Shown here in pieces: positions 1-64,000 of a stretch of 64,000 nucleotides of DNA. The stretch's first letter is position 1, and each line of letters opens with the position of its first letter. Location: NCBI GenBank assembly GCA_003856375.1, contig CP034120.1, positions 3,529,501 through 3,593,500 of the forward strand, given 5' to 3'. A program made the translations under genes and the position numbers. A model generated the notes under the pieces. That model was not told where the DNA came from. It made no database searches and saw only the letters and a list, made by a program, of their open reading frames with translations. Source of the DNA: Glaciecola amylolytica (GTDB lineage Bacteria; Bacteroidota; Bacteroidia; Flavobacteriales_D; Crocinitomicaceae).

Positions 1-1434
1 TCTCAGGATATCGACAAATACCAGGATTTGTTGTTCGAACTCGACAATGAACTGGCAACTTTGAGAACCGTTAATTCCAAGCTGAGATCAGAACCCAACA
101 GGCTGGATATTTACCGTCTGATTCCTGAAATGCTCGGAAAAAGTTTCGAAATATCTCTTACCAAACAGATCACAGATCTAAACCTGCTTCTCGAAAGAAA
201 AGAAGAACTTTTGACCAACGTAACAGAGAACAATTCGGAATTGAAAAATCTGAATCTGCGGATTCAATCGAAAATCCAATCGATCAGACGAAGTGTGGAA
301 GTTATTCAGGAACGAATTCTGGAGCAAGCCAAGGTGATCAGAGGAAAAATCGGGATTGTAGAAGGTGAATATTTAAAGATGCCGCAGAAAAAGATGGAAT
401 ACAACCGTCTGAAATCATTGCAGGACTTAAACGAGAAATACTATACTTTACTGACTGAAAAGAAAATAATGTATTCCATCTCGAACGCCGGATATACATC
501 CAACAATCGTGTATTGAATGAAGCTTCCCTGAATTTTACACCGGTAAGCCCGAACAGAAAACTGGTTTATGCAGGGTTTATTTTTATTGGTTTTGTGTCC
601 GGATTTGCATTTCTGTTCTTTAAGTACGTTACGTTCAACGAAATCAATACCATCGACGACCTGAAACATCTTTTACCGGACAAAGTCACTGTTTTAGGGA
701 ATATTCCACTGTTGAAAGAAAGTACGGAATACAGTCAGTTGCTGGTGCACAATACGCCCAAATCGATTCTGGCTGAATCCATGCGGAATATCCGGACAAA
801 TTTGAGCTTTGTCAATTCGGATGTCCGGGTTATTGCGATTTCCTCATCCATTTCGGGAGAAGGAAAAACCTTTGTAGCCTTGAATCTTGCGGGAATCATC
901 GCCTTATCGGGTAAACGAACGATCGTAATTGACCTGGATCTGCGCAAACCGAAAGTCCATCTGGGCTTGAACGTTCCCAATGAAAAGGGAATCAGTAATC
1001 TGATCATTAAACAGGTTACTCTGGAAGAGTGTATCCGCAAATCGGAAATTGAAAACCTCGATTTTATCAGCGCCGGACCGATTCCTCCGAATCCTTCGGA
1101 ATTGATCTTAAGTGATTCCTTCCAGGAGATTCTGGAAACACTGAAAGCGACCTACGACATTGTAATCATTGATAATCCGCCGGTTGGTTTGGTTACAGAC
1201 GGTGTTCAGATTCTGGCAAAAGCAGATGTTCCGATCTACATCTTTAAAGCTCACTACTCGAAGCGTATTTTTGCAGGCAGAGTTCGTGAATTGTTTGAGA
1301 TGAACCAGATCAGTCATCTGAATATTATCCTGAACGGAACAAAAGCATATAAGGGAAAATATGGTTATGGATATGGTTACGGCTATGGATATGACTATTA
1401 TGATGAAGAGGATAAGAAGAAGAAAAAAAAGTAA
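1..1434 (+). CDS. Polysaccharide co-polymerase / tyrosine autokinase (Wzc/BY-kinase type), 5' truncated
   Basis: The reading frame is open from base 1, so the start lies outside the window; the first possible internal start, TTG at 28, is not convincing. What remains is the C-terminal half of a Wzc-type inner-membrane protein that controls chain length and export of surface polysaccharide. It has a coiled-coil-rich periplasmic part (to about nt 500), one transmembrane helix (nt 562-630), and a cytoplasmic P-loop kinase. The kinase shows a Walker A motif ending SGEGKT (nt 853-870), Walker A' DLDLRKPK (nt 931-954) and Walker B IVIIDNPP (about nt 1159-1182). The C-terminus is a Tyr cluster with alternating Gly-Tyr, then an acidic patch and a run of lysines (nt 1344-1431), as expected for the autophosphorylated tail of BY-kinases. 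The epimerase and the sugar-phosphate transferase follow within a few bases, so this is one polysaccharide operon. Confidence 0.9.
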   Translation, partial: SQDIDKYQDLLFELDNELATLRTVNSKLRSEPNRLDIYRLIPEMLGKSFEISLTKQITDLNLLLERKEELLTNVTENNSELKNLNLRIQSKIQSIRRSVEVIQERILEQAKVIRGKIGIVEGEYLKMPQKKMEYNRLKSLQDLNEKYYTLLTEKKIMYSISNAGYTSNNRVLNEASLNFTPVSPNRKLVYAGFIFIGFVSGFAFLFFKYVTFNEINTIDDLKHLLPDKVTVLGNIPLLKESTEYSQLLVHNTPKSILAESMRNIRTNLSFVNSDVRVIAISSSISGEGKTFVALNLAGIIALSGKRTIVIDLDLRKPKVHLGLNVPNEKGISNLIIKQVTLEECIRKSEIENLDFISAGPIPPNPSELILSDSFQEILETLKATYDIVIIDNPPVGLVTDGVQILAKADVPIYIFKAHYSKRIFAGRVRELFEMNQISHLNIILNGTKAYKGKYGYGYGYGYGYDYYDEEDKKKKKK

Positions 1435-1438
1435 TTAG

Positions 1439-1987
1439 ATGAATTTTGAACGTACGGCTATTGCTGATGTTATTTTAATAAAACCTACTTTGTTTGGTGA
1501 TGATCGCGGATACTTTTTCGAGTCATTTCATCAGCAAAAATTCAATGAATTTGTTGGATCCGAGATTCGGTTCGTTCAGGACAATGAATCCAAATCGTCG
1601 AAAGGAGTTCTTCGGGGTCTGCATTTTCAAGCTCCTCCGCATGCACAAGGAAAACTGGTTCGTGTGGTCAAAGGAAGTGTTCTGGATGTGGCTTTGGATA
1701 TTCGCAAAAACTCCCCGACTTACGGGCAGCATGTATCCTTTGTTCTCAGTGAAGAAAACAAGCTGCAGGCTTATATTCCTGAAGGTTTTGCTCACGGTTT
1801 TGCAACCCTGGAAGACAATACCATTTTCCAATACAAATGCACCAACTGGTACAATCCTTCCAGTGAAGGAAGCATCCTTTGGAACGACCCTGCGTTAAAC
1901 ATTCAATGGGACGTAGAAGAACCTATTCTGTCTGCTAAAGACAAATTGGGCGAACTACTGGCAGATTTTAACTCTCCATTCGTATAG
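1439..1987 (+). CDS. rfbC: dTDP-4-dehydrorhamnose 3,5-epimerase (RmlC/RfbC)
   Basis: This 182-residue protein has the usual length of RmlC, the cupin epimerase that makes dTDP-4-keto-L-rhamnose in the dTDP-L-rhamnose pathway. Family motifs are visible: DDRGYFFESF near the N-terminus, KGVLRGLHFQ with the conserved His, KLVRVVKGSVLDVALDIR, and IPEGFAHGFATL. The ATG at 1439 lies 4 bases after the previous stop, so the gene is in the same transcript as the tyrosine kinase. It supplies a sugar nucleotide for the polysaccharide. rfbA, rfbB and rfbD are not in the window, so the product could also be another deoxysugar made by a close relative of RmlC. Confidence 0.92.
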   Translation: MNFERTAIADVILIKPTLFGDDRGYFFESFHQQKFNEFVGSEIRFVQDNESKSSKGVLRGLHFQAPPHAQGKLVRVVKGSVLDVALDIRKNSPTYGQHVSFVLSEENKLQAYIPEGFAHGFATLEDNTIFQYKCTNWYNPSSEGSILWNDPALNIQWDVEEPILSAKDKLGELLADFNSPFV

Positions 1988-1992
1988 GTCTT

Positions 1993-3057
1993 ATGTCGTA
2001 TGAAATAATTTTAGCTTGCCTTGGGTTCACGATCGTCGGAATTATCATGAGCTATGTTTCCAATGGATTGCTTTTGAGATTTTCTCAGAGTCTTGGAATC
2101 CGGAACAAAAATGATGTGACCATCCGGTGGGCAAACGAATCCAAACCTTCTTTGGGAGGAATCGGCTTTTTCGTCGCTTTCTTTTTCGGAACGATTGCCT
2201 ACTCCATCATTTTCAATACCGAAAATCTTTTTCAGAACAGACAATTCGTTGGACTGCTCACCGCAGGAACAATTTCATTCATCATGGGATTGGCAGATGA
2301 TGCCTACAATACAAAACCTTTCATGAAATTGTTTGTTCAGATCTTATGCGGAGCCATTCTTGTGATCACCCATAATGTCATTGAAATCACACAGATTCCG
2401 TGGATCAATGCTGCGTTAACGATTGTTTGGGTGGTTGGAATCATGAATTCACTGAACATGCTCGACAATATGGACGGAATTACGGGAACCACTTCCCTCT
2501 TCATTCTGCTTTCCTGTCTTGCAAGCAACATCATTCTGTTTGGGTGGAATACGAACATCTGGACCTTAACAATGTTGATTCAGATCGGTGCAATTATCGG
2601 ATTTTTAGTCTACAACATTCATCCTTCCAAATTGTTTATGGGAGACGCCGGAAGTCAGTTTATCGGGCTTTTTGTGGCTTTCTTTTCCATTCATGAATTG
2701 TGGAGCATCGGAAATACGGTTCATTTGAACCCGCTCACCGGTGGTGCAATTACGTTGATTGCATTTACTCCGGCAATTTCAGATACGCTCACAGTGGTAA
2801 TCAACCGCTTGCGGAAAGGGAAATCTCCGATGGTCGGAGGGAAAGACCATACGACACATCATTTGGTTTATGCCGGACTCAATGACAAGCAAGTCTGGAT
2901 CGTCTTTTTGGGCATCGGACTGATGGCAACTCTCGCTACTATTTTGGCTGTAGTTTTCGCTAAATGGGGCAATCCGTGGATAGCATTTTTCCTGACAGCA
3001 TATTTTTTTGCAGTATTTTTTGTTTTATACCGTAATACGCTTATTCACAAGAAGTAG
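1993..3057 (+). CDS. Polyprenyl-phosphate sugar-1-phosphate transferase (MraY/WecA family)
   Basis: A 354-residue, highly hydrophobic protein with about ten membrane helices. It belongs to the glycosyltransferase-4 family, which moves a HexNAc-1-phosphate (usually GlcNAc-1-P) from UDP-sugar to undecaprenyl phosphate and so starts glycan assembly at the inner membrane. Supporting motifs are LGGIGF near residue 55, GLADDAYNTKPF (the DD metal site), MLDNMDGITG (nt about 2458-2490), LFMGDAGSQFIG (nt about 2632-2668) and a cytoplasmic HTTHHL-type histidine motif near nt 2850. Its place 5 bases after rfbC favours a WecA/TagO-like role in surface polysaccharide over MraY in peptidoglycan. The exact sugar cannot be read from the sequence. 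Confidence 0.88.
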   Translation: MSYEIILACLGFTIVGIIMSYVSNGLLLRFSQSLGIRNKNDVTIRWANESKPSLGGIGFFVAFFFGTIAYSIIFNTENLFQNRQFVGLLTAGTISFIMGLADDAYNTKPFMKLFVQILCGAILVITHNVIEITQIPWINAALTIVWVVGIMNSLNMLDNMDGITGTTSLFILLSCLASNIILFGWNTNIWTLTMLIQIGAIIGFLVYNIHPSKLFMGDAGSQFIGLFVAFFSIHELWSIGNTVHLNPLTGGAITLIAFTPAISDTLTVVINRLRKGKSPMVGGKDHTTHHLVYAGLNDKQVWIVFLGIGLMATLATILAVVFAKWGNPWIAFFLTAYFFAVFFVLYRNTLIHKK

Positions 3058-3063
3058 ATTCCT

Positions 3064-3071
3064 TAATTTTG
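3064..3071 (+). promoter_or_regulatory. Bacteroidetes -7 box for the lytic transglycosylase gene
   Basis: TAATTTTG matches the Bacteroidota consensus TAnnTTTG. It sits in the 24-36 base gap after the transferase stop codon and 22 bases before the preferred ATG at 3094. I see no clear -33 TTG at the right distance, so only half of the promoter is supported. Confidence 0.45.
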
Positions 3072-3093
3072 TGATGCTCAAATGATGCATTAC

Positions 3094-4020
3094 ATGAACA
3101 AGATACTTCCATTCATCTTATTGGTTTCTCTTGCTGCCTGCGAGGGCAATAAGCAGCAACCCGCTAAAGCCGAAGGCAAAAAAGAAGCTGTTACTTCAAC
3201 TGCCGTTGTTTTCCCTGATCTTCCTCAAAGCATGGAATTTGCGGGAATAACCATTAACCTTCAGGACGAAGACCTGCGCGAGCGTCTGGACCGCGAAGTG
3301 TTAATGACGGCCTATTACCAAAGTGCCTGGGTCGGATGTTTGAAACGCGCAAACCGGTATTTCCCGGAAATTGAACGGATTTTAAAAGAAGAAGGCATTC
3401 CGGATGATTTCAAATACCTGGCAATCATCGAAAGCAACCTGCAACAGGCAATTTCTCCGGTTGGAGCACAAGGTTTCTGGCAATTCATGCCTGCAACTGC
3501 CAAATTGTATGATCTGGAAATGAATCCTGAAATCGATGAGCGCCTGAATATTGAAAAAAGCACGCATGCCGCATGCCAATATCTGAAAGATGCGCACGCC
3601 ACACTCAATGACTGGGTGATGACGACAGCAGCTTACAACCGCGGAGTTGGTGGCGTGCTGGAAGACATGAAATGGCAGGGAACAGAACATTATTTTGACA
3701 CCTATCAGAACAGCGAAACCGGACGTTACGTTTTTCGCCTTCTGGCAACCAAATTGATCTACGAGAACCCGGAAGCGTACGGTTTTTATCCTTCCAGAAT
3801 GGAGTTATATGAACCTTTCCACATCCAAAAAATCGTTGTGGAAGAATCCATTCCGAATTTAGCAGATTGGGCAAACGATCAGGGCTTCAACATCAAAATT
3901 CTTCGTAAATTAAACCCCTGGTTAAAAACAACGAAACTGACGATCAAAGGCGGGCGAAAGTTTACACTTGTTTTGCCTGCAGCATCTGAAAATCTGAAAC
4001 CTTACAGCGCTTACAAATAA
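3094..4020 (+). CDS. MltD-like membrane-bound lytic murein transglycosylase (lipoprotein)
   Basis: The protein begins with a lipoprotein signal (MNKILPFILL ... LAAC, lipobox ending at a Cys about residue 19), so it is probably anchored in the outer membrane. The ATG at 3094 gives a cleaner signal peptide than the in-frame ATGs at 3082 and 3085. The middle carries a soluble lytic transglycosylase (SLT) domain. The catalytic Glu lies in AIIESNLQQA (codon nt 3430-3432), followed by GAQGFWQFMPATA and TAAYNRG, the hallmarks of family 1 lytic transglycosylases that cleave MurNAc-GlcNAc bonds and form 1,6-anhydroMurNAc. The C-terminal 45 residues (NLADWANDQGF ... LVLP) resemble one degenerate LysM-like domain, whereas E. 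coli MltD has two. It has its own -7 box and is read separately from the polysaccharide genes. Confidence 0.88.
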   Translation: MNKILPFILLVSLAACEGNKQQPAKAEGKKEAVTSTAVVFPDLPQSMEFAGITINLQDEDLRERLDREVLMTAYYQSAWVGCLKRANRYFPEIERILKEEGIPDDFKYLAIIESNLQQAISPVGAQGFWQFMPATAKLYDLEMNPEIDERLNIEKSTHAACQYLKDAHATLNDWVMTTAAYNRGVGGVLEDMKWQGTEHYFDTYQNSETGRYVFRLLATKLIYENPEAYGFYPSRMELYEPFHIQKIVVEESIPNLADWANDQGFNIKILRKLNPWLKTTKLTIKGGRKFTLVLPAASENLKPYSAYK

Positions 4021-4044
4021 CATTTTAAGATTACACATTCTGAC

Positions 4045-6891
4045 ATGAGTCTTGACGAACAAAACAAAAAAATTGACATTTACGGAGCAAGAGAACACAA
4101 TTTAAAGGATATCCATCTGGAAATTCCCCGCGACAAATTGGTTGTGTTTACAGGGTTAAGCGGAAGCGGAAAATCTTCTTTGGCTTTCGATACCATCTTT
4201 GCAGAAGGCCAGCGAAGATACATCGAGACATTCTCATCTTATGCCCGCCAGTTCTTAGGTGGAATGGAACGGCCGGATGTGGACAAAATCAACGGTTTGA
4301 GTCCGGTGATTTCCATCGAACAAAAAACAGTTTCACGCAGTCCGCGCTCTACCGTTGGAACAATTACCGAAATCTATGATTTCATGCGCTTGCTTTATGC
4401 GCGAATCGGTACTGCTTATTCGTATGAGACGGGCGAACGCATGGTGAAATACTCTGACGACCAGATCACCGATTTGATTATTGAGCAATTCGACGGGAAA
4501 AAAGTACTCATTCTTGCTCCCAAAATCAAAGGACGAAAAGGACATTACAGAGAACTCTTCGAACAAATTGCCAAAATGGGCTACTCGAAAGTTCGGATCG
4601 ACGGAGAAATTCAGGAGATTGAAAAGGGTATGCGTCTGGATCGTTATAAGATTCACGACATCGAGATTGTTGTTGACCGGATTCAGGTGAAATCGGATGA
4701 CCGCAAACGACTTTACGACGCAATTACCACAGCTATGAAGCATGGAGGTAAAAGCATGATGATTCAGGAATTTGGCAGCAATCACGTCCGTCATTTCTCC
4801 CGTTTACTCATGTGTCCGACAAGTGGAATTTCATATCCGGAACCGGAACCGAACTTGTTTTCCTTCAACTCTCCGTATGGAGCTTGTCCTACTTGCGTTG
4901 GTTTAGGAGAAATTTCTGAAATTGACCGCGACAAAGTCATTCCGAACCCGAAATTGAGCATCAAAAAAGGCGGTTTGGCTCCGATTGGCGAATACAAGCG
5001 AAACTGGTTTTTCGAACGAATCGAAGCTTTCCTGCAACAGGAAGGTTATACTATTAATACTCCGATTTCAGATTTACCGGACGAACTGATCCACGTAATC
5101 CTGAACGGAAACGAAGGTTTGGAACAAAATGGCAAGGATGCAAGCATTCAATTCGAAGGACTTGGAAACTTCATGGCAAGACATGCCGAAGAAAGTACAG
5201 CCGGAATTCAGCGCTGGGCTCAGAGTTTTATGAATAAAATTACTTGCCCCGAATGCCATGGTGCCCGTTTGAAAAAAGAAGCACTTCATTTTAAAGTGAG
5301 TGAAAAAACACTTGGAGAAGTTGCCACTCTGGACATTCAGGAATTGGCTAAATGGCTTGAAAATATTGAAGATTCTTTGAATAACGAACAACAGGTTATC
5401 GGAACGGAAATTCTGAAAGAAATCCGTGCACGGGTTCGTTTCATTCTGGAGGTTGGTTTGGAATACCTGACGCTGCATCGTTCGGCGCGCAGTTTATCGG
5501 GAGGAGAAGCACAGCGGATTCGTCTGGCTACGCAAATCGGTTCAGAACTGATGAATGTTCTTTACATTCTGGATGAACCGAGTATCGGTTTGCATCAGCG
5601 CGACAATACCCGTTTGATCAATTCCCTGAAAAGACTTCGCGATACCGGAAATTCTGTGATTGTGGTGGAACACGACCGCGAAATGATGGAAGCTGCAGAT
5701 TTTGTGGTGGATATTGGTCCGGGAGCCGGAGTTCACGGAGGAGAAATTGTGAATGCCGCACCATTTGGCCAACTGATTTCAAAGGATTCTATCACAACGA
5801 AATACCTGAGAGGGGAACTGGAAATTGAAATTCCGAAAAAACGCAGAAAAGGAAACGGAAAAAAACTGGTTTTAAAAGGAGCAACAGGAAATAATCTGAA
5901 AAATGTCGATCTGACCATTCCGTTGGGAACATTGACGTGTGTGACAGGAGTTTCCGGAAGCGGAAAATCTACCTTGATCAATCATACGCTCTACCCGATT
6001 CTGAATGCTCACATTTACAACGGTGTGAAAAAACCCATGCCTTACAAGAAAATTGAAGGATTGGAACTGTTGGATAAAGTGATCGAAATCGATCAGAGTC
6101 CGATCGGGAGAACACCGCGAAGCAATCCGGCAACTTACACCAATGTTTTCACAGAGATCCGCACTTTGTTTGCTGCACTTCCCGAAGCTCAGATCCGTGG
6201 TTACAAAGCCGGAAGATTTTCGTTCAATGTAGCTGGAGGTCGTTGTGACACTTGCGGCGGCGGCGGTTTGAAGGTCATCGAAATGAATTTCCTTCCCGAT
6301 GTGTACGTTGAATGCGAAACCTGCAACGGAAAACGCTACAACCGGGAAACTCTGGAAGTTCGTTTCAAAGGAAAATCCATCAACGATGTGTTGGAAATGA
6401 CGATTGAAGATGCGGTTGTTTTCTTTGAAAGCATTCCTAAAATTCACCGCGTTTTGGAAACCCTGAATTCGGTTGGTTTGGGTTATATCAAACTTGGTCA
6501 GCCTTCCACAACCGTAAGCGGTGGAGAAGCACAGCGCATCAAACTGGCGGGTGAATTAACGAAGCGCGGGACAGGAAGCACCATTTACATTCTGGACGAG
6601 CCTAGTACCGGTTTGCATTTTGAAGATATCCGGATGCTGATTGCTGTTTTGCAGCGTTTGGTGGACGAAGGAAATACCGTTTTGGTCATCGAACACAACC
6701 TCGACATTGTCAAAGTAGCAGATCACATCATTGATGTGGGGCCGGAAGGAGGCCGCGGAGGTGGAAATATCGTTTGTACTGGAACTCCGGAGGAAATCAT
6801 TAAAAAATATACAGATGTTTCGCATACTGCCAAATACCTGAAAATGGAAATGGATCATATGGAGAAACTGAGAAAAGATCTCAAAAAATAA
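4045..6891 (+). CDS. uvrA: UvrABC excision nuclease subunit A
   Basis: A 948-residue protein of full UvrA length, the DNA-damage sensor of nucleotide excision repair, acting as an ATPase dimer with UvrB. Both ABC modules are complete: Walker A GLSGSGKSSLAFDT near residue 37 and GVSGSGKSTL near residue 635, with signatures LSGGEAQRIRLA and VSGGEAQRIKLA each followed by a YILDEPS Walker B. Zinc-site cysteines are seen in CPTCVGLGE, CPECHGARL and CDTCGGGG ... CETCNGKR. The ATG at 4045 is the only sensible start. The gene stands alone and is followed by a strong symmetric terminator. Nothing is missing. Confidence 0.97.
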   Translation: MSLDEQNKKIDIYGAREHNLKDIHLEIPRDKLVVFTGLSGSGKSSLAFDTIFAEGQRRYIETFSSYARQFLGGMERPDVDKINGLSPVISIEQKTVSRSPRSTVGTITEIYDFMRLLYARIGTAYSYETGERMVKYSDDQITDLIIEQFDGKKVLILAPKIKGRKGHYRELFEQIAKMGYSKVRIDGEIQEIEKGMRLDRYKIHDIEIVVDRIQVKSDDRKRLYDAITTAMKHGGKSMMIQEFGSNHVRHFSRLLMCPTSGISYPEPEPNLFSFNSPYGACPTCVGLGEISEIDRDKVIPNPKLSIKKGGLAPIGEYKRNWFFERIEAFLQQEGYTINTPISDLPDELIHVILNGNEGLEQNGKDASIQFEGLGNFMARHAEESTAGIQRWAQSFMNKITCPECHGARLKKEALHFKVSEKTLGEVATLDIQELAKWLENIEDSLNNEQQVIGTEILKEIRARVRFILEVGLEYLTLHRSARSLSGGEAQRIRLATQIGSELMNVLYILDEPSIGLHQRDNTRLINSLKRLRDTGNSVIVVEHDREMMEAADFVVDIGPGAGVHGGEIVNAAPFGQLISKDSITTKYLRGELEIEIPKKRRKGNGKKLVLKGATGNNLKNVDLTIPLGTLTCVTGVSGSGKSTLINHTLYPILNAHIYNGVKKPMPYKKIEGLELLDKVIEIDQSPIGRTPRSNPATYTNVFTEIRTLFAALPEAQIRGYKAGRFSFNVAGGRCDTCGGGGLKVIEMNFLPDVYVECETCNGKRYNRETLEVRFKGKSINDVLEMTIEDAVVFFESIPKIHRVLETLNSVGLGYIKLGQPSTTVSGGEAQRIKLAGELTKRGTGSTIYILDEPSTGLHFEDIRMLIAVLQRLVDEGNTVLVIEHNLDIVKVADHIIDVGPEGGRGGGNIVCTGTPEEIIKKYTDVSHTAKYLKMEMDHMEKLRKDLKK

Positions 6892-6902
6892 AACTCATTA
6901 AA

Positions 6903-6940
6903 AAAAGCAGGGGGCGAAAAATTTTTCGCCCCCTGCTTTT
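6903..6940. terminator. Bidirectional terminator, perfect 38-bp palindrome
   Basis: The sequence AAAAGCAGGGGGCGAAAAA is followed at once by its exact reverse complement, giving a 19-bp inverted repeat with A/T flanks on both sides. It lies between convergent uvrA (+) and the small exported-protein gene (-), so the A-GC-T layout should stop transcription from both sides. Confidence 0.9.
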
Positions 6941-6954
6941 TATAGCATTTATAA

Positions 6955-7440
6955 TTACTGTATCGGCTGAATTGTTTCCACAGCTTCACATAGTTTTGTC
7001 GCCTGCTCAAGAGTCAATGGCGTAACGCGTTTGTCATAGAAACGGTAAAGCTTTCCGTCGATCTCTACATACGATTCGAAATGTGCCATTTCCCGACCCA
7101 TCATTGTTTCCATGAACAATACCGAATGCGCTTTTGTCGAAACAAGTTTTTTGCTGGGATCTGCGGCAATATCCTCTTTCAATTTCTCGAGTGTCATGTC
7201 ATATGCCGGCTCTACGGAGATCACAAAATTGGCTCCCGAAATGTAATAGCTGTACGTTTCTTCTACTGCTTTCACGCCTGCCGGAACAATCATTGTAGCG
7301 TTGATCTCAATAGCCTCAAGGCTGATACGTTCCTTTCCGGCAGGAACAGCCGTTGTTGAAGTTGTTGTTCCGCTCTGTGCAGAAACAAATGTGGTGCAAC
7401 CGATCGTTGCAACGATTGCGAGAGCAATTGCTTTGTTCAT
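6955..7440 (-). CDS. Small exported protein of unknown function
   Basis: A 161-residue protein with a clear Sec signal peptide (MNKAIALAIVATIGC ... VSAQ, cleavage about residue 21) and a Thr/Ser-rich linker. About 120 residues of mixed alpha/beta character follow. No lipobox Cys is placed correctly, since the Cys at about residue 15 is inside the hydrophobic core, so it should be periplasmic or secreted. There is no T9SS C-terminal domain. I recognise no family. It has its own well-formed promoter just upstream and ends at the bidirectional palindrome terminator, so it is a single-gene unit. Confidence 0.8.
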   Translation of the reverse strand: MNKAIALAIVATIGCTTFVSAQSGTTTSTTAVPAGKERISLEAIEINATMIVPAGVKAVEETYSYYISGANFVISVEPAYDMTLEKLKEDIAADPSKKLVSTKAHSVLFMETMMGREMAHFESYVEIDGKLYRFYDKRVTPLTLEQATKLCEAVETIQPIQ

Positions 7441-7459
7441 TATGTGTTGATTTTGGCAG

Positions 7460-7487
7460 CAAAGATAAGCGTCCTGATTTAACGCAA
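7460..7487 (-). promoter_or_regulatory. Bacteroidetes promoter (-33 TTG, -7 TATCTTTG)
   Basis: Read on the minus strand, TTG (7487-7485), a 17-base spacer and TATCTTTG (7467-7460) fit the TTG/TAnnTTTG consensus of Bacteroidota. The ATG of the exported-protein gene follows about 19 bases later. Confidence 0.65.
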
Positions 7488-7495
7488 TATCATTC

Positions 7496-8128
7496 CTACT
7501 TAAACTTTAAAGTCTTCCAAACAACACTGATATCTCCTTTACTCGCAAAATCCTCAAACGTTTTATAAGGCGAAAGTTCATTCCCGATGAACGTGATCAA
7601 CAATCCGTTTTCATTGTCTCCCTGAGGTTCAAGATATAAGGTCTGAATAATGTAATCTCCAGCAAATTCCGAATCTCCTGATTTATTGATTCCTTTTCCT
7701 TTAGCGCGAAGCATCAGGTATCTTTCTCCGTCAAAGGTTTGTGGATCGATAGTAGATTCCGACAGTTTAAAAATTTGCTGATATATTCCCTTCATTTGAC
7801 CAAGCAAGTCGCGTTTCAGTCCGTCACCGAAAATATTCTCTCCCGAAGGTTTATAATAACCTAACGAAATTCCTTCCGTTTGAATCTCGTCACTGTTCAG
7901 TTTCACAAACGCATTGTAGTTGTAATTCGTAATGCCCTTTTGTGCCGGATCGGTTTTCAGCGTTTTGGGATATTCCAGACTAAAATTAATCAGCGGAAGC
8001 TTCATTTCTTCGCAGAAAGCATCCGTTACTTCAAAAACTTTATTGTTTTTACTGGAATAGCTTGTTTTATCGGAACCACAGCCAGCAATCCCGACCGGGA
8101 TGAACAGAAGGAGAAAAAGGTATTTCAT
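7496..8128 (-). CDS. Putative lipoprotein of unknown function
   Basis: This 210-residue protein starts MKYLFLLLFIPVGIAGC, a signal peptide ending in a lipobox (IAGC), so it should be lipid-anchored. The mature part is polar, without repeats or membrane segments, and contains VWKTLKFK at the C-terminus. Its pattern of short strands around a large middle region recalls small lipoproteins of unassigned function in Bacteroidota; no catalytic motif is seen. It is transcribed in the same direction as the exported-protein gene downstream, 55 bases apart, but that gene has its own promoter. Upstream is the terminator of the large adhesin operon, so this gene probably has its own promoter in the roughly 60 bases between. 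Confidence 0.75.
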   Translation of the reverse strand: MKYLFLLLFIPVGIAGCGSDKTSYSSKNNKVFEVTDAFCEEMKLPLINFSLEYPKTLKTDPAQKGITNYNYNAFVKLNSDEIQTEGISLGYYKPSGENIFGDGLKRDLLGQMKGIYQQIFKLSESTIDPQTFDGERYLMLRAKGKGINKSGDSEFAGDYIIQTLYLEPQGDNENGLLITFIGNELSPYKTFEDFASKGDISVVWKTLKFK

Positions 8129-8186
8129 AATAGCATCAGTTATTCGGCAGCAGTTTCGTTGCTGCTCTGCGAATTTAATAAAAACA

Positions 8187-8219
8187 AAAAGGCGGACTCC
8201 AACAAAAAATCCGCCTTTT
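8187..8219 (-). terminator. Intrinsic terminator of the adhesin-PorP-OmpA operon
   Basis: AAAAGGCGGA (8187-8196) pairs with TCCGCCTTTT (8210-8219). On the minus strand this is a GC-rich stem followed by a T-rich tract (TTTTTGTTTTT), 16 bases after the stop of the OmpA-like gene. It closes the roughly 8.6-kb operon that starts at 16851. Confidence 0.85.
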
Positions 8220-8234
8220 GTGTATGTGAAGCCC

Positions 8235-10436
8235 CTAAATCTTCACAACCAGGAATTCTGTTCTACGGTTTGCAGCATGTTGTGTTTCCGTATATTTCGG
8301 TTGTTTTTTCGGACCTTCGCAGGTACAACCATTCAATATTTTCGTTTCTCCGTATCCTTTTCCGGAAATTCTCCACGGATCTTTGATGCGTGATTTGATA
8401 TATTCCGCCGAAGCATCTGCTCTTTTCTGAGAAAGTTCCAGGTTCTTAGCTGCAGTTCCTCTACAATCCGTATGAGAACCCAATTCAACGACCATCGTCG
8501 GGAATTCATTCATAATCGCAACGATTTTATCCAATTCAACGGCTGCATCGGGGCGAATATTGAATTTTGCCAGATCAAAGTAGATTGGTTTCAAATCAAT
8601 CGCTTTTGCCAGATCCGTTCCGACTTCCATTTTTTCAATTGTCAGATTCAAATCTTTTGAAACGTCATACACTCCCGGAATCGTCAGCTCTTTGTTGTAC
8701 GTTGTTCCTTTCGGCAAATATCCTTTTTTCTCCATGCGGATATTGTATGAAACACGATCGTTCAGTTTTTTGTCGTAAATCGGGCGTTTGATTACACCAT
8801 CCTTATTCGTATAGAAAACCTCTTCTTTTCCGGTCATATTATTGATCAGCGTCACTTTCACGCTGTCTATAACCGCACTGGATTTTTTATCCAATACTCT
8901 AACCAGCAGCATGAATCCCGGATCTTTTTCCAGAACCAGATCAGCATTCAATACTTCCGGTGAATCATCATTAATCGTAAAACTTCCGGTCGATTCGAAG
9001 TAATCTTTTTTCGTCCCGTCAAAATTAAACTTCCCGATTTCAGGTGTTTCGTAAACCACCTCTGCATTTTCATTGGAAGTGAATGTTCCCAGATCCTTTC
9101 CTTTTTCATCTTTCAGTTTCACTGCAACACCGCTCAGTTTGTTTCCTTTGTCGTCTTTCACATTGATGGTGATCGTTCTGGCAAAGGAAAAGGGTTTGTC
9201 CATCGAAAAGGTGTATAAATCATCGTTTCCTTTTCCACCTGATCTGTTTGATGAAAACATTCCTGATTTGGCATCTTTGTTCATCCAGACTGAGAAATCA
9301 TCTCCGGAAGAATTGAACGGTGCTCCCACATTTCTGGACTGGCGGATATCATCGTCTTTGTAAAGTCCCACAAACACATCCAATCCTCCATAACCGGCAT
9401 AACCATCCGAGGAAAAGAAGAAAGCCCCTGATTCGTGAAAGAAAGGAAACATTTCATCTCCCGATGTATTGATCGACGCCATGTTTTCGGGAATAGACCA
9501 GTTTCCATCCACCCATTTGGATCGGTAGATATCTACACCACCTTTTCCACCCGGCATATCCGAAGCGAAAAACAGCATTTTTCCATCAGGTGAAAGCGTT
9601 GCATGCCCCACACTATAGTCGTTGCTGTTAAACAAAATCGGTTCCGGATCAGACCACGTTTCGCCTTCCAGTTTTGAAACATAGAGTGAGAAATGCCGTG
9701 TTCCGTCAATGGCCTTTTCGACGTAATTGTTCCGTGTGATAAAGGCACTTTTTCCGTCAGGAGCAAAACTAACCGGTCCTTCGTGATATTTCTTGTTGAC
9801 CTTTTTGTTTTTAACCGCCTGAATATTGCTCACGTTATTGTCCGAAGGATTGATATCTGCCTGATAAATATCCAGGAAGGAAAGCCGGTTTCCGAGCCAG
9901 GTTCTGTTCACTGCTTCACTTTTTCTTCTGGAAGAAGTAAAAAACAGTTTTCCGTTATGGATTGCAGGCCCAAAATCCTCCTGTTCCGTATTGAACGGAG
10001 CATTCTGGACCTTTATCGCAACCCCCTGAGTTGAAAACTTTGCTAATGACTCGTTCAATAATTTGAAGCGATCCATCTCACTATCTTTCGGATTCAATTC
10101 GGAATAAATCTTCAATTGAGTTTCCGCATCCGTATATTTTTCGTTTTTCATCAATATGCGGGCATATTCCAAATGGTCGTTCGGAATGCGGTCCATGCGC
10201 TTGCAAACAGTTGCATAGCATGATTCTGCCTTCGCATAATCACCGATTTTATCGTAACCCAAAGCCAATTTTCGCAATACTCCCGCATCCTTTTCCTTCA
10301 CTTTTTCAAGCGTATTAACGGATGCATAATAATCGTACACACTCAATTGATTTGTACCGATAATCTCATTCTTCTCCTGTGCTGATGCCCAACCAATCAG
10401 TAAGCATGAAACAGCAAATAGTATTGATCTTTTCAT
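8235..10436 (-). CDS. PorE-like OmpA family protein (TPR, beta-propeller, CRD, OmpA_C)
   Basis: A 733-residue exported protein with signal peptide MKRSILFAVSCLLIGWASAQ. Its domains run in this order: TPR-like helices (about residues 30-140, e.g. LALGYDKIGDYAKAESCY), a PD40/WD40-type propeller (about 145-420, with repeated DGK-FFxSS motifs), a carboxypeptidase-regulatory-like domain (about 430-520) and a C-terminal OmpA domain. The last shows YFDLAKFNIRPDA and ELGSHTDCRG, the peptidoglycan-binding signature. This is the architecture described for Porphyromonas PorE, a T9SS component that links the outer-membrane machinery to peptidoglycan. Bacteroidota often carry several such genes next to PorP/SprF, so I call it PorE-like and do not claim the core porE. 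It starts 2 bases after the PorP/SprF stop and is the last gene of the operon. Confidence 0.88.
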   Translation of the reverse strand: MKRSILFAVSCLLIGWASAQEKNEIIGTNQLSVYDYYASVNTLEKVKEKDAGVLRKLALGYDKIGDYAKAESCYATVCKRMDRIPNDHLEYARILMKNEKYTDAETQLKIYSELNPKDSEMDRFKLLNESLAKFSTQGVAIKVQNAPFNTEQEDFGPAIHNGKLFFTSSRRKSEAVNRTWLGNRLSFLDIYQADINPSDNNVSNIQAVKNKKVNKKYHEGPVSFAPDGKSAFITRNNYVEKAIDGTRHFSLYVSKLEGETWSDPEPILFNSNDYSVGHATLSPDGKMLFFASDMPGGKGGVDIYRSKWVDGNWSIPENMASINTSGDEMFPFFHESGAFFFSSDGYAGYGGLDVFVGLYKDDDIRQSRNVGAPFNSSGDDFSVWMNKDAKSGMFSSNRSGGKGNDDLYTFSMDKPFSFARTITINVKDDKGNKLSGVAVKLKDEKGKDLGTFTSNENAEVVYETPEIGKFNFDGTKKDYFESTGSFTINDDSPEVLNADLVLEKDPGFMLLVRVLDKKSSAVIDSVKVTLINNMTGKEEVFYTNKDGVIKRPIYDKKLNDRVSYNIRMEKKGYLPKGTTYNKELTIPGVYDVSKDLNLTIEKMEVGTDLAKAIDLKPIYFDLAKFNIRPDAAVELDKIVAIMNEFPTMVVELGSHTDCRGTAAKNLELSQKRADASAEYIKSRIKDPWRISGKGYGETKILNGCTCEGPKKQPKYTETQHAANRRTEFLVVKI

Positions 10437-10438
10437 AG

Positions 10439-11371
10439 TTAGAAGTATCTAGGTGACTTAATTTTTCCATCGTTGTTAAACAGCAGGTCATAGCGCAGCA
10501 TCAGCTCATGGCTTCCTCCGTTGTACTTACCGGTTCTGACTCCGGTGGACCAGTCGAACGAATATCCGAAGAGCAATTGCGGTGAAATATGAATTCCCAG
10601 CAAAGCTCCTACTCCGTCTCCCGTACGATACATTACTCCCAGATCAATCAAATCTCTCAACATGAATGTTCCTGTAAAATCCAATTGGAAAGGTGCATTC
10701 TGAACAATTTTTGCCAGGGCCGTCGGTTTGAATTTAACCGAAGGAGAAAGCGTGAACACAGCACCTGCGATAACGTAGTAGTGTCTTCTTTCTTTGGAAA
10801 CATCTACCGAAGAGTTACTTCCCGTTGCAAAAAGATTGTTTTCCAGAATGGATGGAACGGATGCTCCTACATAGAAAGCAGGCAGCTGGAAATAAATTCC
10901 GGCTCCTAAACTCGGAAGCATTTTTCCTCTCATATTGCTCATGAAAGACGCGTCGTTCGGATCAGCTAATGTCAAGGTATTGACATTAGCTGAGAAGCTG
11001 TTAAAGCCTCCGTTGATTCCGAAACATAGACGAGCATTGGTAGATAACTTTAATCGGTACGCGAAATCTACATTCAATGAAGTATTATTCGTCGGTCCGA
11101 TTTTATCATTCATAAAACTCAATCCGAGACCGATATTCTTTTTGGCCACCGGAGTGTGAGCTGTAAATGTCTGTGTTGTTGGTGCTCCTTTAAACCCGAC
11201 CCATTGGAATCTTCCCAATGCAGTGAAAGTCAAAGCATCCCGGCTTCCCGCATAAGCAGGATTTATCACAAGCGTATTATACATATAGTGCGTATATGCC
11301 GCTTCTTGTTGCGCATGTAATTGATTTAATCCTAAAACAATCAATGCTGATAATATGATTCTGTTCTTCAT
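10439..11371 (-). CDS. PorP/SprF family type IX secretion membrane protein
   Basis: A 310-residue outer-membrane beta-barrel of the PorP/SprF family (signal peptide ending LHAQQ). Typical family traits are the early YTHYMYNTLVINPAYAGSR motif, NIGLGLSFMNDKIGP and a C-terminal strand-rich region ending in SPRYF. In Flavobacterium SprF is needed for secretion of the adhesin SprB, and family members usually lie next to the cargo they serve. Here the cargo is the 1825-residue type B protein directly upstream (2-base gap), with the PorE-like protein directly downstream (2-base gap). The likely job is to take the type B sorting domain of that adhesin and hold or pass it at the cell surface. Confidence 0.92.
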   Translation of the reverse strand: MKNRIILSALIVLGLNQLHAQQEAAYTHYMYNTLVINPAYAGSRDALTFTALGRFQWVGFKGAPTTQTFTAHTPVAKKNIGLGLSFMNDKIGPTNNTSLNVDFAYRLKLSTNARLCFGINGGFNSFSANVNTLTLADPNDASFMSNMRGKMLPSLGAGIYFQLPAFYVGASVPSILENNLFATGSNSSVDVSKERRHYYVIAGAVFTLSPSVKFKPTALAKIVQNAPFQLDFTGTFMLRDLIDLGVMYRTGDGVGALLGIHISPQLLFGYSFDWSTGVRTGKYNGGSHELMLRYDLLFNNDGKIKSPRYF

Positions 11372-11373
11372 GG

Positions 11374-14300
11374 TTATCGCGTTATATAGATGTAACCTTT
11401 AACTACTTTATCTCCGCCTAATTCAAGAATGTAGAAGTAAGTACCTTCCGGCAATACATCTTTTCCGACAGCGTTTTTGCCCTGCATCGTACCATCCCAA
11501 TCGTTGGCATAAGGACTTGCTTTGTAAACTTCAGCTCCCCAACGGTTGAACACTTTAAATTTGTGATCAGGGAATTGATCCAGATTCGGAATGATGAGCG
11601 TTTCATTGGAATTATCACCATTTGGTGAGAATCCTTCAGGAACAATCACAAGACTTGGATCACCATTATAGCCCGGATCACAAGCTACCGCATTCGGAAG
11701 CGGATCACACGGATCAAGCGGATCGGAAGTTCCTGTAGGAACATAAGGTGTTGAAGGATCATCTACTCCGTGAACTTCTTCTCCATCCGTTACACCGTCT
11801 CCGTCCGTATCAGGATCATTCGGATTCGTTCCGTTCGTTGCCTCATCAGCATCCGAAACACCGTCACCGTCGCCGTCACAAGCTAAGCTTGTTGCCAACG
11901 GATCACATGGATCCAAAGGATTAGACGTTCCCGTAGGAACATATGGTGTTGAAGGATCATCCACCCCGTGAACTTCTTCTCCATCCAATACGCCGTCATT
12001 ATCTGTATCCGGATCATTCGGATTCGTGCCATTCGTTGCTTCATCGCCATTCGATAATCCGTCGTCGTCACTGTCACAAGATACACTCATGTTATTCGGA
12101 TCACACGGATCCAAAGGATCGAAGCCGTTAATCACTTCATATCCGTCTGTGTAACCGTCACCATCTGTGTCCGGGTTGTTCGGATCTGTTCCGTTTGTTG
12201 CTTCGTCGCCGTTAGACAATCCATCGCCGTCGCTGTCACAAGCAGGGCTTGTATTGATCGGATCACATGGATCCAAAGGATCGGAAGTTCCTGTTGGCGT
12301 GTAAGGTGTTGAAGGATCATTTACTCCCGTAACTTCTTCTCCGTCTAAAACACCGTCACCATCTGTGTCCGGATTCGTCGGATCCGTTCCGGCTGTTGCT
12401 TCTTCCGCATTGGTTAAGCCGTCGCCGTCGATATCACACACCGCATTGGTCGGATTCGGATCACATGGATTCAACGGATCGGAACCGAAATTAACCTCAT
12501 CTCCGTCACCGTAACCATCACCGTCCGTATCCGGATTGTTCGGATCTGTTCCCGTATTAGTCACTTCTTCAAAATCCGATAAACCGTCACCATCCGTATC
12601 GACATTACAGTCAATTACGCTTACTGCAACTGATGCAGAAGGCTGCGAAGAACAAGTTCCGTTCGAAACCGTTACCGTAAAGTTTCCTGCTACATTCGCC
12701 CAGATAGACTGAGTTGTTTCACCATTTGACCACAAATAGGATGCAGCCGGAGAAGAAATCAATTCTACTGAATCTCCGGCACAGAAACTCGCCGGACCTC
12801 CTAATGTAATTGTTGGAGTTGCAGGTGTCGGATTCACCGTTACGGATGTCGGAGCACTTGTTGCACTGCAACCACCGTTTGTAATCGTTACCGTATAAGA
12901 ACCGGATCCGGACACTGTGATTGCCTGTGATGTTGAACCATCAGACCACAAATACGAACTGGCAGCAGAAGACGTTAAAGTCACCGAACCTCCTAAACAG
13001 AATGTGATCGGTCCTACCGGCGTAATGGTCGGTGTTGCCGGATTCGGATTCACGGTAATTGTTGTCGGGGCAGAAGTTGCACTGCAACCGCTTGAAGTAA
13101 CCGTTACGGTATATGATCCGGAAGTGGAAACCGTGATAGACTGTGTTGTTTCTCCGGAAGACCATAAATAAGTTCCACCCGCTGAAGCCGTCAAAGTAAC
13201 CGATCCGCCGGCACAGAATGTCGTTGGTCCACCCGGTGTGATCGTTGCTGTTGGAGCAGGATTCACCGTGATCGTTGTCGGAGCAGAAGTTGCTATACAG
13301 CTTCCTGAACCAACACTCACTGTATATGAACCACTTGTTGAAACCGTGATTGAATTCGTTATTGCACCTGTTGACCAGGTATTTCCTGAAGGAGCTGAAG
13401 ATGTCAAAACAACCGAACCACCTGAACAAAATGTAGTTGGTCCACCTGGAGTAATCGTCGGTGTTGCAGGTGGCGGATTTACTGAAACGCTTGTTCCTGC
13501 ACTTGTAGAACTACATGTACCATTTGAAACCGTTACGGTATATGTTCCTGAAGCGGAAACCGTAATGGATTGAGTTATTGCTCCTGTAGACCAGGTATTC
13601 CCGGATGCAGCTGAAGATGTCAGCACAACCGAGCCACCGGTACAAAATGTAGTTGGTCCGCCCGGTATAATAACAGGGACACTCGGAGCAGGATTCACCG
13701 TCACAGTTGTATTTGATGAAGTAGCCACACAACCTGAACCGTTACCAATTGTTACGGTATAAATTCCACCGGTAGAAACAATGATCGATTGTGTTGTTTC
13801 TCCTGTAGACCACAAATAAGTAGTTGCTGCAGAAGATGTCAAAGTTACGGAGCCGCCAGAACAAAATGTAGTCGGTCCTCCGGGAGTTACTATCGGAGTT
13901 GCAGGCGCACTTGGTCCGCTCAATGTTTGGGCAAGTGTGTTAGACGAACATCCGGATGCTACTTCTAAATGGATGGTATAAGATCCTGAACCCAGATTCG
14001 GAATCGTTGCCGGTAAGGTAATCCCCATTTGGCTGCCGGAGCTCGTTCCTGTCCAGATCAGGTTTCCTGTTCCGGATCCTGTTACCTGAACACTTCCATC
14101 AGTTGATGAACAGGTTGTCGGATTGGAAATTGTTCCCAAAGCAATTACCGGACTCGGGTTTATTGCAACATTCGTTGTGCTTGCAGTTGAGCTGCAGCCA
14201 TTCACAATCGTTGTAACAGAATAAGTTCCCGCATTGACTGCCTGCGCATTCGGAATCACCGGATTTTGGTCCGTACTCGTAAAGCTGTTTGGCCCTGTCC

Positions 14301-16851
14301 AGGAATAAGTTGCACCTGAAACAGTTGTCGCTGCCAGATTGATAACTGCATTCTGACAAACAGGTGTATTGCTTGAAGCTGTTGCCGCAGTTGGCGTTGG
14401 GTTCACAACTACATTTGTTGTACCCGGAGTTATAGACGAACAGCCGCCACTTGTAATTTGCAAGGAATAAGTTCCGGCATTCCCCAAAGTTGCCGATGCA
14501 ATTGTTGGATTTTGCAAGTTAGAACTAAATCCTCCCGGTCCTGACCAGGAATAAGTACCTGCTATCAACGGAGCTGTTAAGTTGATGGCAGTTCCCTGAC
14601 AAACCGGGCTATTGCTCGAAACAGTTGGTGCAATCGGTGCAGGATTTACAACCAACGTTGTGCTTCCGGCTGCGGAGCTGCATCCTGAAACTGAAATCGT
14701 CACATTATAGGTTCCTGCATTGACAGCCGTAATATTCGTTAGTGTCGGATTCTGCAATGAACTTGTAAATCCATTCGGCCCGGTCCAGGAATAACTTGCA
14801 CTTGCTACCACAGGCGTACTCAGATTCAATGTTGCACCTTCACATAAAGGACCGTTGTTCATTGCACCCGGAGTTGAAACCGGCGTACTTTGGTTAATCG
14901 AAATCTGATCCGATGATGAATGACAGCCGTCTGTATAAATCACCCAGCTATACGTATTCGTTCCGTTATTCAAACCGGAAACCGTTGCATTGGGAGCATT
15001 GATATTTGAGAATGTACCTACTCCGGGCGACAGAATCCAATATCCCTGACCAGAAGCCGGGACATTCGCTGCCATCACATAGGACGCAGCACATCCGCTT
15101 TGATCATTTCCTGCTGCTGAAGTCGACGGTACTGTATTTTCTCTCCAATCCGGAAGACCGTCATTGTCCGCATCTTGTCTTGGAGCCGTTGTTCCGCCAT
15201 TATTCGGATCGTATGCATTGTCCAATCCATCGTTATCCGAATCGATATTCACTAAGTTGAAATCTGCCACACAATTGTGATTCGCATCATTTCCTTCCAG
15301 CTGATCCGGGAATCCGTCGTTATCAGAGTCCAGATCAATGTAATCCGGATTATCCGTTCCGTCTGTATTCACCGGAACAATCAGAGTTCCACCCGTACTT
15401 GCATCGTAAGCATTGTCCAATCCGTCACCATCTGAATCCGATCCGGTTGGAGGAATAAATCCTGCGGATGTCTGATATTCATGCAAATCAAGAATCCCGT
15501 CATTGTCAGAATCCTGATCTTTCCAATCCGGTTTACCGTCGTTATCGAAATCCTGTGAAGAAGCGGATGGCGAACAGAATTTAATTTCACCGATCCCGTA
15601 TCCCTGATTTCCCAATGCCGGATCTAAATTCCCGTAAACAAATCTCACCGAATCCACCAAAACCGGAATCGATATCGAAATAGTTCCGTTCAATTCCGTA
15701 TTGTCCATTGCAACCAATCCTCTGAATTGGTTCGCACCGTTATACATATTAAAGTTTCCTGAACCGATGGTATAATCTGCCGCTGTGAGCTGATACAACT
15801 GCCCGAAGGAATACGCATTTATCGTAAGTGCGTCCTGAAATTGTCCTGCGGCAATATCGACATCCTGAACTTTGAAGGATAAATTACTTACCGGCTGGCT
15901 AAATCTCAAAACCTGAACAGAGTTATCTGCGGCAGTTACCACATCCTGCTCCGTATAGATTTCCAAACCGGTAACTGCAGAGTAATTTTCCGAAATATTG
16001 AAATTAATCACTCCGGCACCGGCTGTATTTCTTGTCAGCACATTTGCCCAAACACCTCCGATCGTCGGATAGTAAAGTGTCGGATCCGATTGTGCAGTCA
16101 TTGGCAAGGTAACCGTGGCTGTACAAGGTGTTAATTCTGCATTGTTTGCAACACCGTCGCCATCCCAATCGATATCGCTCACATCCTGAATTCCATCATT
16201 GTCTGAATCGCTTGTCGGGATATAATAATATACGCGAATCCGCACGGCATCAATGTAGGAAACAACCGTTGGAAGCAGCAATCCTGCAGCCCGCGATTCA
16301 GCTGCAATAGCAACACCGAAACCGTTACTGCTCACATCCATTCCGTTCAGGGTTGTTCCCCAAAGGTCGGCGTTACTTCCGTATGTAGAAGCTGTTTCGG
16401 AAGTTGGCCAGTTGACACCTGTATTTGCGTGGTTGGTTCCAGTAATCTGATTGTTCTTCAGAATCCGGATATCTAAATCCCGTGTCCAGTTTGACCCCGT
16501 GTTATCGGAACTGAATTTTCTGACTTCAACCTGCACACCACAAATCTGGGCATTTACAGGAACATTCAGATTCAGATTTCGCAAAACCAAAAAGTTAGAA
16601 CTCCTCACAGTTCCTCCGATTAATAGTGCGGCATTTGAGAGTGTTGCATAACTGTTATTGTCAGTTAGTGCATTTTGCGGATTGTTCCATGAATCCGTTC
16701 CACCGGCGGCATTGTTTAAGCTTACTTGAGGATTGATGTAGCCTGTGTTAGATCCCGGGCATTGTGCATGAACTGCAGTAATGAGGAAGGAGCTGAAGAG
16801 TAAGGACATAAGAATCCTGCCTCGATTCGAGTAAATAACGGTCATAATCAT
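11374..16851 (-). CDS. Giant T9SS type B surface adhesin with Ig-like and thrombospondin-type-3 repeats
   Basis: This 1825-residue secreted protein starts with a signal peptide (cleaved near VHAQ, residue 30). The N-terminal part is a beta-sandwich region (about 30-215) and scattered DxDxDG calcium-loop motifs (about 215-235 and 425-570). Next come three Ig/PKD-like repeats sharing [11 protein letters not shown] (nt about 14150-14890), six closely related Ig-like repeats with PGGPTTFC (nt about 12611-13910) and five acidic thrombospondin-type-3 units (nt about 11675-12606). The C-terminus has the gliding-motility-associated CHU_C (type B) sorting domain, with [23 protein letters not shown] and [10 protein letters not shown]. 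It should be exported by T9SS and held at the surface by PorP/SprF. An in-frame ATG 2 codons later (16845) is an equally possible start. Calcium binding by the acidic repeats is inferred from their motif. Confidence 0.9.
11675..12606 (-). repeat. Five tandem thrombospondin-type-3-like calcium repeats (in adhesin)
   Basis: Five in-frame units each contain two DxDGDG loops, [13 protein letters not shown] or a close variant, and a DPLDPCDP linker with a conserved Cys. They come in two lengths, about 57 and 68 residues; the longer form adds [13 protein letters not shown] or a close variant. From N- to C-terminus the order is short, long, short, long, long. The last two long units are almost identical, which points to recent duplication. 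Confidence 0.85.
12611..13910 (-). repeat. Six tandem Ig-like repeats of about 72 residues (in adhesin)
   Basis: Six units of about 215 bases share the pattern [16 protein letters not shown] ... [15 protein letters not shown] ... GSYTVTV ... [12 protein letters not shown]. Each has two Cys likely to form one disulphide. They fit secreted Ig-like or PKD-like stalk domains that extend an adhesin from the cell. The DNA repeats are diverged and in frame. Confidence 0.88.
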
Positions 16852-17227
16852 AGTTTTTAGTTCCCCTACTTACTCGTACCTAAAAACCAAAAAGTCCAAT
16901 GATGGTTATCTTTAAAAATAGTCGTAATTAAGGTTAACCAACATTATGAAAAAATTTAACAAGTTCCAAATTTTTAACGTTTAAATTTAATCATTCGTCG
17001 ATGAATATGTAAAATAACCCGATCAATGGCTATATTCAACTGATTGAAAATCAATATTATAACTATTTATCTAGTTATAACTAAAACAGATCAAATTTCT
17101 TGTAGGAAAAACCGTTATAGTCCCTTATAAACGTTAAAAGGTTCATAATTATTCAGGAATAACACGTTATTCTTGGTGAAGAACTTTATTTTTACTGAAA
17201 ACGCGATATACCGCTTAAAAATTTCAA
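16852..17227. other. 376-base AT-rich intergenic region, divergent promoters expected
   Basis: The region separates the start of the adhesin operon (-) from the LOG gene (+), so it must hold both promoters and any control sites for the surface operon. I find no clean TAnnTTTG box on either strand. It has many A/T runs and no open frame of note. A long leader or an alternative sigma factor is possible. Confidence 0.5.
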
Positions 17228-17911
17228 ATGAACGCAATACGCAAAGACTGGAACGAAATAAAAACGAACGATAGCTGGGCCATTTTCAAAATCATGTCTG
17301 AATTTGTTGAAGGTTATGAGCGCATGGCTCGAATCGGACCGTGCATTTCTATTTTCGGATCGGCTCGAACCAAAGAAGAGAACAAGTATTACCAGCTGAG
17401 TGTAGAAATTGCGGAAAAACTGGCAAGAGCCGGTTATGGAATTATTACCGGTGGTGGTCCCGGAATTATGGAAGCCGGAAACCGAGGAGCTCAGCAAGGC
17501 GGTGGAAAATCCGTTGGTTTGAATATCGATTTGCCATTCGAACAGTTTCATAATAGATATGTTGACCGCGAAAGCAACCTGAATTTTGATTACTTCTTTG
17601 TACGCAAAGTAATTTTCGTGAAGTATTCTCAAGGTTTTGTGGTGATGCCGGGCGGATTTGGAACCATGGATGAACTTTTTGAAGCAATTACTCTGATTCA
17701 AACCAAGAAAATTACCAAAAGACCAGTTGTTTTGGTTGGACGTGAATATTGGACCGGTTTGGTGGAATGGGTGCAAAAAGTGATGCTTGAAAAAGAGCAC
17801 AACATTGCAGCTGACGATATGCGTTTCTTAACGATTGTTGATACGGCGGATGAAGCAGTGAAATATGTGGATGATTTCTACAAAACACACGATTTGAGTC
17901 CAAACTTTTAA
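17228..17911 (+). CDS. LOG-family nucleotide-binding protein (TIGR00730 type)
   Basis: A 227-residue Rossmann-like protein with the two family signatures: GGGPGIMEAGNRGA (about residues 77-90) and PGGFGTMDELFE (about residues 141-152). LOG proteins are cytosolic phosphoribohydrolases that release a base from nucleoside 5'-monophosphates, for example cytokinin riboside monophosphates in plants and AMP in bacterial homologues. The length is typical and the motif residues needed for ribose-phosphate binding are present. It is a single gene, divergent from the adhesin operon and convergent with waaA. Its natural substrate in this organism cannot be deduced. Confidence 0.88.
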   Translation: MNAIRKDWNEIKTNDSWAIFKIMSEFVEGYERMARIGPCISIFGSARTKEENKYYQLSVEIAEKLARAGYGIITGGGPGIMEAGNRGAQQGGGKSVGLNIDLPFEQFHNRYVDRESNLNFDYFFVRKVIFVKYSQGFVVMPGGFGTMDELFEAITLIQTKKITKRPVVLVGREYWTGLVEWVQKVMLEKEHNIAADDMRFLTIVDTADEAVKYVDDFYKTHDLSPNF

Positions 17912-17937
17912 TTGAGTTTTTACTGTAAATAGAATCT

Positions 17938-17967
17938 CTCCACTTTTTCAATCACCAAAAAGTGGAG
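17938..17967. terminator. Hairpin between convergent LOG gene and waaA
   Basis: CTCCACTTTTT (17938-17948) pairs exactly with AAAAAGTGGAG (17957-17967) around an 8-base loop. An 11-bp stem between two convergent genes suggests a two-way terminator. The flanking T tracts are short, so the efficiency is uncertain. Confidence 0.6.
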
Positions 17968-18023
17968 CAAAAGGCTTGTCTCATTCCAAGCCATTGGCAA
18001 AAAGTATGAAATAATAGAATTGT

Positions 18024-19229
18024 TTAACTCAAGGATCTGATAATCTTCTGTGCAGCCCCTTGGTTTTTTGCAAAGATCTCACTCAGTTTTTCATTGATCT
18101 GAGCACGTTTTCCACTTGCTTCTTCAACTGCTTTTTCAAAACTGTAGCTGTCTTCCACGGTGAATGCTACTCCCTGATCGACAAAGAGTTGTGCTTCCGG
18201 AAAACGGGAATATTTCGGGCCGAAAAAGATTGGTATTCCAAAAGCTCCGGGTTCCAGAATGTTGTGCAGTTTTCCGGTAAATCCTCCTCCGATATAAGCC
18301 AGATCGGCATATTGATATGCATTGGTCAGCTGACCTATCGTGTCCAGAATCAGAATATCCCTACCCAAATTCTGAAAATTGGTATAGCGTTCCGGATCGT
18401 GATCAAATTCTGCTGAAATCTGTTCAACATGTTTTTCAGAAATGTCGTGCGGAGCAATGATGATCTTAAATTTCTGTCTCAACTCGAACAAAGCCGGAAT
18501 AAGGATTTCTTCATCGATTGTCCAGGAGCTTCCAAGAATCAAAACCGGGCTGTCTTCTACAAAGTTTCGAAGGATTTCATTTTCCTGACTTTTCTCTTTC
18601 ACGGCGATCATTCTGTCGTAGCGCGTATCTCCCGTCACTGTAACCTGATCAATTCCGATGCTGTTGAGCAAATCTTTCGACCGGATATCCTGTGTATAGA
18701 AATGATCGAAAAGGCGAAGTGCTTCGCGGAAAAATCCGCCATACCATTTAAAAAAACGGTGTGTTGGTCTGAACAAGCTGCTGACTCCGTAAATTTTGGC
18801 ACCGTTTCTTCTGGCACATTTTAAATGATTGTACCAAAATTCATACTTCACAAAGAACACGGATTTCGGATTAAAATGAGCAACGAATTTCTTTGCTTTT
18901 CGCTTGGTGTCCAAAGGAAGATAAAGTGCCAAATCTACCTGATGATCGCGTTTATTGTAAAATTCCATTCCCGAAGGACTGAAAAATGTTACCAGTAAAA
19001 AGGAATCGGGTTTCGCCTTTTTATAGGCATTCATGACCGGAAGTCCCTGATCGAACTCACCCAATGAAGCGCAATGAAACCAAACCAGTTCCTTGTTTTT
19101 TGGAATCCGGTAAGTATCCAGAGGAATTCTTCGTCCCGCGATCCATTTTTTTGCTTTTGGGTGAAACCAGGAAGCGATCCACATAACTGCGAAAAAGCTG
19201 CGAATTCCAAATCCGTAGAATAATCTCAT
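18024..19229 (-). CDS. waaA: 3-deoxy-D-manno-octulosonic acid (Kdo) transferase
   Basis: A 401-residue membrane-anchored GT30 glycosyltransferase that adds Kdo from CMP-Kdo to the lipid A precursor, the first step of the LPS core. Supporting segments are WFHCASLGEFDQGLP near the N-terminus (the family's HxASxGE motif), the YDRM region around residue 205, ILGSSWTIDEEIL, and the C-terminal nucleotide-binding part AYIGGGFTGKLHNILEPGAFGIP. The length is close to that of E. coli WaaA. The start codon abuts the stop of the upstream outer-membrane-type protein (positions 19229/19230), so the two are co-translated. Confidence 0.93.
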   Translation of the reverse strand: MRLFYGFGIRSFFAVMWIASWFHPKAKKWIAGRRIPLDTYRIPKNKELVWFHCASLGEFDQGLPVMNAYKKAKPDSFLLVTFFSPSGMEFYNKRDHQVDLALYLPLDTKRKAKKFVAHFNPKSVFFVKYEFWYNHLKCARRNGAKIYGVSSLFRPTHRFFKWYGGFFREALRLFDHFYTQDIRSKDLLNSIGIDQVTVTGDTRYDRMIAVKEKSQENEILRNFVEDSPVLILGSSWTIDEEILIPALFELRQKFKIIIAPHDISEKHVEQISAEFDHDPERYTNFQNLGRDILILDTIGQLTNAYQYADLAYIGGGFTGKLHNILEPGAFGIPIFFGPKYSRFPEAQLFVDQGVAFTVEDSYSFEKAVEEASGKRAQINEKLSEIFAKNQGAAQKIIRSLS

Positions 19230-19988
19230 TTACTCAAAATAAAAATCTTTCGGCTTTCTTTTATAGATCGGCACAAACCAGCCAACTTTAAATCCGTATT
19301 GCAAATCTAATCTTTGCGCTTTAGAAACCGGTACATCCGGCTGGTCAAAAAAGACATCTCTTCGATTATATGTCAAACCTTCCTGAATGTAAAATCCTCC
19401 GTAGAAATTAATAAATCCCTGGTTTGCCATGAATGCGTATCCGACAAACTGGTGAAAATTCAATCCGGTTGTATATCTGTCGTATCCTTTACGGTATTTC
19501 AATTCCAAAGTCGGGATTACCTGTTCCTGAGTTTCTATTCGAGCTTTGTACTGCACATATCCGACTCCTCCGTGAACATAAATTCCGGAATTTTTATTCG
19601 GACTAAAAACCGGAAAAACCTTCCCCACCATGGTGTTTACGTTGAATCCGCGCATGTTGACCACCACCGTTGCAATATCTCCGTTCACATCCGTAATGTT
19701 TCCGTAAGAATCGGTCAGATGCGCAAACATATTGGGAATTTTGACTTTGCCTCCGAACATAAAGTTTCCGTCTAATCCGTAAACCCAGTTTTTCGACGTT
19801 TTATATCCACCCATTATTCCCACATGGTGAATTGCTCCGAAACGGTCTTTCAAATCTGCTCCGGGAGCATTCATTCCGTAATGTAAAGCAATCCATGGTG
19901 TAGCAATTGCGCTGTCACGCACATTTCTCTGACTTATTCCGTAGAAGTTGCAAAGAATTAAAAAGGCAAGTAAAATACAGTTTCTCAT
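19230..19988 (-). CDS. Putative outer-membrane beta-barrel protein
   Basis: The protein has a signal peptide (MRNCILLAFLILCNFYGISQ) followed by about 230 residues of alternating polar and aromatic strands rich in Gly, Tyr and Phe, which suggests an 8- to 10-stranded barrel. I chose the ATG at 19988 over the one at 20006 because it begins a proper signal peptide and because a -7 box at 20004-20011 would overlap the longer reading. No enzymatic motif is seen. It is translated directly into waaA, so a role in the LPS or outer-membrane context is possible but unproven. Confidence 0.75.
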   Translation of the reverse strand: MRNCILLAFLILCNFYGISQRNVRDSAIATPWIALHYGMNAPGADLKDRFGAIHHVGIMGGYKTSKNWVYGLDGNFMFGGKVKIPNMFAHLTDSYGNITDVNGDIATVVVNMRGFNVNTMVGKVFPVFSPNKNSGIYVHGGVGYVQYKARIETQEQVIPTLELKYRKGYDRYTTGLNFHQFVGYAFMANQGFINFYGGFYIQEGLTYNRRDVFFDQPDVPVSKAQRLDLQYGFKVGWFVPIYKRKPKDFYFE

Positions 19989-20003
19989 GATCTTATAGTC
20001 GTT

Positions 20004-20011
20004 CAAAAATA
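20004..20011 (-). promoter_or_regulatory. -7 box for the barrel protein-waaA operon
   Basis: On the minus strand TATTTTTG fits TAnnTTTG, 15 bases before the ATG at 19988. A possible -33 TTG lies at 20038-20036, with a rather long 24-base spacer. Confidence 0.5.
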
Positions 20012-20074
20012 ACGATTTATCGGTGCCGAAATTGCCAAATTATCGGGAAATGGTTGAATTATGTATTAAACGGA

Positions 20075-21781
20075 TTATTTAAATCGGATGGATTTAGCCG
20101 GATTGATCCTGCTGATGAGCAACGACGGAATAAACAATGCTAAGAGGCAAACTCCCAAAGTAATGACATTCAACAGTCCGATTTTCCACAAATTAAACTC
20201 AATCGGAACGGTATTCAGGTAATACACTTTCGGATCGAGCGGAATGATCTGAAACTGATATTGCAGCCAGCACAAACCTATTCCAATGAGATTTCCCCAA
20301 AGCATTCCTTTCAGAATCAACTGTCCGGTGTGAACCAGAAATACTTTCCGAACGAACAGGTTGCTTGCCCCAAGTGCTTTCAGAATTCCGATGAAGTTGG
20401 TTCGAACCAAAATCAGTACCAGCAAAGCAGAACCCATGTTCACAATTCCGATAACGAGCATCAGGATTAAAACAATTGCCAGATTCACATCCAGAAAACT
20501 CAGCCATACAAACAAATCGCGCTGATTGTCTTTAATACTGCTCACTTTCACCTGCTGCTGGAAATCCGGGTTGAAAAGCACTGCTCTCTTGATCTTATCC
20601 TTCTGATTTTCGATATCAGAAAAGTTTTTTACGCTCAATTCATAGGAACTGATGTAGTTCTGGTAAGATCCTTTTCCGGGAAATGATTCTATTTCGACCG
20701 TTTTGACTCCGGAACTTAATTCATAATGATATCCGTCCTCATCCAGAAAGTGTTTTTTCAGATTTCCTTCCGAGTCCTGACGGAAAGCACACGCTGCTCC
20801 TTTATCTCCGCGCACTTTTATTTCCAGATAGGAAGTATCCGGAATTGCAGTTTCTCCGTCTTTCAGATCCAGACTTCCCGTTGGTTCATCCATGGAAATG
20901 TAATAATCCGCAACAATGAGCCGGATAACGGTATCTTTTGTCGGGCAAAGCGGAAACCCCGCATATTGCTCAAATCCTTTTCCCCAATCGTAGCGGTAAT
21001 TGCCATTTCCTCCCGAAACCTGTGCACGGATAATCAAATCTCCGTAACTGAGTGTATCGTCAACTGTAATTTCCGAGCTGATTCCCCAGTCATTTAACTG
21101 CTGAACCTGCGGCAGGTAGCAAAACACCAGTTCTTTATCAAAGTCTTCCAATCCGGTTTCGTAAATTCCTACGATATGAAACTGCCGTTGAATTGGTTTT
21201 TGCTTTACGAAATAGGCATTGACCGTATCTCCGAGTTTATAGTGTAAATCGTTTGCGATGCGTCTTGAGATCAATACTTCATTGGATGAAGGATCGTTGA
21301 ACTTAGGAATCTGACCTTCTTTGAGATAGGATTTAAAAAAAGACCAATCGTATTTTTTATCGACTCCTTTTAGTACCACTCCGAGGATTTCTTTCTGCTC
21401 CACATCACCGCGCGATTGCAATAATGCCGGCTTATAAGCAACTGACTGGAAATGTGTTACTCCTTCAATTCGCTGAAGTGCATGCTCCAGTTTTTCGCTC
21501 TTCATCATGGGTGCAGATTCCATCAGCGAAATTTCTCCTTGCTTCTGAATGGAGATATGTGAACCAAAACCTATAACTTTACGGCTCACTTCTTGTTGGA
21601 ATCCTTCAACCACTGCAATTGTGACGATGTTTACAATCATTGCAAGCGAAATACTAAGTACAGCAATTCTCGTAATGGGTTTTGCAGCTTTTTTATTTCC
21701 CTGCAACGAGTCATCCGCAACAGTTTGTTTACGTTGAAGTTTTTTAGCTATGAAAAATATATAATTCCAATTATTGCCCAT
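20075..21781 (-). CDS. FtsX/LolC-type ABC permease with an inserted PKD-like domain
   Basis: The ATG at 21781 gives MGNNWNYIFFIAKKLQRK, which matches the usual N-terminus of FtsX/LolC/LolE permeases; the frame is open further upstream but that part is not typical. The 568-residue protein has one N-terminal membrane helix (LSISLAMIVNIVTIAVVEGF), a long periplasmic domain, and three C-terminal helices (LAIVLILMLVIGIVNMGSAL onward). Such permeases act with a LolD-like ATPase to release lipoproteins or other lipid-linked cargo. It is about 150 residues longer than its relatives because of a segment encoded about nt 20655-21090 with an NGNYRYDWG motif like PKD/SprB repeats. No ATPase gene is adjacent. 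Confidence 0.82.
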   Translation of the reverse strand: MGNNWNYIFFIAKKLQRKQTVADDSLQGNKKAAKPITRIAVLSISLAMIVNIVTIAVVEGFQQEVSRKVIGFGSHISIQKQGEISLMESAPMMKSEKLEHALQRIEGVTHFQSVAYKPALLQSRGDVEQKEILGVVLKGVDKKYDWSFFKSYLKEGQIPKFNDPSSNEVLISRRIANDLHYKLGDTVNAYFVKQKPIQRQFHIVGIYETGLEDFDKELVFCYLPQVQQLNDWGISSEITVDDTLSYGDLIIRAQVSGGNGNYRYDWGKGFEQYAGFPLCPTKDTVIRLIVADYYISMDEPTGSLDLKDGETAIPDTSYLEIKVRGDKGAACAFRQDSEGNLKKHFLDEDGYHYELSSGVKTVEIESFPGKGSYQNYISSYELSVKNFSDIENQKDKIKRAVLFNPDFQQQVKVSSIKDNQRDLFVWLSFLDVNLAIVLILMLVIGIVNMGSALLVLILVRTNFIGILKALGASNLFVRKVFLVHTGQLILKGMLWGNLIGIGLCWLQYQFQIIPLDPKVYYLNTVPIEFNLWKIGLLNVITLGVCLLALFIPSLLISRINPAKSIRFK

Positions 21782-23069
21782 GCGGATACGAAAGTACATA
21801 AAGCTTTTGGCGTTGAAAAGTATTATTTTGCTTTTCCTTGCCTCATGTGCCACAAAAAAAAATACCATTCCGGTTGTCACCACTCCTGCTGCTGATAAGG
21901 CAAAAGAGTATCAGGTTATTCAACCGATTGATGATGAAATCAAATATGATGCATACGGAATTGAGAAGCTTCCCAATCTGCAATTGGGGAACAGCCGGAT
22001 GGATTTATATCTGGATTCGTTGAGAGGAAAACGCGTGGCTGTGGTTGCTAATCAGTCTTCTGCATTGGGTGAAAAACATTTGGTCGATACCTTGCTTTCA
22101 TTGGGAATCCGCATTCAGAAAGTTTTTGCTCCGGAACATGGTTTCAGAGGAACTGCAGATGCCGGCGAAAAGGTTTGGAGCCATCAGGATCCGGTAACAG
22201 GATTACCGATCGTTTCGCTTTACGGAAGCAATAAGAAACCCCGTGCAGATCAGTTGTGGGATGTCGATATCGTTTTGTTTGATATTCAGGACGTGGGTGT
22301 TCGTTTCTACACCTATATTTCCACTCTTCATTATGTTATGGAAGCCTGCGCAGAAAACAACAAACCGCTGATTGTTCTCGATCGCCCGAATCCGAATGCG
22401 CATTATGTGGACGGGCCAATCCTGGAAAAGGATCAGACTTCTTTTATCGGAATGCATCCTGTTCCGATTGTTTATGGGATGACTATCGGTGAATATGCTT
22501 TGATGACCAATGGCGAATTTTGGCTGCACAACAATGTGACTTGTCAGATGTATATTGTTCCGTGCAGAAATTATACGCACAAAACGAAATTTGAAATTGC
22601 CATTCCTCCTTCTCCGAATCTTCGTACGGATCTGGCGATAAATCTTTATCCGAGCCTTTGTTTTTTCGAAGCAACCACCGTGAGTGTGGGTCGCGGAACG
22701 GAACGGCCTTTTGAAATGTACGGCCACCCGAGTTTCAGAAAAACCAATTTCACTTTTATTCCGATGCCAACAACGGGCGCGAAGGATCCTTTGTGGCAAA
22801 ATCGCACGTGTAACGGTTATGATTTAAGAGCCAGTCAGAACAAACGGATGTATGAGATCAATCTGAGCTGGTTGATCAACGCACGTGATCAGTTGGGTGA
22901 CAGCATCGATTTTATCAATCAGCGGAACTTTTTTGATCGTCTGGCGGGAAATTCTACGCTTCGTTCGCAGTTGAAATCAGGAATGAGTGCTAAGGAAATC
23001 AAAGAAACATGGAAAGTCGGAATTCAGGCATTTTTGAAAACGCGGCAGAAGTATTTGATTTATAGATAA
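21780..23069 (+). CDS. NamZ-like exo-beta-N-acetylmuramidase (DUF1343), lipoprotein
   Basis: The protein begins MRIRKYIKLLALKSIILLFLASC, a lipoprotein signal with lipobox LASC, and continues with a DUF1343 domain over about 380 residues. Recognisable parts are KRVAVVANQSSALG, KVFAPEHGFRGTADAGE, PIVSLYGSNKKP, VLFDIQDVGVRFYTYISTL, VLDRPNPN and VSVGRGTERPFE. DUF1343 proteins (Bacillus YbbC/NamZ and Tannerella homologues, GH171) release MurNAc from the non-reducing end of peptidoglycan fragments, so this enzyme likely works in periplasmic cell-wall recycling. The ATG at 21780 overlaps by two bases the start codon of the divergent FtsX-type gene; an in-frame TTG at 21774 is the alternative. Confidence 0.88.
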   Translation: MRIRKYIKLLALKSIILLFLASCATKKNTIPVVTTPAADKAKEYQVIQPIDDEIKYDAYGIEKLPNLQLGNSRMDLYLDSLRGKRVAVVANQSSALGEKHLVDTLLSLGIRIQKVFAPEHGFRGTADAGEKVWSHQDPVTGLPIVSLYGSNKKPRADQLWDVDIVLFDIQDVGVRFYTYISTLHYVMEACAENNKPLIVLDRPNPNAHYVDGPILEKDQTSFIGMHPVPIVYGMTIGEYALMTNGEFWLHNNVTCQMYIVPCRNYTHKTKFEIAIPPSPNLRTDLAINLYPSLCFFEATTVSVGRGTERPFEMYGHPSFRKTNFTFIPMPTTGAKDPLWQNRTCNGYDLRASQNKRMYEINLSWLINARDQLGDSIDFINQRNFFDRLAGNSTLRSQLKSGMSAKEIKETWKVGIQAFLKTRQKYLIYR

Positions 23070-23332
23070 ACAGCTGTCATTCTCTTTTTTGCTTCTACAA
23101 GCCCTGATTTTACTGGGGGTTCGCAATATTGCGATATGGCAATTTTACGTTGAAAAAAAACAGATTTTCATCCTGTTTCGGGTGTTCGAATCACGAAATG
23201 GATACTACCCATCCACCATTGAATCTGATCATTCCCTACTCCATTCTTCGGATCATTCCGATAAAAATACGACTTGTATCTAACCATTTCGGAAGTATTT
23301 ACGTTTACCTTACTTATTATCACTATTTAGTA
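23070..23332. other. Intergenic region with a short palindromic element
   Basis: No gene is supported. The frame of the following lipoprotein is open through part of it but the translation there looks random. It contains CGCAATATTGCG, a perfect 12-bp palindrome (23122-23133), within a 22-base element (23119-23140) that recurs in inverted orientation at 32307-32328. Confidence 0.4.
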
Positions 23333-23995
23333 ATGAAAACCCATTATGCTATGAAACTGAATCTGATTTTTGCATCTGTTTTGCTTCTTCCCTTATTGAG
23401 TACCTGCACCAAATTCGGGAAGAATGTCTATGTTGAAGGACGTGTATACAATCCAATTACCGATGAAGGAGTTCCCAATATATCACTCAAAATCTATCGC
23501 ACCAAAACAAACGTATCTATAGGGAGTCCTCCACCCGCACCAAAGATTTTAAAACAAACCACAACAGATGAAAATGGTTTTTACAAGATGGAAGATCTGG
23601 CCAACGCCTTCAAAAAAGTTTACGTCCAATTAAGCGAGGAAGATTATTACTTAATCGGCCCAAACACCCATCCAGTGAAGAAAGGAAAGAAAAATCGGGT
23701 AGATTTTGAAATTGTGCCCGCAGGACATTACAAACTCGTGGTTAACAATGTGAATTGTCAGGGCCCCGGAGACACCATCATTATTCGCCAGACAGACCAG
23801 TTCGGAGCGCTTCCGGAAATTGATCGGATCATCGCCGGATGCGACAGCGACGGTTATTATCCCTATCTCTTTAAAATGCCCATGGGAACGATTTACACAC
23901 ATTATACCGTAAAACGAAATGGAATTGTAAATACCTACTCTGTGAACTTTGAAGTGCTTCCGGGCCAGGATAACATTCAGACAATTAATTACTGA
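23333..23995 (+). CDS. Putative lipoprotein with carboxypeptidase-regulatory-like domain
   Basis: Two ATGs are possible (23333 and 23351); the second begins MKLNLIFASVLLLPLLSTC, a lipoprotein signal with lipobox LSTC. After it comes GRVYNPITDEGVPNISLKIY and TTDENGFYKMEDL, the pattern of a CarboxypepD_reg/transthyretin-like beta-sandwich found on many surface proteins of Bacteroidota. The C-terminal 90 residues form a second strand-rich part with four Cys-free strands. No enzyme motif is present. It has no close neighbour on its strand and no clear promoter box. A structural or ligand-binding surface role is likely, but the specific function is unknown. Confidence 0.72.
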   Translation: MKTHYAMKLNLIFASVLLLPLLSTCTKFGKNVYVEGRVYNPITDEGVPNISLKIYRTKTNVSIGSPPPAPKILKQTTTDENGFYKMEDLANAFKKVYVQLSEEDYYLIGPNTHPVKKGKKNRVDFEIVPAGHYKLVVNNVNCQGPGDTIIIRQTDQFGALPEIDRIIAGCDSDGYYPYLFKMPMGTIYTHYTVKRNGIVNTYSVNFEVLPGQDNIQTINY

Positions 23996-24111
23996 TAATC
24001 TCCGGAATTCCATTTTCCATTCGGAGTCTTACTGAAATTAGATAAATCCTTGATTTTTCTAAGGTTTTTTGGCAATTTTATCTACTCTCGAATGGTTATA
24101 AAGCCCTAACT

Positions 24112-25725
24112 TTGGCGTTTGTAATTTTTAAAACTCGTCCCTTGAGAACAAAATTCGTCGTTGTCAGTCTTTTGATTGTCGTATCCCTTGGATTAACAGG
24201 TTATTACTTTTGGACAGGATGGTGGTACATCTTAGGCGTACTGCTTATTCCGATCATTATCGGATATGTGGATTTCTTCCAAAAGAAGCATACATTGATG
24301 CGCAACTTCCCGATTTTCGGGAGACTTCGCTGGGTGATGGAAGCATTGAGACCAAAAATGTATCAGTACTTTATTGAAAGTGACACGGACGGAATGCCGA
24401 TTAACCGGATTGACAGAAGTACGGTTTATCAACGGTCTAAAAAAGAAACCGACTCCATGCCTTTCGGAACACAAAACGATGTGTACAAAGAAGGTTACGA
24501 ATGGATGACGCACAGCATCAAACCAAAAGATTTCGGTTCGATCAACCAGAATCCACGGGTCTTGATCGGAAATAAAGATTGTACCCAACCATACAGCGCA
24601 AGTATTATGAATATCAGCGCCATGAGTTTCGGTTCTTTGTCGACAGCGGCTGTTGAAGCACTGAACGCAGGGGCAAAACTGGGCGATTTCGCGCACAATA
24701 CCGGAGAAGGTGGAATTTCATCTTACCATCTGAAAAACGGCGGTGATCTGATCTGGCAGATTGGTACGGGATATTTCGGTGCACGCGATATGGACGGAGG
24801 TTTCAGCATTGAAACATTCCGGAAAAATGCGCATTTACCGCAGGTAAAAATGATCGAAATCAAATTGTCTCAGGGAGCAAAACCGGGACATGGCGGAATT
24901 CTTCCTGCGAAGAAAAACACAGAAGAAATTGCCGCTATCCGACACGTAAAACCTTTTACAACCGTATATTCTCCGCCTTATCACTCCGCGTTCAGCACAC
25001 CAAAAGAACTCGTTCAGTTTGTTCAGTTACTGCGTAAAGAATCAGGAGGGAAACCAGTTGGTTTCAAGCTTTGTATCGGTAAAAAGAGTGAATTCATTGC
25101 CATTTGTAAAGCCATGATTGAATTGGATACCTATCCGGATTTCATTACGGTCGACGGTGGTGAAGGAGGAACAGGAGCTGCACCTCAGGAATTCAGCAAT
25201 TATGTAGGTGCGCCGTTTTTGGATGCACTGGCTTTCGTAGAAAACATGTTAACCGGATTCAATATCCGTCAGCACATCAAAATTATCGGTTCAGGTAAAA
25301 TCCTTACCGGATTCAGTATTGTTCGTGCTATGGCTTTGGGTGCTGATGCTGTGAACTGCGCCAGAGCAATGATGCTTGCATTGGGTTGTATTCAGGCATT
25401 GGAATGTAATACGAACACTTGTCCTACCGGAGTGGCTACTCAAAATCCACAATTGGTGGCAGGATTGAACGTCAATCACAAGAAAGTGCGTGTTGCCAAT
25501 TTCCACAATGAAACCGTGAAAGCTTATGCCGAACTGATTGGTGCTGCGGGAATGGATCACGGTGATCAGATCACACGAGACTTGATCTACCGACGCGTTT
25601 TCCTGTATGAATCAAGAACGTACGAAGAAATATTCCCTAGTCTGGAACCCGGAAGTTTGCTGAAAGGAAAAATTCCTGAAAAGTATGTCGTAGATATCAA
25701 AACTGCAGATTCGAATCACTGGTAG
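24112..25725 (+). CDS. Membrane-anchored FMN-binding glutamate-synthase-domain protein
   Basis: This 537-residue protein has two N-terminal membrane helices (about residues 14-52), then HTLMRNFPIFGRLRW and a glutamate synthase central/FMN domain. Visible motifs are ISAMSFGSLSTAA, NTGEGGISSYHL, KPGHGGILPAKK, VDGGEGGTGAAPQEF, IIGSGKILTGF and the Cys-rich CNTNTCPTGVATQNP. This is the stand-alone relative of the GltB synthase domain; it lacks the amidotransferase half, and its physiological reaction is not established. No ATG fits: the start is TTG at 24112 or, better by its look (RTKFVVVSLL), TTG at 24142. It is a single gene, convergent with purE. Confidence 0.85.
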   Translation: MAFVIFKTRPLRTKFVVVSLLIVVSLGLTGYYFWTGWWYILGVLLIPIIIGYVDFFQKKHTLMRNFPIFGRLRWVMEALRPKMYQYFIESDTDGMPINRIDRSTVYQRSKKETDSMPFGTQNDVYKEGYEWMTHSIKPKDFGSINQNPRVLIGNKDCTQPYSASIMNISAMSFGSLSTAAVEALNAGAKLGDFAHNTGEGGISSYHLKNGGDLIWQIGTGYFGARDMDGGFSIETFRKNAHLPQVKMIEIKLSQGAKPGHGGILPAKKNTEEIAAIRHVKPFTTVYSPPYHSAFSTPKELVQFVQLLRKESGGKPVGFKLCIGKKSEFIAICKAMIELDTYPDFITVDGGEGGTGAAPQEFSNYVGAPFLDALAFVENMLTGFNIRQHIKIIGSGKILTGFSIVRAMALGADAVNCARAMMLALGCIQALECNTNTCPTGVATQNPQLVAGLNVNHKKVRVANFHNETVKAYAELIGAAGMDHGDQITRDLIYRRVFLYESRTYEEIFPSLEPGSLLKGKIPEKYVVDIKTADSNHW

Positions 25726-25752
25726 AATAATTGCGAATTCCGAGTGCCCGAT

Positions 25753-25792
25753 TACGAATTAAAACAGCCGTAACAAATGCGTGTAATTCGTA
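25753..25792. other. Inverted repeat between convergent genes
   Basis: TACGAATTA (25753-25761) pairs with TAATTCGTA (25784-25792) around a 22-base loop. It lies between the ends of the glutamate-synthase-domain gene and purE. It may act as a weak two-way terminator, but no T tract follows. Confidence 0.35.
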
Positions 25793-25801
25793 TCCCGATA
25801 G

Positions 25802-26287
25802 CTATCCTTTTTGCTCCACTTTTTTAGCGCCTTCAAGAACCGTTTCTTTCATCGATTCCATGTAGTCGCTCAATACTTTTTGAAGATCCGGATTCGTAGC
25901 TCCTAAGATTTTTGCAGCCAGAATTCCCGCGTTTTTCGCGGCATTGATTGCAACTGTTGCAACCGGAATCCCATTCGGCATCTGAACAATTGAAAGCAAA
26001 CTGTCCCAGCCATCAATGGAATTGCTGGATTTGATCGGAACTCCGACAACAGGAAGCGGAGTTAAACTCGCTGTCATTCCCGGTAAATGAGCCGCTCCAC
26101 CCGCTCCGGCAATAATTACCTGAATTCCTCTTTCGGAAGCTGTTTTTGCGTATTCAAACATACGCTCCGGAGTACGATGCGCTGAAACGATGGTTAATTC
26201 ATACGGTACTCCGAACTGCTTTAAAATGTCAGCTGCGTCTTGCATAATCGGCAGATCTGAAGTACTGCCCATGATAATTCCAACCAT
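25802..26287 (-). CDS. purE: 5-(carboxyamino)imidazole ribonucleotide mutase
   Basis: A 161-residue class I PurE, which converts N5-CAIR to CAIR in purine synthesis. Motifs are [40 protein letters not shown] and the GVPIKS region that follows; all active-site parts are present. I start at ATG 26287; the frame is open to 26365 but a -7 box sits at 26306-26313 and family members begin at this Met. Its partner purK is in this window about 10 kb away on the other strand rather than in an operon with it. Confidence 0.95.
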
Positions 26288-26305
26288 TTGTTTCGATTTT
26301 GTTTG

Positions 26306-26313
26306 CAAATCTA
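26306..26313 (-). promoter_or_regulatory. -7 box for purE
   Basis: TAGATTTG on the minus strand fits TAnnTTTG and ends 18 bases before the ATG at 26287, which supports that start. A -33 TTG is not evident. Confidence 0.5.
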
Positions 26314-26387
26314 ACGAATAATCCCCATCGTTGAAAACTATTCCCCGATTGTGAAGTATTTCCACCCGTTTTTATTGAATTTTCTGT

Positions 26388-26395
26388 TAGTTTTG
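26388..26395 (+). promoter_or_regulatory. -7 box for the HYR protein-PorP/SprF operon
   Basis: TAGTTTTG fits TAnnTTTG and lies 20 bases before the ATG at 26416. The -33 half is not clear. Confidence 0.45.
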
Positions 26396-26415
26396 ATCTT
26401 CGTCCAACTTAAATT

Positions 26416-29400
26416 ATGAATAAAACGATACTAACACTCGTGTGTGCTTTTTTGATACCATGGAGCACACAACTACTTGCTCAAACTACTTTCATTACTG
26501 ATAATTTTGAGAATTCCTTTTTCTGGAATACAGTGAGTACCACAGGTCCGAATCAGTGGATTCAAGGCCCGTGTACCAGCAACGGAGGAACAGGTGCGCT
26601 TTACATCAGTTCAGGTGGAACAACCAATGACTGTACTCCTACCGGAATTCAGCATTACGGATACGCCAACACTGCTGCAGGAACGGAAACAGCCATTGTT
26701 TATCGCGAGGTAAATGCAAGTTGTTTCAATGCAATGACTGTATTGGCAGACATACAGATTGAAGGAGAAAGCGGAATCGACTACCTGGAATTGGTTATCA
26801 GCACAAATTCCGGAGCAAGCTGGGTCCCTGTTTCCACTCAATTAGTCGCAAACGCCTCTTATTCTGCATTCAGTCAGCTTCTTCCTGGAGGTTTTGACAA
26901 CAGTATTTTCTGGATCGGATTCCGGTTCACTTACAACAATTCGAACATCGGAAACAAAGCACCGGCCATAGATAATTTCCGGATTCAGGGAACTTCGACG
27001 GATACAGCGCCACCAACGATTACCTGTCCGTCTCCGGCATCGGTTTACTCGGACGAACTTTGTGTGTTTACTTTGCCGAATTACGGTGCTTTGGCAACTG
27101 TCAATGATGCTTGCGGAATTGTTTCCGTGATTCAATCTCCGGTAATCGGAAGCACGGTAAGTGCCAACACAACCATCACTCTTCAGGCCGTAGATCCTTC
27201 CGGAAATAATGCCAGCTGCAGTTTCACCCTGACGGTTTTAGATACCGTGCCGCCAAAACCAACTTGTCCTTCTTTAGATACGGTTTATGCTTCTGCATCC
27301 TGCACCGGAATTGTTCCGAATCTGATTCCTGACGTGACTGTTGTTGTGGAATATTGTACTCCTTTTGCATCACTTGCTTTTAGCCAGAATCCTGCGCCGG
27401 GAACTACCCTGAACGCAACACAAAACGTATTTGTAACGGTTACGGATCTTGCTGGAAATGCGGGAGGCTGTTTCACACACGTTCTTTTGTTCGATACCAT
27501 TTCGCCACAAGTTACTTGTCCGGCAAACCAAACGGTTTCAACCAATAACGGCTGTACTTACGACATGGGAACTTTTACCACACAGGCAACCGTCATCGAT
27601 AATTGTTCCACCGTATTTTCATTGAATCAAAGTCCTGCCGTAGGAAACAGTCTTCCGGTGGGTCCGAATAACGTAACCATTCAGGCAATTGACGGGGCAG
27701 GAAATGCACAGGTTTGTCAGTTCGTATTGACGGTTCAGGATCTGACATTACCCGTGATCAATTGCCCTACCGGAATTACAGCTCCGGTAAACAATCAATG
27801 TTTGGCTTTGGTCGGAAATTTAGTTCCGCTTGTTTCCGCAACGGATAACTGCACGGCAAGTAACCTGCTGGTATTCGCTCAAAACAAACCGGCAACCTTA
27901 TTGTTCTCAGATACCATTACTGTCTTGATGACTGCCATTGATTTAAACGGAAATATCGGAAGCTGTTCTATTTTCATTACGGCAATCGACACCTTAGCTC
28001 CGGTTGTAACTTGTTTAAGTGACACCAATTTAACTGTTTCAGGAACCTGTTCGATGACGATTCCGAATTTGAGCGGAACCCATAGTGCGGTTGAGAATTG
28101 TGCTCCTTCCAACTTATTGACTATTTCTCAAAATCCGCTTCCGGGAACGGTTGTTACCAACCCTGTCGGAATTGTGATTTCGTATACTGATACTTCCGGA
28201 AATGTCGGAACGTGTACCACGCAAGCTATTCCGGTTGAGTCAATCAATCCGACGATCACTTGTCCTCCGGCACAAAGTCTCAACAACGGAGTTTCCTGCT
28301 ATGCCTTGATTACGGATCTGACTGCTTTGGCAACCGTAACGGACAATTGTTCGGGATACACGCTGACGCAGCAGCCGGCAGCAGGAACGAACCTGATTTC
28401 AGGAACACATAACGTACTGATCACAGTGACTGATCTGGCTGGAAACAGCTCTTCCTGTATAACAACTTTCACCATTATCGAAACACAGGCTCCGGCAATT
28501 ACTTGTCCGGGAAATATTTCTACCTGTAATCCGCTGATCACTTATACGAATCCGGTTGGAACAGATAATTGCTACTTTACGATTTCCCAAACAGATGTTT
28601 CCGGTTTTTCTTCCGGTGATATTTTCCCGATTGGAACAACAACACAGACTTATCAGATCGAAGATTCTTCCGGAAATACAAGCTCTTGTTCCTTTACCGT
28701 TCAGGTGCTTCAATACCCGGACACTGCTTTTATCCCGAACAGTTTGATCTATCTTTGTGATACGTATACAACCAATATTGCTGCTCAGGCAATTCAATCC
28801 GGAACAGGATCATGGAATATGCTGACTGGAGGTGGAACAATTACCAATGCGAATGCGGCTCAAACAACGGTTCAAAACCTTTCTTTGGGAACAAATACCT
28901 TCGAATGGGTGGTTACTTCTCCTACTTGCGGATCACGACGCGATACCTTAAGAATTGATGTAAATATGCCTCCTCCTCAGGCAAATCTTCCGGATTCCAT
29001 GTATGCATGTGCGACCACAAGTTACATCATTCAGGCAAACAGCCCGGGAAGCAATGCTCAGGGAACGTGGTCGAGCAATTCGCCTATTACCATCAACAAT
29101 ATTCACGCTCCGGTTGCAACCATTTTGTCTATTCCGGACGGATATCACACGATTTATTGGACAATCTCTACAAACGGATGTCCAAGTACAGTTGATAGCA
29201 GTATTATTTACAGACCGCTTCAGGCAGCTGTCCTTACCAGCGACACGAGTTTGTGTCTGGATCAACTTCCGATTGACCTGCATGGAAGCAATGCCGGAAA
29301 CGATCAGGCTACTTACTGGATCGAGCTTGCAGGTACGGCAACTTTGACCAATAAATACAATGCAAACACGAAACTTACCGGTGCAGCTCCGGGAGATTTG

Positions 29401-29754
29401 GTTTTGTTATACAAACTCGTTCATGATTTCTGCGGTTCAACACAGGATACCTTAAGAATTCACCTCGACTTGTGCAGTGAAAGTACTTTCGAAATCCCGA
29501 CTGTGTTTACACCTAATCACGATGGCGAAAACGACAAATTCATCATTCCGAATCTGTATGAAACCTACCCGGATTGTAAGGTCATAATCATTAACCGCTG
29601 GGGATCCAAAGTATTCGAATCTACAGGATATGCAGAAGCCTGGGACGGAACTTTCAAAGGGGAAGACCTTCCGCTTGGAACTTACTTCTATGAGATCGTT
29701 TCTCCGAACAACGATTTCAAAACACTTAAAGGTTCAATCAGTATCATTCGTTAA
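26416..29754 (+). CDS. T9SS type B secreted protein with HYR repeats
   Basis: A 1112-residue exported protein (signal peptide ending LLAQT, about residue 23). An N-terminal jelly-roll-like domain (about 25-195) is followed by about seven HYR-type Ig domains of roughly 82 residues (nt about 27000-28700). Each starts with a motif such as APPTITCPSP or NPTITCPPAQ and includes a D-x-SGN or D-x-AGN motif. Two further Ig-like units and a CHU_C type B sorting domain end the protein (VFTPNHDGENDKFI, IINRWGSKVFE, LGTYFYEI). HYR domains are extracellular adhesion modules. PorP/SprF starts 12 bases downstream, so this is a cargo-partner pair similar to the 8-17 kb operon but without an OmpA/PorE-like member. 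Confidence 0.9.
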   Translation: MNKTILTLVCAFLIPWSTQLLAQTTFITDNFENSFFWNTVSTTGPNQWIQGPCTSNGGTGALYISSGGTTNDCTPTGIQHYGYANTAAGTETAIVYREVNASCFNAMTVLADIQIEGESGIDYLELVISTNSGASWVPVSTQLVANASYSAFSQLLPGGFDNSIFWIGFRFTYNNSNIGNKAPAIDNFRIQGTSTDTAPPTITCPSPASVYSDELCVFTLPNYGALATVNDACGIVSVIQSPVIGSTVSANTTITLQAVDPSGNNASCSFTLTVLDTVPPKPTCPSLDTVYASASCTGIVPNLIPDVTVVVEYCTPFASLAFSQNPAPGTTLNATQNVFVTVTDLAGNAGGCFTHVLLFDTISPQVTCPANQTVSTNNGCTYDMGTFTTQATVIDNCSTVFSLNQSPAVGNSLPVGPNNVTIQAIDGAGNAQVCQFVLTVQDLTLPVINCPTGITAPVNNQCLALVGNLVPLVSATDNCTASNLLVFAQNKPATLLFSDTITVLMTAIDLNGNIGSCSIFITAIDTLAPVVTCLSDTNLTVSGTCSMTIPNLSGTHSAVENCAPSNLLTISQNPLPGTVVTNPVGIVISYTDTSGNVGTCTTQAIPVESINPTITCPPAQSLNNGVSCYALITDLTALATVTDNCSGYTLTQQPAAGTNLISGTHNVLITVTDLAGNSSSCITTFTIIETQAPAITCPGNISTCNPLITYTNPVGTDNCYFTISQTDVSGFSSGDIFPIGTTTQTYQIEDSSGNTSSCSFTVQVLQYPDTAFIPNSLIYLCDTYTTNIAAQAIQSGTGSWNMLTGGGTITNANAAQTTVQNLSLGTNTFEWVVTSPTCGSRRDTLRIDVNMPPPQANLPDSMYACATTSYIIQANSPGSNAQGTWSSNSPITINNIHAPVATILSIPDGYHTIYWTISTNGCPSTVDSSIIYRPLQAAVLTSDTSLCLDQLPIDLHGSNAGNDQATYWIELAGTATLTNKYNANTKLTGAAPGDLVLLYKLVHDFCGSTQDTLRIHLDLCSESTFEIPTVFTPNHDGENDKFIIPNLYETYPDCKVIIINRWGSKVFESTGYAEAWDGTFKGEDLPLGTYFYEIVSPNNDFKTLKGSISIIR
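27000..28700 (+). repeat. About seven tandem HYR domains (in secreted protein)
   Basis: Units of about 240-250 bases share TCP at the start, a conserved Cys pair, a TDNC or VDNC-like motif in mid-domain and a TVTDLAGN or AVDPSGN-like motif near the end. The units are well diverged in DNA, so they are old. Confidence 0.8.
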
Positions 29755-29766
29755 TCCCTGTCAATC

Positions 29767-30816
29767 ATGAAAAAAATCATATTTATATCATCTCTTCTGG
29801 TTGCTGGATTCACTTTCGGACAACAGGATATTCAATTTACACAAACCGCATCATCTCCGTTTTTAATCAATCCCGCTGCGGGAGGAATGATGAGCGTGGC
29901 TGAAGTTACACTTGGAAACCGCCTGCAGTATGCCGGAGTTGACGGAAGACCAATGACCACTTTTGCAGGAATCCAAAGCATGGTTCGTTTCAAAAAGCGC
30001 AAATCAAAAGCACTGCTTAGCGAACTGGCTTCGATCGGACAAACATTTTACAGCACACCACAGCGAACCGTCGGTTACAAACAGGTTGCAGGACTAACTT
30101 TCGTAAACGATGTGATCGGTCCGTTTACCAGAACGAGCGTGAAAGGAAATATCGGTGTACACATTCCGCTGTCGCAAAAACTAAATGCGGGAGTCGGAAT
30201 CGGATTGGGTTGGTCCAATTTCGGGATCGATGCTTCGAAAGTCACTCTTGGTTCTGCCAACGATAAAGCTTACACCAATTATCTGGGGATTTCTGCACGG
30301 CAAAATTACCTCGATGCGCAAGCCGGATTGGTGGTATACAACGATCGTTTATTGTTCAGCTTAAGCGGAAGTCAGATTTTCAAGAACAAAGTGCGTTTAA
30401 GTGACGTGACAACCGAAAGCATGTTCAATCCGCATTTGTTCATTTTGGCAAGCTACCGTTTCGATCTTGGTAAAAAGTACGGATTGGAACCAATTGTTCA
30501 AATGCGTTCGGTGAAACACGCTCCTATCAGTTATGATGTGGCCATGCGACTTCACTACATGCGAATGGGCTGGGTGAGTCTTTCTTATAGAAGACAATCC
30601 TCCATCGGGGTTGGTTTCGGAATCAATTTACTAGCGCATTTCAACGTTTCCTATTCTTTTGAATTCGGAACCGGTGTTACGGAGAAATTCGGAAATACTT
30701 CCCACGAAATCCGTTTGGGCTTCATCTTCGGTCATAAACGAAACATGAATAAGGAGTTTAAGCAGGATGAAAAAATAGATCCGGCACCGGCAGAGGCACA
30801 ACCAGAAGCGCCCTGA
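29767..30816 (+). CDS. PorP/SprF family type IX secretion membrane protein (second copy)
   Basis: A 349-residue outer-membrane barrel of the PorP/SprF family: signal peptide ending FGQQ, QFTQTASSPFLINPAAGG near the N-terminus, GLTFVNDVIGPFTRTS, and a strand-rich body. It is somewhat longer than the copy at 10439-11371, with an extra loop (RFKKRKSKALL) and a charged, Pro/Ala-rich C-terminal tail (EKIDPAPAEAQPEAP) after the last strand. It follows the HYR type B protein by 12 bases and probably serves as its dedicated surface partner. The unusual tail might reach the periplasm and contact another T9SS component; this is only an inference. Confidence 0.9.
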   Translation: MKKIIFISSLLVAGFTFGQQDIQFTQTASSPFLINPAAGGMMSVAEVTLGNRLQYAGVDGRPMTTFAGIQSMVRFKKRKSKALLSELASIGQTFYSTPQRTVGYKQVAGLTFVNDVIGPFTRTSVKGNIGVHIPLSQKLNAGVGIGLGWSNFGIDASKVTLGSANDKAYTNYLGISARQNYLDAQAGLVVYNDRLLFSLSGSQIFKNKVRLSDVTTESMFNPHLFILASYRFDLGKKYGLEPIVQMRSVKHAPISYDVAMRLHYMRMGWVSLSYRRQSSIGVGFGINLLAHFNVSYSFEFGTGVTEKFGNTSHEIRLGFIFGHKRNMNKEFKQDEKIDPAPAEAQPEAP

Positions 30817-30885
30817 TGAATTGAAGAATCGGGAGTCCGGATGTGATAAAAACAGGAAGAATAAATGCTAATTTTCAAGTATTGC

Positions 30886-30893
30886 TAATTTTG
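30886..30893 (+). promoter_or_regulatory. -7 box for the acyltransferase gene
   Basis: TAATTTTG fits TAnnTTTG, 17 bases before the ATG at 30911. Confidence 0.5.
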
Positions 30894-30910
30894 TAAAAAA
30901 GTACCCAATT

Positions 30911-32233
30911 ATGCGTCCGTTTTATTTATTGCTAAAAACATCTCTCAATATTTCATTCAGACTTTTTTACAAACGCTTTTTGATACTAAACAGCCATAAA
31001 GAGCTTTTCGGAAGTACGATTTATGTTAGTAATCATCCGAATTCCTTTATGGATCCCATTATGATCGGATCGATGAACAGGCCTATTGTTCATTTCATGA
31101 CCCGCTCCGATGTGTTTGTTTGGTGGCTGAAGCCTATACTTTGGTCTGCTCATATGCTTCCTATTTATCGTCAGCAGGACGGAACGGATACTAAAGGCAA
31201 AAACACGGACGTTTTCAAAAAAGTAAATCAATCCCTGAAAATGGGACGCAACATTCTGATCTTCGGAGAAGGATTCACTGACGATACGCCTATCCGTGGC
31301 TTGAAACCGGTTAAAAAAGGCCCGGTGCGCATGGGATTCGGTGCTTTGACTGCAATCAACTGGAGCAAGAAAATTTACGTTTCGGGAATCGGAATCAGTT
31401 ACACGGATCGAAACACAATCGGTTCGGAATTCATTCTCAATAACGGTCCGAAAATCTGTTTGAACGATTACAAAGAGGCTTATCTGGAAAATCCGAGCAA
31501 GGTTATTAATGAAGTGACGAAGCGTGTTGAAAAAGACATGCAGAATTGCATCGTTTATGTGGCCAATCCAAAACGTTATTCGTTGTTGGAAAACATCATG
31601 CAGATTACCCGAAAAGGATACAACCATCCCAATCACGATGATCATATTCCCTTGATCAAACGTTGGGAATATTCCCGTCAGCTTGCGACATGGATCAATG
31701 AACATGTCACGGAAGAAAGCACTGAAATTTTAGCACTTCAGAAGGATCTGGATGCTTATTTCAATCTGGAAAAACGAATGAAAATTCAGGATCGTTTTGT
31801 GGCTGCTAAAAAAGAGCCGGAACTCCTGAGCACTTTGAATAACTGGCTTTATCTGATCCTGATGTGGCCTTTTGCAATCGTTGGATTTCTTCACGGTTTC
31901 ATTCCGTATATCATTTCCAAAAAAGTGACCGAGAAGATCATGAGACGTAAAGTTTTCTGGGGTTCTGTGAAAATGATGATGGCTAAAATAATCGGTTCCG
32001 CCTACAATATTCCGATCATTGTTTTGATTACCAAATGGTATCTGCCGCATTGGTCTTTGGGCGTTTTGTACTATTTCATTATTCCGGTTTTGTGGCGTTT
32101 GAGCTATGAATACGCACATCAATTCAAGGAAGTTCGCTTGAAACAGAAAATGAAATCTGTGGATCTGAGTAAGTTTGTTGAGAAACGCGAGGAGTTGGAA
32201 AAGCGAATTAAGGAATTGGTTCCGGTGGCTTAA
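30911..32233 (+). CDS. PlsC-type lysophospholipid acyltransferase family protein
   Basis: A 440-residue membrane protein with the glycerolphosphate acyltransferase signature. The H-x4-D motif is in VSNHPNSFMDPIM (about residues 38-50), and the substrate-binding motif FGEGFTDD takes the place of the common FPEGTRS. About 120 residues after the catalytic domain there is a hydrophobic region with three to four membrane helices (about residues 310-395), then a basic, coiled-coil-like end. It probably acylates lysophosphatidate or a related lipid at the inner membrane. It is longer than PlsC (about 240 residues), as in the large acyltransferases common in Bacteroidota. It is a single gene. Confidence 0.85.
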   Translation: MRPFYLLLKTSLNISFRLFYKRFLILNSHKELFGSTIYVSNHPNSFMDPIMIGSMNRPIVHFMTRSDVFVWWLKPILWSAHMLPIYRQQDGTDTKGKNTDVFKKVNQSLKMGRNILIFGEGFTDDTPIRGLKPVKKGPVRMGFGALTAINWSKKIYVSGIGISYTDRNTIGSEFILNNGPKICLNDYKEAYLENPSKVINEVTKRVEKDMQNCIVYVANPKRYSLLENIMQITRKGYNHPNHDDHIPLIKRWEYSRQLATWINEHVTEESTEILALQKDLDAYFNLEKRMKIQDRFVAAKKEPELLSTLNNWLYLILMWPFAIVGFLHGFIPYIISKKVTEKIMRRKVFWGSVKMMMAKIIGSAYNIPIIVLITKWYLPHWSLGVLYYFIIPVLWRLSYEYAHQFKEVRLKQKMKSVDLSKFVEKREELEKRIKELVPVA

Positions 32234-32526
32234 GCTTCTGATTTTCGTCTTGAAATCTTCACAAAAAGATGGATAGATATATGTCTGTTTGCCCAGTCAC
32301 AGCAAGGCCAATACGCAATATCGCGAACATGTAATTTCAGTTCGAATTCAATTAAGATTTTCGGAGCTCAAATATTCCATCTGAAGAAGGATTTCTGTCT
32401 TATTTCCGGAAAGGCGATTCCCCGTTTAATAGCACATCTTACCATATTTCTTGGCTGCTCTTTTCGACGATTGGAAAAGTGGAAAGAAATTATTCAATCA
32501 GATTTCCTGAAACAGCATTCGGGTTC
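32234..32526. other. Intergenic region between convergent acyltransferase and crcB
   Basis: No coding region is supported. It includes the second copy of a 22-base element (32307-32328, minus strand) that resembles the one at 23119-23140. No clear T-tailed terminator is seen. Confidence 0.4.
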
Positions 32527-32895
32527 TCAAACAAGCATTTTCCGTCCCAGATACACCATCAGAATACAAAAGCCGACTGAAATGAGAATATTGAGCACTG
32601 CAATGATCCATTGCCCGCGCTCCATCAATTCCATGTTCTCTTTTGCAAAGGTGGAAAAAGTACTGAATCCGCCGCAGACTCCAATGATCCAGAACGCCTG
32701 GAAAGATTCAGCATTGGCAGGTTTCATGCGCATCATCAGAACCAGAAATATGCCGACCAAAAAAGAAGCCAGAAGATTCGACGCCAATGTAGCAATCGGG
32801 AAAACCTGTTTGGGAAATTTATGAATCAGATGCGTTATTCCAAACCGGATTAATGACCCGATTCCTCCACCCAGAAAAACATAAAGGATATTCAT
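32527..32895 (-). CDS. crcB: Fluoride channel Fluc/CrcB
   Basis: A 122-residue protein with four membrane helices, the size of Fluc fluoride channels, which work as dual-topology dimers and let toxic F- leave the cell. Family motifs are GGGIGSLIRFGITH at the N-terminus, LASNLLASFLVG and GVCGGFSTFSTFAKE, which contains the phenylalanine-box and Na+-site region. The ATG overlaps the end of the PAP2 gene by 4 bases, so it is translated as the last gene of the obg-PAP2-crcB unit. I saw no fluoride riboswitch upstream of the operon. Confidence 0.93.
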   Translation of the reverse strand: MNILYVFLGGGIGSLIRFGITHLIHKFPKQVFPIATLASNLLASFLVGIFLVLMMRMKPANAESFQAFWIIGVCGGFSTFSTFAKENMELMERGQWIIAVLNILISVGFCILMVYLGRKMLV

Positions 32896-33479
32896 TTGAT
32901 CTTATCTGCAATAAATCGTTTATAGAACTTCCAAAATACAAAAGCCCAGAGAAGTCCCCAAACAATTCCGCAAATTACATCCGATAAATAATGAACCGTA
33001 AGGTAAATTCTACTTAAACCGATCAATCCGACACACAAAATCAGCAGCCATTTCAAGCGCGGATACTGCTTTCCGAGGAAAAGCCAGGTAAGTAATGCTA
33101 TTGCCGCATTATTCGAAGCGTGTGAAGAGAAAAAACCATATTGTCCGCCCCGATAAACTTCTCCGTTATTCTTCACAAAGAAATGAAGCTGATTTTCGAG
33201 GAGCAGATTATGCGACGGCCGGTAGCGCTGAATGGTTTCTTTAAACAGATGAGTTGTTGAACTATCCACCAAACCTACCAATAAAAGCGCCATTCCCAGA
33301 AAAACGAGCCCGGTTTTCAGCCCGTAGTTTTTCCAGATAAAAAACAAAATCAACAGATAACAAGGAATCCATGGCGCTGTTTTGGAAACGATCCAAAAGA
33401 ACTGATCTAAAAACGGTGTGTTCCAGCCATTCACGGCCAGAACAATGCTCCGATCAATGGATTCCAGGTATTCAAACAT
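32892..33479 (-). CDS. PAP2-family membrane phosphatase
   Basis: A 195-residue protein with about five or six membrane helices and the three motifs of the PAP2 acid phosphatases: [12 protein letters not shown] (KxxxxxxRP), SSHASNNAA (PSGH-like, here FSSHAS) and [12 protein letters not shown] (SRxxxxxHxxxD). These enzymes remove phosphate from lipids such as undecaprenyl diphosphate, phosphatidate or lipid A at the outer face of the inner membrane. The catalytic His residues are present. It overlaps obg by 8 bases upstream and crcB by 4 bases downstream. Substrate choice between BacA-like (undecaprenyl-PP) and lipid A phosphatase activity is open. Confidence 0.9.
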
Positions 33480-34464
33480 GATTCAAATGCTTCCAGATCA
33501 TGTCTTTCAATTCTGTTAGTCCCTGCTGGGCAACAGAAGAGATGAAAACATAAGGTATCTTAGGCAAATCCTTCGCTATAGCTTCTTTCAACTCATCATC
33601 CAGCATATCAGACTTGGTGATGGCCAAAAGACGCTCTTTGTGCAACAATTCCGGATTGTATTGTTTCAACTCGTTTAAGAGCAATTTGTACTCTTCGTGA
33701 ATATCATCCGCATCTGCAGGAATCATGAACAACAAACAGGAATTTCGTTCAATATGGCGCAGGAAACGCAAACCAAGACCTTTTCCTTCGTGAGCTCCTT
33801 CAATAATTCCCGGAATATCCGCCATCACAAAAGAACGATAATCGCGGTAGTTTACGATTCCCAGATTGGGTCTCAGGGTTGTAAACGGATAATCTCCGAT
33901 TTCAGGTTTTGCGGAAGACAAAACAGAAAGCAAGGTACTTTTACCTGCATTCGGTTTTCCAACCAAACCAACATCCGCCAATACCTTCATCTCCAGAACC
34001 ATCCAGCTTTCAGTTCCCGGTTCTCCCGGTTGTGCAAAGCGCGGAGTCTGATACGTTGAAGATTTGAAGTGGTCGTTTCCTAAACCTCCTCTACCACCCG
34101 GAACCAGGATTTTCTCTTCCCCGTCTTCCGTGATTTCAAAAAGCACTTCTCCGGTTTCAGCATCTTTCGCCAATGTTCCCAAAGGCACCTCAATGTATTT
34201 ATCTTCTCCCTGAGAACCTTTCTGAAGCTGTCCGGAACCATGTTCACCATGACCTGCTTTGATGTGTTTTTGAAACTTCAAATGAAGCAAAGTCCACAAT
34301 TGTTTGTTTCCACGAAGGTAAACATGGCCACCACGTCCTCCGTCACCTCCATCCGGGCCTCCTTGCGGAATGTACTTTTCACGTCTAAAATGTGCCGAAC
34401 CACCACCTCCGTTACCGGAAGTACAGTGAATTTTCACATAGTCGACGAAGTTATCTGATGCCAT
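33472..34464 (-). CDS. obgE: Obg family GTPase
   Basis: A 330-residue Obg protein, an essential GTPase tied to the large ribosomal subunit and stress control. The glycine-rich Obg fold ([23 protein letters not shown] ... about residues 5-158, in which Gly repeats are obvious) is followed by the G domain: Walker [13 protein letters not shown], switch region [32 protein letters not shown] and the SSVAQQG G5 motif. The C-terminal extension found in some Obg proteins is absent, as is common in Bacteroidota. It is the first gene of the operon with PAP2 and crcB. Confidence 0.96.
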
Positions 34465-34600
34465 TTTTTATTTCCTTTCGTTTTAAATTAATTGGTCCTA
34501 AAAATAGTTCAAGAGTCAAAAAATTCAGAAGCTCAATAACTGAACCTCTTTGAACATTTGGACCATTAAACGCCTCTTAAAAACGGACCTTTATTAGACT

Positions 34601-34629
34601 TGAAAACCGCACTCTGTTCGAATGCGGTT
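34601..34629 (-). terminator. Probable terminator of hpt-adk
   Basis: AACCGCA (34605-34611) pairs with TGCGGTT (34623-34629); outer bases (CAAGT/ACTTG) can extend the stem. It lies about 20-50 bases past the adk stop on the minus strand. Only a short T run follows the stem. Confidence 0.45.
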
Positions 34630-34651
34630 AACGTCCAAGTTGGTTTTTTTA

Positions 34652-35224
34652 TTAATTATTGTCTATCGCTGCATAGAGTCTGTCCGAAATATCATCGATA
34701 CTTCCGATTCCGTCTACTGCGATGTATTTTCCTTGTTTTTGGTAGTAATCCTTTACCGGTGCCGTTTCATTCTTGTAAACGTTGATTCGGTTTTGGATCA
34801 CTTCCGGATTTGCATCATCCGGTCTTCCGCTCACTTCCGCTCTTTTCTTCAAGCGCTCGCGAAGTTCGTCTTCTGCAACTTCCAACCCAACCATCATCGT
34901 GATTGTCGTATCTATCGAATTTAAAAAGGCATCCAATGCTTCAGCTTGCGCGTTGGTACGTGGAAACCCGTCGAAAATAAATCCTTTCGCGTTTTCGTGT
35001 TTCAACACTTCGCTCTTCAACATATTAATCGTCACCTCATCCGGAACCAGATTCCCTTGATCTATGTAGCTTTTTGCCAGCAATCCCAATTCAGTTTCAC
35101 CTTTAATGTTTGCGCGGAAAATATCACCGGTCGATAAATGCACCAGATTATATCTTCCGATCAATCTTTCAGATTGCGTTCCTTTCCCTGCTCCAGGAGG
35201 GCCAAATAATACGATGTTCAACAT
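34652..35224 (-). CDS. adk: Adenylate kinase
   Basis: A 190-residue protein that catalyses ATP + AMP = 2 ADP. The P-loop FGPPGAGKGTQSERL (residues 6-20) and the AMP-site motifs LSTGDIFRANI and IFDGFPRTNAQAEAL are complete; the LID is the short form without the zinc Cys residues (RAEVSGRPDDANPEVI). It follows hpt by 11 bases, so both nucleotide enzymes are made from one mRNA. No anomaly seen. Confidence 0.97.
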   Translation of the reverse strand: MLNIVLFGPPGAGKGTQSERLIGRYNLVHLSTGDIFRANIKGETELGLLAKSYIDQGNLVPDEVTINMLKSEVLKHENAKGFIFDGFPRTNAQAEALDAFLNSIDTTITMMVGLEVAEDELRERLKKRAEVSGRPDDANPEVIQNRINVYKNETAPVKDYYQKQGKYIAVDGIGSIDDISDRLYAAIDNN

Positions 35225-35235
35225 ACGTTTTTCTT

Positions 35236-35775
35236 TTAACGGGTTTCACCCTTTAGTTGATAAATGTGTTCGGTATTTCTTCCCAATTCATCGTAATCCA
35301 GGCCGTAACCTACTACGAATTTATTTGGAATCGAAAACCCGATATATGTTGGGGTATGTGTTCCTTGAAATGCTTCCGGTTTATGCAACAGCGTCACTAT
35401 TTCCAAACTTGCAGGTTTTTCAACCGACAACAGTGTAAATAGCTTTTCCATTGTAATTCCGGTGTCAACAATGTCTTCAACGATGATAACATGCTTGTCT
35501 TTGATGGAAGTATTCAATCCGATCACTTCATCCACACGTCCGGAAGAATTCATTCCTTTATAACTGCTTACTTTTACAAAGGTAATTTCGCAGGGAGAAT
35601 GAAATTGTTTCATCAAATCAGCAGCGAACATAAATGCTCCGTTCAACACAGCGATAAACACCACATCTTTTCCTGCATAATCCGTTTCCAGGCGAGCAGC
35701 TAAAGAGGCTATCTCTGCTTGAATTTCTTCTTTCCGGATAAATATTTCGAACGTTTTATCGTTTATCTGAAGCAC
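35236..35775 (-). CDS. hpt: Hypoxanthine phosphoribosyltransferase
   Basis: A 179-residue purine salvage enzyme that makes IMP and GMP from hypoxanthine or guanine plus PRPP. The PRPP-binding motif VIIVEDIVDTGITM and the flexible-loop region VKVSSYKG are clear. No ATG exists near the conserved N-terminus. I place the start at GTG 35775 (giving MLQINDKTFEIFIRKEE, the usual family beginning), because a TACTTTTG -7 box lies at 35797-35804 on the minus strand, inside the longer open frame. An alternative TTG is 7 codons upstream but overlaps that promoter box. First gene of the hpt-adk operon. Confidence 0.93.
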   Translation of the reverse strand: MLQINDKTFEIFIRKEEIQAEIASLAARLETDYAGKDVVFIAVLNGAFMFAADLMKQFHSPCEITFVKVSSYKGMNSSGRVDEVIGLNTSIKDKHVIIVEDIVDTGITMEKLFTLLSVEKPASLEIVTLLHKPEAFQGTHTPTYIGFSIPNKFVVGYGLDYDELGRNTEHIYQLKGETR

Positions 35776-35796
35776 TTTGTCGTCTAATTTTAAGGG

Positions 35797-35804
35797 CAAA
35801 AGTA
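35797..35804 (-). promoter_or_regulatory. -7 box for hpt-adk
   Basis: TACTTTTG on the minus strand fits TAnnTTTG and lies 21 bases before the GTG at 35775; it decides the start of hpt. No -33 TTG at the right distance. Confidence 0.5.
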
Positions 35805-35955
35805 CGATTTTTAAGAGAATTATCGGCTTAAATAGCAAAGAAATAGCGGGAGAAAGAAAAATCGTTGTAGTAAAATCAGTCTGAAAACACCCCAATTCCC
35901 TGCAATGCACCTTGAATCCGGCGCATTCATCTGATTTGTTTTCGGGTTGGAGTCA

Positions 35956-35986
35956 TTGACTGAATTGAGAAAAGCAACTATCTTTG
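35956..35986 (+). promoter_or_regulatory. Promoter of purK, probably giving a leaderless mRNA
   Basis: TTG (35956-35958), a 20-base spacer and TATCTTTG (35979-35986) match the Bacteroidota consensus. Only 4 bases separate the box from the ATG at 35991, so transcription should begin at or next to the start codon. Confidence 0.7.
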
Positions 35987-35990
35987 CCGC

Positions 35991-37136
35991 ATGAAAAAAC
36001 AATGGAACGGAAACGCTTATAAAATAGGAATGCTTGGCGGCGGTCAATTGGGCCGCATGTTTATTCAGGAAGCCTTGAATTATGATGTCCACGTACATTG
36101 TTTGGATCCCGATCACGATGCTCCGTGCAAACACCTGGCTACTTCGTTCCAACAAGGTTCTTTGCAGGATTTCGACACAGTTGTTGCATTCGGAAGCGAT
36201 AAAGACGTTGTTACCGTAGAAATTGAGCACGTGAATGTCGAAGCATTAAAAGCACTTGAAGACAAAGGAATCAAAGTATTTCCGCAGCCTTCCGTTTTGG
36301 CGATCGTTCAGGATAAAGGCCTGCAAAAAGAGTTCTATCAGAAAAACAATTTACCCACAGCAGACTTCACTTTGGTGAGCGGAAAAGAAGAACTGTTATC
36401 CAAAAATATTCCTTTTCCTTACGTTTTAAAGTGGCGAAAAGGCGGCTATGACGGAAAAGGTGTTCAGATTATGAAATCTGCAGCTGATCTGGAAAATTTG
36501 GTGGATACACCGTATGTCATCGAACAATTGGTTCCGTTCACCAAGGAGTTATCGGTTATCGTGGCGCGAAACGAGCAGGGAGAAAGTGTGGTTTACCCAA
36601 CGGTGGAATGCGAATTCAATCCGGTTGCGAACCTGGTAGAGTTTTTATTTTCTCCGGCAGAAATTTCGGAAGAAGTAGAAAAAACATCCCGCGAGATTGC
36701 CCTGCATGTGATCGAATCTTTAGACATGGTCGGAATTTTGGCTGTGGAGCTGTTTTTAACGGCAGACAATCAGATTCTGATCAATGAAATTGCGCCGAGA
36801 CCGCACAACAGCGGACATCACACCATCGAATGCTGTTATACTTCTCAGTTCGAGCAACACTTGCGAAGCATTGTCAACGCACCATTGGGTTCTACCAAAC
36901 TGATTACACCCGGTGTGATGATCAACCTGCTGGGAGAGCCCGGATATGAAGGGATTGCGAAATATGAAAACCTCGAAAAAGTGATCGCACAGGAAGGTGT
37001 AAGTGTTCATCTATATGGAAAACAAAACACCAAACCTTTCCGGAAAATGGGGCACGTTACCATCTACGGTCCGGAGTTGGCAACATTGAAAACTACGGGG
37101 AGAATGGTTGCTAAAGAATTAAAAATCAAAGCTTAA
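35991..37136 (+). CDS. purK: 5-(carboxyamino)imidazole ribonucleotide synthase
   Basis: A 381-residue ATP-grasp enzyme that carboxylates AIR to N5-CAIR with ATP and bicarbonate, the step before PurE. It begins with the nucleotide-fold motif IGMLGGGQLGRMFIQEAL and has the ATP-grasp features KWRKGGYDGKGVQ, YVIEQLVPFTKELSVIVAR and INEIAPRPHNSGHHTIE. The length is typical. The likely promoter leaves no room for a leader. It is divergent from hpt-adk, which groups three purine genes here, with purE 10 kb away. Confidence 0.95.
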   Translation: MKKQWNGNAYKIGMLGGGQLGRMFIQEALNYDVHVHCLDPDHDAPCKHLATSFQQGSLQDFDTVVAFGSDKDVVTVEIEHVNVEALKALEDKGIKVFPQPSVLAIVQDKGLQKEFYQKNNLPTADFTLVSGKEELLSKNIPFPYVLKWRKGGYDGKGVQIMKSAADLENLVDTPYVIEQLVPFTKELSVIVARNEQGESVVYPTVECEFNPVANLVEFLFSPAEISEEVEKTSREIALHVIESLDMVGILAVELFLTADNQILINEIAPRPHNSGHHTIECCYTSQFEQHLRSIVNAPLGSTKLITPGVMINLLGEPGYEGIAKYENLEKVIAQEGVSVHLYGKQNTKPFRKMGHVTIYGPELATLKTTGRMVAKELKIKA

Positions 37137-37159
37137 ATACGTTTATTACTCAGAATTGC

Positions 37160-37167
37160 TACCTTTG
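37160..37167 (+). promoter_or_regulatory. -7 box for the SpoIIE sensor gene
   Basis: TACCTTTG fits TAnnTTTG, 18 bases before the TTG start at 37186. Confidence 0.45.
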
Positions 37168-37185
37168 CGCACCATTTGAGAACTT

Positions 37186-40100
37186 TTGAAACTGTATAAG
37201 CTCATTTCTTTAATCTCACTACTTGCGTTGAGTCAAAATCTTGATGCACAGCTTTATACATTCCGGGAATACAATCATCACGACGGCTTAAAAATCACGG
37301 CCACACTCAGTACCATTCAGGATGACCTCGGTTATTTGCTGATCGGGACAGACGGAAACGGAATGGTTCGCTTCAATGGTTCTACCTTCGAATCCATTCA
37401 CCCCAAAAAGGGTTTGGACCGCCCGTATCATGTAACCGGAATTTCTCTGGTCAACGGCGACATTTACTTTTCCACCCTTTATGCCGGTGTTTTGCGTTTT
37501 TACAACAACCGCATTCACCCGTTTTATAAAACGAAAGCCGATCTGGACGGTTCTGCTCTGCGCATTGCGAAATGTCAGAACAACCTGTCAATCATCACCA
37601 ACAATTTCATTCATGTGGTGGATCTGAATGGAAAACTCATTCTGAAACGGCCGTATCTTTCCAAACACATCAAACGGTGCGTGCAGCTTTTGGAAACTCC
37701 CTACGGAAACATCCTGATTACGGACAAAGAATCCTACCTGATCAATTCCAAAGAAATCACCAGACTCGGAAACTGGCTGAATGTGCCGGATGTCAATTTC
37801 AAAATCGCCTCTTTCTATCAGAAAAAGCTGATTCTGTACGACGAATCGGGTCAAAACAAATACACCTTCTATTTCGCCAATAACGGCACCGTTTTCAGAC
37901 AAACAAAAGAAGCAACCAACTTTGATTTCCCCACGGAAGCCATCGAAAACACAGCCTCCGGAAACAACCAAATCCTGTTCAACTGTTCAAATAAGAAGAT
38001 CTATACGATCGAATCGGACAAGCTGAAACAAATCGTTCCGAACTACGAAAACGAACCTGCAACAATCTACCATCTTTTCATTGATAATTCCGGCGATTAT
38101 TGGATCAATACTTCTCAGGGAATCATCAAAATAAGCATCGAACCATTCACGAAAGTGAAGTTGAATCCCATTTTCGACAATCATTTAATCATTCAGATCT
38201 TCCGGACGAAAAGCAATCAGCTTCTTTTAGCCACCGGCGACAATAAAATCCATTACGGTCCGTCTTATCCGTCTTCCTTTAAAACGAAGGAAAGTTTCCG
38301 GGCAAACCACATGCTGGAATGTCCTCTGGGAACTCTCATTTGCTCCGAAACCGGAATTTATGAGTTTAAATCGGGTGAAATTGTTCCGTCAACGATTCCG
38401 AAACAACGAGGGGAACAGATCAAATTTGCCATTTGGGACGGTGAAAAACTGTGGTTTGCTCCTGCCGGGAAAGGCCTTTTTTACTACGATCCGAAAACCC
38501 ATACCTCAACAAAATTAAAAACCAAAATCAATGCCGATTATTACTATTGCGGGCAGCGATCCAGTAAGGGAAGATATCTTTATTTCGGTACCAATGAAGG
38601 AATCAAACAACTCGATCTGAGCAACCTGGAGTTCCGTCACATGAAGGAATTCGATGATATCGGGGCTTATTCAGGAAACGCAACAAAAGATCTGTACGGA
38701 AATCTTTGGTTTACACTCGACAAAGGTATTGCCGGAATTGATAAACATCAGCGCATTCTAAAAATCAAAGATCAAAAATTCCTTCCCTCCTATTTGTTTT
38801 ACACCCTTTCAGCAGACAAGCTCGGAAATCTGATCGTCGGAACCAATCTCGGAATCCATATTCTGAAATTGAATGAAAAAGGTCAGGTCATTTACCACAA
38901 AAACTACAATGAAACGAACGGATTCCTGGGATACGAAACCAATATGCGGGCCGTTTTTCAGGATGAAAACAAAGCGCTTGTAGGAACTGCCGAAGGATTA
39001 TTCCTGATCAATACGGAAATCCTGAAGAATTATCCCGTTCCCCCGAAACCGATTATCATCAAGGGACGATTGTTTCAAAACGGAATCATCCGCGATGTAG
39101 ATCAGGGAAAATACCTGACATTCAAAACGATTCTTTCCAAAAACAAAGGGCTCGAATACTATTATAAGATCAGCGGATACCACAAATTCTGGATCAAACT
39201 GAACAATCCCGGGGAAATGAAATTGCCCGAGCTTCAGAATGGTTCTTATGTGCTGGAAGTCAAATCAACCTTCGACGGAATCAATTTCTCCGAAGTTTCT
39301 TCCTATCCGATCAGCATTCACAACCCGCTTTGGCAGTCAAAATGGTTCATTGTCATCATTATCCTGTTTTTGGGTTTACTCAACATCGGATATCTGGAAT
39401 GGACGCGGACCGGAATGCGGGTCAATCTCTACGAGATCAGCTACAATTCTCTGGACGCGCGCTTTGTTCCCAAATTACTTTTGTTCGGCTCAATCTCCAA
39501 TGTATTGATCGGTGTGATCATTCACTTTTTCGTAGATAAAAATCTGGGGAGTCTGACCGTAAATCTGGCATCGAGTGCTGTCTTAATCGGAGTGTATTTC
39601 CTTCACAAGGCTTCCGGCAGAAGACGCATGGATTACATCAATGAACTGAGTCTTTATTTATCTCTTCTGATTCTCTTCGTTCAGTTCTTTTACCTGTTGT
39701 TTATTACGAATATTCATCCGTATCCGCTAATCGCAATTGCACTTATTTCGAGTGTTCTGCCTTATATGCTGAACAACATCCGGTCGATCATCATTATTTG
39801 CCTGCTTGAGATCATTGTTTCTGTTCTGATGCTCATCTGGATCGAAAATCCGGTATACAACAGCGTTTTATTTATTCTGACGATCGGTGTTTCTTCTGCA
39901 TTGACGATCCTGGTTACCTACTTGAGAAACGACTCACTGGAAAAACTCTTCTTTGTGAGCAATATCCTCAACAAAGGAAACATGATGGCCATTTCGTTCG
40001 ATCAGAAAGGAACGATCACTTACTGCAGCAAGAACTTATCAAACCTCTTACATATCGATTCCAACATGATCGTCGGGAAGTCACTTTCTACCCTGAATCC

Positions 40101-41427
40101 AATCGTGGTTTCGGCTGAAATGCGTGAATTTTCGCTGGGAGATGAATTTGCCGACGGAAAGATCTTCCTCGTTCCGATGTACAACAAAAAAGGGGAAGTC
40201 GTTTGGATCGAATGGTCCTGCAAGTGTTTTTCAGATTCCGTTCGGGTAATTATGGGACAGGATGTGACGGAGAAACTGACTCTGACAACCAATTATCAAT
40301 CGCTGGTTGAAAATGCACAGGATATGATTTTCAACACCGATATCGATGGTCATTTTACCTATCTGAATGAAATGAGCAGCCGGATTTTCGGATACAAGAA
40401 TGAAAATCTGATCGGGAAAGATTCCGTGAGTATTGTTCATCCGGATTATCGGGATACGGTGAAAGATTTTTTCCGGAATCAGATCATCAACCGCATTCAG
40501 AATACATACCTCGAGTTTCCGATCCGTACCAAAGAAGGCAGAATTATCTGGCTGGGACAAAATGCATCCATTGTTTTTGAACCCGGATCCAGAAAGCGCA
40601 TTATCGGATTTACGGCTTTGGCCCGTGACATTACGGAAAAGAGAGCCAATGAATTGCTGATCGAACAGCAAAACAAGGACATTACTTCCAGTATCAATTC
40701 CGCGAAACGCATTCAATACAGTTTATTGCCGAAAGCTTCTGAAATCGGGAACCACTTTGAGGATCATTTCCTGATTTTCAAACCCAAAGATATCGTCAGC
40801 GGTGATTTTTACTGGACACACCGCGTGGACGATAAACTCATTCTGGTTTTGGCCGATTGTACGGGTCATGGAGTTCCGGGAGCATTTATGACCATTTTGG
40901 GGATCAACCTCCTGAATCAAATCGTCATTGAACGAAAAGTGGATGACGCAGCCCAGATTTTAAATGATCTGAACTATGAACTTCACAAACTTTTGAATCA
41001 CGGAAGAAATACTTTGACTGCCGAAGGAATGGATGCTTTGGTTGCTGTTTTCGAAAAAGACGATATTCAGTTTGCAACCAGCGGAGTTTCGCTCATTCAC
41101 ATTCATCAGGAAGAGTTTTTGCTTTACAGATCGACCAAAAAAGATGCGGATGCCGAAGCGCTTATTTATGAAAACAGGCAGATTTCCCTCATGGATGAAG
41201 ATCAGCTGTATCTGATCACAGATGGTTTCCAAAAGCAATTCGGATCGATCCGGAACAAAAAATTCTCCTTTAAACGCATCAAGGAATTGCTGGAAAAAAT
41301 CAAGGTAGAATCCATGCCTTTGCAGAAGAAATACTTTGAAAACGCCTGGTCGAATTGGTCTGAGGGTCACGAACAAACAGATGATATTACGATCATTGGT
41401 TTGCGGAAGTATCGTTCGAAAGATTAA
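37186..41427 (+). CDS. Propeller/Y_Y_Y/7TM/PAS sensor with SpoIIE phosphatase output
   Basis: A 1413-residue membrane sensor. The TTG at 37186 begins a signal peptide (MKLYKLISLISLLALSQNLDAQ). Next is a large periplasmic region of propeller-type repeats (about residues 22-610, with GTDGNGMVRFNG- and WINTSQGIIKI-like blades), then a Y_Y_Y domain (about 640-715). Seven membrane helices follow (first at about 720, the others about 764-918), then two PAS domains (about 930-1030 and 1035-1150) and a PP2C-like SpoIIE phosphatase (about 1165-1408) with RIQYSLLP, DIVSGDFYW, ADCTGHGVPGAFM and a C-terminal DDITIIGL. Proteins with this front end usually carry a histidine kinase; here the output is a Ser/Thr phosphatase that likely acts on an anti-sigma-factor antagonist. 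No partner gene is adjacent. Confidence 0.88.
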   Translation: MKLYKLISLISLLALSQNLDAQLYTFREYNHHDGLKITATLSTIQDDLGYLLIGTDGNGMVRFNGSTFESIHPKKGLDRPYHVTGISLVNGDIYFSTLYAGVLRFYNNRIHPFYKTKADLDGSALRIAKCQNNLSIITNNFIHVVDLNGKLILKRPYLSKHIKRCVQLLETPYGNILITDKESYLINSKEITRLGNWLNVPDVNFKIASFYQKKLILYDESGQNKYTFYFANNGTVFRQTKEATNFDFPTEAIENTASGNNQILFNCSNKKIYTIESDKLKQIVPNYENEPATIYHLFIDNSGDYWINTSQGIIKISIEPFTKVKLNPIFDNHLIIQIFRTKSNQLLLATGDNKIHYGPSYPSSFKTKESFRANHMLECPLGTLICSETGIYEFKSGEIVPSTIPKQRGEQIKFAIWDGEKLWFAPAGKGLFYYDPKTHTSTKLKTKINADYYYCGQRSSKGRYLYFGTNEGIKQLDLSNLEFRHMKEFDDIGAYSGNATKDLYGNLWFTLDKGIAGIDKHQRILKIKDQKFLPSYLFYTLSADKLGNLIVGTNLGIHILKLNEKGQVIYHKNYNETNGFLGYETNMRAVFQDENKALVGTAEGLFLINTEILKNYPVPPKPIIIKGRLFQNGIIRDVDQGKYLTFKTILSKNKGLEYYYKISGYHKFWIKLNNPGEMKLPELQNGSYVLEVKSTFDGINFSEVSSYPISIHNPLWQSKWFIVIIILFLGLLNIGYLEWTRTGMRVNLYEISYNSLDARFVPKLLLFGSISNVLIGVIIHFFVDKNLGSLTVNLASSAVLIGVYFLHKASGRRRMDYINELSLYLSLLILFVQFFYLLFITNIHPYPLIAIALISSVLPYMLNNIRSIIIICLLEIIVSVLMLIWIENPVYNSVLFILTIGVSSALTILVTYLRNDSLEKLFFVSNILNKGNMMAISFDQKGTITYCSKNLSNLLHIDSNMIVGKSLSTLNPIVVSAEMREFSLGDEFADGKIFLVPMYNKKGEVVWIEWSCKCFSDSVRVIMGQDVTEKLTLTTNYQSLVENAQDMIFNTDIDGHFTYLNEMSSRIFGYKNENLIGKDSVSIVHPDYRDTVKDFFRNQIINRIQNTYLEFPIRTKEGRIIWLGQNASIVFEPGSRKRIIGFTALARDITEKRANELLIEQQNKDITSSINSAKRIQYSLLPKASEIGNHFEDHFLIFKPKDIVSGDFYWTHRVDDKLILVLADCTGHGVPGAFMTILGINLLNQIVIERKVDDAAQILNDLNYELHKLLNHGRNTLTAEGMDALVAVFEKDDIQFATSGVSLIHIHQEEFLLYRSTKKDADAEALIYENRQISLMDEDQLYLITDGFQKQFGSIRNKKFSFKRIKELLEKIKVESMPLQKKYFENAWSNWSEGHEQTDDITIIGLRKYRSKD

Positions 41428-41496
41428 AAACCGGAATATCACTTGCCTTAAGAGTGCATACTATTCTGATACTTTTAAAAGTTTAACGGGGTAATT

Positions 41497-41525
41497 GTTT
41501 GCCATTTGGCAAACTGGCATTTTTT
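41497..41525 (+). terminator. Probable terminator after the SpoIIE sensor gene
   Basis: GTTTGCC (41497-41503) pairs with GGCAAAC (41508-41514) around ATTT; a run of T follows at 41520-41525. It lies 70 bases past the stop codon. Confidence 0.5.
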
Positions 41526-41552
41526 AAACACGGAAAAGAGATGTTCCCGGAA

Positions 41553-42764
41553 TCAGGAAATCGTTTTACGAACCAGATAACGCACCGGAAAATAAGCCGA
41601 CAAAACACTCAGCACAATCACGGTTCCCAGAATAAACAGCACATCTTTCACCTGAAGAATGATCGGGAAAGCTTCATCTCCTGAATTAGGCATTTTCAGC
41701 AAACCGTAATGAACCTGCAACAAACAAACCCCAACTCCCAGAATCAAACCGATGATGATTCCTTTCACTGCAATCAGGATTCCTTCAAAGAAGAAAATCT
41801 GAAACACAAATCGCTTGGTAGCCCCGAAACGTTCCATCGTTTCGATATTCTCTTTCTTTTCAATGAACAACATATTCAAAGAAGCAACGAGGTTGAAGGC
41901 CGCCAAAATGAAAATGAACAGCAAGATCAATACGACAATCTTTTTCTCGCTCTCACTGGTTTTAAAAATCAGTTCATTTTTTTCGGCAGCGGTTTTGATC
42001 TGAAACTTGTTACCGAAGCGTTTTTCCAATACCGATTTCACTGCAGGAATATCCTTTTTGGCCACCTGGAAATAAATCGCTGTAATATCTGTGTCGTAAT
42101 TCAGCTGAACTTCCGCAAAATAAATCGGAACCAGCAAATCAGACATATTAATGTCTTTATTGTAATTCATTCTTCCCACCACTTTGAGCGGGGAAACTTT
42201 AAACGGGCTTTTCAGCCTGGCCATCGAAGCATCTCTGAGCGGCGTATAAAGAATCAATTCTTCGTAGCCGTCCAGTTCTGAAATGTAGCCGTCCACTTTA
42301 TCCAGTAACGACGCACCGATTACTGCGGTTGGTTCGCCGTTTTCTTCCAGATTCGGATATCCGTCTACAATGTGTTTTTCAAGCTGACAGGCATCCACGA
42401 ATGAAAAATCAACGCCCACCATTCGCGCATTGACCCATTTTTTTCCGTGTTTCACGATCACTGTTTCTTCAATGGCCTTCGACAAGGAAACAACTCCGGG
42501 AATCGTGCGCAGTTCATTTAAATTAACGGCGGTGGAATCGAAGGTTTTCCCCTTCAGGGAACGCATGGTAATTGCAGGATCATAATCCGAATACAACTTG
42601 GAAACCATTTGTTCGATTCCGTTAAATGCCGACAATATAATCACCAGCGCAGCTGTTATAACTGCAATTCCGGAAACGGAAATCCGTGTAATCCAGCTCA
42701 CCAGATTACGTTGTTTCCGGGTATATCGAAGATACCTTCTCGCTATGAAAAACGAAACTTTAAT
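41553..42764 (-). CDS. FtsX/LolC-type ABC permease, probable ATT start
   Basis: From a GTG at 42701 the protein would be 382 residues, but the frame is open further up and encodes (X)KVSFFIARRYLRYTRKQRN, the exact kind of N-terminus seen in LolC/LolE permeases. The codon where Met is expected is ATT (42764-42762), just past an in-frame TGA, giving 403 residues, which is the normal family length. One N-terminal membrane helix, a periplasmic domain and three C-terminal helices are present. It should work with a LolD-like ATPase in lipoprotein release. The ATT overlaps the rbfA stop (ATTAA), so translation is probably coupled. The paralogue at 20075-21781 carries an extra domain that this one lacks. 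Confidence 0.83.
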   Translation of the reverse strand: MKVSFFIARRYLRYTRKQRNLVSWITRISVSGIAVITAALVIILSAFNGIEQMVSKLYSDYDPAITMRSLKGKTFDSTAVNLNELRTIPGVVSLSKAIEETVIVKHGKKWVNARMVGVDFSFVDACQLEKHIVDGYPNLEENGEPTAVIGASLLDKVDGYISELDGYEELILYTPLRDASMARLKSPFKVSPLKVVGRMNYNKDINMSDLLVPIYFAEVQLNYDTDITAIYFQVAKKDIPAVKSVLEKRFGNKFQIKTAAEKNELIFKTSESEKKIVVLILLFIFILAAFNLVASLNMLFIEKKENIETMERFGATKRFVFQIFFFEGILIAVKGIIIGLILGVGVCLLQVHYGLLKMPNSGDEAFPIILQVKDVLFILGTVIVLSVLSAYFPVRYLVRKTIS

Positions 42765-43095
42765 CTTTCAATAGTTTATTGATCGTTTCAGCATAATCCA
42801 ATGAATCGTCAATGTAAAACTGAAGCTCAGGGATTTTATGCATATTTTTCAGGCGTTTCCCGACTTCTCCGCGGATTTTACGTGAATTTTGCTGAATGTT
42901 ATTCAAAACGTCCTTTTTATCCGGACCTGCAAAAACGGAAAGATAAATGCGTGCCAATGATAAATCGGAAGTTACCCGAACAATCGTAACACTGACCATT
43001 GCTCCAAGGCAGATTTCACTTGCATTGCGTTGAAAATAAGTAGCTAATTCTTCTTGAATTACCCCCTCAATTCGGTTTTGTCTAATAGAACTCAT
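42760..43095 (-). CDS. rbfA: 30S ribosome-binding factor A
   Basis: A 111-residue KH-type protein needed for late maturation of the 30S subunit and for cold adaptation. Family features are RQNRIEGVIQEELATYF, a central VTIVRVTSDLSLARIYLSVF and RKIRGEVGKRLKNMHKIPELQFYIDDSLDYAETINKLL near the end (read as separate short motifs). Size and order are typical. It is first in an operon with the FtsX-type permease; rbfA and lolC-like genes often lie together in Bacteroidota. Its ATG is only 4 bases from a TAACTTTG box. Confidence 0.95.
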   Translation of the reverse strand: MSSIRQNRIEGVIQEELATYFQRNASEICLGAMVSVTIVRVTSDLSLARIYLSVFAGPDKKDVLNNIQQNSRKIRGEVGKRLKNMHKIPELQFYIDDSLDYAETINKLLKD

Positions 43096-43099
43096 ACTG

Positions 43100-43133
43100 C
43101 AAAGTTAAGAATTGTAAACTCGTTCATACACAA
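43100..43133 (-). promoter_or_regulatory. Promoter of rbfA, probably leaderless
   Basis: On the minus strand TTG (43133-43131), a 23-base spacer and TAACTTTG (43107-43100) fit the consensus; the ATG starts 5 bases after the box, at 43095. Confidence 0.6.
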
Positions 43134-43148
43134 AGGACAACAAAAACA

Positions 43149-43156
43149 TATCTTTG
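43149..43156 (+). promoter_or_regulatory. -7 box for the ABC exporter gene
   Basis: TATCTTTG fits TAnnTTTG, 6 bases before the ATG at 43163, leaving at most a very short leader. A -33 TTG is not obvious. Confidence 0.5.
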
Positions 43157-43162
43157 TAGCAC

Positions 43163-45001
43163 ATGAAATCATTAATCGTATTTTATAAATATACCTTTTC
43201 CTATAAGGTATTGGCAATATTGACAATCGTTTACAACTTATTGTACGTCATTTTCAACTTGCTTTCTTTGATTCTTTTCATTCCGTTTTTGCAATTGATC
43301 TTCAAAGTAAGTGATACTGCTGATCTAACGGAACCTCATTATCACGGCGGTTTTATCAAGTTCTTCACTTACTGCAAGGATTGGTACAACTACACCATGA
43401 ATGAAATGGTGAAAGACAATCCCAAAGAAGCCTTGCTGTTTGTTTGTGTTTCCGTGATCGCAGCTTTTTTCCTGAAGAATTTGTTTCGCTACGGCGCAAT
43501 CTGGCATCAATCACAATTGCGTATGGCCGTGGTGAGAGATATGAGAGACAAGCTCTTTTCCAAAGCAATGAAACTTCCGCTGAGTTTTTATACCGAACAG
43601 CGAAAAGGAGATTTAATGGCCCGAATCAACAGCGATGTGAGGGAAATTGAACTGGCTGTGATTGCCGTTTTGGAATTGGTTTTCAGAGAACCTTTTGCCA
43701 TCATCGTTTCGGTGGCTTCGTTGGTGTATATCAGCCCGAAATTGACCTTGATTTCATTTGTGCTCCTGCCGATTTCAGCATTCGTGATCTCCCGAATCGG
43801 GAAAAGTTTGAAACGAACAGCCAAAGCAGGACAAGAGCAAACCAGTCTCGTTTTTTCGATTCTCGAAGAATCTATAGGTGGAATTAAAGTCATCAAGGCA
43901 TTCAACGCGATTCCTTTTGTAGTTGAACGCTTCAGAAAAGTGAATTTGAGACTCCAACAGTTAAATACCGGAACTTTCAGACGCGGTGATTTGTCTCCTT
44001 TGCTGAACGAATTCCTGGGCGCAACGGTAATGATCTGTCTTGTTTGGTTTGGAGGAACCATGATTCTGAACGGCGATGATGACATGCTCGGAGGAGCTGA
44101 GTTTATTACTTTCATCATTGTGTTTTCGCAATTATTGAGACCCATTCAGGGAATTGCAACAGCCATCGGAAATCTCAACAAAGCGGAACCTTCTCTGGAC
44201 CGCATCAACGAAATTTTAAATACGGATGAAAGCATTTACGAAGTAGATTCTCCGAAAGGACTTCACGGTCTGAAAAATGAAATCAAACTGGAAGGTGTCA
44301 GTTTCAAATACAAAGATGAATGGGTTTTGAAGAACATTCATTTTGAACTGAAACGCGGAAAAACTGTTGCCTTGGTTGGAGAATCCGGAAGCGGGAAGTC
44401 AACTATTGCAGATCTTCTTCCACGTTTTTATGACGTGAATGAAGGCGGAATTTACATTGACGGCATCAACATCAAAGAGTACAAACTGGAAGACCTTCAC
44501 AAAAATATCGGGATCGTTTCACAGGAATCCATTCTTTTCAATGACACCGTTCGAAATAACATTGCTTTCGGAAGAGACGATGTTTCAATGGAAACCATTA
44601 TTCAGGCGGCCAAAATTGCACATGCGCACAACTTTATCGAGCAGCTTGAAAACGGCTACGATACAGTGATCGGTGAACGCGGAAATAAGCTTTCCGGCGG
44701 ACAAAAACAGCGTTTAAGTATTGCCCGTGCAGTGTTAAAAGATCCTTCCATTTTGATTCTGGACGAAGCAACTTCTGCTCTCGATACAGAAAGCGAACGA
44801 ATCGTTCAGGGAGCTTTGGATGATCTGATGAAAGACCGTACATCTTTGATCATTGCCCACCGGATGAGTACAATTATCAACGCAGATGAAATTTTAGTGT
44901 TATCAAAAGGACAAATCATCGAACGCGGGAAACATGCGGATTTAATTGCTTTGCAAGGAACGTATGCTAACTTGTGTGCTTTGCAGGGAATTTTCAGTTA
45001 A
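43163..45001 (+). CDS. ABC exporter, MsbA-like (fused permease and ATPase)
   Basis: A 612-residue half-transporter with six membrane helices (about residues 1-330) and an ATPase domain (about 350-610). The ATPase has Walker A LVGESGSGKSTIADL, Q-loop VSQESILFNDT, signature LSGGQKQRLSIARAVL, Walker B SILILDEATSALD and the H-loop IIAHRMSTI. It works as a homodimer and most resembles lipid flippases of the MsbA type, which move lipid A-core across the inner membrane, though drug or peptide exporters share the same layout. It is one of several envelope-lipid genes in the window. It is divergent from rbfA and has no co-transcribed gene. Confidence 0.9.
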   Translation: MKSLIVFYKYTFSYKVLAILTIVYNLLYVIFNLLSLILFIPFLQLIFKVSDTADLTEPHYHGGFIKFFTYCKDWYNYTMNEMVKDNPKEALLFVCVSVIAAFFLKNLFRYGAIWHQSQLRMAVVRDMRDKLFSKAMKLPLSFYTEQRKGDLMARINSDVREIELAVIAVLELVFREPFAIIVSVASLVYISPKLTLISFVLLPISAFVISRIGKSLKRTAKAGQEQTSLVFSILEESIGGIKVIKAFNAIPFVVERFRKVNLRLQQLNTGTFRRGDLSPLLNEFLGATVMICLVWFGGTMILNGDDDMLGGAEFITFIIVFSQLLRPIQGIATAIGNLNKAEPSLDRINEILNTDESIYEVDSPKGLHGLKNEIKLEGVSFKYKDEWVLKNIHFELKRGKTVALVGESGSGKSTIADLLPRFYDVNEGGIYIDGINIKEYKLEDLHKNIGIVSQESILFNDTVRNNIAFGRDDVSMETIIQAAKIAHAHNFIEQLENGYDTVIGERGNKLSGGQKQRLSIARAVLKDPSILILDEATSALDTESERIVQGALDDLMKDRTSLIIAHRMSTIINADEILVLSKGQIIERGKHADLIALQGTYANLCALQGIFS

Positions 45002-45028
45002 AAACAATATACGGAATGCTGTTGTTCC

Positions 45029-45056
45029 CGGACGTAATATTGCGGAATTACGTCCG
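45029..45056. repeat. Inverted repeat CGGACGTAAT / ATTACGTCCG (copy 1)
   Basis: A perfect 10-bp inverted repeat with an 8-base loop (45029-45038 and 45047-45056), about 30 bases after the ABC exporter gene. It can form a hairpin and could act in termination, mRNA end protection or protein binding. Confidence 0.75.
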
Positions 45057-45127
45057 TTAAAATCACTGGAAATCAATCTGTTTTATTGATGTCACGGGAT
45101 CAATTTGAAAATCCCCTTATCACCGCT

Positions 45128-45145
45128 GACGTAATATTACGTCCG
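45128..45145. repeat. Palindrome GACGTAATATTACGTC (copy 2)
   Basis: A perfect 16-bp palindrome (45128-45143) followed by CG, sharing AATATTACGTCC with the reverse complement of copy 1, about 75 bases downstream of it. Confidence 0.75.
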
Positions 45146-45345
45146 GATTTGTTTTTGCTTGATTTTACCTTGACCGTCATCGTAAAATTTCCAATCACTG
45201 AAATCACAGGAATAAGGCCTGAATTTTTTATGATTTTTTCACGGATAAATCATTGATTCCTACCGTTTAATCAGTATATTTCCACTTTGGTTCGCTTTTT
45301 GTAATTGTACAAACAACTATTCCCAAAAATGGGCGTTATTAGAAT

Positions 45346-47742
45346 ATGAAGCTAATTTGGACTATACTCTTCTTTTTTCCTTTGTCCGTGATGGGTCAGT
45401 TGATTACGTCGCCTCAAAGCGCGGCTTCATTAGTTCAAAATACACTTTTAGGACCGGGGGTTACCGTTTCCAATATTAACTTTTCAGGTTCAGGTGGTGC
45501 AATCGGAAGATTCACAGCTAATGGAACCAATTTAGGAATCAACTCCGGGGTGGTAATCACAACCGGAACGATTGCCAATAACGGAAATGGCCCGCAAGGA
45601 CCAAATAATCAAGCAAACTCAGGTGTCGATAATGGCACTCCCGGATTTGGAGCGCTTTCAAACCTCGTTGGTGGAACAAGTACCCACAATGCTTCCATTC
45701 TGGAATTCGACTTTATTCCTTATGCCGACACCGTTCGATTCAGATATGTTTTTGGTTCGGAAGAATATCCGGAATATGTCGGTTCTCAATTCAACGACGT
45801 TTTCGCATTCTTCATTTCAGGCCCCGGAATTGGCGGTGCACAAAATATTGCACGTCTTCCGAGCGGAGTTCCTGTTACAATCAACAACGTAAATAACGGA
45901 ACGTCTTCTCCTGCACCGGGAGTAACGCCAATTGGCGCTGTGAATCCACAATACTTTGTTCCGAATGGAAACGGAAGTCAATCTCCTTACAACGGCTCTT
46001 CTGCATATATTCAATACGACGGATTTACCAAAGTACTGGAAGCAGTTTCAAAAGTACAGTGCGGTAAAACATACCATTTGATCATTGCTATTGCAGACGT
46101 TGGAGACGGAATTTTTGATTCGGGAATTTTTCTTGAAGCAAACAGTTTAAGCTCAAAAGCTCCGGTTGAAATTAAATATACCATGTCGTCAGATCCGTTC
46201 AATGACGGAAAAACCATGGCAGAAGGCTGTGTAAACACAACCGTAACACTTACAAGAACAACGGGTATTTCTCAACCTTTAACCATTCCGATTATTGTTT
46301 CAGGAACGGCTACCGAAGGTGTCGATTATACGAACATTCCGAATTCCGTTACTTTCGCTGCGGGACAATCAACAATCAATTTCAATTTCAGTGCTTTCGC
46401 AGATGGAATTGCGGAAGGGATTGAAACGATCAATCTGGATTTTCAGACACTCGATGCCTGTGGAAACCTCAGCCCTTTTATGCTCAATCTGCAGATCGGC
46501 GATATTCAACCCGTTGAAGTAACGGTCAATTCCGTTGACAAACTTTGTCCGCAAGATGAAGCTGTATTAACAGCGGTTCCAAGCGGCGGTTCAGGACCTT
46601 ATACTTTCCTTTGGAGTACCGGTGAAACCACTCCGACCATTACGGTAAATCCTGCTGCAACTCAAAATTATACGGTTTCAGTTACAGACGCTTGTTTGCA
46701 TGAAACTGCCACAGCAATTGCAACTGTTACAGTGCCGGTTTATCAGCCGCTTGTATTGGCTACAACTCCGGATATCACTGAGATCTGTCCGTATGTTCCG
46801 AAAGAATTGACCGTACAGGTTACCGGAGGTGCAGGAAACTTTGTTTACTCCTGGTATCTGGCAAACGGAACTGTTCTCGGCACAAACGACACTTTGGATG
46901 TCATTCCGAGTACAAGCACCATGTATTATGTTGAAGTAACAGACCAATGTGGTGTTTCTACAATTGACAGTGTGCTGTATACAATCACAAGCCCTCCGCT
47001 TTTACTAACAATGTCGCCAAACCAGTTAATCTGTCCGGGAGACACTGTTCCAATCAGTGTGAGTGCAACCGGAGGTTATGGTCAGTATTTTTACAATTGG
47101 CTGCACAGCGGTGAAACAACCGCTCAGGTTTTCGTTGCTCCTTATACATCGACTTCTTATACCGTATCTGTATCTGACGAATGTCAAACCTTTACCGTAG
47201 AAGGAACAACAACGGTGAATGTCACTGTTCCGGTAGCGGATTTCATAATCTCCAGCGATATCCTGTTCGAGGATCTGCCGATTACGTTCCAGAACCTGAC
47301 AGTAGGCGGAAACACTTATGAATGGGAATTCGGAGATGGTCAGAGTTCAACATTGGTTCACCCGAATAACACCTACGATGTTCCGGGAACCTATTATGTA
47401 ACATTGATTGCAACCAACCTGATCGGATGTAAAGACACGGTCGTTAAACCGATTACCATCGAAGAAGAATGGTGGATCTATGTTCCGAACACCTTTACTC
47501 CTGATGGTAACCTGTTTAATAATACGTTTAAAGCTTCCATGATCAACATCAAGGCAACTGAAGTTTCAATCTACGACCGCTGGGGACTTGAAGTATTCAA
47601 TTCAACCAGTATCCGCTGGGAATGGGACGGAACTTACAAGGACCTGATGGTTCCGGACGGAACGTATACGTATAAAATTAAGTACGTGACCAAATCAAAT
47701 ATCGAAGATACGATCATCGGACACGTCAATGTCTTAAAGTGA
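45346..47742 (+). CDS. T9SS type B secreted protein with choice-of-anchor L and PKD domains
   Basis: A 798-residue exported protein (signal peptide MKLIWTILFFFPLSVMGQ). The N-terminal 260 residues form a choice-of-anchor-L domain: SPQSAASLVQNTLLG, GIPTG-like stretches and the hallmark RYVFGSEEYPEYVGSQFND. A Calx-beta-like part (about 275-385), three Ig-like units and a PKD domain (YEWEFGDGQSST) follow. The end is a CHU_C type B sorting domain (NTFTPDGNLFNN, IYDRWGLEVF, DGTYTYKIKY). Unlike the other two type B proteins it has no PorP/SprF beside it, so it must use one encoded elsewhere. Its last 9 bases overlap the end of the convergent SDR gene. Confidence 0.88.
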   Translation: MKLIWTILFFFPLSVMGQLITSPQSAASLVQNTLLGPGVTVSNINFSGSGGAIGRFTANGTNLGINSGVVITTGTIANNGNGPQGPNNQANSGVDNGTPGFGALSNLVGGTSTHNASILEFDFIPYADTVRFRYVFGSEEYPEYVGSQFNDVFAFFISGPGIGGAQNIARLPSGVPVTINNVNNGTSSPAPGVTPIGAVNPQYFVPNGNGSQSPYNGSSAYIQYDGFTKVLEAVSKVQCGKTYHLIIAIADVGDGIFDSGIFLEANSLSSKAPVEIKYTMSSDPFNDGKTMAEGCVNTTVTLTRTTGISQPLTIPIIVSGTATEGVDYTNIPNSVTFAAGQSTINFNFSAFADGIAEGIETINLDFQTLDACGNLSPFMLNLQIGDIQPVEVTVNSVDKLCPQDEAVLTAVPSGGSGPYTFLWSTGETTPTITVNPAATQNYTVSVTDACLHETATAIATVTVPVYQPLVLATTPDITEICPYVPKELTVQVTGGAGNFVYSWYLANGTVLGTNDTLDVIPSTSTMYYVEVTDQCGVSTIDSVLYTITSPPLLLTMSPNQLICPGDTVPISVSATGGYGQYFYNWLHSGETTAQVFVAPYTSTSYTVSVSDECQTFTVEGTTTVNVTVPVADFIISSDILFEDLPITFQNLTVGGNTYEWEFGDGQSSTLVHPNNTYDVPGTYYVTLIATNLIGCKDTVVKPITIEEEWWIYVPNTFTPDGNLFNNTFKASMINIKATEVSIYDRWGLEVFNSTSIRWEWDGTYKDLMVPDGTYTYKIKYVTKSNIEDTIIGHVNVLK

Positions 47743-48516
47743 TTTTGTTCTTCCTCCGTCGACCGGAATATTGATTCCATTGATATAACTTGCGTCAGGA
47801 GAAGCTAAAAAGACAACAGCAGCAGCAATTTCTTCCGGTTGAGCAATGCGTTTCATTGGCGACTCATCTGCCATTTCTTCAAAGATTGCATCTACGGAAT
47901 CACCCGTTTTAGTGGATTTATTAGAAGCAATTTCTTGCAAACGGGTTGTATTCGTTGCTCCCGGAAGTACATTGTTTACCGTAATATTGAATTGTCCCAG
48001 CTCATTTGCCAAAGTCTTGCTCCAGTTTCCAACTGCTCCTCTGATCGTATTTGACACACCTAAACCAGGAAGAGGCTGTTTTACGCTCGTTGAAATAACG
48101 TTGATGATTCTTCCTCCTCCAAGCTGCTTCATTCCCGGAACCAATGCCTGTACAAGAATATGATTACAAATCAAGTGTTGGTTAAATGCTGCTAAAAACT
48201 CACTTATATCAGCATCAATAGCAAGTCCTGCTTTAGGCCCGCCAGTGTTGTTCACTAAAATATCGATGAAGCTTCCAGTAGAAAGATAAGCTTCAACTTT
48301 TTGTTTCAGTTCGGAAGGATTAGCAAAATCTGCCACCAAATACTCATGGTTTTGTTGACCTTCGGTGCTCAACTCCTTCAATACAGCCTTCAATTTGTCT
48401 TCATTACGGGCCAAAAGCACCACTTTTGCTCCCATTTCAGCTAATTTAAGAGCTACTGCTTTTCCGATACCTTGTGTGCTCCCTGAAACAAGAGCTGTTT
48501 TTCCTTTCAACTTCAT
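47734..48516 (-). CDS. SDR-family protein lacking the YxxxK catalytic motif
   Basis: A 260-residue Rossmann protein with the NAD(P)-binding motif GSTQGIGKAVAL, LVNNTGG (the NNAG position) and SPDASYINGINIPVDGG near the C-terminus. In the position of YxxxK, found in nearly all active short-chain dehydrogenases, the sequence reads SNTIR (nt about 48042-48056), so both Tyr and Lys are replaced; the Ser of the tetrad (ISTS) is kept. Divergent SDR groups with such a site exist. I start at ATG 48516, six bases after a TATTTTTG box; a longer reading begins at 48525. Function unknown, fold certain. Confidence 0.85.
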   Translation of the reverse strand: MKLKGKTALVSGSTQGIGKAVALKLAEMGAKVVLLARNEDKLKAVLKELSTEGQQNHEYLVADFANPSELKQKVEAYLSTGSFIDILVNNTGGPKAGLAIDADISEFLAAFNQHLICNHILVQALVPGMKQLGGGRIINVISTSVKQPLPGLGVSNTIRGAVGNWSKTLANELGQFNITVNNVLPGATNTTRLQEIASNKSTKTGDSVDAIFEEMADESPMKRIAQPEEIAAAVVFLASPDASYINGINIPVDGGRTKSL

Positions 48517-48798
48517 AAGAAGCAAAAATATTCAATTTCCAATGACTCTTGCAACAGACCCTGTATTAAAAAGAAAATTCGCCCTGTTTCAGGGGCTCTC
48601 CACCGTTTATCCGGTGATTCTGCCGCCTATGTTAAATTTACAGACAAAAACGACGTATATTATTGATAAATCATTATTGATGTGCAAATAGTTTATTAAA
48701 ACAGGTAATCCGTTAAATCATAGCTTGTTAATATTCAATTGAACAAAATTCATATTCTTTTTTCGATACATTAGTCCTAACTATTTTATTAATTACTT
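48517..48798. other. Divergent promoter region between the SDR gene and the first type A gene
   Basis: Apart from the SDR promoter and a short CCCTG/CAGGG hairpin (48582-48594) nothing is recognised. No TAnnTTTG box precedes the large gene at 48799. Confidence 0.4.
48523..48554 (-). promoter_or_regulatory. Promoter of the SDR gene
   Basis: On the minus strand TTG (48554-48552), a 21-base spacer and TATTTTTG (48530-48523) fit the consensus; ATG follows 6 bases later, so the leader is absent or a few bases long. Confidence 0.6.
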
Positions 48799-51700
48799 AT
48801 GAAGACAAAATTACTATGGGCGGGTCTCTTTAGTTTGTTTTCCTGTTTCATTTATGGGCAAACAACTATTACAACCAACCACCCCAACAATAACGGAAAT
48901 GGCTCCGTTATTTTCAATGTTCAAAACACCAATGCATTTGATATTATCATCACAGCCGTCCAGTGCCACTTAGGTTCAACAGCGACAAATAATATTGAAT
49001 TACTGTATCGCACCACTCCATTTGTCGACAATGCCGCTCCCTGGGATTTCGGAACAGTTGGAGCAGGTCAGAATGGTTGGATTTCAGCTGCGACGGGTGT
49101 CGTTTCCAATTCCAATACCGCAAACGGAATTGTTCCGGCCCTGACATCCATCTCTTTGACGATTCCGGCAGGTGCGACTTATCAACTTGGTTTGTCTGCC
49201 ACGACCATGCAATACTCCTCTCTTACCAACGGAGCCGGAATAAACACATTTTCCGGAGGCGGAGTAAACTTATTAACCGGAGACGGAATCTCCTGGGGAG
49301 GGGTAGTTTATCCTTCCACACCTGCCAACTATCCGCGGGGTTTAATCGGTGGAATCACTTTTATTCCAGCAGTACCATGTACTTCCCCTCCAACAGCGGG
49401 TTCTGCAGCAGCAGCGAACAACCCGATTTGTCCATCTGTAAATAACACCCTTTCATTGACTGGTGGAACCGGAGGAACCGGACAAACTTATCAATGGCAG
49501 AGTTCTGCAACCGGAGCAGCCGGATCATACGCGAATATCGCAGGAGCAACAAACAGCACGTACATCGCGAATCAAACTTCAAATACATATTACCGTTGTT
49601 ATGTAACTTGTTCAGGAATGTCTGATACTACAGCTGCACTACTTGTAAACACGAGCAATTTCATCAACTGTTATTGTACAAGTAATGCAACGAGTACCGC
49701 TGATGAAGAAATTCTGAATGTAACACTCGGAACTCTCAATAACAGTTCCACTTGTTCAACAACCGGAGGTCCGGGATCCATGCAAAGTCAGTATTCCAAT
49801 TACACGGCTTTACCGGCTGCGAACCTTGCCCGCGGTGTGAATTATCCTTTCAGTGTTCAGATCGGAACCTGTGGCGGGAACTTTAACAACATGACGAAGA
49901 TCTATATTGATTATAATCAAAACGGATTGTTTACCGATCCGGGAGAACAAGTATACGCTTCTGCTGCTGCTACAACCGGCCCGCATAGCGAAACAGGAGC
50001 AATCCTGATTCCGGTAACAGCAACACTTGGAAATACACGTATGCGTGTCATTAATGTTGAAACAACCGTAATCGGGAATATCAATCCTTGCGGAACGTAC
50101 AACTGGGGAGAAACAGAAGACTATTTTGTGAATATCGCTCCGGCTCCTACGTGTCCTCAACCTACTGCATTTACAAATCAGGGGGCAACAGATACAGAAA
50201 TCGACCTTTCATGGATTGCAGGCGGTTCTGAAACGTCCTGGCAAATTCAATACGGTCCACCGGGATTCGTACTTGGAACAGGTGATTCTGTTGTTGCTAC
50301 AACAAACCCTTATACATTGACAAACCTGAACCCGAATTCATTCTATCAGGTTTATGTGATGGCTATTTGTTCTTCTACCGATTCATCATTCTATGCAGGA
50401 CCAATTTCCTTTAACACATACAATCAGGGAATTTACATGGATTGGTCTACGGATTGTCCGGCTGCAGGATTCATCGATATCGCGACAACCGGAACGGATC
50501 TGGGCTTGACGGATGACAGTGAAGTAGGAATGACACTTCCTTTCCCTATCTTATATCAGGGTACTTTGGTAAATGACTGTACGATCGGAAACAACGGTGG
50601 TATGGCTCTTGGAACAACTGCAGCTCAGATCGGATATGGTGGTAACATGACAACACTTGTCGGAAACTTCATCTTCCCTTGGGGTGATGACCTGGATGAT
50701 GAGACAGGAAATGTATACCAGCAAACAATCGGTACTGCTCCAAACAGAACATTTATCGTTCAGTGGGACAACATTTGTAACTTCTCAGGTTCCCTGACTG
50801 CTCCTACTGTAACTTTCCAGGCACAGTTTGATGAAGCGACAGGAAAAATCTGGTTTGTATACGACGACGTGGTTTTCGGTGCTCCGAATGCAGGAGACGA
50901 TTATGCTGCAAATGCCGACATCGGTGTTTCAGGACCGAATCAGGATTTGAACGTATCCAATGACAACGCAACTTATTTGCAAAACAATTCGTGTGTGGAG
51001 TTCTATTACACAGACTGTCCGAAACCGAAAAACTTCGTTACGACATTCCTGAATGACGAAGAAATTCAATTCGGATGGACTGCCGGATACTCGAATGAAA
51101 CCAATTGGGTTATTGAATATGATACTGCCGGATTTACTCCGGGAACAGGAACCATTCTGAACGAAACAAACAGTTTCTCGACTATTTCAGGATTGACTCA
51201 ATTGACAGATTACACGATTTACATCTATGCACTTTGTGCGAATGGTGACACTTCGTTGGCATTGATTCACCATTTCACCACTTTGCCTCGTTGTTCCAAT
51301 CCTTCTTCAATCAACGGAACTTCGGCTCCTGATTCATTGAAATTGACTTGGGCATGGACGCAATCAAGTGTGTTGTACCCGATTCAATCATTCAAGATTC
51401 AATATGGAATGACAGGGTTCCCATTGTATTCATCCGGTTCAACAACAGTTCCTGCAAATGGAACAAACTTAGCCGATACGGTAGTTGATACGGATCTAAT
51501 GGGATCTGGTGTTTATCAGGTTTATGTACAAGCTGTTTGTACAACCGGAGACACATCCGCATTTTCAGGTCCGTTTACCATTGTAATGCCGGCAACGAAT
51601 GACACCGTTTGTGGTCAGGAGCTGTTACAATTGGGTGAAACCTATACATTCAATAATGCTGCAGCGGCTGTTTCTTTAAATGAAACAAGCATTGCTCCAC

Positions 51701-52794
51701 CAGCAACCGGTGCTCAAACAACAACCGGATGGGTTAACTCTACTTTGAATGGTACCTTGTGGTATACATTTGTTGCTCCACCGTCAGGTTCTGTGAGAAT
51801 TAATTCTACAGCAATCAACTACAACGGTCAGGCCGCGGTTTACACTGCTGTTAACTGTGCGGATTTCAACACCTTCACTTTTAAAGCTGGTAACGACGAT
51901 GCTATCGGTGGAACAAGTGTTGCTCCGAACTTCACGATTTGTGATCTAACACCGGGAATGACTTATTACATCATGTATGACAAGTTTGACGCAACTTCCG
52001 GAAACTTCAGTCTGAAGGTTACCGAAATCGTATTGGAAGGTGGTGCTGCAAATGCAATTACTAATGTATGTTACGGTAACATCGTAGACTTGTACACAAC
52101 AATCAACGGATTTGATTTGAATGGTACCTGGTCTTCCAACATTCCTGCTGTGAACGCGAGTATCATGAATGACTCTTTGTTTACAACAAACGGATTGGCT
52201 TACCAAACATTTAACTTTGAGTACCGTGTAACGGATGGTTGTGCTTATGATTCGATTATTTCTCAGGTGAAAATCTTCCCTCCTTCCAATGCAGGACAAG
52301 ATGGTGTGATTACTGCTTGTAGAAACGAACCTATCGATTTGTTGGCAGGATTGAACGGAAATGCAGATTTGAACGGTGATTGGTACGATACACAAAATAT
52401 CATCATGCCAAACTCTCAGATCACAACTGAAAACTTCCCCGGACAATACAACTATGATTACGTTTCCGGAAACGGAGTTTGTCCAAACGATACTGCATTG
52501 GTTGTAGTAACTATTTTGAACTGTGACTGGTTGTCTGTAGCTGAAAATGCATTGGAAGCAGTAAGCATTTACCCGAATCCTTCTACAGGATTAGTGTACA
52601 TTGAATCTGGTTTCTCTACAGGAAACTTCGACTTGACTGTGATGGATGTAAACGGCCGCATGATTCAAACAAGTACAAACAGCATTTCTTTGGGTACAAA
52701 TACCATTGATTTGAAAGAAGTTGAAAGAGGTACTTACTTCTTCAAGCTTTCAAACGATGATGCTGAAAAAGTATTCAGAATTGTAATTCAATAA
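48799..52794 (+). CDS. Large T9SS type A secreted protein with GEVED and FN3 domains (paralogue 1)
   Basis: A 1331-residue exported protein (signal peptide ending IYGQ, about residue 22). After a unique N-terminal beta domain and an Ig-like unit comes a GEVED domain (nt about 49885-50140: IYIDYNQNGLFTDPGEQVY, NWGETEDYFV). An FN3-like domain follows, and then an 800-residue module (nt 50414-52794) shared with the next two genes. The module has a beta-sandwich with WGDDLDDETGN, further FN3 units, a CUB-like part with GTLWYTFVAPPSGSVRI, and the type A sorting domain (SIYPNPSTGLVYIES ... GTYFFKLSND). It is expected on the cell surface or released by T9SS. It has no PorP/SprF neighbour, as usual for type A cargo. 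Confidence 0.88.
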   Translation: MKTKLLWAGLFSLFSCFIYGQTTITTNHPNNNGNGSVIFNVQNTNAFDIIITAVQCHLGSTATNNIELLYRTTPFVDNAAPWDFGTVGAGQNGWISAATGVVSNSNTANGIVPALTSISLTIPAGATYQLGLSATTMQYSSLTNGAGINTFSGGGVNLLTGDGISWGGVVYPSTPANYPRGLIGGITFIPAVPCTSPPTAGSAAAANNPICPSVNNTLSLTGGTGGTGQTYQWQSSATGAAGSYANIAGATNSTYIANQTSNTYYRCYVTCSGMSDTTAALLVNTSNFINCYCTSNATSTADEEILNVTLGTLNNSSTCSTTGGPGSMQSQYSNYTALPAANLARGVNYPFSVQIGTCGGNFNNMTKIYIDYNQNGLFTDPGEQVYASAAATTGPHSETGAILIPVTATLGNTRMRVINVETTVIGNINPCGTYNWGETEDYFVNIAPAPTCPQPTAFTNQGATDTEIDLSWIAGGSETSWQIQYGPPGFVLGTGDSVVATTNPYTLTNLNPNSFYQVYVMAICSSTDSSFYAGPISFNTYNQGIYMDWSTDCPAAGFIDIATTGTDLGLTDDSEVGMTLPFPILYQGTLVNDCTIGNNGGMALGTTAAQIGYGGNMTTLVGNFIFPWGDDLDDETGNVYQQTIGTAPNRTFIVQWDNICNFSGSLTAPTVTFQAQFDEATGKIWFVYDDVVFGAPNAGDDYAANADIGVSGPNQDLNVSNDNATYLQNNSCVEFYYTDCPKPKNFVTTFLNDEEIQFGWTAGYSNETNWVIEYDTAGFTPGTGTILNETNSFSTISGLTQLTDYTIYIYALCANGDTSLALIHHFTTLPRCSNPSSINGTSAPDSLKLTWAWTQSSVLYPIQSFKIQYGMTGFPLYSSGSTTVPANGTNLADTVVDTDLMGSGVYQVYVQAVCTTGDTSAFSGPFTIVMPATNDTVCGQELLQLGETYTFNNAAAAVSLNETSIAPPATGAQTTTGWVNSTLNGTLWYTFVAPPSGSVRINSTAINYNGQAAVYTAVNCADFNTFTFKAGNDDAIGGTSVAPNFTICDLTPGMTYYIMYDKFDATSGNFSLKVTEIVLEGGAANAITNVCYGNIVDLYTTINGFDLNGTWSSNIPAVNASIMNDSLFTTNGLAYQTFNFEYRVTDGCAYDSIISQVKIFPPSNAGQDGVITACRNEPIDLLAGLNGNADLNGDWYDTQNIIMPNSQITTENFPGQYNYDYVSGNGVCPNDTALVVVTILNCDWLSVAENALEAVSIYPNPSTGLVYIESGFSTGNFDLTVMDVNGRMIQTSTNSISLGTNTIDLKEVERGTYFFKLSNDDAEKVFRIVIQ
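50414..52794 (+). repeat. 2.38-kb repeated 3' module, copy 1
   Basis: Bases 50414-52794 match 55027-57408 and 59640-62014 closely along their whole length (2381, 2382 and 2375 bases). With copy 2 there are long stretches with only rare, mostly synonymous changes, for example around 50819-51040. Confidence 0.9.
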
Positions 52795-52819
52795 TACACC
52801 TAAATAAATCATCAGTTTC

Positions 52820-52850
52820 AAAACCCTGGCGGAATCGTCAGGGTTTTTGT
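52820..52850 (+). terminator. Terminator after paralogue 1
   Basis: AAAACCCTG (52820-52828) pairs with CAGGGTTTT (52839-52847), with a T-rich tail, 25 bases past the stop. Confidence 0.85.
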
Positions 52851-53065
52851 TTTAAAAAAAATGCTCTGGGATCGAATTCGTGTATTTTTATTTTTTCAGC
52901 AATTTTTATTTTTTTGAGGCTATTTGCGTTTTGTTCATTGAAATTAAATATTTAGTCAATGAACACTTTGTTTTGTTCATTAAACCCACCTCAGATTGAC
53001 TAATCAATCATTGACACATTTCCCCCTCAACGAGATCGACCTTAAATAGTACGTTAATAAATCTA

Positions 53066-53073
53066 TACTTTTG
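53066..53073 (+). promoter_or_regulatory. -7 box for paralogue 2
   Basis: TACTTTTG fits TAnnTTTG, 15 bases before the ATG at 53089; it supports this start over an in-frame TTG at 53071, which lies inside the box. Confidence 0.55.
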
Positions 53074-53088
53074 TTAAAAACTATTGTT

Positions 53089-56000
53089 ATGAAGAAAAAT
53101 TTCAAACAACCCTTATTGGGGGTTATGTTTGCGTTAGGTATTTTGTCCGTTTCCAATGTTCATTCTCAGGTAGATTTAACAGCGACGGGAGGTACTGTAA
53201 CTGCAACTTACACAACTGTAAGTGCAGCATTTACGGCCGTAAATGCTGGAACCCACACAGGCACAATTTCAATTAGCATTACCGGCAACACCACAGAACC
53301 GGCAGCTCCGGTTGCATTATCTGCAAATGGTGTCGGTACGGCTTCTTTTACTTCTTTGGTTATTAAACCAACAGTTGCAGCTATTATCTCCGGTGCTCCG
53401 AACGCGGGAAATGGTGTTATTAACTTCAGCGGATCCGACAATGTAACAATCGACGGTTCTATTGCTGTCGGTGGAACAACTCGTGATCTTACAATCCAGA
53501 ACACCAGTGCAACGACTGTAGGTAACACAACTGCGATCCGTTTAATTGGTCAGACTACTGCAGGAACAGGATTGGCGTTGAACAATTTCACGATCAAAAA
53601 CAACATCATTATCGGTAACACACCGGGAAATAATGGTGCATCAGGAAGTACTGTTACTTCTTCTTATGGTATCTACGCCGGATCCAACTCAACGACAACC
53701 TTGTCTACAACAGGAGCTGGAGCTGACTATGATAACGTTTTGGTAGAAAACAACGAAGTAAAGAAAGCATACATTGGTGTTTACTTCTATGCTGCTACCG
53801 CAAATCAGAACAACAACCTGATTATCCGCGGAAACACAATCGGCTCTGCAACCGCAGCTGACCAAATTGGTTTCAAAGGAATCAATGCGTATCACACGTT
53901 AATCGGTACGATTTCAAAAAACACCATTTTCAATATCCAAACAACTGCCTCTGTAAATGCTGCAGGAATCGAATTGGGTGGAACAACGGATAACGTACAG
54001 GTTTCTTCCAACGTTCTTCGCACAATTTACAATACAGCAACAGGTGGTTGGGGATGTTACGGGATCAATATCGCAGCCGGAACAAACTATGTTATTGACA
54101 ACAACAGCATCTCTGATATCCAGACGACAAACTACAGTGCGACATCTACAACTTACAATGCCTTTGGTATCCGTTTGGTTGCAGGAACAGGTCACAAGAT
54201 TTATTACAACTCTGTTCACCTGTCCGGAAACTACACATATACAGGAAATACTACTGCTTCAAGTGCTGCTCTTGTCGTGACTTCTACAAGTGTAACGGGA
54301 TTGGATATTCGCAACAATATCTTCTCAAACACAATGACTTCTGTGGCTACAGGAGCAAAAGAATTCAGTACAGTATGGTTCCCAGGCGGATACAATTTCA
54401 CCAATGCTTCTCTAGACAGAAACTATTACGGTATTCCGAATGATGCAAACCACCTTGTGGGTAAAATCGGTACAACTGCCGGAACAGGATCTTATGCAAA
54501 CCTGGCTGCATGGCAGACAATTACTCAGGTAAACAATGCTTCTAACAACGTATACTCTGTTCCTATCGCGAACACAGTTCCTCCGTTTACTTCAAACACA
54601 AACTTACTGCCTTTGACAACAGTTCCAACAGCGTTGGAAAGCGGTGCGTTGGCAGTTGCTTCATTGGGAACTCCAAACGTTGATATTACAGCTGCTACAA
54701 GACCAGGTGCAGGAGGTACAAACCCGGATATCGGTGCTTATGAATTCTCCGGTATGCCTATTACGTGTCCTCAGCCATTATCTATGAGTATCATGTCTGC
54801 TTCTTACACCGATGCAAACATTTCATGGAACTCAGGTGGTTCAGAAACATTGTGGCAATTGCAATACGGTGCCCCGGGATTTGCATTGGGTACGGGAACT
54901 TTCGTAACTGCTCCTACTAACCCGGATACCCTTACAGGTTTGACTCCAAACTCTTTTTATCAGGTTTATGTGAGAGCAATTTGCGGATCAGGTGATACTT
55001 CTTTGTGGACAGGTCCAGTGACTTTCAACACTTACAATCAAGGAACTTACATGGACTGGTCAACAGATTGTCCGGCTGCGGGATTCATCGATATCGCGAC
55101 AACCGGAACGGATCTTGGTTTGACAGATGACAGTGAAGTTGGTATGGCACTTCCATTTCCTATTCTTTACCAGGGAACATTGGTTACTGACTGTACAATC
55201 GGGAACAACGGTGGTATGGCTCTGGGAACAACTACTGCTCAGATTGGATATGGTGGTAACATGACGACACTTGCAGGAAACTTCATCTTTCCTTGGGGTG
55301 ATGACATGGATGACGAGACAGGAAATGTGTACCAGCAAACAATCGGTACTGCTCCGAACAGAACATTCATCGTTCAGTGGGACAACATCTGTAACTTCTC
55401 AGGTTCTTTAACTGCTCCAACTGTAACTTTCCAGGCACAGTTTGATGAAGCGACAGGAAAAATCTGGTTTGTATACGACGACGTGGTTTTCGGTGCTCCG
55501 AATGCAGGAGATGATTATGCTGCAAATGCTGACATCGGTGTTTCAGGACCGAATCAGGATTTGAACGTATCCAATGACAACGCGACTTATTTGCAAAACA
55601 ATTCGTGTGTGGAGTTCTATTACACAGACTGTCCGAAACCGAAAAACTTTGTAACAACTTTCTTAAGCGGAAACGAAATTCAATTCGGATGGACTGCAGG
55701 TTTCTCTAACGAAACAGCTTGGATTGTTGAGTACGGAACTGCTGGGTTTACTCCGGGAACAGGAACTATTCTGAACGAAACAAACAGCTTCTCTACTATT
55801 TCAGGTTTGATTCAGTTGACAGATTATACGATTTACATCTACGCAAACTGTGCTAACGGTGATACATCTTTGGCTTTGATTCATAACTTCACCACTTTGC
55901 CTTACTGTTCTAATATCACAGGTCTTGCCGGCGCTGCTGATCCTGACTCTTTGGAGTTAACATGGAACTGGACTGCTTCAAGCGTATTGTATCCGGTAAC

Positions 56001-57408
56001 AGGATTCAAAATTCAATACGGAATGACTGGATTCCCGTTGTATTCTACAAGCTCAATCACAGTTCCTGCAAACGGAATCAACTTTGCTGATACAGTAGTC
56101 GACGCGAACTTAATGGGATCTGGTGTTTATCAGGTATATGTTCAGGCTCTTTGCGCAGGTACAAATGACACTTCAAACTTTGTTGGACCAATCACGATTG
56201 TGATGCCTGCAACGAATGACATCGTTTGTGCACAGGAAGTACTGCAATTAAATCAAACTTATACATTCAACAATGCGACGGCAGCAGTTTCTTTAAACGA
56301 AACAAACATTGCTCCACCGGCTACAGGTGCTCAAACGACGACCGGATGGGTGAATTCTACTTTGAACGGAACCTTGTGGTACACATTTGTTGCTCCGCCG
56401 TCCGGATCTGTGAGAATCAACTCTACAGCAATCAACTACAATGGTCAGGCTGCGGTGTATTCTGCTTTAAACTGTGCGGATTTCAACACCTTCGCTTTTA
56501 AAGCTGGTAACGACGATGCAATCGGTGGTGGAAGTGTTGCTCCGAACTTCACAGTTTGTGATTTAACACCGGGAACAACTTACTACATCATGTATGACAA
56601 GTTTGATGCGACTTCCGGAAACTTCAGCTTGAAGGTTACTGAAATCGTATTGGAAGCAGGATCAATCAACCCGATTACAAATGTTTGCAGTGGTGATACA
56701 GTGAACTTGTTCAACACAATTCTGGGTTACGATGCTGATGGTGTGTGGTCTTCTCCTATCCCGGCAGTAAATGTAAGTATCCAGGATTCACTGTTTGTTT
56801 CAACAGGTCTTGCATACCAGACATTCAACCTTCAATACCGTGTAACAGATGGTTGTGCATATGATTCGATTGTTTCCCAAGTGAAGATCTTCCAACCTTC
56901 CAATGCAGGACAGGACGGCGTGATTACTGCTTGTAGAAACGAACCTATTGATTTGTTGGCAGGATTGAACGGAAATACGGATTTGAATGGTGATTGGTAC
57001 AATACACAGAATATCCTTATGCCAAATTCTCAGATCACAACTGAAAACTTCGCAGGACAGTACAACTACGATTACGTTTCCGGAAACGGGGTATGTCCGG
57101 ACGATACTGCATTGGTTGTAGTAACTGTTCTGAACTGTAACTGGTTGTCTGTAGCTGAAAATGCATTGGAAGCAGTGAGCATTTACCCGAATCCTTCTAC
57201 AGGGCTAGTGTATGTACAATCGACTTTCTCAACAGGAAACTTTAACCTGACCGTGATGGATGTAAACGGTCGTACTGTTCAAACAAGTACAAACACCATT
57301 TCTTTGGGCACAAACACCATTGATTTGAAAGAGGTTGAAAGAGGTACATACTTCTTCAAGCTTTCAAGCGATGATGCTGAAAAAATATTCAGAGTTGTGA
57401 TTCAGTAA
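53089..57408 (+). CDS. Large T9SS type A secreted protein with right-handed beta-helix (paralogue 2)
   Basis: A 1439-residue exported protein (signal peptide MKKNFKQPLLGVMFALGI ... HSQ, about residue 27). Residues about 30-560 form a right-handed parallel beta-helix with many short N-rich turns (SGSDNVTIDGS, NNFTIKNNIIIG, VLVENNEVKKAY, GTGHKIYYNSVHLSGN), ending with NPDIGAYEFSG. An FN3 domain follows, then the shared 800-residue module and the type A sorting domain (SIYPNPSTGLVYVQS ... GTYFFKLSSD). Beta-helices of this sort occur in polysaccharide-binding or polysaccharide-cleaving proteins and adhesins; no catalytic site is evident. It is almost colinear with paralogue 3 over its full length. 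Confidence 0.88.
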   Translation: MKKNFKQPLLGVMFALGILSVSNVHSQVDLTATGGTVTATYTTVSAAFTAVNAGTHTGTISISITGNTTEPAAPVALSANGVGTASFTSLVIKPTVAAIISGAPNAGNGVINFSGSDNVTIDGSIAVGGTTRDLTIQNTSATTVGNTTAIRLIGQTTAGTGLALNNFTIKNNIIIGNTPGNNGASGSTVTSSYGIYAGSNSTTTLSTTGAGADYDNVLVENNEVKKAYIGVYFYAATANQNNNLIIRGNTIGSATAADQIGFKGINAYHTLIGTISKNTIFNIQTTASVNAAGIELGGTTDNVQVSSNVLRTIYNTATGGWGCYGINIAAGTNYVIDNNSISDIQTTNYSATSTTYNAFGIRLVAGTGHKIYYNSVHLSGNYTYTGNTTASSAALVVTSTSVTGLDIRNNIFSNTMTSVATGAKEFSTVWFPGGYNFTNASLDRNYYGIPNDANHLVGKIGTTAGTGSYANLAAWQTITQVNNASNNVYSVPIANTVPPFTSNTNLLPLTTVPTALESGALAVASLGTPNVDITAATRPGAGGTNPDIGAYEFSGMPITCPQPLSMSIMSASYTDANISWNSGGSETLWQLQYGAPGFALGTGTFVTAPTNPDTLTGLTPNSFYQVYVRAICGSGDTSLWTGPVTFNTYNQGTYMDWSTDCPAAGFIDIATTGTDLGLTDDSEVGMALPFPILYQGTLVTDCTIGNNGGMALGTTTAQIGYGGNMTTLAGNFIFPWGDDMDDETGNVYQQTIGTAPNRTFIVQWDNICNFSGSLTAPTVTFQAQFDEATGKIWFVYDDVVFGAPNAGDDYAANADIGVSGPNQDLNVSNDNATYLQNNSCVEFYYTDCPKPKNFVTTFLSGNEIQFGWTAGFSNETAWIVEYGTAGFTPGTGTILNETNSFSTISGLIQLTDYTIYIYANCANGDTSLALIHNFTTLPYCSNITGLAGAADPDSLELTWNWTASSVLYPVTGFKIQYGMTGFPLYSTSSITVPANGINFADTVVDANLMGSGVYQVYVQALCAGTNDTSNFVGPITIVMPATNDIVCAQEVLQLNQTYTFNNATAAVSLNETNIAPPATGAQTTTGWVNSTLNGTLWYTFVAPPSGSVRINSTAINYNGQAAVYSALNCADFNTFAFKAGNDDAIGGGSVAPNFTVCDLTPGTTYYIMYDKFDATSGNFSLKVTEIVLEAGSINPITNVCSGDTVNLFNTILGYDADGVWSSPIPAVNVSIQDSLFVSTGLAYQTFNLQYRVTDGCAYDSIVSQVKIFQPSNAGQDGVITACRNEPIDLLAGLNGNTDLNGDWYNTQNILMPNSQITTENFAGQYNYDYVSGNGVCPDDTALVVVTVLNCNWLSVAENALEAVSIYPNPSTGLVYVQSTFSTGNFNLTVMDVNGRTVQTSTNTISLGTNTIDLKEVERGTYFFKLSSDDAEKIFRVVIQ
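55027..57408 (+). repeat. 2.38-kb repeated 3' module, copy 2
   Basis: See copy 1. The first third (WSTDCPAAGFIDIATTG to the NSCVEFYYTDCPKP region) is nearly identical to copy 1. The part around CSNITGLAGAADPDSLEL differs from copies 1 and 3, which resemble each other there. Confidence 0.9.
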
Positions 57409-57433
57409 TAGATCTAAAATAAATCATCAGTTG

Positions 57434-57470
57434 CAAAACCCTTTCTGTTTCAGGAGGGGTTTTGTTTTAA
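57434..57470 (+). terminator. Terminator after paralogue 2
   Basis: CAAAACCC (57434-57441) pairs with GGGTTTTG (57457-57464), followed by TTTT; it corresponds in position to the terminator after paralogue 1. Confidence 0.75.
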
Positions 57471-57680
57471 AAAAATCATTAATCCCGGAATTTGTTTATT
57501 TTTTAGTCTTTTTAAACATTTTTATGTTTTTTTGGCTATAAGGTTTTTGTTCGCTGAAAAGAAAAATTTATTCGTCGAAAGCCTCATTTCATTCAGCGAA
57601 ACAATTCTTGTTGACCAGTCAATCATTGATACCTGGTATCTCGTGCTATTCCCTCGTAATTAATCAAGTTGACAAATAAT

Positions 57681-57688
57681 TATCTTTG
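57681..57688 (+). promoter_or_regulatory. -7 box for paralogue 3
   Basis: TATCTTTG fits TAnnTTTG, 15 bases before the ATG at 57704, the same distance as for paralogue 2. Confidence 0.55.
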
Positions 57689-57703
57689 TCGAAACTGATG
57701 ATT

Positions 57704-60700
57704 ATGAAGAAAAATTACAAGCAGCCCTTACTGGGGGTTATGTTTGCGTTAGGTATTTTCTCCGTTTCCAATGTCCATTCTCAAGTGGATTTGACGGCAA
57801 CCGGAGGTACCGCGACTGCAACATACACCACCGTAAGTGCAGCATTTGCAGCAGTAAATGCTGGAACTCACACAGGTACAATTTCAATTAGCATTACCGG
57901 AAACACCACAGAACCTGCAACTCCGGTTGCATTATCTGCAAATGGTGTAGGTACGGCTTCTTTTGCTTCTCTGGTTATTAAACCTGCAGCAACAGCGATT
58001 ATCTCCGGTGCACCTGACGCAGGAAACGGAGTTTTAAACTTTAGCGGATCTGATAATGTGACTATTGACGGTTCCATTACTCCGGGAGGGACAACAAGAG
58101 ACCTTACGATCCAAAACACGAACGCAAATACTATTTCCAACACAGCTGCCATTCGTTTGATTGGTCAGACTACTGCAGGAACAGGATTGGCGCTTAGCAA
58201 CTTTGCTATCAAGAACAACATCCTTATTGGTAGCACAACAGGAAACAACGGTGCATCAGGAAGTTCTGTTACCTCTTCCTACGGAATCTACGCAGGATCG
58301 AGCTCAGCAACCACGATGTCTTCAACTGGTTCAGGTGCAGATTATGACAACGTATTGGTTGAAAACAATGAAGTAAAGAAAGCTTACATCGGGGTTTACT
58401 TTTACGGTGCTGCTGCAAACCAAAACGACAACCTGATTATCCGTAAAAACACAATCGGCTCTACAACTGCCGCTGACCAAATTGGTTACAAAGGAATCAA
58501 TGCGTATCACACATTAATCGGTACAATTTCTCAAAACACGATTTCTAACATTCAGTTGAGTACATCTGTAAACACAGCTGGAATTGAAGTTGGTGGAACA
58601 TCTGACAACGTGAAAATATCGTCTAACGTGATCAGTTCTGTTTACAGTACATCAACAAGCGGTTACGGTAGCTACGGAATCAACATCGAAGGCGGAAACA
58701 ATTATGTTGTAGACAACAACAGTATTTCTGATATTAAAACGATCAATTATAGCGCTACATCTACCACTTACAACGCTTTTGGTATTCGTATCACTTCAGG
58801 AACAGGTCATAAAATTTATTACAACTCTGTTCACCTTTCAGGAAACTACACAAATACAGGTTCAACAGTTGCAGCAAGTGCAGCTCTTACAGTAACTTCA
58901 ACAAGTGTTATCGGTTTGGATATCCAGAACAACGTGTTCTCAAATACGATGACATCTGTAGCAACAGGAACAAAAGAATTCAGTACAGTATGGTTCCCTA
59001 GCGGATACAATTTCACCAATGCTTCTTTAAACAGAAATTATTACGGAATTCCGAATGACGCAAACCACCTGGTTGGAAAAATCGGAACAACTACAGGAAC
59101 AGGAAACTATTTGAACCTGGGTACATGGAAAACAATTACGCAAGTAAACAATGCGGGTAACAACGTGAACTCAGCTCCGGTTTCCAACACACTTGCTCCG
59201 TTTACTTCAAACACAAACTTAGTGCCTTTGACAACAGTTCCGACTGCTTTGGAAGGTGGTGCTTTAGCAATTGCTTCATTAGGTTCTCCAAATGTAGATC
59301 TTACCGGCGCAACAAGACCGGGTACAGGAACAAACCCTGATATTGGTGCTTACGAGTTTTCAGGAATGCCTATTACTTGTCCTCAGCCATTATCCATCAC
59401 GGTTCAATCTGCAGCACTTACCACTGCTAACATTACATGGAACTCAAGTGGGTCAGAAACATTGTGGCAGTTACAATACGGTGCTCCGGGATTCGTATTG
59501 GGTTCAGGAACAAGCGTACTTGCTCCTACTAACCCTGATACCCTTACAGGTTTGACTTCAAACTCATTCTATCAGGTTTATGTCAGAGCGATTTGTGGTG
59601 CAGGTGACACTTCATTATGGACTGGTCCTGTTTCTTTCAACACTTACAATCAGGCTCCTTATATGGAGTGGAAATCTAATTGTCCGAATGCAGGATTCAT
59701 TGATATCGCAGCAACAGGAACTGATCTTAACTTGACAGATGACAGTGAACAAGGAATGACACTTCCGTTCCCTATTTTATATCAAGGTACTTTAGTTAAT
59801 AACTGTACAATCGGAAATAACGGTGGTATGGCTCTTGGAACAACTACAGCTGATGTTGTACCATCTCCGGGAAGCATGACGGGATTAGCAGGAAATTTCA
59901 TTTACCCTTGGGGAGATGATATGGATGATGAGTCAGGAAATGTATACCAACAAACAATTGGTACTGCTCCAAACAGAACGTTCATCGTTCAGTGGGACAA
60001 TATCTGTAACTATTCAGGTTCTGCAACAGCTCCAACAGTAACTTTCCAGGTACAGTTTGACGAAGCGACAGGAAAAATCTGGTTTGTATACGATGACGTA
60101 GTTTTCGGTGCTCCGAACGCTGCAGATGATTATGCTGCAAATGCTGACATCGGTGTTTCAGGTCCGAACCAGGATTTGAACGTATCCAATGACAACGCTG
60201 CTTATTTACAAAACAATACGTGTGTGGAATTCTTCTACACAGATTGTCCGAAACCAAGAAGCTTTGTAACAACTTTCTTGAGTGCTGAAGAAATCCAATT
60301 CGGATGGACAGCAGGATTATCAAGTGAAACAGCATGGATTATTGAATACGGTCCTGAAGGATTTACTCCGGGAACTGGTACAACAATCAATTCAACCAAC
60401 AGTTTCTCAACGATCACCAACTTGGTACAAGTATCAGATTACACGATTTACATCTATGCAAACTGTGCTAACGGTGATACATCTTTGGCTTTGATTCACA
60501 ATTTCACAACCTTGCCTCGTTGTTCCAATCCTTCTACAATTGGTGGAACTGCAGCTCCGGATTCATTGAAATTGACTTGGGCATGGACACCGTCAAGCGT
60601 ATTGTATCCTGCTCAATCATTCAAGATTCAGTACGGAATGACAGGATTCCCATTGTACTCAGTACCTTCTGTTACAGCAAACGGAACAAACTTAGCTGAT

Positions 60701-62014
60701 ACCATTCACGATGCAGCACTAATAGCTTCAGGTGTTTACCAGGTTTATGTACAAGCTGTTTGTCTTGGTGGAGATACCTCTTCATTTGTAGGACCTTACA
60801 CGATTGTAATGCCGGCAACAAACGACATCGTTTGTTCACAGGAATTGTTACAATTAGGTCGTACATATACTTTCAACAACACTACAGCAACTGTTTCTAC
60901 CAATGAAACATTGATTGCTCCTCCTGCAACGGGTTCTCAAACAACAACAGGATGGGTGAATTCTACTTTGAACGGTACCTTGTGGTATACATTCGTTGCT
61001 CCTCCGTCCGGATCTGTGAGAATCAACTCTACGGCAATCAACTACGATGGTCAGGCTGCTGTTTACTCTGCAACTAACTGTGCAGACTTCAACACATTCT
61101 CGTTGAAAGCTGCTAACGATAACGCTATCGGTGGAACAAGCAATGCTCCTAACTTCACAGTTTGTGGATTGACTCCGGGAACGGCTTATTACATCATGTA
61201 CGATAAGTTTAACTCTACAGCAGGAAACTTCAGCTTGAATGTTTCTCCAATCGTATTGGAAGCAGGAACAACCAGCTCAATTACAAATGTTTGTACAGGT
61301 GATACAGTGAACTTGTTCAACACCATTGTAAATTACAACACAGGCGGAACCTGGTCTTCTTCTATTCCGGCAGTAAACATCAGTCTTCAGGATTCCTTGT
61401 TTATCTCAACAGGTCTTGCATACCAGACATTCAACCTTCAATACCGCGTAACGGATGGTTGTGCATATGATTCGATTGTTTCTCAAGTGAGAATTTTCAA
61501 GCCTTCAAATGCTGGTCAGGATGGAATCATTACAGCTTGTAAGAATGAGCCTATCGATTTATTGGCAGGATTGAACGGAAACACAGATTTGAACGGTGAT
61601 TGGTACAATACACAAAATGTCCTTATGCCGAACTCTCAGATCACAACTGCAAACTTCCCGGGACAATACAACTACGATTACGTTTCCGGAAACGGAGTTT
61701 GCCCGGATGATACGGCAATGGTTGTAGTAACTGTTCTAAGCTGTAACTGGTTGTCGGTTGACGAGAATGCATTGGAAGAAGTAAGCATCTATCCGAATCC
61801 TTCTACAGGTTTGGTATATGTTGAATCTACATTTGCAACAGGTAGCTTTAACTTAACTGTTACAGATATCAACGGACGTACAATCCAGACAGGTAAAAAC
61901 ACTATTTCTTTGGGTACAAACACCATTGATTTGAAAGATGTTGAAAGAGGTACATACTTCTTCAAACTTTCAAATGACAGTGCTGAAAAAGTATTCCGAA
62001 TCGTGATTCAGTAA
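57704..62014 (+). CDS. Large T9SS type A secreted protein with right-handed beta-helix (paralogue 3)
   Basis: A 1436-residue protein, colinear with paralogue 2: signal peptide MKKNYKQPLLGVMFALGI ... HSQ, beta-helix (about residues 30-560, with SGSDNVTIDGS and GTGHKIYYNSVHLSGN conserved), NPDIGAYEFSG, FN3, the shared module and the type A sorting domain (SIYPNPSTGLVYVES ... GTYFFKLSND). Differences lie mostly in loops. In the module WSTDCPAAG reads WKSNCPNAG, and AQIGYGGNMTTL is replaced by ADVVPSPGSMTGL. I chose ATG 57704 by analogy with paralogue 2; ATG 57698, two codons earlier, is also possible. Surface or released protein; specific role unknown. Confidence 0.88.
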   Translation: MKKNYKQPLLGVMFALGIFSVSNVHSQVDLTATGGTATATYTTVSAAFAAVNAGTHTGTISISITGNTTEPATPVALSANGVGTASFASLVIKPAATAIISGAPDAGNGVLNFSGSDNVTIDGSITPGGTTRDLTIQNTNANTISNTAAIRLIGQTTAGTGLALSNFAIKNNILIGSTTGNNGASGSSVTSSYGIYAGSSSATTMSSTGSGADYDNVLVENNEVKKAYIGVYFYGAAANQNDNLIIRKNTIGSTTAADQIGYKGINAYHTLIGTISQNTISNIQLSTSVNTAGIEVGGTSDNVKISSNVISSVYSTSTSGYGSYGINIEGGNNYVVDNNSISDIKTINYSATSTTYNAFGIRITSGTGHKIYYNSVHLSGNYTNTGSTVAASAALTVTSTSVIGLDIQNNVFSNTMTSVATGTKEFSTVWFPSGYNFTNASLNRNYYGIPNDANHLVGKIGTTTGTGNYLNLGTWKTITQVNNAGNNVNSAPVSNTLAPFTSNTNLVPLTTVPTALEGGALAIASLGSPNVDLTGATRPGTGTNPDIGAYEFSGMPITCPQPLSITVQSAALTTANITWNSSGSETLWQLQYGAPGFVLGSGTSVLAPTNPDTLTGLTSNSFYQVYVRAICGAGDTSLWTGPVSFNTYNQAPYMEWKSNCPNAGFIDIAATGTDLNLTDDSEQGMTLPFPILYQGTLVNNCTIGNNGGMALGTTTADVVPSPGSMTGLAGNFIYPWGDDMDDESGNVYQQTIGTAPNRTFIVQWDNICNYSGSATAPTVTFQVQFDEATGKIWFVYDDVVFGAPNAADDYAANADIGVSGPNQDLNVSNDNAAYLQNNTCVEFFYTDCPKPRSFVTTFLSAEEIQFGWTAGLSSETAWIIEYGPEGFTPGTGTTINSTNSFSTITNLVQVSDYTIYIYANCANGDTSLALIHNFTTLPRCSNPSTIGGTAAPDSLKLTWAWTPSSVLYPAQSFKIQYGMTGFPLYSVPSVTANGTNLADTIHDAALIASGVYQVYVQAVCLGGDTSSFVGPYTIVMPATNDIVCSQELLQLGRTYTFNNTTATVSTNETLIAPPATGSQTTTGWVNSTLNGTLWYTFVAPPSGSVRINSTAINYDGQAAVYSATNCADFNTFSLKAANDNAIGGTSNAPNFTVCGLTPGTAYYIMYDKFNSTAGNFSLNVSPIVLEAGTTSSITNVCTGDTVNLFNTIVNYNTGGTWSSSIPAVNISLQDSLFISTGLAYQTFNLQYRVTDGCAYDSIVSQVRIFKPSNAGQDGIITACKNEPIDLLAGLNGNTDLNGDWYNTQNVLMPNSQITTANFPGQYNYDYVSGNGVCPDDTAMVVVTVLSCNWLSVDENALEEVSIYPNPSTGLVYVESTFATGSFNLTVTDINGRTIQTGKNTISLGTNTIDLKDVERGTYFFKLSNDSAEKVFRIVIQ
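59640..62014 (+). repeat. 2.38-kb repeated 3' module, copy 3
   Basis: See copy 1. This is the most diverged copy in the first third, but its CSNPSTIGGTAAPDSLKLTW part matches copy 1 better than copy 2 does. Confidence 0.88.
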
Positions 62015-62041
62015 GTAAACTGATTCTTAATTCATTTTTAG

Positions 62042-62076
62042 AAACCCCTCCCGGAATATTCCGGGAGGGGTTTTTT
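62042..62076 (+). terminator. Strong terminator after paralogue 3
   Basis: A perfect 32-bp palindrome (62042-62073, arms AAACCCCTCCCGGAAT and its complement) followed by T residues, 27 bases past the stop. Confidence 0.92.
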
Positions 62077-62299
62077 GTTGATTAATCAATAATTGTAACA
62101 ATAGTTGATGTAAAAATTAACATGACAATTGCTTTATCAATGTGAAAAATCACTGATTTCACCACCTGATAAAACTCAATAAAAACAAGGCTTACAGAAG
62201 AAAAAAACCATCCATCACGAAAACTTCACGTATTAGATACTCAATATGTTATCTCAGTAAAAAGAAAAAAAATAATGTATTAATAAACTGTTATTATTT

Positions 62300-62307
62300 T
62301 ACATTTG
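62300..62307 (+). promoter_or_regulatory. -7 box for the last gene
   Basis: TACATTTG fits TAnnTTTG, 26 bases before the ATG at 62334. No -33 match seen. Confidence 0.45.
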
Positions 62308-62333
62308 CCTGAACATCTACTAAATAAAAACTT

Positions 62334-64000
62334 ATGAAGAAAACACTACGAAAGTATCTCGCGATGCTATCCTTACTCGTTACATCAATTTTTTTGAGTT
62401 CGGGTTGGGCACAAATCAATTACACAGCCAATTTTGATGTCGACATGCAAAGCTGGACATCACCCGGAGGAGACTTTAATCAGTTCACGGGAGCTACAGC
62501 ATGTAACACCGGTGCAGTACGCACCAATCTTTACAGCGGGAATGCTGATGCGATCTTTTTATCACCTTCTTTAGGTACAGCAAGTGGTAATGGAGTTATC
62601 ATGTCTTACGACTACAAAGTAGCCAACTGGAGTGCCAACACAACCGGTACATCCAACCCTTGGGGAAGCTTTGTTGTGGAGTATGCAAGTGCTGCGGGAG
62701 GACCGTGGACAGCTGTTGCAGGATCTACCGTAAACCAATCGAATCACACAGTTTCAGGAAGCTGTGCGACTAAAACAATTGGTTTCACTCCTCCGGCAGG
62801 AGCTCTTTTTGTTCGCTTCAACTGTATCTGGTCTGCAGGAGATTATTATCTCAACTTTGACAATATTACATTGCAAGACGCTGCTGCTCCTCCAACACCA
62901 ACACAAGCAGCAGGAATCCCGACTTGTTCAGCAGGTACTACCATTGATGTTACAGGAACTCCTCCTGCAAATACGACCTGGTACTGGCAGTCAAGTGCAA
63001 CAGGAACAAGTACAGCAAATGCTTATGCAGGACCGTTTACAATCAACGCGAACGGAACTTATTACATGAGAGCATTAAACACGCTTTACAACGTTTGGTC
63101 TGCTGCTTCTTCAGTAGTAGTAAGCAACTTCCCTGTTGTTACAACTCCACCCGTTCCGACGGCAGGACAAAACCCTGCTTGTGCACCTGGAACAACGTTA
63201 ACAATGCCTACACCTGCTGCCGGTTATGTTGATTACTGGCAAACAAGTGCAAACCCACCATTCACAACTACGAACTCCGCTGCAACACCGTTAAACGTGT
63301 CTTCTACCGGAACTTATTATGTAGCTACCTATGAAACTGCAAGCCAGTGCTGGTCACCTACAAGTTCTTTAGCAGTTACAATAAACTCCGTTATCCCTGG
63401 AAACCCAACAGCGAATCCAAGCAATTACAATTACTGTACAACAGCATCTCCGATGCCGGTTGTTGCTCAGATTCCTGTTTTAAGCGGACCTCAAACCTGT
63501 ACGGTTTCAGGAAGTGCTTCAGGAACGGATAATTCTGGTGTTACTGCGACGGTAACAAACTTCAGCTGTCCGAACGGACCAATCACATCAGCTTCATTGG
63601 CTTCAACAATCAGTGGTAGTTTTTGTGGAACATGGTACTCATATAACATTGTTGTAAACGGTACTACGGTTGCAACGAACCAATGTAACCTGGCTAGCTT
63701 CAACTTAACTCCATATTTACCATTGACTTCAGTTTCAATTGTTTCTGTAGATAATGACAACTTTGGAGATGGTGTTACTTTGAACTTAACAGTTACTCTG
63801 AACTTTACAGGACCACTTCCAACTCAGCCAGCTTATACTATTGATTGGTTTAGTGCGGCTACAGGAGGAACTCAGGTTGGGAACACGGCATCTATGAATG
63901 CTTTGGGAACTTCTGTTTTGCCAACTCCAACAAACGGTACTTATACTTTCTATGCGCAAACAAACCTTGGAAACTGTATGAGTCCTGCACGTGTTCCTGT
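62334..64000 (+). CDS. Large secreted Ig-like repeat protein, 3' truncated by window end
   Basis: The frame is open from ATG 62334 to the end of the window (555 codons) with no stop. It begins with a signal peptide (MKKTLRKYLAMLSLLVTSIFLSS ... WAQ). Residues about 28-185 form a jelly-roll-like domain (SWTSPGGDFNQFTG ... YYLNFDNITLQD) like the start of the HYR protein at 26416. Next come Ig-like units of about 80 residues with TWYWQSSATGTSTA- and YVDYWQTSANPPF-type motifs, and a segment with Cys pairs (about residues 360-475). The sorting domain would lie outside the window; T9SS export is expected from composition and context only. It has its own promoter box and is separate from the type A array. 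Confidence 0.85.
   Translation, partial: MKKTLRKYLAMLSLLVTSIFLSSGWAQINYTANFDVDMQSWTSPGGDFNQFTGATACNTGAVRTNLYSGNADAIFLSPSLGTASGNGVIMSYDYKVANWSANTTGTSNPWGSFVVEYASAAGGPWTAVAGSTVNQSNHTVSGSCATKTIGFTPPAGALFVRFNCIWSAGDYYLNFDNITLQDAAAPPTPTQAAGIPTCSAGTTIDVTGTPPANTTWYWQSSATGTSTANAYAGPFTINANGTYYMRALNTLYNVWSAASSVVVSNFPVVTTPPVPTAGQNPACAPGTTLTMPTPAAGYVDYWQTSANPPFTTTNSAATPLNVSSTGTYYVATYETASQCWSPTSSLAVTINSVIPGNPTANPSNYNYCTTASPMPVVAQIPVLSGPQTCTVSGSASGTDNSGVTATVTNFSCPNGPITSASLASTISGSFCGTWYSYNIVVNGTTVATNQCNLASFNLTPYLPLTSVSIVSVDNDNFGDGVTLNLTVTLNFTGPLPTQPAYTIDWFSAATGGTQVGNTASMNALGTSVLPTPTNGTYTFYAQTNLGNCMSPARVP

Follow-up and report, generated by a model that had tools for sequence, protein, structure and literature searches.

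Mosaic tracts in a tandem array of predicted type IX secreted proteins and their probable origin by recurrent gene conversion

The window, a stretch of 64,000 nucleotides from the genome of Glaciecola amylolytica (contig CP034120.1, positions 3,529,501 to 3,593,500), ends within an array of tandem genes on its forward strand. The genome is complete and forms a single contig of 4,606,342 bases, Fluviicola species are the closest to it among named organisms, and a plasmid search gave no match. The earlier note described three copies of a repeated module at this locus and proposed that their mixed relationships reflect gene conversion. The array consists of four genes, not three, and the fourth crosses the end of the window. 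Its features are the following:

48799..52794, + strand: gene 1, of 1331 amino acids, with its own N-terminus carrying a GEVED domain, three fn3 domains and a C-terminal sorting domain of the type IX secretion system (T9SS)
50428..51012, + strand: beta-sandwich domain of gene 1, weakly nidogen-like, of the A type that is common to genes 1, 2 and 3
50626..51032, + strand: tract of near-identity between genes 1 and 2 (equivalent in gene 2, about 55240-55646; permutation p=2e-4)
51205..51654, + strand: tract in which genes 1 and 3 pair, as do genes 2 and 4, over the end of the second fn3 domain and the third
51655..51990, + strand: galactose-binding-like domain (GBD_T9SS, sub-threshold), homogenised, the four window genes forming one clade
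51895..52234, + strand: tract in which genes 1 and 4 pair (86-96%), as do genes 2 and 3, with an insertion of one codon common to genes 1 and 4
52310..52794, + strand: 3' segment with the T9SS sorting domain, homogenised per genome across the genus, its similarity stopping at the stop codon
52795..53088, + strand: spacer between genes 1 and 2, with a terminator-like hairpin and a weak relation to the spacer between genes 2 and 3 only
53089..57408, + strand: gene 2 (ATG at 53089; open reading frame from a TTG at 53071), with an N-terminus of the gene 3 type followed by the common module
57409..57703, + strand: spacer between genes 2 and 3, with a terminator-like hairpin
57704..62014, + strand: gene 3 (ATG at 57704; open reading frame from a TTG at 57686), also continuing into the common module
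62015..62333, + strand: spacer between genes 3 and 4, with a terminator-like hairpin, unrelated to the other spacers
62334..64000, + strand: first part of gene 4; the complete gene (L034:14329-18873) reaches about 66872, beyond the window

The common module begins at about 50152 in gene 1, is present in all four copies and comprises, in this order, an fn3 domain, the beta-sandwich, two further fn3 domains, the galactose-binding-like domain, a putatively Ig-like region and the T9SS sorting domain. Only fn3, GEVED and Por_Secre_tail are recovered by Pfam in the array proteins, with NIDO and GBD_T9SS below threshold. A structure model of the module (pLDDT 62) supports the fn3 domains, and most of its Foldseek matches are fn3 chains; the poorly modelled part we infer to be Ig-like. 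The beta-sandwich of gene 4 belongs to another type, with about 52% nucleotide identity to the A type.

The array occupies a common site across the genomes that were compared, with 1 to 4 copies, and its outer members keep their place in the family: gene 1 is the orthologue of the first (A-position) gene of the relatives (82-86% amino acid identity), and the N-terminus of gene 4 is orthologous to that of the last (C-position) gene, at 64-65% in two relatives. The N-terminus of genes 2 and 3, which are 83% identical to each other in this part, is common to that pair only among the array genes compared. These two N-termini (53089-54765 and 57704-59377) are unrelated to the relatives' B-position genes and have no Pfam match, and they may have arisen by a domain swap in the 5' part of the gene; a predicted structure, which was beta-rich, was set aside because of its low confidence (pLDDT 45).

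The products of genes 1 to 3 end in a T9SS sorting domain that scores well above the curated cut-offs (42.8-45.6 bits for TIGR04183, cut-off 23; 46.9-51.8 bits for PF18962, cut-off 27), which is the property that defines type A cargo of this system, and the C-terminus of gene 4 is 88-94% alike to those of the three genes scanned. The array proteins are probably exported by the type IX secretion system and attached to the surface, and the combination of fn3, beta-sandwich and sorting domains suggests a role in binding at the cell surface or in the matrix.

The conflict of relationships that the earlier note had seen among three copies is real and becomes decisive with gene 4 and the relatives; three copies by themselves cannot conflict, since three sequences have one unrooted tree and four have three testable topologies. 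For the four copies of the window, the best single topology is 55 lnL units worse than topologies left free. The PHI-style test, which like the GENECONV-style one was an own implementation by permutation, gave p=5e-4, the lowest value that 2000 permutations allow, with all sites as well as with the synonymous ones alone, and a chi-square test of the split counts gave p=4e-27 for all sites and 7e-5 for synonymous ones. One constant tree is rejected with the four copies, and again when 17 genes from relatives are added. The tracts described below are internal to the genes, have trees unlike those of their flanks and carry statistical support, as is expected of gene conversion.

Sliding identity along the four copies reveals successive changes of partner. 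Genes 1 and 2 share 92-98% of their nucleotides at about 50600-51040, and their dS is 0.18-0.33 inside the tract at 50626-51032 and 0.7-3 around it. The near-identity of copies 1 and 2 reported earlier was confirmed, 217 of 222 bases being identical between 50819-51040 and 55433-55654 with no amino acid changes, and so was the distinctness of copy 3, which has ADVVPSPGSMTG where the other two have AQIGYGGNMTT. Over 50500-51100, copies 1, 2 and 3 form one group, within which AU values cannot separate the pairings 12, 13 and 23 (p=0.28-0.43), and in quartets over 50400-51200 the top topology is 12|34, mostly without significance. The contrast of copies 1 and 2 with copy 3 is statistically the weakest part of the case, and it rests on the pattern of identity and dS and on the permutation test.

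The strongest evidence is provided by the two tracts that follow, at 51205-51654 and 51895-52234. Genes 1 and 3 have their best nucleotide identity at 51205-51500, and within this region the segment 51289-51354 is significant by the GENECONV-style permutation (p=2e-4, the same value as for the tract of genes 1 and 2). The quartet is 13|24 both at 51205-51530 (alternatives at AU <1e-4) and at 51535-51650 (AU about 0.005). The earlier reading of this part also holds, as copies 1 and 3 agree (CSNPS...LKLTWAW) and copy 2 has CSNITGLAGAADPDSLELTWNW there. Downstream of about 51895, and as far as the stop codon, it is genes 1 and 4 that are alike, at 86-98% nucleotide identity, while genes 1 and 2 drop to 61-68% around 52040-52220. 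The quartet at 51895-52234 is 14|23, with the other topologies about 82 lnL worse (AU <1e-58), and it remains so at 52235-52500 (AU of the alternatives, 0.04 and 5e-4). Between genes 1 and 4, dS is low at the 3' end (0.08-0.4) and reaches about 1 or higher values upstream. Gene 1 here holds a domain of the gene 4 type, unlike every other A-position gene, and the one-codon insertion of the tract is absent from all aligned genes other than genes 1 and 4.

The relatives provide the outside reference for these changes, in trees of 21 array genes, namely the four of the window and the 17 from relatives. In the segment before the module, genes group by their position in the array, and a single clade of the window genes is rejected (p=3e-4); in the 3' segment, all four genes of the window fall into a single clade (100/99), and it is the A-position clade that is rejected (p=4e-4). 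Between these, at 52000-52230, gene 1 groups with gene 4, its placement with the other A genes being rejected (p=1e-3). The window genes form one clade at 51650-51950 and 52240-52790, where the other genomes also tend to cluster their own copies. The 3' portion of approximately 480 bp groups by genome and the upstream domains by gene position. In five relatives, the nearest neighbour is the orthologue at the same position over most of the gene and the paralogue of the same genome from about 52310, a flip that occurs near this point in 10-11 of 14 relatives' genes. Concerted evolution, in which paralogues are closer within a genome than orthologues are between genomes and which is driven by gene conversion (PMC6053082), is therefore seen only at about 51710-52010 (in part) and 52310-52794, not upstream. 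The same switching of partners is found in a second genus, in whose eight-gene array of this family (L044, L045) neighbouring genes are as much as 98% alike at the 3' end. Another member of the genus has an open frame of >2846 amino acids of the same family (L042:5464-14001), possibly a fusion of array genes.

The mosaic was very probably made by recurrent gene conversion between the tandem paralogues, as had been suggested: the tracts are internal, their flanks have other affinities, similarity ends at the stop codon, and the N-termini of genes 1 and 4 are still orthologous by position. The four genes would be old tandem paralogues for multi-domain (fn3, beta-sandwich, Ig-like) proteins, in which homologous recombination between copies would have replaced stretches of about 100-900 bp inside the genes, repeatedly and without exchange of the flanks. 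The likely donor of the beta-sandwich domain is gene 1, with genes 2 and 3 as recipients; the third fn3 domain would likewise have passed from gene 1 to gene 3, and the region around 51895-52234 from gene 4 to gene 1, directions that are suggested because one copy departs from its own positional orthologues. The export and anchoring end would be freely homogenised, and the middle domains would persist as distinct types, either through selection for different binding domains or through divergence beyond the identity that recombination needs, or both.

Some tracts may derive from other species and not from sister copies. In two close relatives whose arrays are mostly 93-100% alike (L036, L040), the C gene has, close to its 3' end, about 300 bp that are only 77-81% alike, and no donor was found in the sampled array family; this implies that import from an unsampled lineage also occurs, or that one of the draft genomes is chimeric there. 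In the window itself, the closest sequence to gene 3 at 52492-52672 is the C gene of another species. Both facts would suit allelic replacement from other Fluviicola lineages, by transformation or conjugation, as the general origin of the mosaic, but this is improbable, given that the main tracts are by far nearest to the sister gene of the same genome (92-98%, against 64-86% for other species) and that all four 3' ends fall in one clade. Unequal crossing-over with whole-gene duplication has also been considered, since the number of copies at the site varies among genomes and genes 2 and 3, with their common N-terminus and weakly similar spacers, resemble a tandem duplicate. These processes alone would nevertheless have to produce several changes of partner within one gene, and the identity between genes 1 and 4 collapses directly after the stop codon, beyond which the DNA is unrelated, which argues against unequal crossing-over; such an origin is very hard to credit.

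An artefact of assembly, in which near-identical repeats were joined wrongly, is rated a little lower still: the longest exact runs (92 bp between genes 1 and 2, 130 bp between genes 1 and 4) are near short-read lengths, yet the genome is a single contig, the mosaic lies mostly in sequence that is 70-90% alike, and independent assemblies of related arrays, as well as the second genus, behave alike. Least credible of all is that the alike segments are the product of uneven constraint or convergent selection on the proteins. Although some of them are conserved at the protein level across the genus, the switches remain at synonymous sites in both the PHI-style and chi-square tests, dS falls along with the tracts, and genes 1 and 4 share an indel. 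Recurrent conversion, combined with a certain amount of import from other lineages, accounts for all the observations.

The gingipain and HagA proteins of Porphyromonas gingivalis are exported by the T9SS; gingipains are proteases, and their genes are dispersed. In Kgp, RgpA and HagA the types of cleaved adhesin domain form mosaics unlike the phylogeny, a pattern that the authors ascribe to rearrangement of the domains, to allelic exchange and to gene conversion (PMC5266723). The array resembles this system in that it too concerns Bacteroidota proteins, here of predicted surface location, with mosaic domain types, and differs from it in being tandem, in its fn3, GEVED and beta-sandwich domains, and in being compared across species of a freshwater genus. 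Pfam detected no cleaved adhesin or gingipain protease domains in the array proteins, which on the domains found are therefore outside the gingipain/HagA family. The other close parallel is prokaryotic concerted evolution, of which 22 of 26 long-lasting cases concern stable protein complexes; neither "surface" nor "adhesin" is used as a word in that paper (PMC6053082). The array paralogues are similarly alike within a genome, with the difference that homogenisation is limited to part of the gene. Gingipain/HagA mosaicism and prokaryotic concerted evolution would thus be the nearest parallels to the array.

The mgpC/MgPa system uses partial archived copies. In Mycoplasma genitalium, mgpC/MgPa is reported to encode an adhesin of the cell surface and to vary through recombination inside one genome (PMC2169797), and to that extent it is comparable, as a case of surface-protein genes recombining within one genome. 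In the array, by contrast, all four copies are complete genes, and searching the genome with segments of them yielded no additional close copy. Antigenic variation from silent cassettes (of the pilS or MgPa kind) was judged unlikely, the window copies being full-length open reading frames; a DNA search of the genome for partial donor copies found the array only, plus one 70% match of 463 bp.

Among the papers examined on T9SS and gene conversion, the P. gingivalis study was the only pertinent one. The process is already known and the present instance is new, with an unusually sharp division between the uniform and the distinct parts of the genes. It provides a clear example, among freshwater bacteria for which several related genomes have been sequenced, of conversion confined to a portion of each gene. 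Trees built for such families would mislead unless they are split by domain, and orthology assigned from C-terminal similarity would be wrong. It is conceivable, though doubtful, that the array works as a generator of diversity for T9SS surface proteins, in which continual conversion would keep the export and anchor end interchangeable and a limited set of divergent middle types would be swapped, giving new combinations without loss of secretion. The array is in any case a natural set-up in which to ask whether the limit of conversion is sequence identity or selection on the binding domains.
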